Shown in pieces: positions 1 through 64,000 of a stretch of DNA of 64,000 bases; positions within the stretch are counted from its first letter, which is position 1, and each line of letters starts with the position of its first letter. Location of the stretch: contig NC_092628.1 in NCBI RefSeq assembly GCF_039555335.1, positions 34,184,965 through 34,248,964 on the forward strand, given 5' to 3'. A model generated the notes under the pieces. It was not told the origin of the DNA. It searched no databases and saw nothing but the letters and a program-made list of their open reading frames with translations. The stretch comes from Amphiura filiformis (Eukaryota > Echinodermata > Ophiuroidea > Amphilepidida > Amphiuridae). Made by a program: the position numbers and the translations under genes.

Positions 1-1560
1 AATATATTGATGAAGTATATAGTTATCTACTACACAATGACAATGTATATTCAGAAAGAAGTATCTACTGTGATGCTGCCAATGGTCTTTGAAGAAGTAG
101 TTTACAAAGTATCAGTCTACTGCTGATGTCGCTGTTGATGAAGTAGCTATCTATTGCTGATGTCGCTATTGATTAAGTAGCTTTCTACTACTGATGTCGC
201 TATTGGTGAAGTCGCTTTCTACTACTGATGTCGCTATTGATGAAGTAGCTTTATACTACCGATGTCGCTATTTATGAAGTAGTCATCTACTGCTGCTCTC
301 GGTATCATTGATGAAGTAGCTGTCTACTGCTGATGTTGCGATTGAGGAAGTAGCTATCAACTGCTCATGTCGCTATTGATGAAGTAGCTATCGAATGCTG
401 ATGTCGCTATTGATGAAGTAACTGTCTACTGCTGATGTCGCTATTGATGAAGTAGCTGTCTACTGATGATGTCGCTATTGATGAAGTAACTGTCTACTGC
501 TGATGTCACTATTGATGAAGTAACTGTCTACTGCTGATGTCGCTATTGATGAAGTAGCTGTCTACTGCTGATGTCACTATTGATGAAGTAACTGTCTACT
601 GCTGATGTCGCTATTGATGAAGTAGCTGTCTACTGCTGGTGTCGCGATTGAGGAAGTAGCTATCAACTGCTCATGTCGCTATTGATGAAGTAGCTATCGA
701 ATGCTGATGTCGCTATTGATGAAGTAAATTTCTACTGCTGATGTCGCTTTTGATGAAATAACTGTCTACTACTGATGTCGCTATTGATGAAGTAGCTGTC
801 TACTGATGATGTCACTATTGATCAAGTAACTGTCTACTGCTGATGTCGCTATTGATGAAGTAGCTGTCTACTGCTGATGTCACTATTGATGAAGTAGCTG
901 TCTACTGATGATGTCACTATTGATCAAGTAACTGTATACTACTGATGTCGCTATTGATGAAGTAGCTGTCTACTGATGATGTCACTATTGATCAAGTAAC
1001 TGTCTACTGCTGATGTCGCTATTGATGAAGTAGCTGTCTACTGCTGATGTCACTATTGATGAAGTAACTGTCTACTGCTGATGTCGCTATTGATGAAGTA
1101 GCTATCTACTGCTGGTGTCGCGATTGATGAAGTAGCTATCTACTGCTGATATTGCTATTGATGAAGTAGCTATCTACTGTTGATGTCGCTATTGATGAAG
1201 TAGATGTACTGCTGATGTCGTTATTAATGAAATAGTTATCTACTGCTAATTTGGCTATTGATATGATCAAAGCCAACGGGTTATTAGGATTAATGGATTA
1301 GTTATTTATCATTCCACTATCAACTGCAAACTGCGTATCAATACCATTTATTTCTGTTGTGCTAGCTGTCTAGTGTTCGCTGCATGATATCGCTGATGAT
1401 GAAGTAACTCTCAACTGCTGATATTTGCTATTTATGAACTGTATATACAGTGTTGATAGATGTGTGTCTACTGTGAAGCTTTTGATGAAGAAGCTGCATC
1501 CTGCAGATCTTATTATTGATGAAGTATTCCTTTTTCTGCTGATATCTGATAAGGCCATAA
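1..1560. repeat. 34-bp minisatellite array upstream of the GPCR gene
   Basis: Tandem units of 34 bp carry the core GATGTCGCTATTGATGAAG followed by TAGCTGTCTACTGCT. Units between about 120 and 1210 are close to one another. They alternate between variants (CGCTATT or CACTATT, GTAGC or GTAAC) in a higher-order fashion. Units from 1210 to 1560 and the first ~100 bases are degenerate. The array ends about 460 bp before the GPCR start codon. No reading frame runs through it. Confidence 0.93.
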
Positions 1561-2023
1561 TACATTGGCATTAATGAAATAGCTGTTTAAGTTAGTTCAC
1601 TTGTCTGTATAAATAATACATTAACAATTTTACTACGACATTAAATTACTGCATGGGAGGGAAGTAACTGTCTATTAATAGGAATATTCCGCTAATGTAA
1701 TTTATGAATCATATTCATAAACAACAATCTAGTTGATACATATACTGTTATTGCTGATATTGGTATCGATGAGATACCTTTCGTATTCTGCATTTCTACA
1801 AACGCCGCTAAAGAAACCGAAGCATATTTCTAATACCAGGATTTGGGAGGAGGAGTTAAGTCGCGGCCTACTGTTGAATTTTGTAAATGTTTAATGACGC
1901 CGATGTGGATAGATCATTACTTTTAGTTAACATTCATAAAGCACACACACTGAGCGAATACATATTGGCTACTCTCAGTGTCAAATTAAACGATACGGTA
2001 TATTTGAAGGACGGCATTTCAAA
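1560..2023. other. Upstream flank of the GPCR gene
   Basis: This unique AT-rich DNA lies between the minisatellite and the GPCR start codon. A TATAAATA-like word lies near 1608-1615 and an ATTGG (inverted CCAAT) near 1964-1968. Either could belong to the promoter, but neither position is diagnostic. An in-frame stop (TAA) at 1937-1939 lies before the chosen ATG with no other in-frame ATG between them, so the coding region cannot extend further upstream without a splice. Confidence 0.4.
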
Positions 2024-3085
2024 ATGGAGGGAGACAGTGTAACGTCAGAAATGTTTACAGCTACTATTAGTATTACCGTAAATGAACCTTTCACACTCCG
2101 CGCTGGAAGCATTATCGCGCTCATTCTCTTACCTATTCTAACGTTATGCGGATTATTAGGAAATCTTTTAGTTGTCATATCAGTGTTTAAATTCAAGCAG
2201 CTTCGAATCGTCCCGAATTTCTTCATCGTGTCGCTTGCTGTTGCCGATCTTTTAGTCTGTATGGTCGTCATGCCACTGGCGCTGTACCAAGACATCAACA
2301 ACGGTAACTGGGGCTTGCCCCCATGGTTGTGTGATGTTTGGGTATCGCTTGATGTCCTCATGTCTACAGCGTCAATTTGGAACTTATGCGTCATTTCATT
2401 AGACCGTTTTCTTGCCATCACAAGACCACATCAGTACGCACGACGTCGCACCGCGTTCACGGTTCTATTCGCCGTTCTCACCACATGGTTGCTTGCTGCA
2501 TTCTTGTCCATCCCAACGCTTCTGTTCGTCGGTGGACATGATCCAACACAGACCAGTACATGCGTTATCAACGTGACCCCAACATTTGTCATCATATCTT
2601 CTTGCGTGGCATTTTACATTCCGTGTGCCATTGTGTTGGTACTCTACTGGCGAATCCTAGTCGCAGCAAGAAGGCACGTTTTACATCGGCGTCGAGTAGA
2701 TCCAGGCATCGGGAGCACCAGCAGAGAAGATGCAACCGCGTCAACAGCCATAGACGATGGCACCACTAACGATCAACGTTTCGGCGAAAACCAACCAGCC
2801 GAAAACACTAACCCTCAAAGAAAAATTATCTCAGTCACTAGAGAGCGAAAGGCTGCGCTTGTTTTAGCAATCGTCGTGGGAATCTTCATTTGTTGCTGGT
2901 TGCCGTTTTTCTTAGTTTTTGTATCTTTAGGTATTTGTCCACAATGCCATATATCTATAACTGCTATTGTAATTGTTACATGGTTAGGATGGTGTAACAG
3001 TATTTTAAATCCAATCATTTACACAATATTTAACAAAGAATTTCGTACGGCGTTTAGAAAAATTATGACCTGTACAATGAAATAG
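2024..3085 (+). CDS. Aminergic-type class A GPCR (5-HT1/D2-like), intronless
   Basis: This is a complete 353-residue rhodopsin-family receptor in one exon. Seen: N47 of TM1 (GNLLV), D75 of TM2 (LAVADLL), C103 before TM3, the amine-binding aspartate D110 (position 3.32), DRF at 127-129 in place of DRY, W155 of TM4, and C180 in loop 2 beside an NVT sequon at 183. TM5 has S192, S193, A196 and P200. Loop 3 is ~60 residues, ends in basic RERK, and leads into TM6 CWLPFF (291-296). Loop 3 outside has CPQC (305-308). TM7 has NPIIY (329-333). A short tail ends in Cys350, a likely palmitoylation site. A short tail with a longish third loop is usual for Gi-coupled 5-HT1, D2 and alpha2 receptors. A at 5.46 resembles serotonin receptors, while TM6-TM7 resembles D2/5-HT1. 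Position 7.43 is W323 where aminergic receptors normally have Tyr. Start: AAAATGG context with an in-frame stop upstream. There is no signal peptide, which is normal for the family. The ligand cannot be fixed from sequence; serotonin, dopamine, octopamine or another amine are all possible. Class is sure, subtype is not. Confidence 0.95.
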   Translation: MEGDSVTSEMFTATISITVNEPFTLRAGSIIALILLPILTLCGLLGNLLVVISVFKFKQLRIVPNFFIVSLAVADLLVCMVVMPLALYQDINNGNWGLPPWLCDVWVSLDVLMSTASIWNLCVISLDRFLAITRPHQYARRRTAFTVLFAVLTTWLLAAFLSIPTLLFVGGHDPTQTSTCVINVTPTFVIISSCVAFYIPCAIVLVLYWRILVAARRHVLHRRRVDPGIGSTSREDATASTAIDDGTTNDQRFGENQPAENTNPQRKIISVTRERKAALVLAIVVGIFICCWLPFFLVFVSLGICPQCHISITAIVIVTWLGWCNSILNPIIYTIFNKEFRTAFRKIMTCTMK

Positions 3086-3496
3086 TTGTAGCTGAATACG
3101 ATATGCAAGAGAATGCAGATTAATGACAACAGACCTCAAATATTTTTTATAAAGGAGACAATTAAGCGTTGTGAAGACAGAATTTCCAATACTAATATTG
3201 GATAATAAACCGTGTCATTCTATATACAAAGAACTATGCTCAAGTTCACACACTTTATACAAATACTCTAATATTGGAAATGGTACCTTAACAATTCACT
3301 CATATCAGATATATATCATGTGGCTCATGTCGGGATTCACGTGTATAACTCTCAAATCACATTTCATGAGTAATTTTGTTCTAATTGTTTGGGATCAGAA
3401 TGATAAGCGTAATGCAACATGCAAAGAAAAATAAGTGAGTAAATAAATAACTCGCGACTCATGTGGAATGTATTACGGGACGTGGACACGTTATGT
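3086..3496. other. 3' flank of the GPCR gene
   Basis: No coding feature is seen. AATAAA-like words occur near 3205 and 3442 (ATAATAAAC, AATAAATAA) and could serve as polyadenylation signals for the GPCR transcript, but no downstream GU-rich element can be assigned. Confidence 0.3.
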
Positions 3497-3725
3497 GTAT
3501 ACTCGGCTTATTATATTCGCCGAAACGAAACGAAACGAAATGGGATTGATTTGAAATGAACTCACAATTGACTCGTTTCGAATATTAATTGGACCCCCCC
3601 CTAATTGATATTCGACGAAACGAGGCAATTTCTTTTTTTTTTCTTCTTCTTTTTTTTTTTTTTTTTGGTATACATCAATCCCATTTCGTTTCGTTTCGTT
3701 TCGGCGAATATAATAAGCCGTATAC
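3497..3725. mobile_element. Foldback MITE-like hairpin with GAAAC-repeat arms
   Basis: The left arm (3497-3550) and right arm (3674-3725) are reverse complements over about 52 bp with a single 2-bp indel. Each arm contains GGCTTATTATATTCGCC followed by four CGAAA units and ATGGGATTGAT. Weaker internal pairing (CTCGTTTCGAATATTAATT against AATTGATATTCGACGAAACG) makes the whole segment a hairpin. The centre holds poly-C and a long poly-T tract. No clear target duplication is seen and no coding capacity is present. Confidence 0.75.
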
Positions 3726-3729
3726 TCCG

Positions 3730-4722
3730 GGATGAATTGCTGTTTTGACACATATTATGCACTCTAAAATGCCGTAGAAAACAGTCCGAAAACGTAGGCA
3801 TTTATAGTCTAGACGTAGTAGACATAACCTAAGGTTCAAATATTCAAAATATTCAGATCAAGTCGCATCGCATCATATCATGGTTTAGGTTTGAAATTTG
3901 TTCACTAATTTTGACATATCTAAAGGAATGAGTTAGGAGGCGGTGGGTGTTTTGGCAAACAACGAAAAAGAGGAAAGCGATTTTTGGCAGACAATTCTAG
4001 AATTCGGGAATTCAACCCCATAATTTTCTCGTGAGATTTCCGTTATTCACGTCATTATTCAACCATTACTTTCTTACAATACATTGACTATATTGACTAT
4101 AAGGTAGTGCGTCACACTAACAAAATACAAAAGCATAATAGTTCTGCTTCATATTGTCAATATTTCATCATTTTTATATTGAAAAAAGCGTACGATGTAA
4201 ACATGGTACTAAATAATAAAAGATTTTGCGTGTTTTCTCAAATTGTTTTATTGTGGAATGTCGTGGGCTCCAAAATGTCCTGTTATTGCCATATTAATAT
4301 TATTGTAGCATATACATAAATAGTATAAATACTCGCGTGTATGGCAAATATTTTGCATAATAAACGAGAAACCTGGTTTCTCGATCGAAAGAGAACACTT
4401 TTATTAAAAACTCGAGAAACCATGTTTATCGAATTTGAAGCCAAGTTGTTGTAAAACGTTGTTTCTCGACAAACCCTGTTCTGTGCGGACACCGAGAAAG
4501 CAGACGTGTTTCGCACCAAAAGAAAACACTGAGGTTTAGGTCGATTTTGGTTTGGGTTTTGGGGGGGGGATTTTGTTGTTGTTTTGGTGGATTTTTTTTT
4601 TTTTTTTTTTTAACCTGGCCTTTTTTGGTTTTGTTTTGGTTTGTTATTTTTTACATCTGATACAGCGATTTTGAGAAATTGCATAACAAGCTCGTATAAG
4701 ACTATAATTGTAACTTGTAAGA
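3730..4722. other. Intergenic AT-rich DNA
   Basis: No gene is seen. Four copies of CGAGAAAC or its complement cluster at 4364-4472, including a CGAGAAACC-T-GGTTTCTCG palindrome. A poly-G/poly-T-rich stretch lies at 4555-4625. Confidence 0.4.
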
Positions 4723-4741
4723 GTATTATTATTTATTATTA

Positions 4742-4810
<69 letters not shown>
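4723..4810. repeat. (ATT)n microsatellite
   Basis: About 27 TTA/ATT trinucleotides run almost without interruption. Open frames across it are just poly-Ile and are not genes. Confidence 0.97.
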
Positions 4811-4811
<1 letters not shown>

Positions 4812-5319
4812 TTTAATGTTAATAGTTGCGAAACAAAAGTGATAGAGAAAATTAATTCATCAATTTTACCCGTGTTTATCCTTGTTAAGGACGAGGGGCC
4901 TACGCACTCTACAACATCTTTGACCAACTCATGCACTCTTCGGTGCTTCCTGTTGCCCATAAAAGGAAACAGTCAGATGTGATGAGTTGCCAGTCTGATA
5001 AAATAACTAGCGTAGTGGTGAAACTTCACTAAAACGTGAGCAAATCTCCTTCGTGTTTAGATGGAATTGTTTATGACGAACAAAATTCAAAATGCCTAAT
5101 GAACTTTTTACCCACTTTACCATGTTTACGCAAAACTGGTGTTTTATGGAATAAAATAGAATGATATATGAGATTTTGCGCTTTGATCATATGAATACAT
5201 TCTGCTCCTTGAGATACATTTCGTTTCTTGATCAGATATGTGAGATACACATTCTGAGGCTCCTTGATGAGATATATGAGATACATTCTTCAGATATATG
5301 AGACACTGGTGGCCAGAAT

Positions 5320-5580
5320 GGAGTCAAGTGACTCTCAAAGTGGAGTAAACTAACGCTGACTCTCAAAAGGAGTCTCCTGACTGTCACAAGAGAATCAATT
5401 GACTCTACCCGTGGAGTCAATTGACTCTACCTGCGGAGTCAATTGACTCTACCTGCGGAGTCGTATACGACGCGGTAGTTATTTGGTACCGACTCTCAAC
5501 TTAGTCGCACCTGACTTTCACTACAGAGTCAATTGACTCTACCCGTGGAGTCAAATGACTCTACATTCAGAGTCGTCGTC
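5320..5580. repeat. 22-bp tandem units containing the palindrome GAGTCAATTGACTC
   Basis: The 14-bp perfect palindrome GAGTCAATTGACTC occurs at 5414-5427, 5436-5449 and 5526-5539. Near copies lie at 5392-5405 and 5548-5561. Local spacing is 22 bp (5392, 5414, 5436 and 5526, 5548), with TACCYGYG linkers. Single GAGTC/GACTC words fill the rest of the block. Confidence 0.85.
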
Positions 5581-5989
5581 GAAGCGGCATCCCTAGAAAC
5601 GACCCATAATTCCACAGTGCAGTTTTCCAGTTCAGTGGATTAGAGTAACGTTAGAGAAAGTGGTCAAATGACCAATCACCAGTGATCACACTCAGCTACA
5701 CTCACCACATGGGTGCTCACCATGTTCACTATGCACCCTGGCCGCCCGAGATCAGGACTACCAGAGCGTGTGCTGCTATCTAAAGAGGATGGACCGTGTA
5801 TATGCAGTCTGCCGGTTGCGTAGGCTTTTAATCACCGCAACTGACATGCTCCTGTGACTGCATTGACGTTAACCAGTGCGGTGGTAAACAACATATTTTG
5901 GGGACTACATTAAGTTAAAAAGCAATCAAATTAGAATAAAAATTCCTTGATTATCAAGATTATTTTAAACCCCGACTTTAAATCGTCGT

Positions 5990-6635
5990 AATCGACCACA
6001 CAGCGGCCGAGATGTATACGAATACGTTTTATACACAATTTGGCACAGAAACGGTGCCCGGGAAACGGTGACGAAAACAGAACTCAAAAATCACCGTTTC
6101 TTGAATTGTGCCTCTCCCGATTTCAGATTTGGGTTGAGACAAGTTTTCTAGAAATTCAGAGAAAATTGCAGGACGAGATTGCGAACGAAAGGGAAGCACG
6201 TTTTACTGTCGCTATTTAAAATCTCAGCCCAGTAAATTCATGGGCCACGCAGCGGGAGGTACATGCTATACGTTTTGTACGCAAAACATGTTCAATTTGG
6301 CACAGAAACCGTGGCGAAAATAAAGGTCAAAATACCTTTCTATTATAAACCTCCAAATTTCATATGTAGGTTGAGATATGTTTTCTAGAAATTCACAAAA
6401 AATGCAGGACGACAGGTATTCTACTTTCGCTATGGAAAATCTAAAATTCGATCTCAATGGGAAACACAACGGGCGCCTATTCATGCTAATACGTCTTGTA
6501 CACAAACTGCTCAATTCGGCGCAGAAACCGTGAAATTAACAGAAAATTGCAGGACGATGCGTATTTGTGAGCGAAAGAGAAGCACTTTTTACAATCCCTA
6601 TGGAATATCTAGATCCACTTGTTAGACTACACTTG
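5990..6635. repeat. Degenerate ~220-250-bp tandem repeat, three copies
   Basis: Three diverged copies begin near 5997, 6245 and 6464. Shared landmarks are ATACGTYTTGTACRCAAA, CAATTTGGCACAGAAAC, TTTTCTAGAAATTCA and GAAAATTGCAGGACGA, always in that order. The third copy is interrupted by the hAT-type element that follows. No coding frame spans it. Confidence 0.7.
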
Positions 6636-6643
6636 TTAATTGG

Positions 6644-7143
6644 CAGTGGCGTAACCAGTGGGGTGGCTGGGGGCAAGCTGCCCCCCGGGCACAAAAAAAC
6701 TGGGAAGAAGAGCAAAAAATTGGGAAGAGGATGGGGAAAGAAGAGAAAAAAGAGGGAAGAAAAAGGTGAAAGAAGAAAAGAAAAAAGAGGGAAGAAAAAA
6801 AGGAAGGAGAAGAGAAAAGGGAAGGGGAAGGGGAAGAGAAAAGGAAAGAAAGAGGAAGAAGATCTATAGGGTCCTACTACTTTCATTGTGAAATTTGTTC
6901 TCTGAAACACTGATTTTTAGCTTCTAATATGCCAAAACCAGGAGCTTCAGGGGCTCTGCCCTTGACCCCCTGCCAGGGCTTTGCCCTGGACCCCACCAGG
7001 GGCCCTAAGGCGGGCCCCTGGACCCCACCAGTTTAATGCTTCGCGGCAAGCCGCTCGCACATAAATACTACGATTTTTTTTTCAGAAATTGGGAAATTTT
7101 ACAATCTTGCCCCCCCGGAAGGTCAGGTCTGGTTACGCCCCTG
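6644..7143. mobile_element. 500-bp non-autonomous hAT-type transposon
   Basis: The terminal inverted repeats are CAGTGGCGTAACCAG (left) and CAGGGGCGTAACCAG (right end read inward). They are flanked by a perfect 8-bp duplication TTAATTGG at 6636-6643 and 7144-7151. An 8-bp duplication with CAG-starting termini is the hAT signature. The inside has purine-rich GAAGAAAA runs and a GC-rich block with repeated TGGACCCCACCAG words (6945-7035). No transposase is present, so movement would depend on another element. Confidence 0.88.
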
Positions 7144-7159
7144 TTAATTGGATCTGGTT

Positions 7160-8456
7160 ACGTTCACAAAAAAGTGCAAACAAATTGAAAACGTGTGGCA
7201 TTGTTGTCTTTCTGATATTTTGTGAGTTATTACAGAGATTTCTTAGAATTATTTTTCCAAAATACACACAATTTTATCTCCCGTTTTATTCACGTGGCGT
7301 GAACACCAAATTAATTGCACAACGCATCAACGCTGATAGATCTTTCATGCCGATACCGTTCACCTGTGAGGAAACGAATATAGGAACATAACAAAAGCAA
7401 GATCCGAAATCTGTGTTTAAAAGCTACGAGCGTAAAATGTCTCATTTGCAAAACAAGGAACAACTTTCATAAGTTGTGGCTTAGGAGCAGAGCACGTATC
7501 TTACACTTCCCATAATGCATTCCTTCCATTTCAATTTTCTCTACTGATTTGCTATGTTGTGACAATATTTCAGACAATTTCATCCCAAACTGAAGGTAAA
7601 TTTTGCTATGTTAAGAGCCAGTGCGCGCGAAGCGTACAAAATTTTGCAATTTTATCATATTTTGGTCCAAAACATTCAGCTGAACATTGGGTTTGGAGGC
7701 TAAAAAGGAAGATGCACAAAGCAATTTTGGGGCCCAAAATTTTGGCCCAATGGTAAATTCGGCCCTTGCCCAATGGCTAATCTCCATTGGTGCTAATGAG
7801 GGACGCGGTGCGGAGGGGTGATGGGATATGCGGACATATTTTGTCGATCTCCCATTTCAATTTGAAAAGGTTCTGTTATGTCACCCTCGGAGAAGACAAA
7901 CTATTCAAATTTCTTCTTCTTTTTTTTTTTGGTCATTTTTGACAAGAACCTATTCATTTTTTTAAATGACGAGGCAATCTTATCAAATTTGATGAGTTTC
8001 TTGTCATTTTGATGAGAAAAATCGATTAATTTTGAAGAAAAGAGAAATCTGTTATATCGTCCTCCGAATAATCATACTTGTCAAATTTGAATAGATTATA
8101 TTCATTTGTGAGGAGTTAATCTTTAAAGTATATCTTTCTATTACATCCTTAGATTTCTTTATTGGATGCATGGATAAGACAGATATGTTTTCATTGTTGT
8201 TTGCAAGTCAATATCTTGAATGCTGAATAAACACTTATTAAACTTTGTATAATTATGTTTTTCTATTATACACGTCATGAGACCTTTTTTATTTTTATTC
8301 ACTGATATAATGATTTTATTCAGTTCCTGACAAATCAGCTGCATGAAATAATAGATTTGTGTTTATTCAGTATGCTTGAAGGGTTTGATATGTTGAGAGC
8401 GGTTGAGAGTTACACGGTCAAACATCAATGTTAATCACGTCAAAGACATGGATTAT
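7160..8456. other. Intergenic DNA without recognised genes
   Basis: AT-rich sequence. The stretch 7600-7790 has repeated TTTTGGYCCAAAA-type words. Similar diverged text is seen near 9000-9070 and 16710-16830, which suggests an old dispersed repeat. No coding region is supported. Confidence 0.4.
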
Positions 8457-8662
8457 TCCCACTTGGTCCAATCCCATTTGGTCCAATCCCACTTAGTCCA
8501 ATCCCATTTGGTCCATTCCCACTTGGTCCATTCCCACTTGGTCCAGTTCCCACTTGGTCCAATCCCATTTGGTCCAATCCCACTAGGGCCATGTCCCACT
8601 TGGTCCATGTCCCACTAGGGCCATGTCCCACTAGGTCCATGTCCCACTAGGGCCATGTCCCA
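8457..8662. repeat. 15/16-bp minisatellite (TCCCACTTGGTCCAA)n
   Basis: About 13 units. The first eight follow a 15-bp period (TCCCAYTTGGTCCAA). Later ones lengthen to 16 bp with CATGTCCCACTAGGGC. Short open frames through it only reflect the 15-bp period (a five-residue repeat) and have no other gene features. Confidence 0.95.
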
Positions 8663-9189
8663 TAGGCTTACATGGTTTCTCTGAAAGAACTGTACCATAA
8701 AGTGTTATGCCCAAATCAAAGACTTGGTAAATAAAACGAAAACACATACTGTGTATGCATTGGCACAGTAAACCTGCTTTCATACTTATGAATTTTGAAA
8801 ATTGACTGTTTTGTTCTTGCGATATAAGATTTTATGAAAATGCGTCAATTTCCATCTGTTCCACATATTCAAATTCCCAGATCCACTCGACTTTCATTTG
8901 GTATTTCAGTGTGCCGCGCGGAGCGCCTCGATTTTGGGATCTAATAAGATGTACGTAATTTTATTTTTTATATCATTATAGTTTTGGTTGAATGAACGAA
9001 AATGGGCCAAACTATTAGTTTTGGTGCTATGAAAATTTCAAATTTTCCCAAATTTTGGCTAAAGAGCTACAATTTGCCTAAAGTAAACAATGGGACTGTC
9101 TGAAAATGGGACTCTTGACTGCTGCACACGTTCGTACCACCTTTTCTTGAAAGTGTCCCGCCTTCCATTCAAATATCAATCAACACTCT

Positions 9190-9470
9190 CAGAACATTGG
9201 TTAAAAATTTTAACCAACTTGGTTAAAATTTTAACCAACCATGTATTTACAGGTGAACAGCCCAACAGTTGGTTATATTGTTAACCAACCTGGGTTGGTT
9301 AACAATAACGACAGGTTGGTTAAAAACATTGACCAACTACTGGTTAACATTACGGTAACCAACCAGTTGGGCAAAGCATGTTGGGCAAAATGGGCAAAAT
9401 ATAACCAATAGTTGGTTAAACGCTATGAATGGGAAGTTCATTTCATTGTTCATATTTTAACCAATTGGAG
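9190..9470. repeat. Cluster of TTGGTTAA palindromes
   Basis: TTGGTTAAAATTTTAACCAA at 9219-9238 is a perfect 20-bp palindrome. The preceding 9197-9217 is the same with one extra A. At least a dozen TTGGTT or AACCAA words in both orientations follow to about 9465. The layout suggests a decayed foldback element, but no ends or duplication could be defined. Confidence 0.7.
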
Positions 9471-9609
9471 ACATTTGAAGGTAGGAAATTATATTATAAA
9501 CATTTTATCGGGTATAACACTTACATTAAGTGTGTGCGAGGCCAGACTGTGAGCAAGACTTATGATGCTTTATCGACGACAGCTACCACCACAACCGGTA
9601 AGCTTAAGT

Positions 9610-9925
9610 TTTCACACTTTTAATAACATTCAAAAACCTTTTATGATAACTTACTGCAAATATTCTAACATAATGTGATTTAGGCCTAAGTGTTGACAAA
9701 ACATTTGGCAAAAAATATTACAATAACATTTTAAAAACATTTTACAAATATTCTTGTATATTTTTGTAGTGTGTTTCCATAAAAACGTTTTTAGAACGTT
9801 TTCATGATCTTTATATAACCCGACATTTAATGTTATTAAAACGTTTTTATCAAAACCAAAAACCCAAAATATAACCGGCATGAAACGTTTTTAAAACCGT
9901 AACGTTTTGTGTTTACTGGGTAATT
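9610..9925 (+). mobile_element. AACGTTTT-family MITE-like repeat, copy 1
   Basis: Shares an ordered set of words with the minus-strand copy at 13110-13390: CTGCAAATATTCTAACATA, AAATATTACAATAACATTTT, AAAACGTTTTTAKAAC and AACGTTTTGTGTTT. Many AAAACGTTTT words in both orientations give internal dyad symmetry. Ends are not resolved. Confidence 0.6.
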
Positions 9926-9929
9926 TTTT

Positions 9930-10898
9930 CATGACATACATAATAACATTATGTGTATAGTCAAGAAATAAGTTAAACTTCGTAAGCCATGCTGCAGAAT
10001 CGGCCTAAATGCAATTTGATCGGGAAAGAGTTCATGTCATAAAGGAGTGCACATTTCAAAATTGCTCAAATCTTGTATAAGCCATGTATCGTCTGATCAT
10101 AACGATTCAAAAAATAATAAAAGGTATGGTTTGACCTATCTGAGATATAAGGGGTCGAAACGTACAAAACGCTCCGTTTTTCATTAAAAAAAAAACCTAT
10201 TGTCTCTAATTGTTCGATCTTTGATTCCAATTTTGAATTAAAATAACAATAGTTTGTACTATCCATCAGGATGTCTCGTTACATAGGGTATGGCATTTGA
10301 CACTTTTGCCTACAATGTATAAGCTAAACTATAATTATTAGAGACTACTTTTGTGGTTCTAACCTATTTGAGTATGTTACCCATACATCCTGGTATTACC
10401 GCCTCATCCTCGACCTTCCTCGGGAGGGGAAACAGCCAAAGCTTTTTTTTTTATTAGCCTTAACTCCAGAACCGCAAGACCTATGGAAAATATAAATGTT
10501 ATTGTTAATATCTCCCTCGATTCATTTCCTTTAAGTGTTAACACAAGAAAATTATGTGATAAATTTGGTTCCACAAAATTAATACTTTCAGAACGCGGGA
10601 AGATAAAAAGGGTTCATCAATTATTTTGTTTCTCTTTCACGACCACAAAATGTGATGGATCTAAGATCTTACACTATAATGGAACGAACAAGCACCTTAC
10701 CTGATCTAACGAACTTGATTAAATTTTATTTAAAAAATGACTGCTTCGTGTATGGCTATACAAGCTATAAAAGAAATCGTACATACGGTATTATAATATT
10801 TTTACATCAGATTTTCTGCTTTCGCGAACAATGATGCATTTCAAATCTTCCTTTCGTACAATTCCGAGATAGCCACTATAGTAAAAAAAAATGAGTCT
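9930..10898. other. Intergenic AT-rich DNA upstream of the tRNA locus
   Basis: No supported gene. A run of nine T (read on the minus strand) at 10882-10890 lies just beyond the 3' end of the tRNA gene and fits as its RNA polymerase III terminator. Confidence 0.4.
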
Positions 10899-10971
10899 GA
10901 CCCCTGGCGGGACTCGAACCCGCAATCTTCGGTTTAGGAGACCGACGCCTTCTCCATTAGGCCACAGGGGC
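10899..10971 (-). tRNA. tRNA-Arg (anticodon CCT)
   Basis: Read on the minus strand, a full cloverleaf forms. The acceptor stem is GCCCCTG with CAGGGGT (G1:U72 wobble, as I recall for other animal tRNA-Arg-CCT). The A box is TGGCCTAATGG. The anticodon stem TCGGT/ACCGA closes the loop CTCCTAA, giving anticodon CCT, which decodes AGG. The B box is GGTTCGAGTCC. No intron. A T9 terminator follows within ~10 bases of the 3' end. The discriminator base reads C, where A or G is usual for tRNA-Arg. The intact stems and both internal promoters favour a working gene over a SINE head. Confidence 0.93.
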
Positions 10972-11041
10972 TGTCTGCAGGCCTTGACAAAGCAGCGACC
11001 TTTGACACGCACAATTCTGAGGTATGTCCAAAATGTATTAT

Positions 11042-11077
11042 TCATCATCATCATCATCATCATCATTTTTTTTTTAA
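11042..11077. repeat. (TCA)n microsatellite and poly-T
   Basis: Eight CAT/TCA trinucleotides are followed by a T run, 70 bp upstream of the tRNA gene on its own strand. Confidence 0.9.
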
Positions 11078-11079
11078 TT

Positions 11080-12820
11080 CACCTTGTTTTTAAAATGGAC
11101 ACTTTTAAAAACCCTTCCTGACAATATTACTATTGTTCCAGCATTTTGAGTAAAGAATAACAAAATTCAAATGTGATGGAAATCCTAAAAAAAACTACGG
11201 CCAAGTTTTTCGGTTCTCCACCGCATCTTCGGCTTGCAGCTATCATGATACCCTATGGTTTTTCGATCAAAAAAAATATAGCTTTGTTTCCTGGGGATAG
11301 TTATTATCACAATTGCGATAATATTTTCAACATCTTGAACATGGCTCTCTTTTCCTTCCAAAAAAAAAAGCAAAATTGGCTGCTTTCAAATATAACTTAA
11401 CTTTTGTAACAAATTAAAAAATCAATTAACCAAGACAATGAAAAGAAATAATAAGCATTTACTTTCAATATATAGGCAGAAACTCAAAGTCGTGCAGAGT
11501 GAGAAAAGGTTATTTTCTTAGACGTACATATGGGGTTGAACATTGAATATCCAAATTTAAATGGGCGAAACTTCTCATAATGCGGGACGCGGAACTGATT
11601 TTCCATGCGAGCCACTTTTAGTTTTTCAAAACTATAAAACAAAAATTTAGTGAACCAATAGAAAAATCAGCATTCACTCAGATTCTAATAACAGTGATAC
11701 TAATAAAGGTTTCAAAATAATGTTGCATGACTTGCATCCAATATAGAAATGAAAATAGCGACGAAAGGAATCATAAACTTGAAGATGAAGGGGAATATTT
11801 TTTGAGTTTGTAAAACTTATTTTTAAGTTTGCAATAAATATTTCAAGTTTGCATGTCTCTCATGGTACACCGTATTGGAAGTAATTAAAAACTCACAATT
11901 TTGTTCACGCAATAAAATCCAAAGATTGGTCTTATTGTTAATTATCATGATAATACACTGCTCATGAAGTTAATTGAATTCTCAGCAATAAAATCAAAGG
12001 AGTGGTTTAATCTTGGATTGTTTTCTCATAAAAATAATGTAAGTTTTATTAAAATGAAATGCTGCACGAAAGGTCGCATACTGCATGGTCAAACTTACAA
12101 AACCATCGACTGTCCAGCTTGTAGACTGGAGGAAAATGTCAAATATTAAATTATATGTTCTTGTATTAATGCTTTTGGCTTTTTTGAGTAAAAGTTGGTA
12201 TCCTAGCTATCTTACCTAATTTGAATCTGCTGAATTCAAGGGATACCAAGTTTTATGTGAGTCTATAACCCTCAAAATGACCCCTAAAATGACCCCATAG
12301 TGTTATACGGGGTCAACAATAATATTAAACCTGTTCCGATCTGATCCTAAGAATCACAAAGCTGAATTTTAAACTTTACAATTTATTAGTTTGCGTGAGC
12401 GCGAGTACGATCCGCGACCTGTGTTGCGGAGGTTTGTGCCAAAAAGGATACATGATACGCATGTGAAAAGTTGTAGCCTCTCACCCGCAATATAAGCTAG
12501 TATACTCTAATTTTCGTAATATCTTGGACCAAATTCTATAGCTTCAGGGTAGAACTGATAAACTGCAATTGCATACTGACCTATTCTTTTGAATATAATA
12601 CTGGCAAAAGCTTGAACTTTCCCCAATTCAGTTTGTTTGAATATTTATAATGAGCGGCGTAGCCAGGACTTTCAACTGAGTGGGTGCATGACAGCCCGGC
12701 ATTTGGTCACATTTTATCACTATGATCAAATATTTTTAATATATTTTATGGTAGGCCTATAAGAATTATTCTATAGTAAATCAGTTATACCAAGTAACTG
12801 ATGAGGCATAATGCAGGATA
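11080..12820. other. Intergenic AT-rich DNA
   Basis: No gene is seen. An isolated end-like motif GCGGCGTAGCCAGGACT lies at 12656-12671 and resembles one end of the hAT-type small elements in this window. No matching second end was found nearby. Confidence 0.35.
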
Positions 12821-12825
12821 TGAGA

Positions 12826-13025
12826 ACTACCTGCCGATTGGCCAAAAAGAAGTTTTCATTATCAATAATTTGGACCAATCATCAACATTGTTAAAATAAT
12901 TTCACCACGCAAAAACATTGGGTGAATTATGTGCAAAGCTCCATTCTGATTGGTGATTAAAGTAATGATAGGCCTATAATGTAATTGACCAATCAGAGGC
13001 AACTGAACTTAGATCAGCAGGTAGT
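12826..13025. mobile_element. Possible 200-bp MITE
   Basis: The ends are inverted over 14 bp with two mismatches: ACTACCTGCCGATT on the left, and GATCAGCAGGTAGT on the right. Internal ATTGG/CCAAT words add weak symmetry. No target duplication is evident. Confidence 0.4.
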
Positions 13026-13109
13026 AGGGGTTAATCATCTTCCTATCACAAGGCGTGGCTTTTTACTTCCGCAAATGGTCGAAGTGGTATATCATCTCTT
13101 CTCAAATTG

Positions 13110-13390
13110 TGACTTAGGTCCCGACATTTAAAGCAGTCTCATCCCCCTGGTTATATACAGGTCATGAAAACCTTTTAAAACGTTACATATGAAAACGCAC
13201 TATAAAACTAGTTCTAAAATGTTTTCAAAATGTTATTGTAAAATATTTTTCAAAGAACATTAGGCCTATGTTAGAATATTTGCAGGAGGTTATAAAAATG
13301 TTTTTAAAACGTTTTTTACACTTTTTCTGGCAACCTTTTCTAACCTTTGGCGAATGATGTCGAAAACGTTTTGTGTTTGATGCCACATTC
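13110..13390 (-). mobile_element. AACGTTTT-family MITE-like repeat, copy 2
   Basis: The reverse complement matches the copy at 9610-9925 over most of its length, with the same ordered words (CTGCAAATATTCTAACATA, TTACAATAACATTTT, ACGTTTTAAAA). The pair is inverted and about 3.3 kb apart. Confidence 0.6.
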
Positions 13391-13399
13391 TTTTTTATT

Positions 13400-15060
13400 T
13401 GAAAATCCAGCAAGTCCGTGCCAAAAAAGATAATAAAGATTTAAAAAAAAATAGAATGCGATATTCGTTTCTTCCATAAACGTGATTAATATCCTAGCAT
13501 TGTCGCACCCCTCCACAACCCCATGTATACCGTATTAGAGATAGTCACAAGAACAACCCAACCCGAGAACCGCGAAATCTAGTCCTATATAAATACGGGC
13601 CGTTGGAATTTTCGATATTTGTCACTTACGTTAGAGGGGAGGGGGTTAGCCTTCTAACGAAAGGACTTTCGTTTATAGGGCTTCATCGAACCGTTGGGTT
13701 GTTCCCTAACATGCCCGGGAATCATGTAAATCGAGGAAAATGCTACAGATACGAATCGATTTGGCTAGAAATGTTTTGAATTACATAATAAATTAATAAC
13801 ATTTTGAATTCAGTTTGATAATAAATAACACTGTCATCACCCGGTGTCACCAGCATTCACCACCTTCCCATTGTTGCTATCTACTGAAGATCGCTTCATC
13901 GATGAAGTAATGCAACAGCTTCTGGAATTACGCACGTTCCTGGGCATATTCAGGTGCCTGGGCATGTTCACTAAATGGCTTTACGCCCTCTTCACAGATT
14001 CATCCATTATGGTCAGTGGTTATACATAATTTACGTCATATCAAAATCAGTGTATAAAATATTCATTTGTTACGTATATAATGGATGGTATAGCTAATGA
14101 AAAATGACAGGTTGATGCTAAAAACATGGAGTCGAATTTACATGGAGATGGACGCTGAAAAATGATTTTGTTCTCCGTCGAAAAACTGGAATAAAATGGG
14201 ATGACATGCGATTACAATGGACTTACGTGAAGTTAAGATGTAGGTCTATTCACACGGTAAGTCGGTGCCAGTTGGAGTGAAATGTTTCATGTTTTGGTTT
14301 TGTGTGAACCTGAGTGAGGAGTGAGAAGTGTATCAGAGCTGTGCATGTGTAGTCTATGTGTTTAAATTTAAAATGCATGTGAATGGAAATTAGAAAAAAG
14401 GTGAGGAGATGAATTTGAGTGTTTTATAAATTACAAATCAGTGCATGATGATATCATGATATTGATTTACCTGGTAAAAAGTATTAAATAAAACCAGGTA
14501 CAAAGTATTAAAATAAAAGGGAAATTTAATATATGACATATGTACTGGTAATCGGTATTTTTATCCATCCTCCATCCGTACTTTAGGGGTTTTAATTATT
14601 ATTTAATATCATACCATGCCATCAAGTATAGTTTCCTGTCGGTTTTCATTGGATAAGCGCCCAGCCAATTTACTGACGTGACATGATATTGGTCTATCTG
14701 ACGTATCATACCTGCTGAGTGTGTCACATGCACGTTTTGACGCACCGTGTCGTGTAAACGGACATGATGCGCGGCTCTGCATGACAACTCGCACAGCAAC
14801 GATTATTTCATAACAATCATGGCGCTTCAATAATCGGCTACAAAGCTGTATTGAAACACGGATTTCACTGAAATTTGCCACTCCAAATGATACAGAGAGC
14901 TTTTGGGTTTCAATGGTCTCAGCAAAGTTGAGTTGGTGTGGAAGCAGAGTGGTGTGGAAGATGATCATGTAGACGGGTTTGAGTAAAATTGTTCCAGCCA
15001 AGAATATTTTTTTTCGTTATGTGAGATTATTTGTAGGGTTTATAAAATCGTTATTAGGTC
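13400..15060. other. Intergenic DNA with an exon-like patch and a CCAAT/CRE cluster
   Basis: No complete gene. An open, less AT-rich patch lies at 13849-14011. A cluster of three CCAAT boxes and two TGACGT motifs lies at 14648-14704. Both are discussed in the findings. Confidence 0.35.
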
Positions 15061-15067
15061 CAGTTTA

Positions 15068-15152
15068 ATTAGGGGTGATACGGATTACATCTAGTCTCGG
15101 AGTTCGTATCAAACTCCTCAACTAGATAATCCGTTTCACCACCTAATAGTAA
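15068..15152. repeat. Short foldback hairpin
   Basis: ATTAGGGGTGATACGGATTA...CTAGT pairs with ACTAG...TAATCCGTTTCACCACCTAAT, with a few mismatches and a ~30-base loop. No flanking duplication is clear. It may be a very small MITE. Confidence 0.55.
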
Positions 15153-15154
15153 TA

Positions 15155-16131
15155 CCATAACCCTAGACAGTAACCCTAAAATATAATTATATTAACCCCA
15201 TATAATCCCTTAAAAATAATGGTGAATATAAAACCCCAAAACGAATGAAGAGCTGCAATTGTAAAGAATGCCCATAAGGTTGCACATCCGAATATTCAGT
15301 CCCAGAACAAAATCTTCATTTACTGACATAATCATGTTCATTCTTGGCCTGAATTGTTTCCATTTAAAATCTTCAAATGGCAAACTGGACAAAAGAAGCA
15401 CATGGTCCCACTTCAGAGCTTTTTAATCCCCTATTCATGCTGCATTCATCCTGCTACTTGAGTGTTTGGACAACCGGAACAGTTTTTACAGTTCTTTTGA
15501 AAAAAATCTGGCCCTCGTCCACTTTTTTTTCAAAATCAGCCCCCCCCCCCCAAATCCTGGTTATGGGCCTGTTAGTGAGTAGAAGGTTCGACAGAGCTGT
15601 CAACTGTCACACATGTGGGCGCTTTCTCACGTTCACACACCAAGTAAAATCACATATGCCAAGATATTTAAATTCCGCGCGTTGTCAAAATATTGTTGCT
15701 TTTCCCCGCCCTTCTCAAACTCCATAATGAAAATATAGGGGCTCAGCAATTAAAAATTTTAGTCAGCAAACGATATTTCCATCATGGTATGCCCCTCGAC
15801 CATATCTCAATACAAGCAGTTCCGAAATGTGAAATTCAATTATTTAGCTAATATTTGAAATTTGAGGAGCTGATCACAGCCAATTTAACATGGAGATACA
15901 ATGTCAGTGTGCAGCAAGAAAATACTGATGAAGATGTCGATGTTAGCCATATTGGTGAGTAATATATATATAAACCTTTTGTTTTGATCACATTTTAAAG
16001 ATTTTTAGTTAATTTTACCACTATTTTGTAAGTATATCATGTTTCATAAACAATTTTGATAAATGTTGTAATCCAAATTTTATGTTGACATCGACAACTT
16101 TTTCTGATGTCGACAACATGTCAACATAATT
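15155..16131. other. Intergenic DNA
   Basis: No supported gene. A C-rich fragment at 15530-15560 resembles the poly-G/C repeat family seen elsewhere in the window. Confidence 0.35.
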
Positions 16132-16612
16132 GAGGGCGAGATGGCCGAGTTATTAAGGCGTTGTGCTGCCGGCCGGGAGATACGATTGACGAGGGTTCGA
16201 GCCTTGGGCTTGCCTTCATAGGTGAAAATTCTCTTCCCTCCCAAAAAGTTCCTATATGGTCGGGAATCCTTCAATTAAGTTCAGTTATTTAATTTCAGAA
16301 TTTAATTGAAGAATTTCTTCTCGCCCCCATACACTGCTTAGCACATGCAGATATAGGTAGTGTATACATGTGCTTCGTCCGTGATTCGGAAGTCACGTAA
16401 AGTCGTTGGTCCCATGTACAGGAAGAGTCAAACCCTGTGCATGTTAAGTGTCAGAGCTATTCGAAAAGAGAAGGGGGACCATCCCCGGTTCTGATATCTG
16501 CAATCAATCCTAGGTTCCAGGATCGTGTATAGGTAAAAAACTGTGCACGTTAAGCCCGTGCGACAATACTCAATTTGAGGTATGCACATATATAGGAAGA
16601 AGAAGAATTGCA
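16132..16612 (+). mobile_element. tRNA-derived SINE (Ser/Leu-type head)
   Basis: The head is tRNA-like: A box TGGCCGAGTTATTAAGG at 16142-16158 and B box GGTTCGAGCC at 16194-16203. The ~35-base gap with GC-rich stem text suits a class II (Ser/Leu) tRNA. It is not a working tRNA because the stems do not close. The body has TTCGGAAGTCACGTAAAGTCG, then TTCGAAAAGAGAAGGG, and ends near a GAAGAAGAAG run. The body is shared with the SINE fragment at 31241-31402. Confidence 0.75.
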
Positions 16613-16614
16613 TG

Positions 16615-17224
16615 TCGATGACAGCACTAGTATAAGGGGGTTTTAACACTACATTCTTAACCATTGCGGGTGGTTATACTCTTACACATACATGTATACA
16701 GCATCTCTTTGGAAATTTGGTGCCCCAAGTGATGCATTTTTTCCAAAATTGGTCCAATTTTGGGCCAAATATTCCTTGAATTGACTAAAAATAATTGCAA
16801 AATTTTGTGCGCCAAATCTTTGTTTCACTGAGCCAAAACCATGACATACAACCTCTGAGTAAACACAGTATGTACGTATACATGTACCTGGGTAATCGTC
16901 CTCAAATGCAGACATTTATTGCATTTAATTCTGCAAACTAGGATGCAAAGATGCTAGCATGGACCAGATATTCCCTGTTCGACGCTATGGATCCCTTATT
17001 GTGGTAGGTAGTACCAAACTTGTCACTGTTCCTTATCAAAATATTTGTGCAAAAAATATACAAACGAAAAGGAAAACACCTTTATAATAGGGCCATTCAA
17101 TATTTATGCCAGGAGGGAGTGGGAGTCCTGATAAAGTTCTGTTTAACTGATTACTGTCCAAAAGTGAATCGAAATAACATTTAACCTTGATGCAAGTGAC
17201 TTTTTCTGATCCAAGGCTTCCATA
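16615..17224. other. Intergenic DNA
   Basis: No gene is supported. Diverged TTTTGGGCC/CCAAAATT words at 16710-16830 recall those at 7600-7790. Confidence 0.35.
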
Positions 17225-17490
17225 TCTTCAACAGGAATGATCCTTTACAACATTCTAAACATGTTGAAAATCTTTATGACCCTATAAAAGGTCAAATTTT
17301 GAAATTGGTCCAATCGAGCTCAAATTTAATAGGAATAATCCTTACAATATTCTAAAGATGTCAAAAAACATTTATGACCCCAAAGGTCAAAGTTGAGGGG
17401 TCAAAGGTCAAATTTTAAAATTGTTCCAATTGAGCTCACAAATTCAACAGGAATGATCCTAAAGACATTCTAATTTCTAAACATGTTAAA
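17225..17490. repeat. Three degenerate ~95-120-bp tandem units with AGGTCA words
   Basis: Units start at CAGGAATGATCC or its variant near 17233, 17328 and 17447. They share TTCTAAACATGTTGAAAA, TTTATGACC and AAAGGTCAAATTTT. The middle unit contains GGGTCA-A-AGGTCA at 17398-17410. Confidence 0.7.
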
Positions 17491-17777
17491 AACATTTGTT
17501 TTTTTTACTTCTGTTTAAGTAATCACAAAAGCAGGCAGTCACAAAAGCAGGCGAGATTCGTGGTTCGAGAACCGCTTTGTTTAGGTATGTGATTATTCCG
17601 ATATTATGAAGCTGTCAGTTTGATTGTTCTTGCATAAGAAAACATACAAATAAAGCAAGCAAAAAAAACCACCAACAAAACAAAAGAAACTAGAAGTGTC
17701 CTGTGTCCACAAATACAGTCATTTTGACCTTTGACCCTAGAGATAGACACACAAATTTGTGACCAACCCATAAGGCT

Positions 17778-17880
17778 AATGAAATAAAATAAAATGATTA
17801 GTTTCCCATCACATTTTTTTTCAGTGAAATATGAGGTCATGATTTCATTATTCATTATTTTGGAAAATTTCATTATTGTA
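17778..17880 (+). mobile_element. Fragment of a TTTCCCATCAC-end MITE
   Basis: About 100 bp are nearly identical to the reverse complement of 54505-54604. Both contain ATTAGTTTCCCATCACATTT and ATATGAGGTCATGATTTCAT. Only one end of the element is present here. Confidence 0.65.
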
Positions 17881-18109
17881 AAAACCTTCATTTACATGGC
17901 GGGGCAACACAACAATATTTTTTTTTTGCCTAATGTCAATGTATGTGTATATTTTCTGTTTCTTGCACTTTTGCAAAAGGACAGAAAAAATGACCAATTT
18001 AAATTATAAATTGAAGGGGGGACCTTATCATGCTTTATGGATTTAACTTTAGTGTTAAACATTGCAAATGCTTTAAAAACAGATTAAGTTGGTTGAATCA
18101 CCAGGCTTT

Positions 18110-18266
18110 GCAATTTTTGGCATTTCAGGGGGGGGGGGAGGGCAGATTTTTGTCAGATTGAAAGAGTGGAAAGAGATTTTTGGCTAAGCAAAAGGGAGGC
18201 AAGATATTTTTGGCACACATTCATGGGGTACTTTTCAAAACATTTAGTAATATGCAAAATATCCTC
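18110..18266. repeat. Poly-G/C repeat family, left part (interrupted copy A)
   Basis: G-run blocks alternate with TTTTTGGCA words. In reverse complement, this and 19431-19700 match the order of landmarks in the copies at 34808-35124 and 44334-44950 (TTTGGCACAAATTCATGGGG, TATGCAAA, TATCTAGAC, GTTCCCAAA). The 18267-19430 element has split this copy. Confidence 0.65.
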
Positions 18267-19430
18267 CTGGGCCGATATTCATAAAGCCTTGCTAAATTAG
18301 CAACCAACTAGTGCTTAGCAAGATGCTAAATCCACTAGTTGATAGCTACGTAGCAATCAACTAATTTCTTATTCATAAAACCTTGCTAAACACTTTGCTA
18401 ACTAGCTATCAACTAGAAATATTTAGCTGATAACTTATTTGGGTGTTTTGGGTGCTATGGCCTTCAACAGTTGTGTAACATCTAATACAATAGGCTTATA
18501 TAATACATGTCTATTATACTTGAGCTCTGAACCACAGTCAAAATGATCAAAATGTAATGACTCATTGCTGATGGTCTTCATTGAGATTTCGTTAATAAAA
18601 TTACATGTGTATTTTGTAAGCTATATAGGCCTACAAGGTTGTTACGGCAAATTAAATTAAAAAAGATACTCTGAACAAGTAAAGTTCATATACATGTTAA
18701 GTCCTTGGTTTGTTGTAAAAACATACTATACATACTATATTGCTTCATGCTCATTTAGCTTCATGAGCAACACTGTGTAAATAATATTAGATAATTTAAT
18801 AGCATATGATATATCTTGCTTGTTGTCCTGACAAAAGCCAAGCATGATTTATCTTTATCAAATTGACATATAATTTGTTATTGAAAATAAGTCATGCATC
18901 TTTACCAAAGAGAACATTGGTAACATGTCTCCAAAATATATATTTTACGTATCAAACAATTGAACAGAATTGCTTCGATTGAACATATCTGCTTAACTAA
19001 AGATTACTTGCTATATCATAATCATTTTTCTTGTGCAAATTTGGTTAAACAATACTGGCTTATTTCAATGTTTATTCATTCACCCTAAATTTGTTGTGTG
19101 TTTTTAAGACAGTTTCTTATGTGTAAAACACACTGAAGACCTCAGAAACAGAATATTCTGAGAACATTATTTTTCATAATTGACAACAGTTAATATGAAA
19201 TTAAAACAATAAATCATGTCAAACTTAGTTCAAAATCATTAAGACTAGTTGTCAACTAGTGACTTAGCGCTGCCCCAGATCAACTCTAAGTTTTGGCAAA
19301 ATTTTAGAATGTTGCTAACTCTAACTGGGTTTTATGAATAAGAATTAGCAATCAGCTAGGCTTAGCAGCTTGCTAAAGTCAATTTTAGCTGTCAACTAGG
19401 CCTAGCGTGGTTTTATGAATATCAGCCCTG
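18267..19430. mobile_element. 1.16-kb inverted-repeat element inserted in a poly-G/C repeat
   Basis: The ends are inverted: CTGGGCCGATATTCATAAAG at left, and the right end read inward gives CAGGGCTGATATTCATAAAA. Subterminal regions on both sides repeat TTGCTAA, CAACTAG and TTCATAAAACC words in both orientations. The interior is AT-rich without coding capacity. Flanking sequence aligns across the insertion to intact relatives, which proves insertion. The target duplication could not be fixed. A CAGGG-type end would suit hAT. Confidence 0.75.
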
Positions 19431-19700
19431 ATCACTACACTTGTATTAATATATCTAGACAAAAGGTTTGCAAAATTTAGTTCCCAAACATTTGGCATGT
19501 GCTAAGGAGGAGAACAAGGTTTTTGGCAGATCAAGGGGGGGGGACAAGCAATTTTGGCAGGCGGAGGTAGGGGAGGGGCAAGGTTTATTTGGCATGCTAA
19601 GAAAGGGGGTAGGCATTTTTGGCAGGACATTTTAAAATTTGCCCACCCTGGGGGACAGATATTTTTTTACACAGCCTCTAAATTGAAGTTATGGGTGAGA
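19431..19700. repeat. Poly-G/C repeat family, right part (interrupted copy A)
   Basis: Continues the split copy. TATCTAGAC, GTTTGCAAA, GTTCCCAAACATTTGGCATG and G-run blocks with TTTTGGCA are seen in the same order as the other copies. Confidence 0.6.
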
Positions 19701-19831
19701 AGGGGTCATTTGGAGATAATGGTAACTCATAAAAACACTTTTTTGCCCCAGGATTTATGCTCTTACAGGCAACATGCAACAGGGTCATAGCAAGGTCAAA
19801 AATATTGGGGCAGGCTGTCAAGAACTGGGGT

Positions 19832-19992
19832 CAGTGGCGTTGCTTGGGGGGGGGGGTGTGCATATGTCTAAAAAATTTCTACAATTTTTTTCTTTCCCCC
19901 CTTTTCCACTTTTTATGGCATTAATTTCACTCAAATTAATTCACTTTGCCTCCCGAATGCCCCCCCGAAAAAAATTCCTGGAGCCGCTACTG
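19832..19992. mobile_element. 161-bp hAT-type MITE
   Basis: The termini are CAGTGGCGTTGCTTGG and, read inward from the right, CAGTAGCGGCTCCAGG. The flanking 8-mers ACTGGGGT (19824-19831) and ACTGGGTG (19993-20000) agree at six of eight bases, as in an aged 8-bp duplication. The inside is poly-G then pyrimidine-rich. It belongs with the 6644-7143 element by its ends. Confidence 0.75.
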
Positions 19993-20454
19993 ACTGGGTG
20001 GCCAAAATAATGTAAATTAACACAATAATTATAAACAAATATGTAACCAATTACTCAAAAAAACGTGGCTCAAAAATTGGGGCAGCCATGGCCTCCCTTT
20101 TGTCACTTTACTAAATGTCTATTCAGCAAGGTGTGGGTACATGTATTTTTGTATGTGGGTTAAAAGCCTCAGGAAGGTCACTCCAGTAAATTGGGTCTTG
20201 CAGGAGGATTTCCCAATGGGCAGCCTCATCCCAACATCATCTCCCACTTGATGCTATTTAAAAAATGGAATGTGTGTGGCACAGGTCTGTAATTGAAAGC
20301 AAACCATTTTAAATTTGGTATGGGTAACAAAAACAAAATTCTCTCACTGATATATCCTGTCAATTTACATCAGCTTCTGGGTGTTTGAATTGTGTGCTAT
20401 AATTAATCTCAAAATAGGACACAAAAACACCCCAACATTGAAAGACAGGTTTTG

Positions 20455-20975
20455 TAGAACCAAGTTATAAACTGCTGCATTTTGTGAAGGGGAGGGGTAA
20501 AACTGAGTACATGTACAAGGGCAATTAAATATAGAGAGCCTTTGTAACAGAAGTTCTATCACATACATTTGTACAATGCCCTGGGACAATGCCTCATGGT
20601 GTGTATAATAGTTCTTGGCTTGAACTTTAGTTATGACCAAAAAAGTAAATGTCAAAATATTTATGTTACATTTTAAATCCTGGGGTAAAACTTGCATTGT
20701 ATAACTGATTGTTTTTGTAAAGGGGAGGGGTAAAACTGAAAACTGATTACAAGGGCAATTAAAGATATGTGTAGATGGCCTTTGTAACATAAGTTCTATC
20801 ACATACATTTGTACATAGCCCTGGGACAATGCCTCATACAATAATAGTTCTTGGCTTGAACTTTGGTTATGACCAAAAAAAGTAAATGTCAAAACTTATT
20901 ATGCCATTCAAGACATGTATTTATGTTACATTTTAAATCCTGGGGTAAAACTTGTATAACTGCTTGTTTTTATTT
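20455..20975. repeat. Two tandem copies of a ~230-260-bp unit
   Basis: Both copies contain AAGGGGAGGGGTAAAACTG, TTCTATCACATACATTTGTA, CCCTGGGACAATGCCTCAT and TTATGACCAAAAAAGTAAAT in order. The second copy carries a ~25-bp insertion (TATTATGCCATTCAAGACAT). Confidence 0.85.
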
Positions 20976-22377
20976 ACATCACTTGAATTGGGGTTGATGT
21001 GAAAAGAAAAAGGTCATTGCAAGGGGTCTAAAGAACAATGACATTATATTTGTTGAACCTGGGGGTAAACGTCTTTTGAGAAGTGATCCATGTAACAAGG
21101 AGTATTGTATGACATAAATCACAACAAATTGATGTGGAGAGTGCCTTTGTGATATGTTGCTGTTGCTAGGGGTCATAGGTAATACTAGTACATAGCTTCA
21201 AAGAATGTGTATTAGGTGTGCTTTTTAGCCTGTGGATAAAACAGTTAAAGAGGGGGAGGGAGATATCAGATACTAGATGTTAGTCTTGATTGCGGAATAA
21301 ATAAAGTGAAGCTGGGATGATAAGGGACTGTTTTAACAGTGATTTTTGCTGGAAACTTGTCACAGGAACATACAATGTACAGGCAATAGTCAAAAGGTAA
21401 GCAGATGTCAGATACTTGATTTTATAAAAATAGGCATGTATACCTTCAGACCTTATACATCTATCGCAGAGCTTAATCTTGATGTCATGTTGGTTCATGG
21501 CCAAAACAGAAATGCTTGATGGTGTGTAGGATATGTTATATTGTAGTACTTGAAGCCATTGTTGGATACAGTTTTTACTAGTGAAAGTTGGAATCATGTT
21601 AATTTGGATGAAATATTATTGACTAGTTGAAACCATTGTAAAAAAAGTCATACATTTGTTATGCATATTTCATAATATTTTCACAATCAAGGTTTTTTCC
21701 AATTACCCAGGCCTACCCTTAAGGTTAGAATTGGCTTAGTATGATCAAATATATTGTGGTATGATGATCCCAATACACATCAGTAACAACTCTTTAATAT
21801 TTGATGAGACTTGATTTTCTTGAATCAATCTGAAAAAGTATACATTTTAGGTTCAGGTTTGGAATTATCCCCTCGAGCCTTTGCCCCTGGCTGAACCTAA
21901 TGCATGGTATGGGGGTATGGTGTTGACCCACTATAAGCACTAGATCATGGAAATCTTAGGGAACAAACCAAAAGTTGGATGATGTCCTAAAATGTACCTA
22001 TAAATGAAAGTCCTTTTGTTAGGGAGGGGGTCCAAAGTCTGAATATGGGTGTAAAAACTAGTTACAAATCAGTCAGAGATGATCTTATTGGCATTGTGTT
22101 GTGCGTTCAAAAAGAGAGATGCCATCAAAGATAGACCATTAGTGGGAGCTAGTGGGTTTGCCTAAACAGGGATGGTCTAAAGTACCTTTATTTGGGGAAC
22201 CCTGTTTTGGTTGTCAATTTGGAGGGTATACCATCCCTGCAACATGCATGCTTCACTTTTGCTTTTATAAAAGAATACTATTTCTGGTGTATCCATGAGA
22301 TACAGAGGGTGTGCACACCCCTGGGTCTGTGCCTGAAACATGCATCGGTTCATTTACACTGCATTAAATTTGAAGTC
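20976..22377. other. Intergenic DNA
   Basis: No gene, RNA or element boundary could be supported in this stretch. Confidence 0.35.
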
Positions 22378-22655
22378 CTTAACCCTTACCCTCCTGAATG
22401 CTACAAAATACTACTTGATATATGCGCTGTTAGTGCATGCATCCCGACGTGGTGTGATGACGCTAATCGCCTAAGTGATATATAGGCACGGTTTCGCTGG
22501 CCAGCGAAGCCCAAGACCCGTGGCAAAGTGTCGCCAACCGAGTGCTTGGCATGCGAGGGGTCTCCGGTTCGAATCCCACCCAGAGCAAACAACTTCTTTC
22601 CTTCTTTTCTCTCTTTATTCTTTTAGGTTACCACTATCGAAACTCAGTATAGGCT
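22378..22655 (+). mobile_element. tRNA-Ala-like SINE, copy 1
   Basis: It starts with a telomere-like leader (CCTTAACCCTTACCCTCC). A tRNA-related region follows with A box TGGCAAAGTGT (22521-22531) and B box GGTTCGAATCC (22566-22576). The text between them, GAGTGCTTGGCATGCGAG, resembles the anticodon arm of tRNA-Ala. The pyrimidine tail is CTTCTTTCCTTCTTTTCTC. Stems do not close, so it is not a tRNA gene. Copy 2 follows directly. Confidence 0.75.
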
Positions 22656-22925
22656 TCCTTAACCCTAACCCTCCTGAATGCTACAAAATACTACTTGATA
22701 TATGCGCTGTTCGTGCATGCATCCCACGTGGTGCCCGGGACGTGGTGTGATGACGCAATCGCCCTAAGTGCTATATAGGCACGGTTTGGCTGGCTAGCGA
22801 AGCCCAAGACCCGTGGGCAAAGTGTCGCCGACCGAGTGCTTGGCATGCGAGGGGTCTCGGTTGAATCCCACCCAGAGCAAACAACTTCTTTCCTTCTTTT
22901 CTCTCTTTATTCTTTCCCTTCCTGT
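22656..22925 (+). mobile_element. tRNA-Ala-like SINE, copy 2 (tandem)
   Basis: About 90% identical to copy 1, with leader CCTTAACCCTAACCC. It has a 14-16-bp insertion with CACGTGGTGCCCGGGACG, and its B box is damaged by loss of a C (GGTTGAATCC). A TTAGGGTTAGG word follows at 22947-22957 in opposite sense. Confidence 0.75.
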
Positions 22926-22959
22926 CGCCAAAAAGCCCTTAGGCGGTTAGGGTTAGGTT

Positions 22960-23656
22960 GAGTTTGAATTCTACAAAAGTTGCTTGGGTCCTCATTAGAA
23001 GTACATGAGCTTAGATGTAGCCTTCTGAAGTGGAGTTCAAAACATGAGGACTCGAGGTGTTTTTTACACAAATGAAGTCAAATTTCAAAATAACTGAAGT
23101 CGACCGGTCAGGCTCTGTGTAAAAAAGTCTGATACTTTGAACCGTTGATCATTATCAGAAGTACCATATATAAACAGCGTCCTTGTCTGCATGTGATAAA
23201 GGGGAAAGATAAAACAAAGTCCTGTTCTCTACTTATCAGGATCAATAGATATGAAATACATGGAATATTGATGAGTGGAATCAAGGTGTAGCTGCCTTAT
23301 TATGATTTATTTGAAATTATTTCTGGTGAGAATTGTTGACCGGGATTGTTGGTTTATCTCTTGATTTCTTTGTCATTCCTTCTATTTTTTTCTTTCTCTC
23401 ACTCTGTGGATGTAGCAGGCATGAGAATGGCTCTTGATAAATACCAAGTATTATGACACAACAGAGCCGAGCGTCAGAGGATGATTTAAGGAAGCCCCAT
23501 CATGCACTGCGAAAGTGTTATCACTAGACTTTCAACTACAACTTTACTTTTCAAATCCCATTCAACTCTGTGAGTCTTCTGTGCAAAAGATGTTGTTTTA
23601 GAATTGTGCATGTGTCATTATTACTTGGTCGATTTCAGAACAAAAGTGATGTGTGT
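22960..23656. other. Intergenic DNA
   Basis: Nothing recognisable beyond AT-rich unique sequence. Confidence 0.3.
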
Positions 23657-23660
23657 TTAA

Positions 23661-25570
23661 AGGTGAACCTCATTGAAAATAAAGTTATATATCAATGGAA
23701 AGCTTATGATATCAGGATATTAAAAATAATTTTTTCCGATTTTTTTCATGGCCAATAAAGCTGAAAAATTAAAAAAATGAATGAATTTTTGGTCTTTTTT
23801 AAGGCGCCCAAAAAGCACCCAAATCAATCGTCTTTGACCTTGAGAATGCTCGTGACGTAAGCTCAGGGTTCGCAGTCACGTGATCCTACTCGGAAACATG
23901 TAAACAAGACTTGCTTCCTGTACTTTGCAAGCTGCCCGGCAAGTCTGATTTTCACAATAAAGCTTGAAATGAGAAGAATCTTCAAGTTGCTGATTCCTAT
24001 TATATTAGAAATAACAGAATTATTGTCAACACGAAAATGTTCCGTAAATTTTTGACAAAATCAGTCATAACTGGCTGGGTATAACTGGGTAATTGAGTTT
24101 GAATTTCGCGCTGGGATCAATTCCATGCGCAAATGATTGCTGCTACCGTATACCGTTCATGTCATGGACTGAATAAACATGATCGAATAACAAATTAAAT
24201 AACTTGTTTGTGACATTCCCTATTCTTGATTCATTTAAAAATATCTGATTTTTAAAAATATCGTCTTGTAGTAAATCAAAAATTAATTAAAAAACCGCCG
24301 ATTTCATCAAATCCAGCCCATAAAGGTTTTCATATTATAGCGCATTGCGGTAATACATTCTCCGGTACATTCTTTCCACACAATCACGATTGAAAGAAAC
24401 AGATACTTTATTATAAAATAAATACAATTCAGGCTTAGTAGACTGTTATTTGATGGAATTCTGAAATCTGAATAAAATTAAAATATTGTCACTTGTGTCA
24501 CGATTCTTTTAATGATACTACCATCAGTGTACTGAAAAAGTGAAACATTCATGTTTTATGGATTACCGAACACGATGCGTAAATTGCTGCTTTTATGCTG
24601 AAGAAATTACAGGCAGCCGCACCCGGCCGATCAAGGTGGGCAAACACAGCGACTCGCCGTCTCTCCGGTAGCACAAGTTCAAGTTGCGCCGTGTTTCAGC
24701 AGATTTGATCAATCGTTCCCTTATATTTGGAACATCTACAGGAATAAATTTTGCTGATGAAGTAGCAATAAGTTGGAAATATCAGAATGTGAATATCAAA
24801 TCGGTCATTTTGTCTGCAAGTACAGTACGTACAGTCGCGGATACGGAACACTCGGCGACTGAGTGAGTTCACCCCGCCCGTATGTATCTACGAGTTCGCC
24901 TATCATACATGACCGGTTGTAAAGTTAAGAAATAATTAAAAATCCCGTACAGTGTACTTTATTCTATTCCTTCATTTTCTCATTGTGATAAGTTCATCTC
25001 AACTTGGTGTGACGATCTGAACTGGGAGCACTAGCAGTTATTTTTTGCAATCTGTTTTCATTCCGGTTCTTGGCGAATCTTCGCTCTTCGTGCTTTTTTA
25101 CTGTAATATTCCCTGCATATCGTGGATGGCTTGGCCTATCCCAAATCACCCCGCCAGCACTTTTCCCATTTTTTAATCCACACACTTTATTCAGGAACTT
25201 CATTCTTGATTTGATCATGATGTTTCCTTCATGTTATTCTTATTTTATTGAAGATATTTTTCATGTAAAGTAAGTTGGCAATGACTGAGTTCGTGCATTG
25301 GCCCGATGCATGCCACAGTTAAATGCATGGACATTGTGTTTACAATCAAACCCGGAAGTAACTGTGTGTCCCCGTGTTGACGTCATCATCGAAAAGCGCC
25401 AATTTGAACGATTTCGCGTTTTTTGTAATTTAGGGGGTGCCAATATCCAATCTTTGCATGGATATTATGTATATCCTGGTGCGTTAGGCAAATAAAAAAT
25501 ATTCTTTTCTGCTTCCTGGCATCATAAGCTTTCCATTGATATATAACTTTATTTTCAATGAGGTTCACCT
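23661..25570. mobile_element. 1.9-kb inverted-repeat transposon flanked by TTAA
   Basis: The terminal inverted repeats are about 56 bp with two mismatches and start AGGTGAACCTCATTGAAAAT. TTAA flanks both ends (23657-23660 and 25571-25574). A TTAA target is the piggyBac habit, although piggyBac ends usually start with CCC/CCY, so the class is open. The inside has short open frames only and no transposase. It contains TGACGTAAG and GTTGACGTCATCAT near the two ends. Confidence 0.85.
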
Positions 25571-25574
25571 TTAA

Positions 25575-26775
25575 AGGATAATTCACACCTTCTGTAGATA
25601 ACATAAAATGTGAAATCGACCAGCATCTTCACAGCGTTTTTTATGCAAATATAACTGTAGTAATTCAAATTTAACCATGCACTTACGTAGCATAGCAAAG
25701 CAGTGGTGTCATGTTACTCACACTGCTCGCCTGCTACACAGTAAACCCAGTGGGATGGTGGGTACTGGGTAGTACTTAAATCATCCTCTGGCGGAGCGTG
25801 TAACAGAGGGATGTTAAGGAACACTGTAGACCCCATGGTGGGTCCGTGGCCTTTGGGGGAGCTGTCGTTTTCTGCTTGTTTAGGTTGTCTCTACAGTGGC
25901 TTCCCCTTTCAAAATAAGAAATTGGGGATAATTCAAATGTCAAGGCAAAGTATTCCCACTTTTAGGCATATTTTCAAATTTTAGCACCACAGAAAAAATC
26001 CCCTCCCTCCCCCAACACACACTGCCCATGGAACCCAATCTTATCAAAGTCCTGCAGCAGCTTTTGAGCTTTGAACTCCTTTGTACTCATACCATCATAC
26101 CTTATCATGTCCTGTATCATTGGGGAATCCCCACACAATTTTGTTTAAATATATCAAGTAAAGTTTCACACTCAGCGAGAAAATTTGCTTTCCTGGTATG
26201 CAGTTTAACTCAAATTTCCTGGTATTGTATGAAATGGTTCCTGAAGAAACACATGTCAGAGGGCATCCACACTGGTAAGTTCATTATGTCGGGCATTATG
26301 TAAGCTTTAAAGTGTATTACTATCCTGCTCTCTTCAACTAAGCCATTGTCCCCATAGATAGGCCATATATTATTACAAGTAAGCTTATTCAAAGATTTAG
26401 TTTTTTGATCAGGCCATATGGTACTATCTTGTCTATTTTGTAAATAGTGATTGACATGATAAAACATTTCATAAGCTAATGTGTTTACCATCCTTTAGGT
26501 TTACAGCCAAGTTTGCAAGAAGAAGCACCAAGATTGTTTCTAATGCACGTACAATTTGAATACCAGTACCAATTACGGATTATTGACTATCCATAGAGGT
26601 GAGTGTATATTATATCTATGTAAATAATGTGATATTTTATATAACGGTTTAATTACAGCAAATGCAAGACATTTCATATAAAGTAGGAAAATGAGATTAC
26701 CTGTTGGCCAAAATGTCACTAATAATATAGGGGCCTACACTCAGTTGATCCTATCATGACTGTGATAACTTGGTT
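25575..26775. other. Intergenic DNA
   Basis: No gene is supported. It lies between the TTAA-flanked element and the foldback-like element. Confidence 0.35.
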
Positions 26776-26783
26776 GTTTTTAT

Positions 26784-27580
26784 GGTGACATCCCGCTATC
26801 TCTAAGGTCCGCTATCTCTAAGGTTCGCTATCTCTAAGGTTCGCTATCACTAACGTGTAAAGTCTATGGAGACAGAATCCCGCTATCTCTAATAGAGAAA
26901 AGGTTCGCTATACCTAAAAAAAGGTCCGCTACTTCTAAGGTTCGATATCACTAATTTAAAATAAGGTTCGCTAGTTCTAAGGTTCGATATCACTAATTTT
27001 AAATAAGGTTCGCTATCACTAATTTAAAATAAGGTTCGCTATCACTAATTTTGAATAAGGTCCGCTATCACTAATTTATTGAAGGTTCGCTATCTCTAAG
27101 GTTCGTTATCACTAATTCAAATAAAGGTTCGCTATACCTAAGGTTCGCTATCACTAATTTTAAATAAGGTTCGCTATCACTAATTAATTAAGGTTCGCTA
27201 TCTCTAAGGTTCGTTATCACTAATTTCGATTAGGGTTCGCTATACCTAAGGTTCGTTATCACTAATTTTAAATAAGGTCCGCTATCTCTAATTTTAAAAA
27301 GGTCCGCTATCTCTAATGTTAAAAAGGTCCGCTATCTCTAATTTTAAAAAGGTCCGCTATCTCTAATTTCAAATAAGGTCCGCTATCTCTAATTTTAAAT
27401 AAGGTCCGCTATCTCTAATTTCAAATAAGGTCCGCTATCTCTAATTTCAAATAAGGTCCGCTATCTCTAATTTTAAATAGCGCCCGCTATTCCTAATTTT
27501 ATATAAAGCCCACTATACATCTCTAATTTTCAATAAAGTTCGCTCTTTCTAATTTAAATTAGCCCACTATCTCTGACTTA
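26784..27580 (+). repeat. Left arm: (GGTTCGCTATCACTAATTT)n satellite
   Basis: About 30 units combine a constant GGTYCGCTATC(T/A)CTAA core with a variable A/T linker, giving periods of about 16 or 26 bp. Outer units carry GGTTCGC, central ones GGTCCGC, and the innermost GCCCGC/GCCCAC. Confidence 0.95.
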
Positions 27581-30500
27581 AAAGTTATTTTAAATAAAGC
27601 GGGAAAGGCGCCCTCGAGTTGAATAGTTTATACGGGTGAAAATATACACATAAAGTACACGAACTCTTAAACAAGAAATGTCTTTAAGAAGACAACGCCA
27701 TGTATGCAGATCAACTTCATTTTTATTGCAAGTATATAATGCTAGTAAATTTGAATGTTTGGCACAACTAACCGGGTGTGAAATATTGGCATTTATTGGT
27801 AAATACACCACCAATGACATACTAGGAAATACTCAAAATTTTCATGTTGAAAGCTGAATTGAAAAATGTTTGCGTAAATAGGTCTACATTTAAAAGGGCA
27901 TTTCGTGATCCACAGCCTCACCCCCCCCCCACTTTTCTCAAAAAAAGTTGAGATTTTTATACCACTGGAAACCTCTGGCTACGTACATAATGTTTATTTA
28001 CAAAATATTTCTTGCAGATTAATTCGTTTTGCAAAGATATCGTGAAATTTGAACTTCGTTCTGGTATACCAGAACGAAATTACAACACATTGTCTATGGA
28101 GCATTGTAATACACATAATCATGCATAACTCGCAAACGCAAAATCGGAATCAACTGAAATTTTTGGAATAAGCTTTTTTTTTTTTTTTTTACTGAAAAAT
28201 GTCACAAAAAGAGGATGCTAGGATCACAAAATACTCCTTTAATTCATACCTGTAACAAACTGCTCAATTGAAAGCACATCATCCGAGTTATACGACAATC
28301 TATATTCAGACAACCTTAAGAATGTTTGCTGCTTAAGGGATTTCATATCAATTCATAACTCCATATCTCTGTTCTTTACCTCTTCTGTGTTTTACCATTA
28401 TTTTACCATTTACCAATGTTTGGTAAATTACAGTTAAAATCCATTAAAAACATGGTATTTTATTTGAGATATTTATTCGCAATGTATAGTTTATTGGTAG
28501 TTACACTGATCACATTATAATCAAAAAGACTGATTACTCAATCCCAGGGATTCCTGGGCTCAAACCAATCTTTATTTTCTGAATGTGTTGATAATATTGT
28601 TACTACTATAAACTGTCCAGTTGCTATACCAAAAATGTGTAAAACCAAAGCCGCCACTATCTACCCCAATTACTGGTATTTACCCCCCCACCACCACCAC
28701 CACCACCATCACCACCAGTGTCACTCCCAACATCAATTAGTGATGGTAGTAGCCTTCTGCACTGTTTATACCCAACTTGGTTCAACAGTCCTGTCTGGTC
28801 AGATAATTGCTCATTATTATCGTTGAATTAGTGATCACACTTGTTGTTGACAGCTTATCAGCACACTGGATCAGCGGTGCAATTATATCCTTTTTTTTCA
28901 TAGAGCAATTGTTCAAAATGTTTAATGTCAAATGGTTCCTAAAAACCTTTTTTGTGAATGGATTTTAATCGTTGGAAAAACAAAATGTATTTTTAATATA
29001 TTATTTATTTCATTAACAGCAATTTCCTAAGTTTCCAGCCATAAATAATCATAGAGTTTCACCTGTTTACAAAATAAGTGTTTATTTCAGATTTCCAATT
29101 AATTATGTTATCAGTAAACCTGATAGGAGGTCAAATCCAAATCTTGCTAATATTTACATTGTTATAGTCAAAAACGATACTTTGTCCTGGTAGTCCCTGG
29201 CAACCCAGTCTGCATGTAGCTGTTTCGTAAACATGCACGACAGAAACCGGCTGTGAAGGAGCCTACATGCACGTAAACAACTTTCTAGTATAATAAAATC
29301 CGTTTTGGAGTATAATAAAGAAAGTCATGCATTGGCAACATGAAGGAAATACCTATTGCCCACTTGGTAAAATGCATACTCGTAGCCCAATCTTGTACAT
29401 CATAGCACCCAGTTTAGGTTTGTGGTTTGAAATGTTGCAATTAAACATTAGTTCTTTCAAATATGAAACGCTAAAACACAAATCTAGAACAAACACTCAT
29501 TATATTTAGAAAGATATAGCAAATTTTCCATGATAGAGATTGGACCCAAAACAAAGCACACCCAAATTAGGTGACAATTCAGAATTAAGCCATGGCTGGA
29601 AAAAAAAAAAGCCGTTTCTTAAACACACTAAAACTAAATTACAAGATAAAGTAGTCAATAGATAGAGAATTTTGTCATGCATATTTCCATGGCCTGCTAC
29701 TATAAACTTGATGTGGGAGTTACCACTAGCTGTTGATGGAAGCAGGAGGCTGCGGTCTTCGGATGGCTGGCAAAGCTGCCGATCTGAAGCCTGATGTGTT
29801 ATTGATGTAACTGCTTTATGGTAGGATGTTCCAAATGACACTGACCCCAAAGTGACCCCTTTTGTTGGGAAAAAATCCTTGTTTTCCTTTCCATCACATG
29901 TTGTTTGGAAGATATAAATTGCATAAAGGACCCCCTGTTCTGATTTTGATGATATCAATGATATATTTAAAAATGGAAGTAACTCGACGTATGGCCTAAG
30001 AATGCGACGACCCCTATTTAGCACCTAAAGTCTGTGGAAAGTTTTTTTTGGGTGGTATGTACCATTTAAGGAGCATTTCCATGCGTTTTCGTGTCTTTAT
30101 CTATTTAAAATGCACGTGAAAAAATGAGGACATCCACAAGCGCGTGCATGGACGCCACCAGGTTTTTCGCTGTACGTGCGTTTGCCGGGAATAGGCCTAC
30201 ATTCATTTCCAATTACATAACAGCTCCGATTTTGGAAGAAGCTAGAAACCTTTTAATATGAGTAAAGAAGGGTTTAAAAATATAGAAAACAATCTTTATT
30301 GGTGTTTAAATTACAAAGAGACTTTTCAATGTTATTGTTAGCTGTTTTAACTATTTTTTTTGTAATTTAAACTCAAGTTTTGGCCTTCAATTTTGATTAA
30401 ATTGCATAAAATTAAGGTTTTTTAAATAATTCATATAGGTTTCTAGTTTGCTCTATCTATACCAATGTTTAGTGTGTTCCAAATTATTACTAATAATCAA

Positions 30501-31240
30501 AGTTGAATTTATATTAAAAATTTAATTTCAAATAGTCAATCATCACATTTGCTTATTGGACAAAACGGGTTAAATCCGATGCTGGATGGGTGGGATAGGC
30601 CTGTTTGTGTTTCAATTTTTGATGATAGTACTTGTAAAAGATGTTCAAACAACTTTTATTCCTAACATCTATTGATATCTTCATGAAAGTTGCAAATCAG
30701 CAACTATAATGCGTTGAATTCGCCAGCGTGTCTAAGTATATATAAAAGAAAATAACCCAAAAATTAATGATTGTGAAGCAGTTTCCGGCAAAAGTTTATC
30801 ACGCCTATAGTCCCAACTTTGCATAAAATCGTGTTTTACAGCTATTGTGAATGTGATCTCTATAAATTTGAAAATAAAAGGCGAAAATTTGAGCAATGTT
30901 TACGATTATGTGCGCATGAACATACGAGTTCAAAACGTGGTTAGCAGTCAGATGTAGGGTCTAAATACGGGAAAATCTGTCGCTAATTTTCTTAAAAAGT
31001 AGGCCTAAACCTAAAAATGTGGTGTCATTTTCAGATATGCGAATTTTGTTCTGATTTATGATATCAACAATATTATTATAAAGTTGGAGGTAACTCGACT
31101 AATGTCCTAAAACGCGACCCCCTATTTAGCACGTAGATTTAGGGAAAAAAGTCTGAAATTAATTGGCAACTTCTGTAGATTAAATTCAGACTTCCGCTCT
31201 CCCCATGGTTCATTTAGAATTGGTAAATGAATCATGAAAC
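27581..31240. other. Middle domain of the foldback-like element, first part
   Basis: No coding region is supported. It contains a perfect 24-bp palindrome at 28055-28078, a (CAC)n tract at 28683-28717, and a diverged direct-repeat pair at 29940-30040 and 31055-31160 sharing GTAACTCGAC and CCCCTATTTAGCAC. Confidence 0.45.
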
Positions 31241-31402
31241 TACTCCGTCCTTCGGAGGGGACGTTAAGCCGTCAGTCCCGTGTGCAGAGAGCCATACCTG
31301 TATATTTCGCAGCCAGTTTCGAAAAGAGTAGGGTGTTAACCCCTGACTGTTTCCAACCCGTCCCGGTGTTCAAATCAAATCAAATCAAATATAAAAAAAA
31401 AT
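31241..31402 (+). mobile_element. SINE 3' fragment with (CAAAT)n tail
   Basis: TTCGGAGGGGACGTTAAGCC, GTCCCGTGTGCAGAGAGCC and TTTCGAAAAGAGTAGGG are shared, with changes, with the body of the SINE at 16132-16612. The tail is CAAATCAAATCAAATCAAAT then A-rich. No tRNA-like head remains. Confidence 0.75.
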
Positions 31403-31735
31403 TAGCATAGATTATCGTAGAGGGCAGTACACAGCCCACTGTTTTTGCCAGGCTTATTGACAATAATCGTATGGTATTGCATATCGTATGGATTCCCCAT
31501 CTCTTTCCCCCTCCTCTCCTATCTCCCCTCTCTTTTCCCCTTCTTTTTCTCTCTCTCTCTCTCTCTCCTTTTCCTTTTTTTTCCTTCGCTAGGGCGGGGG
31601 CCCAAATAGCGCTAAGGCGAGGGTCTGAGGGGCGGGGCCCAAATAGGCAATTTTTGTCAGGGGGGCGATTGAAGCTAGTTTTGCAAAAAACGAGGTTTTT
31701 CTCCATCGGGTTCGTCCAAAATTTGTAATCACGTT

Positions 31736-31801
31736 TTCTCTCTTTCTTTCTTTCTTTGTTGTTCTTTTTCTTTCTTTTCTCTTTCTTTCTTTCTTTCTTT
31801 T

Positions 31802-31865
<64 letters not shown>

Positions 31866-31875
31866 TTTTTTTTTA
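31736..31875. repeat. (CTTT)n microsatellite
   Basis: Long TTTC/CTTT tract, nearly pure from 31783 to 31865. It is preceded by a (CT)n tract at 31547-31567. Lys/Arg/Glu-rich or Phe/Ser/Leu-rich frames over it are artefacts. Confidence 0.95.
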
Positions 31876-31879
31876 TTCA

Positions 31880-32829
31880 CTATTTCTTTATTCTTTCTTG
31901 CTCCTTTCTTTTTTTGTGTATATTTGATTGATTCGCGGACTACGGTGATTGATTGTTTTTCACTTTATATAATTCAGAAATTTGTAGTCCTGCTAAGTCT
32001 ATCTTGTTGAATATTCCCAAATTCGATTTACAAATAATTGCATTGTGATGTTGTTGTTGATGTTATTTATTTATTTCATCAAATATATCAAGGCTCTATA
32101 AATTTAATATCAACACATTTTCTAGACGGTGGCGCATCTTCATGGGGCGGGCATAGGGGCCGGAGGAAGTGCCCCCCAATCGATTTTAAAATTTATAAAA
32201 TCCTCTTGAAAAATTGCCGAAAACGGCTTGTGCCCCCCCAGCATCACGAGCTCCGGGCACGAGCTGAGCCAAGTTTCATGTCTTGACCGTGGATCGATAT
32301 TCTATTATAATTATTAAAGTAGGCTTATACCTCCGGCACGCTTGTTCATTTTCTGCATGGCTGTTTCTGTTATGAACTTACGCCCCTCTGAAATCAAGCG
32401 CATGAAAAACCTTTCGGCTAACCTTAATTTTGGAAAATTGTCCAATTTCCAACTTCCTCAGACACCTCCCCCTGCATAGACAATAGTGGATAAACAAGTC
32501 CGATTTCGTTTTTGTCACCCGGTACTTTATGTTTAACACAATTATTTTATAGGCCTACAATTATAACAGAAAAAACTTGTGCCAAAATGGTCCACCAAAT
32601 GACTTTAATTAGGTCTTCATTTTGGAAAGGTTTCTCACTTCTTAGGGGACACAACATACATGTATATCCCCAACACCTGAGCTTAATGCGATCGGTTATC
32701 AATTGTAGGCCTATAGGCCTACTGGTACGCGACGGTGAACTGATTCAAATCTCTTTCTGGGTTGTTCGGACCGGACCAGTATACGTACTAGCGATCTTGC
32801 GAACTTTATCATGTTTATTAAAATAAAAT
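31880..32829. other. Middle domain of the foldback-like element, last part
   Basis: No gene. At 32131-32260 there is GC-rich text with GTGCCCCCC on both sides, which looks like a worn small element. Confidence 0.35.
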
Positions 32830-33600
32830 TACTGATCATAGCGAACCTTACAGTAAATTAGAAATAACGGGTCCTATTTTAAATTAGATGGGCCTTATAG
32901 CGGGCCTTATTTTTAATTAGAGATAGCGGGCTTTATTTTCGGATAGCGAATTTTATTTTCAATTACAGATATGAAGCGGGCTTTATATACAATTAGAGTT
33001 AGCGAACCCTATTTGGAATTAGAGACAACGAACCTTATTTGAAATTAGTGATAGCGAACCTGATTTAAATTTAGAGATAGCGAACCTTATTTAAAATTAG
33101 AGATAGCGTAACCTTATTTAAAATTAGATATAGCGAACCTTATTTAAAATTAGAGATAGCGAACCTTATTATAAATTAGAGATAGCGAATCTTGTTTGAA
33201 ATTAGAGATAGCTTAACCTTATTTAAAATTAGTGATAGCGAACCTTAGAGATAGCGAACCTTAGAGATAGCGAACCTTAGAGATAGCGGACCTTATTTGA
33301 AATTAGAGATAGCGAACCTTAGGGATACCGGGATTGTTAAAATTAGAGATAGCGGACCTTATTTTAAATTAGTGATAGCGAACCTTAGAGATAGCGAACC
33401 TTCAATAAATTAGTGATAGCGGACCTTTTTAAAATTAGACATAGCGAACCTTATTTAAAATTAGTGATAACTTGAACCTTAGGTATAGCGAACCCTAATC
33501 GAAATTAGTGATAACGAACCTTAGAGATAGCGGACCTTTTTCGTAATTAGTGATAACGAACCTTAGAGATAGCGAACCTTAGAGATAGCGAACCGTAACC
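32830..33600 (-). repeat. Right arm: same satellite, reverse orientation
   Basis: The reverse complement gives the same CGCTATC(T/A)CTAA units as the left arm. The same trend is seen: GGTTCGC outside, AAGCCCGC inside. Rare variants such as TTCGATTAGGGTTCGC and AATTTATTGAAGG occur in both arms. Confidence 0.95.
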
Positions 33601-33638
33601 GTTTTTATAGCCTGATTTGTACTGGAAATACTATGTAG

Positions 33639-33832
33639 CAGCATAGCCAGTCTTTTTAGTGTGTGTGTGTGGGGGGGGGGGCAAAGCCTAATTTTTGTCG
33701 CCATTTGACAATATTTTGTCCTGTTTTTATTTACTTAGACATTTTGCTCTTTGTTGTCCCTATTTTATCCCTGAAAAATTTCTGTGGAGGTGGGATTTGT
33801 CCCCTCCCAGTTCTCCCCTGACTACACCACTG
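33639..33832. mobile_element. 194-bp hAT-type MITE remnant
   Basis: The ends are CAGCATAGCCAG and, read inward from the right, CAGTGGTGTAGTCAG, resembling the other CAGTGGCGTARCCAG elements. The inside has (GT)n and a G run, then CCCCTCCCAG. No flanking duplication survives. It lies 38 bp beyond the foldback-like element. Confidence 0.55.
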
Positions 33833-33839
33833 ACTGTAA

Positions 33840-34800
33840 CCTTTGTGATGAAACATATCATCATCACCCAATGCATTTGTGGTAATCTAAACATTTTGCC
33901 TTTGGAATCAAGGAATATATATCCCGAGAGCCTGAGGGATATTCCAAGGTCCAAAGCAAAATGTTTAGATTTTTCACAATGCTTGACATATTACCGATGC
34001 AAAGTTATTAACCTCATTCATAATCGTCACTTTCATCTGTTCACTTTACAAAATAACACAAAATTTTCCTCAAAAATAAACAATTTGTATGTTTTTTGCC
34101 TTTCCAAAAATCGATCAGGCTAAAACAGGACGACCAATAACAGAAGTGCGAATCACAATCTGTGCAAATATGGTAGCCGCAATCCAAATATGGTGGCCAG
34201 CGCTCTACGCAATGTGTTGGATGCACAACATGGCACTCGGGAGGTTACTATAGCCAAAATAACAAATTCTCGATCATGAGAGGATGTACCTTCTGCGTCA
34301 GCCTACTTTTCATAGAATTACACGATCGCGCGACCTGCGTGACCGAACCTTGACCTTGCCTAGCAACGACCATGTGATTGGTCAATTCTCAAAAGCTGTG
34401 TTTGCGCCGTAAGTTACCGGTCTTGGCAAAAGTACGCTCGACGCAAATAACTGTATGCACTCAAGTTGGCTCTCATGATTGACAATTAAATATTTTGGCT
34501 ATAATATTTACGCTGACGGCGCGCCGGACTACTGTCAAATATCAGTAACCACATTCAGCATTTGCATTTTGGAAAATAAATAAAAATGATTTGATTGCAT
34601 GTATCGCGTATATTAATGAGGTTAAGAATGTGAGTTCACCTTCTAATAGACCTTATCGAATACTATGTCACTCATCTTCATTTAAATCAAACTAGACACC
34701 TGTCCCTACACCTGTCTGCCATTTCAATTGTTATACTGTTCCATTTGATTTAATTTGATATGGTCTATTGGCAGAATGTTGGGGAATCAAGCATGACATG
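33840..34800. other. Intergenic DNA with a promoter-like patch
   Basis: No gene. The 34310-34460 patch is less AT-rich and has TTGCCTAGCAAC (34356-34367, RFX X-box-like) followed by GATTGGTCAAT. Confidence 0.35.
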
Positions 34801-34807
34801 TATCATT

Positions 34808-35124
34808 TGCCCCCCCCCCCTTACACATGCCAAATTTTTGGGATCCCCATTTGCAAACCTAATATGGTCTAGATATATGTTGCTAGCGCAGCGAGCAGGA
34901 AAATTTGCATATTAAAGCGTTTCCGTACTGTTTTCCTAAGCATATTTAGAGCATTTTATTTAAAAGGCGCCCCATGAATTTGTGCCAAAAATCATTTTCC
35001 CCCCCTCTCGGCTGACCAACAATTGCTTGCCCCCCCCCCCTTTCAGCTTGGTAAAAATTTCTTGCCCTCCCCCCCCCCAATTTTTCCCTCCCCAGGGCTC
35101 ATAATTATTGCACAGCCCTTATGC
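34808..35124. repeat. Poly-G/C repeat family, copy B
   Basis: C-run blocks alternate with words complementary to TTTTTGGCA. Landmarks TATGGTCTAGATATAT, TTTGCATATTAAAG, GCCCCATGAATTTGTGCC occur in order. The right end GGGCTCATAATTATTGCACA is the inverse of the left end of copy C at 44334. Confidence 0.65.
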
Positions 35125-35129
35125 AGCCA

Positions 35130-35834
35130 TTGATATCTTGTTGCTGGAACATAATATTCAGAAGCATTGCAACAGTCATTTGGACTTTGAGATCTTTCAG
35201 TTTAAATATCAGTTACAATACAATTACAAAATAAGCTAAAACTATTTTGTGTGATGAGTTTCAATCAAAATATTTTAGCAAAACACTTCAAAAGTCTACA
35301 GTTGAAAATAGAATAAACTGTGGTTGAATTTGATTTTGTCAAGTGCTGTGTTACCTTCTGCTTTAAAACCTCTTCACATGCATGCGTACCATATCACTGA
35401 GTATTATAGCTTTCATGAATACAAATACATGTAGAATTCACATTGTAGGTGAGAAATCTATTTCTGTACTGTATCCTTGGCTGTATTAGCATTTGCATTT
35501 CTGTATCAATAACAAATACTTTGACTTGCAAATTTTACAGCATAATATTTGCCAATCTTATGTGGAACATTATATGTGAATGTTAACATTACATATGTAC
35601 TTGTATTTCAACGTCAAGTTGTGTCAAAAATCTCATTTTGCCTGAGCCAAAACACTTGACATCAAAAGTACATGTATCGCCATTGGTGGGGGCGATTTAA
35701 TCACAATTTTGGCTATTTATTACCAGGGGCGATTACTTCTGGTGATTACTTTTATACACTTAACTGACTTCATCCACATCATGCATTTTAAAACAGCAGA
35801 TCAGAGTGTGCAAATAAGTACCTCTTTGCAAATG
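35130..35834. other. Intergenic DNA
   Basis: No gene or element boundary is supported. Confidence 0.3.
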
Positions 35835-36636
35835 ATATATGAAGAGCTTTGTTGCAAAACCCCTTACATTAGGCACCGGAGTTTTGCGCGGTTCGCGCAA
35901 AAGCGCACATTTTCGCGCATTTGGGTGTCCAAAGCGCATTTTGGGTTCCATCGAGAATGTTCACGATTTTGACCCATCGATAAGCTTAAAGTTAAAACTT
36001 ACGATTTTATGCCCCAAATCGGCAGCATTTACAAGAAAATTCACGCAATATTGGTTCTAACTTCACTTATGTACATCAAAATACAAATAACGATCATTAA
36101 ACCAAGCATAATGTGGGGAAATTTGCCCTTGCTTTCAACATTTCGATCGACGATTTGTGATGGTCGCCATCTTTATTTTTTATTTTTTACAGAAACTGGA
36201 AATGAACCGGAAGTCGTTCAGTAATTGATTGACAGGCCATGGTTTTACCGATGTTTTCTCGTGTTTTGCATTGATAACATGGGATCACGCATTTTAGCGC
36301 ATTTTGACCTATTTTTTGGCGCATTTTCGCGCATTTTGAAAAGTGGCCAGCGCATTTTGCCGTTTTAAATCGCGCGAAACTCCGGTGCCTACCTTACATC
36401 CACTTGAGCAATTTTGAGAAAACATCAAAAATCATCAAAAAATATCACTGATATATAGCCTATATAGGGGTTTGCAACAAAAGCAGTTTTTGGTGGGATG
36501 CTTGGGTAGGATGAGCATCCTGCCAAAAACTACCTTTGTTGAAAACCCCCTTCTATCAGTGATTTTTTAAATGATTTTTTGATGTTTTCTCAAAATTGAT
36601 CAAGTAAGGGGTTTTGCAACAAAGCTCTTCATATAT
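35835..36636. mobile_element. Foldback MITE split by a nested element
   Basis: The left end ATATATGAAGAGCTTTGTTG and the right end are reverse complements over about 33 bp. Pairing then continues (TTTTGAGAAAACATCAAAAA against TTTTTGATGTTTTCTCAAAA; GGATGC against GCATCC). Without the nested 35870-36391 insert it would be ~270 bp, a nearly complete hairpin. No coding capacity. Confidence 0.85.
35870..36391. mobile_element. 522-bp hAT-type element nested in the MITE
   Basis: The ends are TAGGCACCGGAGTTTTGCGC and, read inward from the right, TAGGCACCGGAGTTTCGCGC. They are flanked by a perfect 8-bp duplication CCTTACAT at 35862-35869 and 36392-36399. Subterminal GCGCATTTT words repeat on both sides. 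No transposase. Confidence 0.9.
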
Positions 36637-36639
36637 GAA

Positions 36640-39600
36640 TAGTTCATTTAGGCTGAACAAAATGTTCTGTTAAGCCACCAGTTGGTAAGCAGAGGTTATT
36701 AGTGGTATTTTGATTATGTATTTCACTTTTTGTATGTGGGATGGTGGGGGAAATGCAAACTGTTGTTTGTTACATAATATTTCATTAAACAAAAACTGTG
36801 CACTTTGTGTAATTTTGCTTCAATTTGAAAAGTTATATGACACTGACAGCAAGTTAATGACAAGATAAATGATTAAACAGTTTAAAACAATTTGTCAAAA
36901 AAGGGCTTAAAAATATGAGTTTGTGGCTTATGCTTGAGCATAGTGCGCCATATAATTGCAGTTTTTGAAATCCAAAAAATGAATAATTAAACCAAGCAAG
37001 TTGTGTCAGTAATATTTTGAATAATTATATGAAGCCATACACCAATTAGAGGTAATATAATCATATTACATTTCCTCTTGTCTATAGGTTTATGTATTTT
37101 TAGCCAAGATGACCAAAATGAGACATTATGAATGTTTTAAGCTTTTAAAGTAAACTGAGACTGCAAGCTGTAAAAAGATTAAACATGCAGTACCAGTAAC
37201 TATGTGTACATGTATGTCATGAATATTTATGTCGTCAAGCTGGCTACAATGTTCATGAATATATTGAAATGTAATTTATATTTCAAACACAAAGTGATTT
37301 AAACAAAAAGTTAATCAAATCAAAAACAATGGACAGGGTTTCAAAGAAAGTTAAATATATGCACATGCTTTGATGTTTGATGGTATGTGTTTTGGTTTTT
37401 GACTATTTGCTCTGGAATTTTATTGTATTCTTAGTCTCTTTCAGTACTTTTCAATTTGCTGCAATTACATTTCATATTTTGACACAAAAATTAAAACAGA
37501 TCCACATTTCAATAAGGGATATTTTTTCTAACATTAAAAGTAAAAGAAATCAATGAGATACAATTCTGAATTAGTTAGGACTATATGAACTCCTTAACTG
37601 TGAATGAAATATGTAAATTAAAAATGAGGAAGTTTATTATCCAAAAATTTTTGCAAATAAGTTCCCATTTTCCACAAAGCTTTACTTATCTGAATGCTGA
37701 ATTCTAAATGAAGGACTATAAATGGGCTATTATTATTTTTCTTATTGGCTGAAATTGAATAACATTCTCCGTACAAATTGGTACTTTATTTCCTCAGCTG
37801 GATTGACAGAGTACCTGAGAAAAGTTATCTAAAATCTAACATTTTACATCAACCCTGCAACCAGTAAAGCCTGTTCATTTATAATAGCTCTTGCCACAGG
37901 TATTGTGAATTAGAACAGATTAATAGTAGCCTGTTTTCACAAAACCTGCTATTCAGGTAACTTTACAATTTTAGGTCAATCACCCTCCTCCCACAACTTT
38001 TTGTCAACAAAATTTCCGCCCTGTGCTTGGTGACAGGCGGACCATTGAAACACAAGCTGGCAATCGGAGCTGTAACTATTTGCAATGAACACATGTGCTG
38101 TTGTTTGTGTTGTTATATGATCTTGGTACAGACAGAGAGCTGCTTTTAATCTACAGATGGGATCTGTTTGGAATAATTCATGTTCTTCTTCCTATACTAT
38201 TTACAGGAATAGATACATCCCCAGATACATGTTGATATATCCGGTGATATGTGTTGGAGAATAGACATAATTGATAGTCTTCTTGCAGATATATAGGTGA
38301 GTTTGAAAACATTTTGGATTGTGTTTTATAAATTTGATAATTGAACTTGCCTGTACACATTGGAAATGTTTTTTGATTTACAGCATGGCTGGGCAGTATC
38401 ATCAGTTGGATGTTGCAGCTCAAAGAAATTCTTCTGATGTTAACAATGGTTAATTCAGAGCTGCTGCTGAAACCATAAAAGGTGTCATTCAAATCTCCAT
38501 CAGTTTTGTTTTTATGTTCCTGTTTGTTTTTCACTATGTTATGTTCTTCATTCAATTCATTTGTTTGTGTTTTGTTTGTTTTGTTTGTTTTGTTTGTTTT
38601 GTTTGTTTGTTTGTTTGTTTGTTTGATCTGAGGAATGAACAAAAAGCCAGGGAAACAAAATGCTACTTGCATTTGGCAACATGGAGATGACTTATTTATG
38701 AATAATCACTCTAATATAATCTTTAGAAATTAAATATATTATAGCACTATTTTTGAATATTTTGAAAGAGTATGTCTTAAATTCTGATGGGACCAGAATG
38801 CTTTAGCTGAAAGTAACACTGTATATAATTTCATAAACCTGTGAATTGTTCAAATTGTCTTAAGGTGTTCAAATTATCTCAAGAACTTTTGGCAGACATT
38901 TTTGTGTATAATTTGTGGGTGTGGGGTGTGTATATGTTTGTGGGTAGGGTGCATGTGTAACAACTTAATTTTGCCATTAAAAAATTGTAGTATTTTCAAC
39001 AAATTTTAATCTTAAAATGCAGAATTTTGTTATAGAATCCATGATTTAACTCAATTCTCACCCAAATACATTTAGCCAGAATCCTTTGATAATTGATTCT
39101 CACAAATTTACTGTGTAAACTTTAAAATTTTACAAGAATCAATTTCTGGATTCATGCTAATCTCTTTGCGAGAATCATATAAATTCTAGTGTGCATAAAT
39201 GTGTTCCTGTAAGTGCTTCACCAGTATTGAAAACAAACATTGAGGAATTGCATATTTGCATGAAAGAGATCACCTGAACTTTTATCTGACATGAAAATCA
39301 AAGGTTAAACCATGAATTATTTATCAATTCAGTCTCTCAGGTGTATTTTTCATGCAATTGTTTACACTGCAAACAATCAGTATTACTATCAAAACTGGCT
39401 AGCTAATTCAAAATAAACTTGAGGATTAATTTGATGATTACAATCAGATTTTTTGCCGTGAAATTGTGTGGGAAAGGAAGGGGAGAAAATTTTGGTGAGG
39501 GGTTGTTTTTGTGCTCTAGGGGGAGTTTTTGAATACCACCAAAATTGAAGAGTTCAAATGCAACCCGGTCAGATATCCTAAGGCTAGCTTGTGTTAGTTC

Positions 39601-39906
39601 TGTAATAAATATTGCAATTAATATCTTCTTCTTTTTTTGATATTTGTGTGTGCTTAGTTCTTTTTAATGGATCTTCTATTTTAATTTTTATTTATTCATT
39701 TTTTTAATGTTTTATTTATTTCATCGAATTAAATTATCAATATTAATTTTTTTAAAAACCCCAAGGCAGCAGATATATTGTTTTTTGTAACATCTTAACT
39801 CACTGCATTGATACCCTCCAACAAATACAGCTTGAATAGACTGTCATTATGGTGACAATGACAGGTTTCCCTATCACACAGCCGCACAACAGACAGAGGT
39901 TCAGAT
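36640..39906. other. Long intergenic AT-rich stretch
   Basis: No gene supported in 3.3 kb. It contains only the TTTG microsatellite listed separately. Confidence 0.35.
38558..38626. repeat. (TTTG)n / (TTTTGTTTG)n microsatellite
   Basis: TTTG units, first in a 9-bp TTTTGTTTG pattern and then pure TTTG. Confidence 0.95.
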
Positions 39907-39914
39907 AAGGGACG

Positions 39915-39999
39915 CAGTAATGTAGCCAAAAATTGGCTGGGGGGGCAAAGACATCTCATAGGGGAGGCAGCTGCTCCCTACCCCTTGGCTTCATCACTG
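39915..39999. mobile_element. 85-bp hAT-type MITE
   Basis: The ends are CAGTAATGTAGCCAA and, read inward from the right, CAGTGATGAAGCCAA. The flanking 8-mers AAGGGACG and ATGGGAGG agree at six of eight bases. It is the smallest member of the CAGTRRYGTARCC-end group here. Confidence 0.65.
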
Positions 40000-40134
40000 A
40001 TGGGAGGTTTGACTACATTTGAATCCCTTGACTGATGCCCTCTGTTAGATGCAGTCATTTAGCAAATTTATGCCTTTCTTATAGACTATGGTTAAATGTT
40101 ACCTTAAAATCACAAATTGCTTTTACTCCTAATG

Positions 40135-40380
40135 CCCAGATGCTTTTTGGTGAGGGGAAGGAAGGAAGGAAGAAAGGAAAAGAAGATAAAACGTTTTCTG
40201 AATAACAGACCTCTTGGGTGCCAGACACACGAACAGGGATAGCGCACCACGGTAGTCTCCCTTAGCCAGCCAGGCTTTCCGTGCCAATTTGTGCGGTCGC
40301 CTGATGATGCAATCGCATCACGTGGGATAGTTGCTTTGTACATTGAGGTTTTTTGATGTTTGGTTTGGTTAGGGTTAAAA
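40135..40380 (-). mobile_element. tRNA-Ala-like SINE family, minus-strand copy
   Basis: The reverse complement begins with TTTTAACCCTAACC, then CCCACGTGATGCGATTGCAT, GGCACGGAAAGCCTGGCTGG and CCGTGGTGCGC, and ends in a CTTCCTTCC tail. It matches the order of the copies at 22378-22925 but is more diverged, and its B box is lost (TGTTCGTGTGTC). Confidence 0.65.
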
Positions 40381-40384
40381 TAGA

Positions 40385-43300
40385 CTTCTCCGTAGTCCAC
40401 TTGCCCATTTTGCATACTCTGGCCATTACATTTAAGCATAAAACTCTGATTTATATTAATTTGTGTGCAACTGATCGATTTTCACATCTGTATCTGATCT
40501 TTTCAGTCACCGCACTCCCTCTGTTTGTTAGCTTCCCAAGTGGACTACTGACTTTGCCTTGCGGTTAAGATTTTTAACACGGGACTCTATGGAGAGTTAG
40601 GCCAATTTCTGGCCTAACTAAAATTGGCCATGATGTAATGCATCTTTAAATGGATCTGCCTTGTGTATTGGTCGCTCATATCTCGCTATTGTTTAAATCT
40701 TCCGGGCCCGCGCCATTACCATTAACTACGCCGTACACAACTATCTGTGGTATTTGCGGCGCTTTTGTGTTGACGCGAAAGTAATCTCTCATCAAACATC
40801 TAGCGCGTACCATGCTTAGTACTTGTGGTAAATGGACTGATAAACAAGTATGCTTGACTGTGTGTTTTTAGAGAGCAAAGTCCCGGGGTAAAGTTCTGCT
40901 TAAAATTCAAAGTCCATAGTCGGATTTTCGGGGTTCGTTATCAATAAACTGGTAGATTGATAGATTCCAAAATCAGAATTGTTCAGTATTAAAGTGAGCC
41001 ATTATAATTATGCAAGATAATGTTGCATTCAGTTACTTTTATTGTCACTAATTATCTGATATTTTTAACTCTTTTAAAATGACCATTTTACTATTGAATA
41101 CTTTAATTTCAATAAACATCAGTATAATTTTGAGTTCAACGAAATGGGTTCATCATGACTAATAATAACATATTTTTAATAAAATTCGACTATGGCATAG
41201 TCTAGGTTAAAAATGGCTATTTTGGACTACTGATTTGCATCCTGACAGGACTTTTATGCGAATGACACAAGGAAGTTTTTAAGGCCTTGTTGGTTATAAT
41301 AATGTCCATTTTGGAATGGAATACTGAACTTGTAGAAAATAGAAATAGACTTGCTGTATAAAATTGATTTATCCCATGATTCTTTCCTTGTAAACATTCA
41401 GATAAATCTCATATTCATGAATAAATTTCAAGAATAGAAAAATAAAAGCTTACAGCTGTCTTGGTTACCTTTTTAGATAGCACACCAGTTAGGCCTACAG
41501 GTTTAGAAGTATGGAAATGTCACAATATTGGAGACTATCCCTGTGATAATATCGGCTTTATACAATTGTACCCACTCACATCTTATATTGTTGAAACAGG
41601 TGCCGCAAGTCAACAACTAAGTTCAAGTTGATAGAAAATGGTGGCTTTTGTTTTTATAAAGTATGTATAATTTTCCTGTAGGCCCTAGGAATTGTATGTT
41701 TACAGGATCTGTGGTCTGTCTCCTGTGAATTTTGTTTTAAAGTATTAAAAGTGGGATTCGGATTTTTATTACAGGCGCTTTTTGTAGTTCCAAACGCCCT
41801 ATGGCCAATATCTTAGCTATACACCATCCGCCTTGGAATGGGCAATATTAACACATTAGACATAATTATGTTTGTTGCTGTTGAATATATTTGATTGAAC
41901 TCAGAAAAGATCAAATTTCTAAATGATGGCCATATGTAGCAATGCAGATGAATGTATATGACGCATGGTTAATGTAGGACATGTAATTAAAATTTATTTC
42001 AAGTGACAGGCAATTGGGCAAACCTCAATTTCTAGCTAAGGTTTTTTTCTGTTCATGGCTAAGACCGGGGACTAAGATGCTTATGCAATGTGTAGTGTGC
42101 AAATAATACAAGTAATATAAATGATGTATACATGTATATAATGATGTACAGTCTGTGTCTCCTTAATAATATTTTTATTTTATAAACTCAAGAGGAGATT
42201 GAAAATAAACAAACTTATATTTGGTCTCATCAACAAATTGGTATATCTGGGCCTTTTCCCAAAGTTGCATAGTGGCATCATTGGGAGTAAGAAAGTATTC
42301 AGAGTACAATGTAGCCAACCCAAGATACACTACCCTAAAGTAGCTCCTTTGAGGGTGGGGATTAAGGGCTTCAGTAACCATGTGATATCAGCATGTACTG
42401 TAAACATCATCCCTTCCAATTTTCCAAGTAAAACCAAAATAATAGACAAATTAAAATATCAAAGCAGAAATACGCCTATCCTGACATTGAACAGAAACCC
42501 TTTGCCATTTACACTGGTTGCCTAGCAACAACCTCCCATAATTCAATTGTGCTCTTTGGCACCAATGCAGATGACAAGCGTAGATAGATGTACATGTAAT
42601 AGTGTCAAACAGACACATACCAGTGTGCCTTCTAATACCAATGTACCTATGGATGTATAAAGAGCTGCTTTTCATTCCAGCTAGAAATTCCAGCTAGAAC
42701 GTATGCCATCATGCAAATAAGGTAAATTGCACAATTAATTGGTAAACAATTACTCTTAGTGAGATGGTTAGTTTTACATGCCACAGAATGGGTATGTAAG
42801 TTAATGCATATTAGTCGGCAGTCAAAGACCATGTGTGTGAGGCACATGTGTGTGAGGCATCCGTGTGTATTGCGTATTGGTTGACTATTTTTAAAGTGTT
42901 TCACTACTGGTACTGGTAGTTCTGTTTTAATCGGCTGTGTATTTAGTGTCGATAACAGGAGGACAATTTGAATTTTGATAATCTTGATATCAGTTAATTA
43001 TGTAGCTTTCTCTGCTTGCCATGCTCTACTCCTGGGCTTTACTGTGTCGGATTATTTCAAAAAGGGATAATCCCGCGGGTCCAATCTCTGTCTGTATTGA
43101 AACAATTCCCATTTGACAAGAGCAATTGATCACAATTCAGTTTCAATGTCAAGCCTCTTTGGTCTTTGCCCATTATTGATATTTTCTTTATTTAATAGAA
43201 TTAGGTCTCTCTGCTGCATGCTGAAGAAGGTTGTTCTTGTAGCGATGGGTACATGTACAATATATCACTGCTGTTGGGAGCAAAAAAACTGCTATATTTT

Positions 43301-44049
43301 TGTGGATAATCAGAGATTGATTTTGATTGACTATTTATCTTGTGATTATTTTCTTGTTTATTTAAAAAACTTCTTGGTGAAAAGAGGAAATGAGCCTGGC
43401 ACGTGTGTATGTTTTTCTTTAAAACAAAGATTATAGACAGAAAAATTTGTGCTCATTTAAAAATGAGGTCTCAAACTATTAAATTTTGTGTCTGTAATCA
43501 TTTAAATCTTATAGACTTTCACTCAATCTAAGCCTATATAATATCAAACCAGGATCGTTGAAATGAAAACCAGACTGCAATAAAGGCTATTGCTACACCG
43601 GCTAGTCTTTTACACAGTCAATATCAATTAAGTGAAATCTGTGGGTGACTGTAGTGGAGATCATATAGTTGCTGAGTGTTACAGTTTTACGGTATGTTAT
43701 GCTCCAACAACAATTCAAGCAATGCACTCGCTACATATATCATCAGGGTTTAAATGCTGCTCATATGTAGGGTCAAGTGAGTACAAATAGGCCTACACGG
43801 TCAGTTTATAGCGCAGTATTATCTAAAGATCGTTTTATTTGTGATTTACCTGTAAATGTATTGTGGGTTCTCAAGTTAGGTTTGGGTTGGGATGTGTCGC
43901 TGAGAATTCTCAAGTTAGGTTTGGGTTGGGATGTGTCGCTGAGAGCGGACCCATCAATATATACCAATTTTCCAAGAAATTTGGACCCATCGCTATTACC
44001 AAATATAAATTTTCCCATATTTTTTTTAATTAGCCTAAGTCATTGATTA
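40385..44049. other. Long intergenic stretch
   Basis: No supported gene in 3.7 kb. A palindromic RFX-type X-box GTTGCCTAGCAAC lies at 42517-42529. A 38-bp sequence with TTAGGTTTGGGTTGGGATG is duplicated in tandem at 43869-43944. Confidence 0.35.
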
Positions 44050-44295
44050 CCATATGTGACCGTACATACGAATGAGCGTAAATGTCCTCAATTGTATTCT
44101 GAGTTACAGTGTAAAATGGGCATGAAGGTCATATTCATAGGTATTTCAATTTGGTGCTACGTGTATCTCATTAAATGAGGTACACATAGCACCAAATTGA
44201 GGTACCTATGAATACGACCTTCATGCCCATTTTACACTGTAACTCAGAATACAATTGAGGACATTTATGCTCATTCGTTGTACGGTCACATATGG
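44050..44295. mobile_element. 246-bp full-length hairpin element, almost no loop
   Basis: The two halves (44050-44171 and 44174-44295) are reverse complements with few mismatches. They run from CCATATGTGACCGTACA at the outer edge to CTCATTAAATGAG at the centre. Loop is a base or so. No target duplication is clear. Confidence 0.9.
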
Positions 44296-44333
44296 CCAAA
44301 ATATGATGCAAACATGTGGCACATCCCCATTAG

Positions 44334-44950
44334 GGGCTGTGCAACAATTATCTGTCCCCTGGGGTGGGCAAATTTTTAAATGGCCTTCAAAAACATTCTT
44401 GCCCCCCCCTTGGCATGCCATAAAAAACTTTGCCCCCTCTTGTCCTGCTAAAAATTGCTGCCCTCTACTCTCGGCATGCTAACAAACAGGGTTCCTGCTG
44501 TCCTTGAAAGTCCTTAAATTTGAAAACACTTTTTCAAGGCCTTGAAAGTCCTGGAAATTTGCACAAGGTCCATGAAAGTCCTTGAAAATTGGAATTTTAC
44601 CTAAAGTATAATTTTGACCAAATTTGGGGAGTGGAGAGGAGCTGTCACTTTCGTTAAAGTTTATGAGAGCAGCATCATGATTTTTGTGTTGTACTTTTGG
44701 ACCTTGAAAGTCCTTGAAAAGTCCTTGAATTATAAAGGCTTCAAGGTGCGGGAACCCTAAACAAATCCTCGCCCCCCCTCTTTGATTTTTGGGAACCTAA
44801 TTGGCAAACCTTAATGGTCTAAATATAATAAAATACGACAGGAAATATGTACGCATTATAGACAAAGCTTTTTAGAGTGTTTTATTTAGAAGGTACCTCA
44901 TTTATTTTTTTGCCAAAAGTTTCTTCATTTGGAAGTAATATTGCATAACT
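44334..44950. repeat. Poly-G/C repeat family, copy C (interrupted)
   Basis: The left end GGGGCTGTGCAACAATTAT matches the inverse of copy B's right end. C-run/GGCATGC blocks and the AATGGTCTAAATATAATAAA landmark follow. It is split by the 44488-44758 insertion. Confidence 0.65.
44488..44758. mobile_element. 271-bp hAT-like MITE nested in copy C
   Basis: The termini are AGGGTTCCTGC and, read inward from the right, AGGGTTCCCGC. The flanking 8-mers TAACAAAC and AAACAAAT agree at six of eight bases. The interior repeats CCTTGAAAGTCCTTGAAA several times near both ends. Confidence 0.75.
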
Positions 44951-45228
44951 TCCAGGATATTGTACCACATCTGACAAACAGACTGTCATGGGATATTGTG
45001 GAACTGTAACATTTATTCCTAGTCCATTAAAATGAAATGTGTTTCAGGAAGCAACCAAAGCCACCACTTGGTAATTGCAGGAAATATAACCCTCTTTTCA
45101 GACCAAAATTATATACTTATGATTGGTAAAACAGCTATTATTAAATATTAGCACCCATGATATTGCCATTATATCTCCTTTGTGCACATTGGGTTCAATT
45201 ACCAAGGTTCAGAGTTCATTCCAGGGGT

Positions 45229-45705
45229 TAGTTTAGTTTAGTTTATTCTTTCTTTATTGAGGGTAACAACTTCAGTGACCAGCACTGCTTTCCAAGCAGG
45301 CCCTCATTCAATACAAAACATAATATAATATTAAGTACACAAAAGTGAAACAATAATTATAAGATACCAAAAAAATAAAATGCAATCACAATTAGGAATT
45401 CATAAACAATACATTTTAACATGAAATGAGAACATTTGTTTTGAATTGTCTCAAAGACATATTTTCCATATCAGTTTGAATCATTGGTGATAAACTGTTC
45501 CAAATATGAGCAGCTCTGACGTGAAAGGTACGCAATCCAGAATTATTGTTGTATTTTGGAACAATCAATGTATTAGACGAATGCTTTCTGGTTACATGAG
45601 AATGAGTATTATGAACAAATTCAAACTGAGATGATAAATATGAAGGACTAAGATTTCTTAGTTTTGTATTAGGTTTTGTATTAGATGATGAGTGCATGAG
45701 TGTTC
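45229..45705 (-). mobile_element. 5'-truncated LINE (non-LTR retrotransposon) 3' end
   Basis: On the minus strand the last ~93 codons of a LINE polyprotein are followed by a ~185-bp 3' UTR with AATAAAGAAAGAATAAA and a (CTAAA)n tail at 45229-45245. A short simple-sequence tail and heavy 5' truncation are usual for CR1/L2/Jockey-type LINEs; the clade is not certain. Confidence 0.8.
45416..45697 (-). pseudogene. LINE reverse-transcriptase C-terminal fragment
   Basis: 93 residues have the conserved tail found after the RT domain of many LINE ORF2 proteins: HSHVTRKHSSNTLIVPKYN, then GLRTFHVRAAHIWNSLS, then SLRQFKTNVL near the stop. The fingers/palm catalytic motifs are absent, as the copy is 5'-truncated. 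The first Met is internal to the original protein. This is dead on its own; the class is clear from the HNTR...VPK...RTF...WNSL pattern. Confidence 0.8.
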
Positions 45706-46199
45706 AATGGTATATTGAAGTTTCAGCAGGAGCAAGTTATCATCTCAGTGTATTCGTGTTATTTTCCTCCTATTCCTTTGACTTTGTACATATCACCTCA
45801 AGGTACCTCAAATGGATATATGTGTCAATGTTAATGAGAAGGTCGAGCTCAAGAAAGAAAGGAAGGAGGGAGGGAGCCGTCATAAGTGCGGAGGTCAAGA
45901 CCTGATATAGCAAGCCATGAGTGTTGCGCGTGGGCCCACCCAGCTTTTTTGTGTGTATATGTATGCTTGGACAATTGCACAATGACATCACATGGGATGG
46001 TGAAGGTGGTGACAGGCCTAACTAATAAATGATCATTCAGTGGTATAAATGGTATTCACTAGCACTGGTTTCTGTGCTGTACTCTACCTGTATGATGATT
46101 TTCCAACTGTAGGATAGTAGCTGATGCTCCGCTCGCTATTCGAGAGGCGTCGCGGTTTGTGGAACGGGGCTAGTTCTAGGTATTCACATGAGAAATTCA

Positions 46200-46495
46200 T
46201 AATCCAGTATCATCATCATAATGTTCACAATCAGCTTGCTATACTATCACTGTCTTTGTACATATGGATAACTATTCACAGTTTTCAAAAAAAGGTCTGG
46301 AGTTTATTTAAAGGGGGAATCTTTACATGCCTAACAGGAGAAAGTCATCATGGAGGATCATCATCACAATGTTGGCATTCATGTTGCCTTACACACTATC
46401 TCTCTGTCTTTGTACATATGGATAACTGATCATAGTTTTCAAAACAAGGTCTGAAGTTTGTTTCAGGAGGAAATCTTTACATACCTAACTGATAT
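46200..46495. repeat. Two tandem copies of a ~150-bp unit
   Basis: Both copies contain CTGTCTTTGTACATATGGAT, AGTTTTCAAAA, AAGGTCTGRAGTTT and AATCTTTACATRCCTAAC. Period is about 150 bp. Confidence 0.8.
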
Positions 46496-46499
46496 TATT

Positions 46500-46765
46500 A
46501 GTGTTGAGACCCGGTGTTGAGATTGCAGGATTCCATGTGATCCAGTTGTGCAATCCTGACAAACTACATATAGGCACAGAAACGTTGGTCGGGCAACACT
46601 CACATGCGTGGCTTGCTATAGCTGTTCTGATGGTTGGCACCCGAGGGGTTGGTGGGTTAAATCACAGGTGGGGAAAACAACTTTTCTCTGAACATCTTCT
46701 TCCTTCCTTCCTTCCTTCCTTCCTTCCTTCCTTCCTTCCTTCCTTCCTTCCTTCCTTCCCTCTTT
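46500..46765 (+). mobile_element. tRNA-like SINE copy with (TTCC)n tail
   Basis: ATATAGGCACAGAAACGTTGG, GGTTGGCACCCGAGGGG and a worn B box GGGTTAAATC are followed by ACAACTTTTCTCTGAACATC and a pure TTCC tract at 46701-46758. The order and the tail match the SINE copies at 22378-22925 and 40135-40380. The TTCC microsatellite seems to have grown from the SINE tail. Confidence 0.65.
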
Positions 46766-47034
46766 CCTCTTTCCTTCCTGTTGTGCAAAAAGCAGTTTTA
46801 GAGTTCGGGTTAAAGCAAAGGTCCTGTTAATTTGTAACCACTTTGCACAGACCAAAATAATGGTTAATAGTGCTATTAAAGCTTTACAGCCCACCATTTA
46901 TCATCCAGGAACATCTATTTTATATAAATGAGGTGAAAAGTAAATTAGGTTCTGAAGTACGGACAAAATTAATGATTAACTTTATAATTTCAAGTTTATA
47001 AGCAATTATACAGAAATTACATCTCAGAAATGTA

Positions 47035-47669
47035 AACACCTCAAAAGAAATAAGTCCCCCTCTGAACATGTTGTCATAACATCGTAAGGTTTCGTTTTGT
47101 ACCAACAAAACTAACTTTGAAATAATCATATAAGTGTTTACTAAGTGCTGTGTGAAAATGAGAGATTTCCATGACTTCAGGGCTGAATGAGCCTAAATTG
47201 AAGACAAAAAGTGCCCTTTCCAAAAGTCACAAAGCACGCCTATGCTTGTTAACTGCAAGGCGTATTGGGACAAGGAATGGAACTGACCATCTTACAACTC
47301 ACTGTGCTGAACTCTGCACCAAGGGGATTTGCATGGCTGAATGATCAAGAATTGATACACATTGAAGTAAATGTTCACTTGGTGAGGATTTTAAACTGCA
47401 CTCAAACACATGGGGTTTTCCATTAGTAACAAGCCATGAATCAACTTTTGTAACAAGCATATAGGCCTACTTTGTGACTTTTGAAAAGGGCAGTTTTTGC
47501 CTTCAATTTAGGTTCATTCAGTCCTGAAGTCATGGAAATCTCTCATTTTCACACAGCACTTAGTAAACAGTCATATAATAATTTCAAAGTTAATTTTGTT
47601 GGTACAAAACGAAACCTTACGATGTTATGACGACATGTTCAGAGGGGGACTTATTTCTTTTGAGGTGTT
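47035..47669. mobile_element. 635-bp MITE with ~215-bp inverted arms, TA-flanked
   Basis: Left arm 47035-47248 and right arm 47450-47669 are reverse complements with few mismatches; outer end AACACCTCAAAAGAAATAAG. TA flanks both ends, as for Tc1/mariner-type targets. The ~200-bp centre is unique and non-coding. Confidence 0.88.
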
Positions 47670-47671
47670 TA

Positions 47672-49535
47672 GTATGATCAGTATTTTAGTTATGCCGGGC
47701 AGGTCTTAAAGATAATTTTTCTAGGTGATGTTAGAAAATATCATTCAAATTATATTGAAGCCATTATGAATATAGAGACTATAAGAAAGTTCTGTAATTG
47801 AATTGATAGGAAAGATGTATGGTATGAAATTAAATTATATGTATGGAAATCAGACCTGTATTATTTTATTGGATCTGGGTGGGGCTTTCTCTATATTCTG
47901 TACTTGAGGGTCATTCAAAGAATCTACCTCAACTCTTTATAACTTTGGTTTTATGTAGCTTCTGCATATTATATATACATTGAGATGTCACTACAAAAGA
48001 TGGCAATTTCCATTTAGGTGGCTTAATAACAACAGAAGCACCGGAAATAGTAAAAAAATTAAAAATGAATTTCGCATGATAAGAAATAACCTTATTACCG
48101 GTATGTTAATTGGTTCAACAACATCATATCAATGGTAATAAGGTCCAGAGTTCATTTTGTTAGCCATCTGGCCTAGAATTACATACAGTTATACATACAT
48201 GTACAGGACTAATTTTCTCAACTGTTGCATGTGATACTAATGCAATATCAGGACAGATGGCTTGATCAAATTCAAGGAACGCATCATGGTTGATTGTTAC
48301 GCTAATTGTAGCAACTGCCAGCTTATTTTATAATTCTAATCAGGTTTCAGTCTTATATTGCAGAGATTTAGCACTTCAACAAGAGCCATGATGCAAAAAA
48401 CAAGATAATAATGAGCTGTGTAATGACCGTTGTATCATATTGTGAATGTTTTTATATTGTTCTCTTGATGCAGGTTCATCAGTCAAATCTGTCTTTGGCA
48501 TATGGTGAAGAACCTAAAATACCCTAATTAAGCTCTGTTCTCTGCAATAAATTGTTTGAAACATCCTCATGGGGACAGCTTTACCTATATAATTTGGTAA
48601 GTACCTAATGATGATTTTCCTATGAAAATATGTTGGCATACTAAAGGCTAAAAAAAATGTTTGGTTGCCCTCAACCGAGCGACCCAAAAAATTGGAAATC
48701 TTGGGTCGTTTTTTGTTTGTTTTTTGTTTTTGTTTTTCAATCATTTTTTTTAGAAGAAACCTTAAATTTGGACAGAATCAAGGACTTTTATATTTGTTAT
48801 TCACTCATTTTTGGCTCTGAGCGGAGCTTATCAGTGCCTTTGTCATGCAACTAACTAGCATTCATTTTCAGGCCACAATACGCTGTTGGTTTTTATGCTA
48901 AGGATCATTTAATGACTGATATGAAGACTTAAGTTTCGTTTCTAAGTTTGGCTAAGTTATTTTCGAATCGATTGCACTCCAGATTTTATTGAAATTCAGG
49001 CGATAAAAGTATTATTTTTGGGTAAAAAAGACAAAAATAGTCACGATAATCGAGTTATATCTTGGTTCCCTGTGTGTGCTAGAGATTATTCTGGTCTGTA
49101 TAATTTAAGATGCGTAATACAGACGGAAACCAATGGAGGTACATTTCTTAAGATTTAGTTCAGATCAGAAATTATTTGACTACTTCTTAACTTTTCTTCA
49201 CTATTTCTTTATAATTTAAATAAAGAGATAGGTAAGGAATGTCAAAAAATAGTCAAGAACATGTCTGAATCTTGAATAAATCCCGAATAAATCTGAACAA
49301 ATGACTTTTCTGGGGACTATTTGGCTTTATGCAAGTGCAGTACTGAAAGCACTGTGCCGATTTTTTTTTGTTTAAAGGTCACGTTTTTACCGATAAGCTG
49401 CGATGCTCAACAAACTTCGTACTTTTCTATGAGGCTATTTTGAACCAATAAATCGATTAGTTTTTCTTGATTGATGACATCACCATTTCTGAACCAATCA
49501 GCAAACAGTTTTGTGTGATTGATCGATTCTTGCAG
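47672..49535. other. Intergenic DNA
   Basis: No supported gene. A diverged fragment at 48640-48760 (GGTTGCCCTCAACCGAGCGA) resembles text at 52280-52330 and, inverted, at 53830-53870, which suggests another dispersed repeat. Confidence 0.35.
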
Positions 49536-49621
49536 TAGTCTCCACAGCAGCCAGTTTGGTTCCGCCCTTCCACACAAACATTTTTGTGGAGGGCGTAACC
49601 AAACTGGCTGCATAGAGACTA
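49536..49621. mobile_element. 86-bp foldback MITE
   Basis: TAGTCTCCACAGCAGCCAGT at left pairs with ACTGGCTGCATAGAGACTA at right. Pairing continues through TTGGTTCCGCCC against GGGCGTAACCAA. The loop is about ten bases. Confidence 0.8.
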
Positions 49622-49624
49622 AGT

Positions 49625-50284
49625 TCACTGACCCACTGACCTTGCAAACTCAACCACAGAGAGCTACGATTGCATAATCGAGGTGAAAATACGCTAGTTT
49701 GTTTACCATTCTGAGCTCATGAGCTTCTGGTAAATGTCATTCGAAGCATTTACGAGCATACCATAATATTTTTTTTAATTAAATATAAAGATGTTTATTT
49801 AAGTTATTTGTAAAATTCAGCGATGGACTTAATATAGAAGTGGTTTGATTTTAGTTGTAAAGCGGGACTCGACCGGCATGACAAGTTGAACATGTGAAGT
49901 TCCAAATTCGGAAGCCATGTACTACTATTCCATGTACGTAGGTCTCACACGAACTGCTCCGAGGTTATACTGACTACTAGATTGTCTACTTTTGTACTTT
50001 CTTCTTCCGGTAAAGTGCTGCTTCATCTTTCGTAAGTGATGAAATTGAAGAAAAAATCATGAAGTGAAATCTATCAGAAATAAACACTGATGTGATGTAG
50101 GCTAGTCCTGCTTAATCGGAGTACAGCATCCAGACCAGGCAGATCCAGATCCGAACAGAACTTACGATTGTTCGGTTGGACGGGTTCAACACACATGACA
50201 CAACAGACATGTCAGGACAGAACAGTTTTGGTGTTTACAAAAAAATGCAAATGATCTCAAGTCACAAAAATTTGTTATAAAATT
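49625..50284. other. Intergenic DNA
   Basis: No gene or repeat boundary is seen. Confidence 0.3.
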
Positions 50285-51085
50285 TCATTTTTTGTCTTGC
50301 CTCAGTATTTCTGTCTGTCCGGGGGTGTGGATGTCCGTGTGTCCGTCTGGAGCTGTATCTGGGAAACTGTAAGACCTACATGATAACGTGGGCGCTACTT
50401 GGTGGGAGGAAGGGTATCTAAGTTTGCTCCGTAATTGTATGTTTTCGGTGAAAAATAATGCAAATTAACATAGCTAATTTGCATAATTTATGCAAAAAAT
50501 CAGCGCAAATTGATAAAATTTCATTTCTGAACTTTGTTCAGGATGGGACTTAGTAATCACTATTTCCGTCTGTGTGTGTGGGGTGGGATGTCCGAATGTT
50601 TGTCCGGAGCTGTATCTGGGGAACCGTAAGACCTACGGGGCGCTTACTTGGTGGGAGGAAGGGTATCCAAGTTTGCTCCGTAATTGTATGTTTTCGGTGA
50701 AAATATGCAAATTAACATAGCTAATTTGCATAATTTATGCGAATATCAGCGCAAATTGATAGCGGTGCATGGTAGCGAAACCTTGTGACAGGAATGATAC
50801 ACACCTGCTGATCACCTGATTAGTTTTTGGCGAAAAGTATGCGCATTTAGTTGTTAAGTTGCATAATTTATGCGGGCGCTTCTACAAAATGGTTGGAAAT
50901 CTGAAGAAATCCGCCTTGTGAAGCTGTTTCTGGGGATCCGTAAGAATGCTAAGCCCTATGATGATGAAACGTGGTGGGGGTAGCATGACCAGAGGATCTC
51001 GACCTGATTCGATTTTCAGCGCAAAATATGGTAATTACCTACCTAATTTGCATAATTTATGCATAATATGCAAAAACCTTTTTTC
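50285..51085. repeat. Three to four degenerate ~250-bp tandem units
   Basis: Units share TATCTGGGRAACYGTAAGACC, TTGGTGGGAGGAAGGGTAT, TTTTCGGTGAAAA and AGCTAATTTGCATAATTTAT. Copies begin near 50300 and 50560. Shorter, worn ones follow near 50780 and 50920. The block runs straight into the 118-bp array. Confidence 0.8.
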
Positions 51086-51169
51086 TCGGAGACTAGGGGT
51101 CGCACATTCTTCAAACTTGGTGGGCAGGTGCATCTTGACCCCAGACAGAACAAGTTTGTATTGGTTAGT

Positions 51170-51950
51170 GGGTGAAGGTCACTCGAGGTCATCCAGGGGT
51201 CATCTAAGGTCAAATTACTAAAACTGTCGTATGGGCATGAAACTTGGTGGGTACAGTTAACATTTAGAGTCAAATTTTCTGACGGTCATTTTGGGGTCAT
51301 CCGAGGTCACTTAGGGGTCATCCGAGGTCAAATTACTAAAACTGTCGTATGAGCATGAAACTTGATGGATACACTTAACATTATGAGTCAAAGTTTGGAA
51401 GGTAATTTCGAGGTCATCCAAGGTCACCAAGGGGTCATCTGAGGTCAAATTACTAAAACTGTCGTATGGGCATGAAACTTGGTGGGTACAGTCAACATTT
51501 AGAGTCAAATTATCGGACGGTCATTTCGGGGTCATCCAAGGTCACCAAGGGGTCACCTGAGGTCAAATTACTAAAAACTTGTATGGGCATGAAACTTGGT
51601 GGGTACACTTAACATTTAGAGTCAAATTTTCAGACGGTTATTTTGGGGTCATCTGAGGTCACCAAGGGGTCAGCTGAGGTCAAATTACTAAAAACTGTTG
51701 TATGGGCATGAAACTTTGTGGGTACAGTCAACATTTAGAGTCAAATTTTTGGAAGGTCATTTCGGGGTTATCCGAGGTCACCCAGGGGTCATCTGAGGTT
51801 AAGTTACTAAAAACTCGCATGGGCATGAAACTTGGTGGGTACAGTCAACATTTCAAGCCAAATTTTTGGAATGTCATTTTGGGGTCATCCAAGGTCACTC
51901 AGGGGTCATCTGTGGTCAAATTACTAAAACCTCATGTGGATATGAAACTT
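51170..51950. repeat. 118-bp satellite, seven units, rich in AGGTCA half-sites
   Basis: The marker CAAATTACTA recurs at 51211, 51329, 51446, 51564, 51681, ~51799 and 51917, a period of 117-119 bp. Each unit has GGGTCATCCGAGGTCA, five bases, then GGGTCATCTGAGGTCA, followed by ATGGGCATGAAACTTGGTGG and ACATTTAGAGTCAAATTTT. Small variants distinguish units. No frame runs through all seven. Confidence 0.95.
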
Positions 51951-51959
51951 ATTGATGGA

Positions 51960-52707
51960 TGTATTATGCTCTGCAAATAAGATATAGCTACCAACCAGCA
52001 AGATGTATGATTGCGTGTGATCTGGCACATACAATGTATATGATTTCACCTGTTGCACATTCGACTGCAATTACTTTCACATTCAAAAAAGCACAGAGCC
52101 ACAGCGCCATTGGTGCTCTTGTTTTTTTATTAAATGCATGTTTGATTGAAAACAAGAAGTATTTCCATTTAAATCCAGTCCAAAAACTCACAATTTTTTT
52201 ACCACAAAATGATCAAGCAACAATACTAGCCTTTTCAAAATGGAGGAAAAATCGAGGAAGAGTCCATGAAAAAAAAAAGGATCAACCTACCGACCCTCCA
52301 AATTTTTGTCTCGGGAGGGCAACTAAACAATTTTTTTTTGGCCTGATAGGTAATGAAAATAACTGTTCTATGGGTCCAACCTACCCAGATTTTAAGAAAT
52401 GTTGGGAAATTTTTCCTGTACAAATAAATGACCCAAATTTAGAAAAAATGACTTTTTTTTGTATTTCAAAATATTGCAAATATTTACAGATTTTGGTGAT
52501 TTTTTAGGTCATTAGTGGAAAAAAAGGTCCATGCACCTGTAGAACAGGGATTTTTTGTCGCCTTATGAATATAATATTTTACCATGTTCCATAATTGATG
52601 CTGGTAATTATCCTTAGTGGGACTGTGATTATAGATTTGATACCCTAGTGGAAAGATGTCCCTACTTTTGTGTCCCCACTTTATCAGTCTGTTTGCCTCC
52701 CCCCCCG

Positions 52708-52738
<31 letters not shown>

Positions 52739-54158
52739 TCCTCTTTCTCCCCTTCTTAGTCTCGCACAATCTCTCTAACTCTCAATATTTCACTTTAACT
52801 CTCACTCTTTCTCAAAATGTCTTTGACTTCTCATCCCCGCAATCTCAGAATTGTATGTATTCTATATTTGCCAGCGAAGTGGTTACATTTATAACTCCTC
52901 CTTGGTAACTGGATCACGCACCTTTTGGAATTGATAGTACATGTCATAGACTTTGTGTTGTGATCATTTTGATCATGGTGCAGAACTGAGTGAAAGCATG
53001 ATCCAGTTGACATAGTGATAATCGGATTACATATAAGCCTTCGCTGGTGAATAATATGCATCTCCCAGCAAAATACATTTTGAACATCTTAGATGTCAGG
53101 TGTTCATTTATTGGTGTAAATTTCAGTTTATCACATCGGTACTGCAGTTTGCACTCTGAGACACAACATTCAAATAATTCTTACTTTGTAATGAGCTGTG
53201 ACACGATTATTCACATACTGTCTGTACTCAGCGTAGTATTTGTGATGCATAATGCTTATCCATCACAAACATCCTCCCACAAGTATTTCCTCATGCAGCA
53301 TATTAGTACCATACAAAATTTGTTAAAGGTTTATTTTCAAAAGGTGAGATAGTAGGCAGCTAGCTATCAATAAGTGGTATATTTCTTTAACATTAGGTCA
53401 AAACAAAAATAAAAGTCTGTTTGCCCTTTCACTGCTTTCAGCTCAAAATTTATTTGGGTCTGTAGGATCCCAAAGTATTCCGTGGTATGCCACGGACCAT
53501 TTGGTCAATGTGAAACACTTCCAGTTATTATTATTAATTCTAGCTCGTTTGCAGACACAGGCTGTTGTGCAAGACTTTCAGCGAACAGTTATTGGTCTTT
53601 GTCAGTAACACTGAGGCAACTTCAATTTACCTGAACTGTATGACTAATAAGGTTCATGCAGTTCAAGAATTTTGTTTTAAATATACAACATTCATTGACA
53701 TCTATAGGTGAATATATTGGGTCTACACCTTTTAAAATTTAAATTTCACCAATATTTAGTGCTGAGAAATACTAGTACATAAAAATGTTTTAAGCTACAT
53801 TTCCACTTTGAAAAAAATAGTGACTGATTTTTTATTTTTTGGGTTGGTCGGGAAAGGGCAATCAAACCTTTAGGCCTTAACATGATAGTGGGTATTTTCT
53901 TCCTTTTTTAGGTCTAATTATTTCCCTAATACTCCTGTTTCCATTTTTAGAAATAAGCCAATATTTACAAGGGTCATTCATTCTATGGGCCCTTAGCAAT
54001 TTTTGAAGACCTGAACTCAAGTTTTAAAACTGACACATAATGTTTAACAGTTTTATAATTTAGAAAACTAGTACATCTTATTTATGCTGGTTATTTATTT
54101 GTGCCCACCTGATTTCTAACACATCTTGTTAAGGAATGGATATTCTCTTAGGCCTATA
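51960..54158. other. Intergenic DNA with dispersed-repeat fragments
   Basis: No supported gene. A (CT)n tract lies at 52708-52735. The 52190-52510 stretch has poly-A/T-interrupted open frames and shares text, inverted, with 53830-54000, so it is repeat-derived. CCGTGG-TATG-CCACGG forms a small hairpin at 53480-53495. Confidence 0.35.
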
Positions 54159-54604
54159 TAATGAAATAATTAGTTTCCCGTCACCCGCCTGCATCACCTT
54201 TTCAATTTGACTAAAACTTATTTTCATAAAAAATCAATTATCTGAAAATTGAGATGGAAATAATCAAAATTGAAACTCTCAAAATGACTGACATCCCCTG
54301 CTGCTGTGGTAAATAATGGAAATTTAAGGATTACCTCATCATGTTTCTAATGATTACAAAAATTGCAAATTTCTTTTCATTTTAATAAAAATTAAACTCT
54401 TTTCTCAATCTGTTGCAAAATGTCTATAATGATGATCTAAGCATTAATAAATGTTTTGAGATGGTCTTTCATCAACAATATAGGTAATAGCCATATAATT
54501 GAAAGTGTTGACAATAATGAAATTTTCCAAAATAATGAATAATGAAATCATGACCTCATATTTCACTGAAAAAAATGTGATGGGAAACTAATTTCATTTC
54601 ATTA
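54159..54604. mobile_element. ~446-bp MITE with TTTCCCRTCAC ends
   Basis: Left end TAATGAAATAATTAGTTTCC and right end read inward TAATGAAATGAAATTAGTTT, both running into CCCRTCAC, are inverted repeats with a small indel. About 100 bp of the right end recur at 17778-17880. Confidence 0.65.
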
Positions 54605-54609
54605 GCCTT

Positions 54610-57600
54610 ATAGCATATCATTATTATTAAGGGCACAATTGCCTATTGTGAAATAAAATTATATGTACATTTTGTAAACCTTTGCAAAATTGTTATGTAA
54701 CTTTTCGAAGTCATCAATCATAGCATAGATCCTAACCTTAAAAGAAGTTGTTTTGTACTGAAGCTGATAGCTTACAATACATAAATATTGTTGTGCACTA
54801 AATCCATCTTAATCTTAGGTTTCAATGACAGAAATTAGCATTTCAATTCCAGGAATTGAAGGAGTTGTGGATAGGATGTACAAATAGTTTCACAATGCAA
54901 TCACATTTATTTGTTATTTTGTGATTTATCACTTCTCTATTAAATGTTGAAGGTGTTAAAATATGTGTTTATACATGATGAACTCACACACACAAGTTTC
55001 TTTCATTTGACCTGCATGTATTTAAGATAGTTGATAAAAACATACATGTATTCTCTCTGCTCAAGTTGTAGAAAAGTAAAATAATTATTTACCTTGATAA
55101 CCTTGAAAATACAAAAAGACGTTAGAACTTCATATTTTACCAAGTACACAAAGTCACGTAGGAAACAAATTAATATACTCAAGAGACATCAGATGTGCGT
55201 ATTTTTTAAACAAACACACAAAGTCACGTAGGAATGAAATTAATATACTTAGTTCCCTGTTTAAATATTATCAGGTGCCTAGCCATGATTTGGCGATTGC
55301 CTATGATGTTACTTTATACTATCCGTTCAAACATAATACTTTTAGATTTGAATCTACTGCTCAGCTCCAACAAGCCTATTATGTGGCTCAATTGTTTAGA
55401 GTGTGATGTTTGTTGTGCAAAGATTGCTGGTTTGAATCCTGTCAAGATGCACTGGTTTTTTTTAATGTTTATGTGTGCTGCCTGTTCTGATGAAAGATTA
55501 AAAGTTTGTTCATCCTATTAAGGGATGGGGTGTGAACGTTTGGACAGTATTTATTGTGGGACATTAGAGCACATCAGACATATCAAATTGCATGTCAAAA
55601 CGCTCATGCCAGATCCCTTAACCCAGATAACTTTATTTCAGAATTGATCATTGGTAGCTTTTAACAGATGCAATTGGTATTGCTACCTAGCAGTGTGAAA
55701 TGATTCTAAATGTTTTCATCTACTAGCCTTGTTTTAACTATGTCTAACATCAACAATATATATAATAATGAAATAATGAAAGAGTCACATCATCACTCTA
55801 CATAAGATATCAACTTTCATTAGCTTTACGTATTTTAAAAAGCACCCAATTCAATGAGGCAGTAGAAGAACATACTCTGGCATTTTACTCGTCTTTTATT
55901 TACATTATTTTTTTGCTTTCTTTCATTAATTTCACATAACATGAACATGAGCAGACATGAGTGAACATGAGGATGATGAAGTCGCAAGGATTAAAAAAAG
56001 TTGCTTTCAAAATATTGGAAATGTCCTTGTTGCAAGTGATGACTGTTTGCTTTTAATTATTTTAATTAAAGATGATCTAGCAATTCATAAAGTCAAAAAA
56101 TATTAATTATGTACACCTGATAAAAATGAAACGCATTGTATTCTGTATTTAATATGTGCACCTCCCAACAAAATATAAATGTGTTGACAATGAAGCCTAC
56201 TGCTACTAGTAACTAATTTTCTGATGTTTCAAACATCCATATTTCTTCCATTGTTTTAAAAAAAAATAAAATCAATGATACAAAATTTAATGGCTATTAA
56301 AGTGAAAAAATGGAGCAACCATCAGCAATGTTAGCTGCACTCAAAAAAATATTTATTGCACAGGCAGTAACTAAATTATAATTTTTTAACCTATTTATTG
56401 AGAAATGTGATGGTTCTGTAGATAACATACGTTGTTCAGTGCATTTTGCAACTGGTGTTGATTTGAGTGGGAAATCACATTACATAGAAAATCTTACCAA
56501 TTTATTATTTTTAGAGCATGTTTTTGAGTGAGTGCCCTATTAAGGGTAGTCATACTTTCTGTCCACTGTGTTATTATTTTTTAAGCTTTTAAGATGTAAT
56601 TCCTGCTTATTATTAGACAGGGCATCTATCAATCATTCAAGACAGGTGATTTAATGCCTTGCACGTATTGCAGTTAGGAAGCCGATTCACAGATATTGAC
56701 CAAGATCATCACTACATGACAACGAATTTATCTCTGGAACAACTGAAACAAACTTGAGGCATGTTTGTACGCTGTTAAGTGCATTTTTGTGCTGATTTTA
56801 AATGAAATTATAAACATTTTGAATTAGTTTTTAAAAGACTTGTAAATTTTCTTACATTTGCATCTGCAGACAGAAAGATAACACAATTGGTTTCACTCAG
56901 CGCTACATTTATGATGAAATGGAATATTATTGGGCGTGTGCATTCTGTATTTGATATTTAGAGGAAGGGCGTAGCCAGAGTCAGCTGATGGAAGTCAAAG
57001 ACCTCTTCATTCATATCAACTCTTTGAATTAGTATGCTGTTAAACAACTTTAAAGATAATTTTATTTGCCTGTGTAAATTTGCTAAACTAAATCTGTAAA
57101 ATCATAGATTTGTGAAATAGTTGAAAAAATAATTATTTGGTTTTCATCATCAATTCCTATAAAAGATGTACATACATGAAGTACATCATGATGGATTTGG
57201 CTTTTGGAGCCAATTTATTTATTGTTTGTTTCATCCCAGAAAAATATTTTCATACAAACAATATCAGGAGAAAGATATTTCAACTAATCCTTTTCATTTT
57301 AAGGGCAGAGTAATGGGAGAGAACACGGACCTTTTCGAGCATCATTATTTTTGAATTGTATGTCCAAAGTATATAAAACTATACATTTTTGGAAAGGAAA
57401 TGAGTCAAGGAATCCCATGGTGACGTCAGATTTGTTCAAATATCTTGAGTTTTTGAAAAAATCACAAAATGCACTTTTACCCCAATTTTTTGTGACAACT
57501 TTAAAAAAATCTGTTCGGAGTAAAAAAAAATTAGTTAGTTTTTCATGGAGAAGAGACATGAACTTAGGGAAGGTTTTTTATTTTTTTGAAATTCGTCTTA

Positions 57601-57923
57601 TTTTTCAAAATAATGAAAAAAAAATGCGGAAAAAGCAATTTTGTCACTCTATTAAGCTAAAAAAATGCACATAATGGTGTATATTTCAGTTTGTTCAAAA
57701 CAAATATTTTGAAAAAATGAGAAAACCTTCCCTAGACTTTGATGTGCTCTAAACGATAGTGCAAAAGGTTTACCTTTTGCTTGCATATTTTTCGAGTTAT
57801 CTTGTCACAAAAATCGTACAATATTGTTAAAAATGAACTCTGAGAAATCGACGTTTTAGTAAAAAAATGTCAAAATTATGCACAAAACGTCCTCATATTT
57901 TAAAACGGCAAGACTTTCACGCT
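54610..57923. other. Long intergenic AT-rich stretch
   Basis: No supported gene in 3.3 kb. Noted: a ~35-bp direct repeat with CACAAAGTCACGTAGGAA (55147 and 55218), and a weak inverted pair TTAGGGAAGGTTTT / AAAACCTTCCCTA at 57566 and 57722-57735. Confidence 0.35.
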
Positions 57924-60900
57924 TGTAAAAGCTGTATCTGGTGCATGGTCTAAATATGCATCTTTTTGCACCAATGAATCTATAATGTCTGTTTTAGTGC
58001 GCCTAAATCCAAAATAATTAAAAAATCTAAGTGGCTTTTTTTCACTGCAAATTTTGTTTTGTTTACATCACATTTGCTGGCGTTAACAACATAATGAATG
58101 CGCCTTGACTGCGTTGGACATACTGGCGCGCAGAGTTGCGCCGGCGTCACGCTGACGCGAATCATGGTAATAACAAGATTTCGCATTCGCCAAGCATTGC
58201 CGACTCATTATTTCCGCCAATTTACTAAGCTGTCTTGAGCCATGTGACTTTTTAGAGTTGAAAAGAGTGAAATAAATCAAGCAAAAATACAAGTAAATAT
58301 TAGGAAGTTGTATTTTATCAGTTTCAAGTGAAAGAATACATCTTAGTGTTGATAAATATCAAGAAATCTCAAATTCGGGTGTGGACGAATGTGTCTCCCC
58401 TACTCTGGCCTTGTACTTCACAAGTACATGTTAAGCAGGGACAGAGTCAATCTTGTTTGGTTTGGTTTATCAAATTAATAGGATGACATCAATCTTTTGG
58501 TTTGGTCCCTTATAGGTAACATAAAGTCAACAACATTATTAATATTCAGTTTTTCAAAAACCTAAATTTGAAATTAATGAAACATATTAAGTTAAAAAAT
58601 TATTTGCCCAAATTGTTTTTGAGACATTTTAAACCTTAAATTCTAATAAGATGTAAAAATTAATTTTGGTGCATCTTTGGAAATCCAATGTACAATGTAT
58701 AGTTTTGAATGTTTCCAGCCCAATGCTAATGCTGCACCGGCATTTAAGCTTCAATTTGAAGAAATATTATTCTTAGAATATAGACCTAGTAATTAAAACA
58801 AAAGCAATATAATTATTGAGATTAAAAAACAAAAGTAGAGAATATTTGAGACATGTTAAATTGTATATTAATTGTGATAAGGAAAAACCTAATAATAGTA
58901 ATATGAGAGTAGTTTTACAGGAAATTATGTGCAGATTATTGATACTTATTTTCATTTTCACTTTTATTTATTTCTTGTAAACATGTTTCATTGTGATATA
59001 TTACACAATCAACCTTGGGCTTGCGATTCATTAAAGGTATCCTCTATATTTATTGTAAAAGCTGTATCTGGTGCATGGTCTAAATATGCATCTTTTTGCA
59101 CCAATGAATCTATAATGTCTGTTTTTAGTGCGCCTAAATCCAAAATAATTAAAAAATCTAAGTGGCTTTTTCACTGCAAATTTTTGTTTTGTTTACATCA
59201 CATTTGCTGGCGTTAACAACATAATGAATGCGCCTTGACTGCGTTGGACATACGCTTAGAGTGGCGCCGCGGCACACAACCCGAATCGCGCGCGGAATCA
59301 AAATAATTCGCATTCGCGCATTGCCGACTCATTATTTCCCGCCAATTTACTAAGCTGTCTTGAGCCATGTGACTTTTTAGAGTTGAAAAGAGTGAAATAA
59401 ATCAAGCAAAAATACAAGTAAATATTAGGAAGTTGTATTTTTATCAGTTTCAAGTGAAAGAATACATCTTAGTGTTGATAAATATCAAGAAATCTCAAAT
59501 TCGGGTGTGGACGAATGTGTCTCCCCTTACTCTGGCCTTGTACTTCACAAGTACATGTTAAGCAGGGACAGAGTCAATCTTGTTTGGTTTGGTTTATCAA
59601 ATTAATAGGATGACATCAATCTTTTGGTTTGGTCCCTTATAGGTAACATAAAGTCAACAACATTATTAATATTCAGTTTTTCAAAAACCTAAATTTGAAA
59701 TTAATGAAACATATTAAGTTAAAAAATTATTTGCCCAAATTGTTTTTGAGACATTTTAAACCTTAAATTCTAATAAGATGTAAAAATTAATTTTGGTGCA
59801 TCTTTGGAAATCCAATGTACAATGTATAGTTTTGAATGTTTCCAGCCCAATGCTAATGCTGCACCGGCATTTAGCTTCAATTTGAAGAAATATTATTCTT
59901 AGAATATAGACCTAGTAATTAAAACAAAAGCAATATAATTATTGAGATTAAAAAACAAAAGTAGAGAATATTTGAGACATGTTAAATTGTATATTAATTG
60001 TGATAAGGAAAAACCTAATAATAGTAATATGAGAGTAGTTTTACAGGAAATTATGTGCAGATTATTGATACTTATTTTCATTTTCACTTTTATTTATTTC
60101 TTGTAAACATGTTTCATTGTGATATATTACACAATCAACCTTGGGCTTGCGATTCATTAAAGGTATCCTCTATATTTATTGTAAAAGCTGTATCTGGTGC
60201 ATGGTCTAAATATGCATCTTTTTGCACCAATGAATCTATAATGTCTGTTTTAGTGCGCCTAAATCCAAAATAATTAAAAAATCTAAGTGGCTTTTTTTTC
60301 ACTGCAAATTTTTGTTTTGTTTACATCACATTTGCTGGCGTTAACAACATAATGAATGCGCCTTGACTGCGTTGGACATCGCGCAGAGTTGCGCTTGGCG
60401 TCACGCTTGACTTGAATCATGGGTAATAACAAGATTTCGCATTCAGCGCATTGCCGACTCATTATTTCCGCCAATTTACTAAGCTGTCTTGAGCCATGTG
60501 ACTTTTTAGAGTTGAAAAGAGTGAAATAAATCAAGCAAAAATACAAGTAAATATTAGGAAGTTGTATTTTTATCAGTTTCAAGTGAAAGAATACATCTTA
60601 GTGTTGATAAATATCAAGAAATCTCAAATTCGGGTGTGGACGAATGTGTCTCCCCTACTCTGGCCTTTGTACTTCACAAGTACATGTTAAGCAGGGACAG
60701 AGTCAATCTTGTTTGGTTTGGTTTATCAAATTAATAGGATGACATCAATCTTTTGGTTTGGTCCCTTATAGGTAACATAAAGTCAACAACATTATTAATA
60801 TTCAGTTTTTCAAAAACCTAAATTTGAAATTAATGAAACATATTAAGTTAAAAAATTATTTGCCCAAATTGTTTTTGAGACATTTTAAACCTTAAATTCT

Positions 60901-61311
60901 AATAAGATGTAAAAATTAATTTTGGTGCATCTTTGGAAATCCAATGTACAATGTATAGTTTTGAATGTTTCCAGCCCAATGCTAATGCTGCACCGGCATT
61001 TAAGCTTCAATTTGAAGAAATATTATTCTTAGAATATAGACCTAGTAATTAAAACAAAAGCAATATAATTATTGAGATTAAAAAACAAAAGTAGAGAATA
61101 TTTGAGACATGTTAAATTGTATATTAATTGTGATAAGGAAAAACCTAATAATAGTAATATGAGAGTAGTTTTACAGGAAATTATGTGCAGATTATTGATA
61201 CTTATTTTCATTTTCACTTTTATTTATTTCTTGTAAACATGTTTCATTGTGATATATTACACAATCAACCTTGGGCTTGCGATTCATTAAAGGTATCCTC
61301 TATATTTATTG
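57924..61311. repeat. Three tandem copies of a ~1.13-kb unit
   Basis: Copies begin with TGTAAAAGCTGTATCTGGTG at 57924, 59054 and 60180; the third ends at 61311 (unit lengths 1130, 1126 and ~1131). They are almost identical except a GC-rich patch just after GCCTTGACTGCGTTGGACAT, where all three differ. Other differences are mostly single-base indels in homopolymers. Identical 62-residue frames in each copy are repeat by-products, not genes. Confidence 0.97.
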
Positions 61312-62230
61312 TCTGTTGTAACAAAAATATACATGTTGCTTATTTCAAATGTTCTGAGGTTTCACCTTTGAACCCTTCAATATGACAAAGATAGCTAAAC
61401 CATTATTGCTCATTATATTATTATCAAGTCACAACAAGACAGAAACTAGACCTTGAACTTGAAGATATCCACTACCTACATCAATTGAAGTAATTTTAAA
61501 AAAATGTCTCTTAACATTTGTACAAGAAAATGGTTTTGGACCCATTATTAAGGCAAGGGAGATGACAGGAGCTATATTTTTTAGTTTTTATTTAACTGAA
61601 ATACTGCAGTGTATACCTCTGTTAGGAAATGAGTCAAGAAGCCAAGAATTATAGGTCTTAATGTTTCTTGAGTTGAGACCAATATATATATAAACAAAAG
61701 ATTTTGGCATTGTCCTACTCCCAAGAAAAATCATGTATATCATCTGAGGGCGGAAATAACACCATTTATATTTAGCCTGAATGTGTTCTCTTTTATAGGA
61801 CCCATAGGACCCTCTTTTGTGTCAGCTTTAGTTGTCTCAATATAATACTCAAATTTTGAGTGCATGTTGTCAGTCTGTCATAGGAAGGCATATATTACCA
61901 CATTAAAAAGATATAATGGAAATGACACCATTTAGTTCTGTGATCTCCTTTATAGGACCCATACCCTTCCTTTTGTGTGTCAGCTTTAGCTGTCTCAATA
62001 GAATACAAAAATTTTGAGTGCAAGTTGTCAGTCTGTCATAGGAAGGCATATTCGGGGGCATATTACCACATTAAAAAATATTAATGATCACAAAGTCACT
62101 GATCTGGGGGTGATGAAAAATGTGTTTTTGAGAATGAGATTTGACCAAAAATGTCTTTTGCCTATGGGGATAAAACATTAGTCAAGTTTGAATAATGTAA
62201 TTGTTGTTTATTGTTGCTGTTTGTTTTCTT
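61312..62230. repeat. Intergenic DNA with a two-copy ~165-bp tandem repeat
   Basis: At 61755-61918 and 61919-62084, two copies share TTTTATAGGACCCATA, GTGTCAGCTTTAG, TTTTGAGTGCA and GTCAGTCTGTCATAGGAAGG. The second has a short insertion (TTCGGGGGCA). No gene in the remainder. Confidence 0.75.
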
Positions 62231-62302
62231 TGTTGATTGATTGATTGATATATTGATTGATATATTGATTGATTGATTTATTAATTGATTGATTGATTTC
62301 AA
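62231..62302. repeat. (ATTG)n microsatellite
   Basis: ATTG/TTGA units with interspersed ATATATTG variants. Confidence 0.93.
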
Positions 62303-63609
62303 TCACATAAATATAAAAATAAAAAAGTTTGCTACCATTTCATATCAGTATTCCTTTAATCTTTTCCTAGCTTAGATGCATTTAGTTTCACTTTTGTTAC
62401 TGCTCCAAGGTCATATGAAATTTTTATGATTTTGATACTGCTTCACAATAATATTCTAAAATATGTAGTCTATGATGATGATTTTGTTGCAATCTTTATT
62501 CTTTTCTTGTCATATTTCTGATTCTGATTTTGGTTTTCTTCCAGTACCGGGTAGTCTTGTTATTTTTGAGATCATACAATTCCAGGAATACCCAAGTACC
62601 AGGACATGTAACTCTGGGTGTAACTCATTTTAAAGTGTACTTTTAAGTACACCTTTAGCCTTTCAAACATTTACCCTTACAATAAGTTCAAAATATGGTA
62701 ATTAATAATTTCATTGAAATAGTTGCATGTATACATGACATAAAATGTGTATATTTTGTGTACATAAAATGTGATTTATGAAGGTGTACATTCAGTATAA
62801 ATAATGGCGGTACATATTGAAGTTGATGGTATGCAGGCTGCAGACCAGGTGTACTCTTTGATACATGTTACATATAATTGCACCATTGATAGCTGAGTGA
62901 AGACATTTAGTTTCATAGCATTATGGTATAGTTTCCTGTTTTGCTTGTTTAAAGTCCGATGTATACTCCACTTTGCGGCTGCGCAAAGTTGGGAATTGGT
63001 TTTTTATCACAGCTTCGTACAAAGTGGAGTATACATTGGACATATTAAAGGTTCGGAAATAATATTTCTTTATTTTTTTGTTTGTTTCTCTTTTTGATGA
63101 TAATAATAATGTTTTGTATTTCGTTTTATTTGTTTTCTTTCTTTTCACCAGTTTCAAGCTGAATACATGATTACATGTTCTGAAAATATGGCATAAACTC
63201 AAGTCTGCCACATAGCGTGTTACATTGCATGGTAAGTCAGTTTCAGGTCATATACTTTTGCTCTTGTGTTTATAACTGATGAGCTTTTTGCAATAATTAT
63301 TGTACCCAATATGGTTTGCCAAAATCGCTTGTCCCCTTGTGGCTCACTTATAAGGATATTTAAAAATATCCTTAGCTGCCCTCCTCCCATTTGAAATGCC
63401 CCCTCCCTTGGTATTTTCATGTTGGAAGTATACATGGATGTGTCACCCAAATGGCCTTACCGTTAGGAGGCTTGTAGAGATATTCTGCCCATTCCCTACT
63501 AGATTGCCCTCTGTAAAAAAATATGTTTTGGGCAAAATCAGGAGGAAAAAGAAGAAAATGAGTGATGCCGTTTTTTGATCTGTGTTTCTTTCTTTCTCAA
63601 CATGTACAG
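62303..63609. other. Intergenic or 5' intron DNA upstream of the last exon
   Basis: No coding region supported. The 3' end has the pyrimidine-rich tract TTTCTTTCTTTCTCAACATG followed by TACAG at 63605-63609, a plausible splice acceptor for the exon that follows. Confidence 0.35.
62954..63041. mobile_element. 88-bp foldback MITE
   Basis: GTCCGATGTATACTCCACTT at left pairs with AAGTGGAGTATACATTGGAC at right (one mismatch). The centre also has CTTTGCGGCTGCGCAAAG, a second small hairpin. Confidence 0.8.
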
Positions 63610-63631
63610 GTAACAACCACTACACATAACC

Positions 63632-63932
63632 ATGGAAATGTTCCCACGTACAGTGTGTGTTGATCTCAGACAAGAAGACATAACACCATGTGATAGTTTT
63701 GCAGTGCCACCACCTGGGTTTAACGTCACATTTCCTGAAGTTCCTACATCACCACTGCCAACTACAAAGAAAACAACTACTATCCGAGCTGGAACCACTA
63801 CACCAATTACTCGCATAACTATAACCACAGTCACTGCAAGCAATCTTCCACCAAAAACACCCAAGATTACAACAAAAACTGCAACAACTCCATGGAAATC
63901 AACTACAATTGCTCCATATGAACCTAATATAG
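63632..63932 (+). CDS. Candidate exon: Thr/Pro-rich (mucin-like) protein, partial
   Basis: An open stretch of ~100 codons starts at an ATG in good context (ACCATGG) and ends at a donor ATAG|GTATGA at 63932/63933. The frame would continue 19 codons into the presumed intron before a stop. Residues 1-30 hold two Cys (9 and 20) and PPPG. Residues ~37-95 are dominated by Thr, Pro and Lys (TTKKTTT, TTTPITRITITT, TPKITTKTATTP), typical of an O-glycosylated extracellular stalk. There is no signal peptide after this ATG. The true start may therefore lie upstream, with the exon opening at an acceptor such as ACGTACAG|TGTG (63650/63651). An acceptor at 63609/63610 would put a TAA in frame, so it fits only if this is the first coding exon. 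No family was recognised. Confidence 0.45.
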
Positions 63933-64000
63933 GTATGATTATAGAAACTATAGTGACTGGGTCCAAGTATTTGGGTCATTTGCATCTTTAAGTAACAAAG

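What the first reader, a model, noticed from the sequence alone, without database searches (positions are those of the whole stretch)
26784..33600. Large foldback transposon whose arms are inverted satellite arrays
Two ~0.8-kb arrays of the same short tandem repeat lie 5.2 kb apart in opposite orientation. Their outermost 44 bases align in register, and a perfect 8-bp duplication (GTTTTTAT) flanks the pair. The sequence shows one transposed 6.8-kb unit, not two independent satellites. Fly FB and sea-urchin TU elements share this design. The CGCTATC(T/A)CTAA unit is one I do not recognise, so the family may be undescribed. How such an element is mobilised is open, since no transposase is visible.
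Basis: partly seen in the sequence, partly recalled or inferred. Interest (0 to 1): 0.78.

Follow-up and report, generated by a model that had tools for sequence, protein, structure and literature searches.

The report
Foldback transposon with repeat-array arms
A 6.8-kb stretch of animal DNA looks like a single mobile element whose two ends are mirror-image arrays of a short repeat; it fits the long-known foldback type, carries no recognisable transposase gene, and could not be checked against other copies here.

Summary
Two arrays of a CGCTATC(T/A)CTAA unit face each other at 26784-~27590 and ~32831-33600, and a perfect 8-bp direct repeat, GTTTTTAT, abuts both outer ends. At fixed boundaries such a repeat arose in 11 of 200,000 random pairs; with 3 bases of slack, 29 of 20,000. 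From those boundaries the first unit starts at base 11 in both arms, and a distinctive block lies near the inner end of both. Unit order beats all 500 whole-arm shuffles, but with only interior units shuffled 119 of 500 reach the observed score, so only the ends are demonstrably in register.

I read it as one non-autonomous class II foldback element: the centre shows no transposase domain in six read-through frames. A Mutator-like transposase acting in trans is the most likely mover; a Merlin-type one is not excluded, since GG termini and an 8-bp duplication suit it too. No genome is held for this window and no convincing related copy was found, so family, copy number and empty site are untested. 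The same design is published for Tm1, Tetris and Galileo. New member of a known kind, of moderate interest.

The parts
26776..26783 (.). left copy of 8-bp target-site duplication GTTTTTAT
26784..26793 (+). left terminal 10 bases GGTGACATCC, outside the first repeat unit
26784..27590 (+). left arm: 33 units of the CGCTATCTCTAA core at up to 3 mismatches; 4-base and longer spacers mixed in the outer half, mostly 13-14-base spacers in the inner half
27497..27540 (+). inner-end block with the arm's single 18-base spacer (TTTTATATAAAGCCCACT...), counterpart of 32949-32992
27591..32830 (.). centre, 5.2 kb; 27600-32780 shows no Pfam-A family above its curated cut-off in six read-through frames; holds a TTTC microsatellite (31735-31915) and one 82% direct repeat pair (29936-30027, 31047-31135)
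32831..33600 (-). right arm: 30 units at up to 3 mismatches, inverted relative to the left arm
32949..32992 (-). inner-end block with the arm's single 18-base spacer (TTGTATATAAAGCCCGCT...), 34 of 44 identical to 27497-27540, counted by eye on the alignment
33591..33600 (-). right terminal 10 bases GGTTACGGTT (read inward)
33601..33608 (.). right copy of 8-bp target-site duplication GTTTTTAT

Best explanation
It is one non-autonomous class II (cut-and-paste) foldback element, 26784-33600. A transposase made elsewhere in the genome, most likely of the Mutator-like (MULE) kind, recognised both ends, probably through the repeated GGTTCGCTATCTCTAA units, cut the element out and joined it at a staggered 8-bp cut at GTTTTTAT, which was then duplicated. 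The arms descend from one inverted-repeat end and were later changed in unit number and order by slippage or unequal exchange. Shown: the two inverted arrays, matching outer and inner ends, exact duplication, no Pfam-A transposase domain in the centre. Inferred: transposition itself, the MULE assignment, and the units as binding sites. The confidence given is for one transposed unit; MULE as its mover I put at about 0.5.
For: Exact 8-bp duplication abutting both termini. First unit at base 11 in both arms. An 18-base spacer occurs once per arm, near the inner end of each (this rests on the looser parse with cores of up to 5 mismatches). Arm-to-arm global score 313.5 against 249.7 (sd 21.4) for shuffled right-arm unit order, 0 of 500 reaching it; local score 677 against 443 (sd 40), 0 of 500. 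Arms pair at -485.6 against a mean of -36.9 for 10 mononucleotide shuffles, as any inverted pair of arrays would. Precedents, from passages seen: Tm1 has 13-15-bp tandem repeats in its arms, short asymmetric end motifs, 8-10-bp duplications (45 of 53 elements, most often 9) and a Phantom-type Mutator transposase in one class of members; Tetris has 8-10-bp duplications and no transposase, and its authors suggest Mutator; MULE duplications are 8-11 bp; Galileo arm repeats hold transposase-binding sites tested by gel shift.
Against: No second copy, empty site or transposase was seen, and no genome was available. With only interior units shuffled, 119 of 500 reach the observed score, so unit order in the middle of the arms gives no support. 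A 65-nt block at 98% (27190-27254 against 33474-33538) is out of register, 406 bases from the outer end in one arm and 62 in the other. The agreement of the outer 10 bases is weak, 5 of 10 against a best of 4 elsewhere. Core conservation is only slightly above spacer conservation (0.93 against 0.86 in 25 units with 14-base spacers), and units were picked by likeness to the core, so selection for a binding site is not shown. No MULE domain was found.
Confidence: 0.8

Rival explanations
1. The same single transposed unit, but moved by a Merlin-type (or another non-Mutator) transposase.
For: Merlin elements have conserved 5'-GG termini, 8- or 9-bp duplications and, in several families, internal tandem repeats (passages seen). 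This element has GG at both ends and an 8-bp duplication.
Against: Merlin inverted repeats are given as 24-462 bp; the arms here are about 770-807 bp. The foldback arms with a known transposase that I read about carry Mutator- or P-type enzymes. None of the passages shown to me (12 of 29 places in that paper) describes a Merlin element with arrays in both arms.
Confidence: 0.2
2. Two independent satellite arrays, or one array split by a local inversion, with the 8-bp match a coincidence.
For: Middle unit order is not conserved between arms (interior shuffle 119 of 500), and one long near-identical block is out of register.
Against: An exact 8-mer at the boundaries is rare (11 of 200,000 fixed, 29 of 20,000 with slack), and outer and inner ends of the arms match. 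The 18-mer unit occurs nowhere else in the window.
Confidence: 0.1
3. A composite: two shorter elements with array ends moved together and carried 5.2 kb of host DNA between them. This is a variant of the transposed unit, so its odds overlap with the best explanation.
For: The centre has no recognised domain and has GC like the window (0.360 against 0.359).
Against: Each array is oriented as one arm only: core hits at up to 2 mismatches within the left array are all on the + strand and within the right array all on the - strand. Foldback elements are known for variable centres (Tetris).
Confidence: 0.15

Closest known systems
Tm1 (root-knot nematodes, Mutator/Foldback, PMC3169594, abstract and passages seen)
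   Same: Arms made of short (13-15-bp) tandem repeats in variable number, short asymmetric motifs at the very ends, a conserved stretch at the inner end of the arms, most members without a transposase
   Different: Unit sequence differs (CGATTCAGTATCCGC there); duplications usually 9 bp; one element read about is 1,080 bp against 6.8 kb here (arm lengths there not seen)
Tetris (Drosophila virilis, PMC4079207, abstract and passages seen)
   Same: Foldback design with tandem repeats in the arms, centre without apparent coding capacity, 8-10-bp duplications, mover not found
   Different: Unit is about 220 bp and lies inward of a flanking domain of up to 866 bp; here a 16/26-bp unit starts 10 bases from the end
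Galileo (Drosophila, P superfamily, PMC3688188 and PMC4168063, abstracts and passages seen)
   Same: Long repeat-bearing arms, with transposase-binding sites in the repeats
   Different: P-type transposase, mostly 7-bp (three D. willistoni copies 8-bp) duplications with a GTANTAC-like target; the duplication here is GTTTTTAT
FB (Drosophila melanogaster) and TU (sea urchin); details recalled, nothing read beyond a mention of foldbacks in fly and sea urchin in PMC4079207
   Same: Inverted arrays as arms; TU is recalled to have about 15-bp units and 8-bp duplications
   Different: Sequences were not compared; none was available here

Membership tests
Foldback-type class II element (a structural class) | Long inverted terminal arms made of short tandem repeats | tested here: met
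Foldback-type class II element (a structural class) | Target-site duplication abutting both ends | tested here: met
   8 of 8
Foldback-type class II element (a structural class) | Multiple dispersed copies or an empty site | not testable with these tools
   No genome held. No copy in viral contigs; left arm only searched against phages and plasmids, no match; 3 short bacterial matches. None of these collections is of animal genomes
Mutator-like (MULE) superfamily | Target-site duplication of 8-11 bp | tested here: met
   8 bp; range from PMC6446971, passages
Mutator-like (MULE) superfamily | MULE transposase domain in the element or a full-length relative | tested here: not met
   Six read-through frames of 27600-32780: no transposase family listed up to E = 1. 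Relatives could not be searched, so the element is not filed as a MULE
Rehavkus | 9-bp duplication and a minisatellite before the 3' inverted repeat | tested here: not met
   8 bp, and arrays form both ends; description from PMC6446971, passages
Merlin superfamily | GG termini and 8-9-bp duplication | tested here: met
   GG at both ends, 8 bp; description
Merlin superfamily | Inverted repeats of 24-462 bp | tested here: not met
   Arms about 770-807 bp; range
Merlin superfamily | DDE_Tnp_IS1595 transposase | tested here: not met
   relatives not searchable
Sea-urchin TU elements | Sequence match of arms | not testable with these tools
   No TU sequence and no host genome held; host species not identified

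The most novel reading that the evidence does not exclude
A foldback family whose arms are graded arrays of transposase sites (4-base and long joints mixed outside, long joints only inside) and whose mover is a Merlin-type or undescribed enzyme rather than a Mutator- or P-type one, so that the foldback design arose at least once more independently.
Probability: 0.2. Interest if true: 0.5.

Novelty: new member of a known kind. Interest (0 to 1): 0.3.

Why it matters
It is a clean example of how a transposon end can become a satellite-like array, a link reported for Tetris. If copies are found in the host genome, their arms would show whether unit number tracks activity. By itself one copy tells little that is new about mechanism.

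Tried and rejected
Searches for related DNA: viral contigs with three patterns gave 0. Genome contigs gave 3 stretches in 2 bacterial records' genomes: two in Prevotellamassilia timonensis and one in a Cellvibrionales MAG. The two Prevotellamassilia stretches hold a short run of a 14-base unit (CGCTATCTCTAAA, three intact copies in one, then variants) beside unrelated sequence; the MAG stretch has two units 10 bases from its contig end, so a longer run there cannot be excluded. I take all three as unrelated or chance and did not follow them up. Left arm against phages and plasmids: no match; the right arm was not searched.

A transposase in the centre: 5 of the 8 open frames of at least 90 aa listed in the centre were scanned, with nothing above a cut-off. 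Six read-through frames gave no transposase; 8 weak rows, all on the minus strand and all below their curated cut-offs, best DUF4734 at E = 0.015. A nested element with perfect ends of at least 12 bp and a duplication of 4-10 bp inside the centre: none.

Arms as an assembly palindrome: rejected, because the arms differ in length, unit number and sequence (77-98% over the 25 longest ungapped blocks). A non-repeat inner domain shared by the arms: the best local match was a weak one within array-like sequence (score 27).

Host: a tRNA-Arg and an amine-type GPCR frame point to an animal, no more. I did not identify the species.

Papers: nine searches. A search for four strings of unit letters in paper text found 16 papers, 10 listed, on other subjects by title (titles and abstract starts seen only, six papers not seen). 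Original TU papers were not in the listings. No paper was read whole.

Full report
What is there. Two arrays of one short unit lie at 26784-~27590 (+) and ~32831-33600 (-). By a 12-base core at up to 3 mismatches there are 33 units on the left and 30 on the right. Units are joined either by 4-6 bases (about a 16-bp period) or by longer spacers, mostly 12-15 bases (about a 26-bp period). Nine short joints occur in each arm; the innermost ends at about base 471 of the left arm and base 361 of the right, and further in all joints are long. Position 8 of the core is T or A (sometimes C); all 18 A-type units are followed inward by a long spacer, against 25 of 43 others (Fisher p = 0.0006). So both arms have the same radial layout: mixed short and long joints outside, long joints inside.

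Boundaries. GTTTTTAT flanks the pair at 26776-26783 and 33601-33608. The match is exactly 8: neither neighbour extends it (flanks). Random boundary pairs 6.0-7.6 kb apart in the same window gave an exact 8-mer in 11 of 200,000; with 3 bases of freedom at both ends 29 of 20,000; with AT-rich left 8-mers (5-9 kb apart) 20 of 172,593.

Are the arms one inverted repeat or two arrays of one unit? Outer ends: the first core starts at base 11 in both; the outer 10 bases agree at 5 of 10, and before the other 29 of 30 right-arm units no 10-mer does better than 4, which is weak by itself. Inner ends: the only 18-base spacer of each arm sits near its inner end (parse allowing up to 5 mismatches), in a block 34 of 44 identical (my count on the alignment). 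Whole-arm unit order: 0 of 500 shuffles of the right arm's units reach the observed global score, and none the local score. Interior units alone (first 2 and last 8 kept in place): 119 of 500 reach it. So the ends argue for common descent and the middle does not; expansion and exchange have reworked it. A 65-nt, 98% block out of register points to segment transfer or shifted duplication between arms.

Centre. 5.2 kb, GC 0.360. No Pfam-A transposase in six frames of 27600-32780 with stops read through, though Pfam would miss an undescribed enzyme. It contains a TTTC microsatellite, one 82% repeat pair and a 30-nt imperfect palindrome at 28052-28081. Apart from these, blastn with the low-complexity filter on found nothing shared between the centre and the window at E below 1e-3.

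How it works. A cut-and-paste transposase supplied in trans is the simplest account. MULE is favoured by the published association of such arms with MULE enzymes (Tm1; the authors' suggestion for Tetris) and fits the duplication length (8-11 bp for MULEs). Merlin fits two sequence facts equally well, GG ends and 8 bp, but its inverted repeats are given as 24-462 bp, shorter than these arms. P-type is less likely: Galileo duplications are mostly 7 bp, and P ends beginning CA are recalled, not tested. hAT ends (CAG) are likewise recalled and do not match. Units as binding sites is by analogy with Galileo.

What is not shown. No second copy, no empty site, no species. The claim that the family is undescribed is untested: Repbase and Dfam were not among the tools, and the text search for the unit covers the held papers only.

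Judgement. Ordinary in kind, well formed, probably a new family member. Interest 0.3.

Noticed in passing
57923-61308: Three head-to-tail copies of about 1.13 kb; first and third differ by 3 mismatches plus gaps over about 1.1 kb, the middle one from either by 14-16 mismatches plus gaps. A recent tandem triplication or an assembly effect.
   Followed up: partly
47033-47671: Inverted repeat with 211-nt arms, 94% complementary, 217 nt apart; ends TAAACACCTC...GAGGTGTTTA, like a small non-autonomous element.
   Followed up: no
44068-44278: Near-perfect hairpin, 105-nt arms at 94% with a 1-nt loop.
   Followed up: no
107-1262: 34 copies of a 34-bp satellite unit, unrelated in sequence to the foldback arms by eye.
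   Followed up: no
51186-51930: About six copies of a 117-bp tandem repeat.
   Followed up: no
1940-3085: Uninterrupted open frame with a full rhodopsin-type GPCR domain; best solved-structure matches are dopamine D4 and serotonin 1D receptors.
   Followed up: partly
10899-10971: tRNA-Arg (CCT), minus strand.
   Followed up: no
whole window: TAGGCCTA occurs 15 times against about 0.7 expected from rounded base composition; unexplained.
   Followed up: no
L001, L002, L003 (bacterial records): Short runs of CGCTATCTCTAA-like units in Prevotellamassilia timonensis (two places) and at a contig end of a Cellvibrionales MAG; taken as unrelated.
   Followed up: partly
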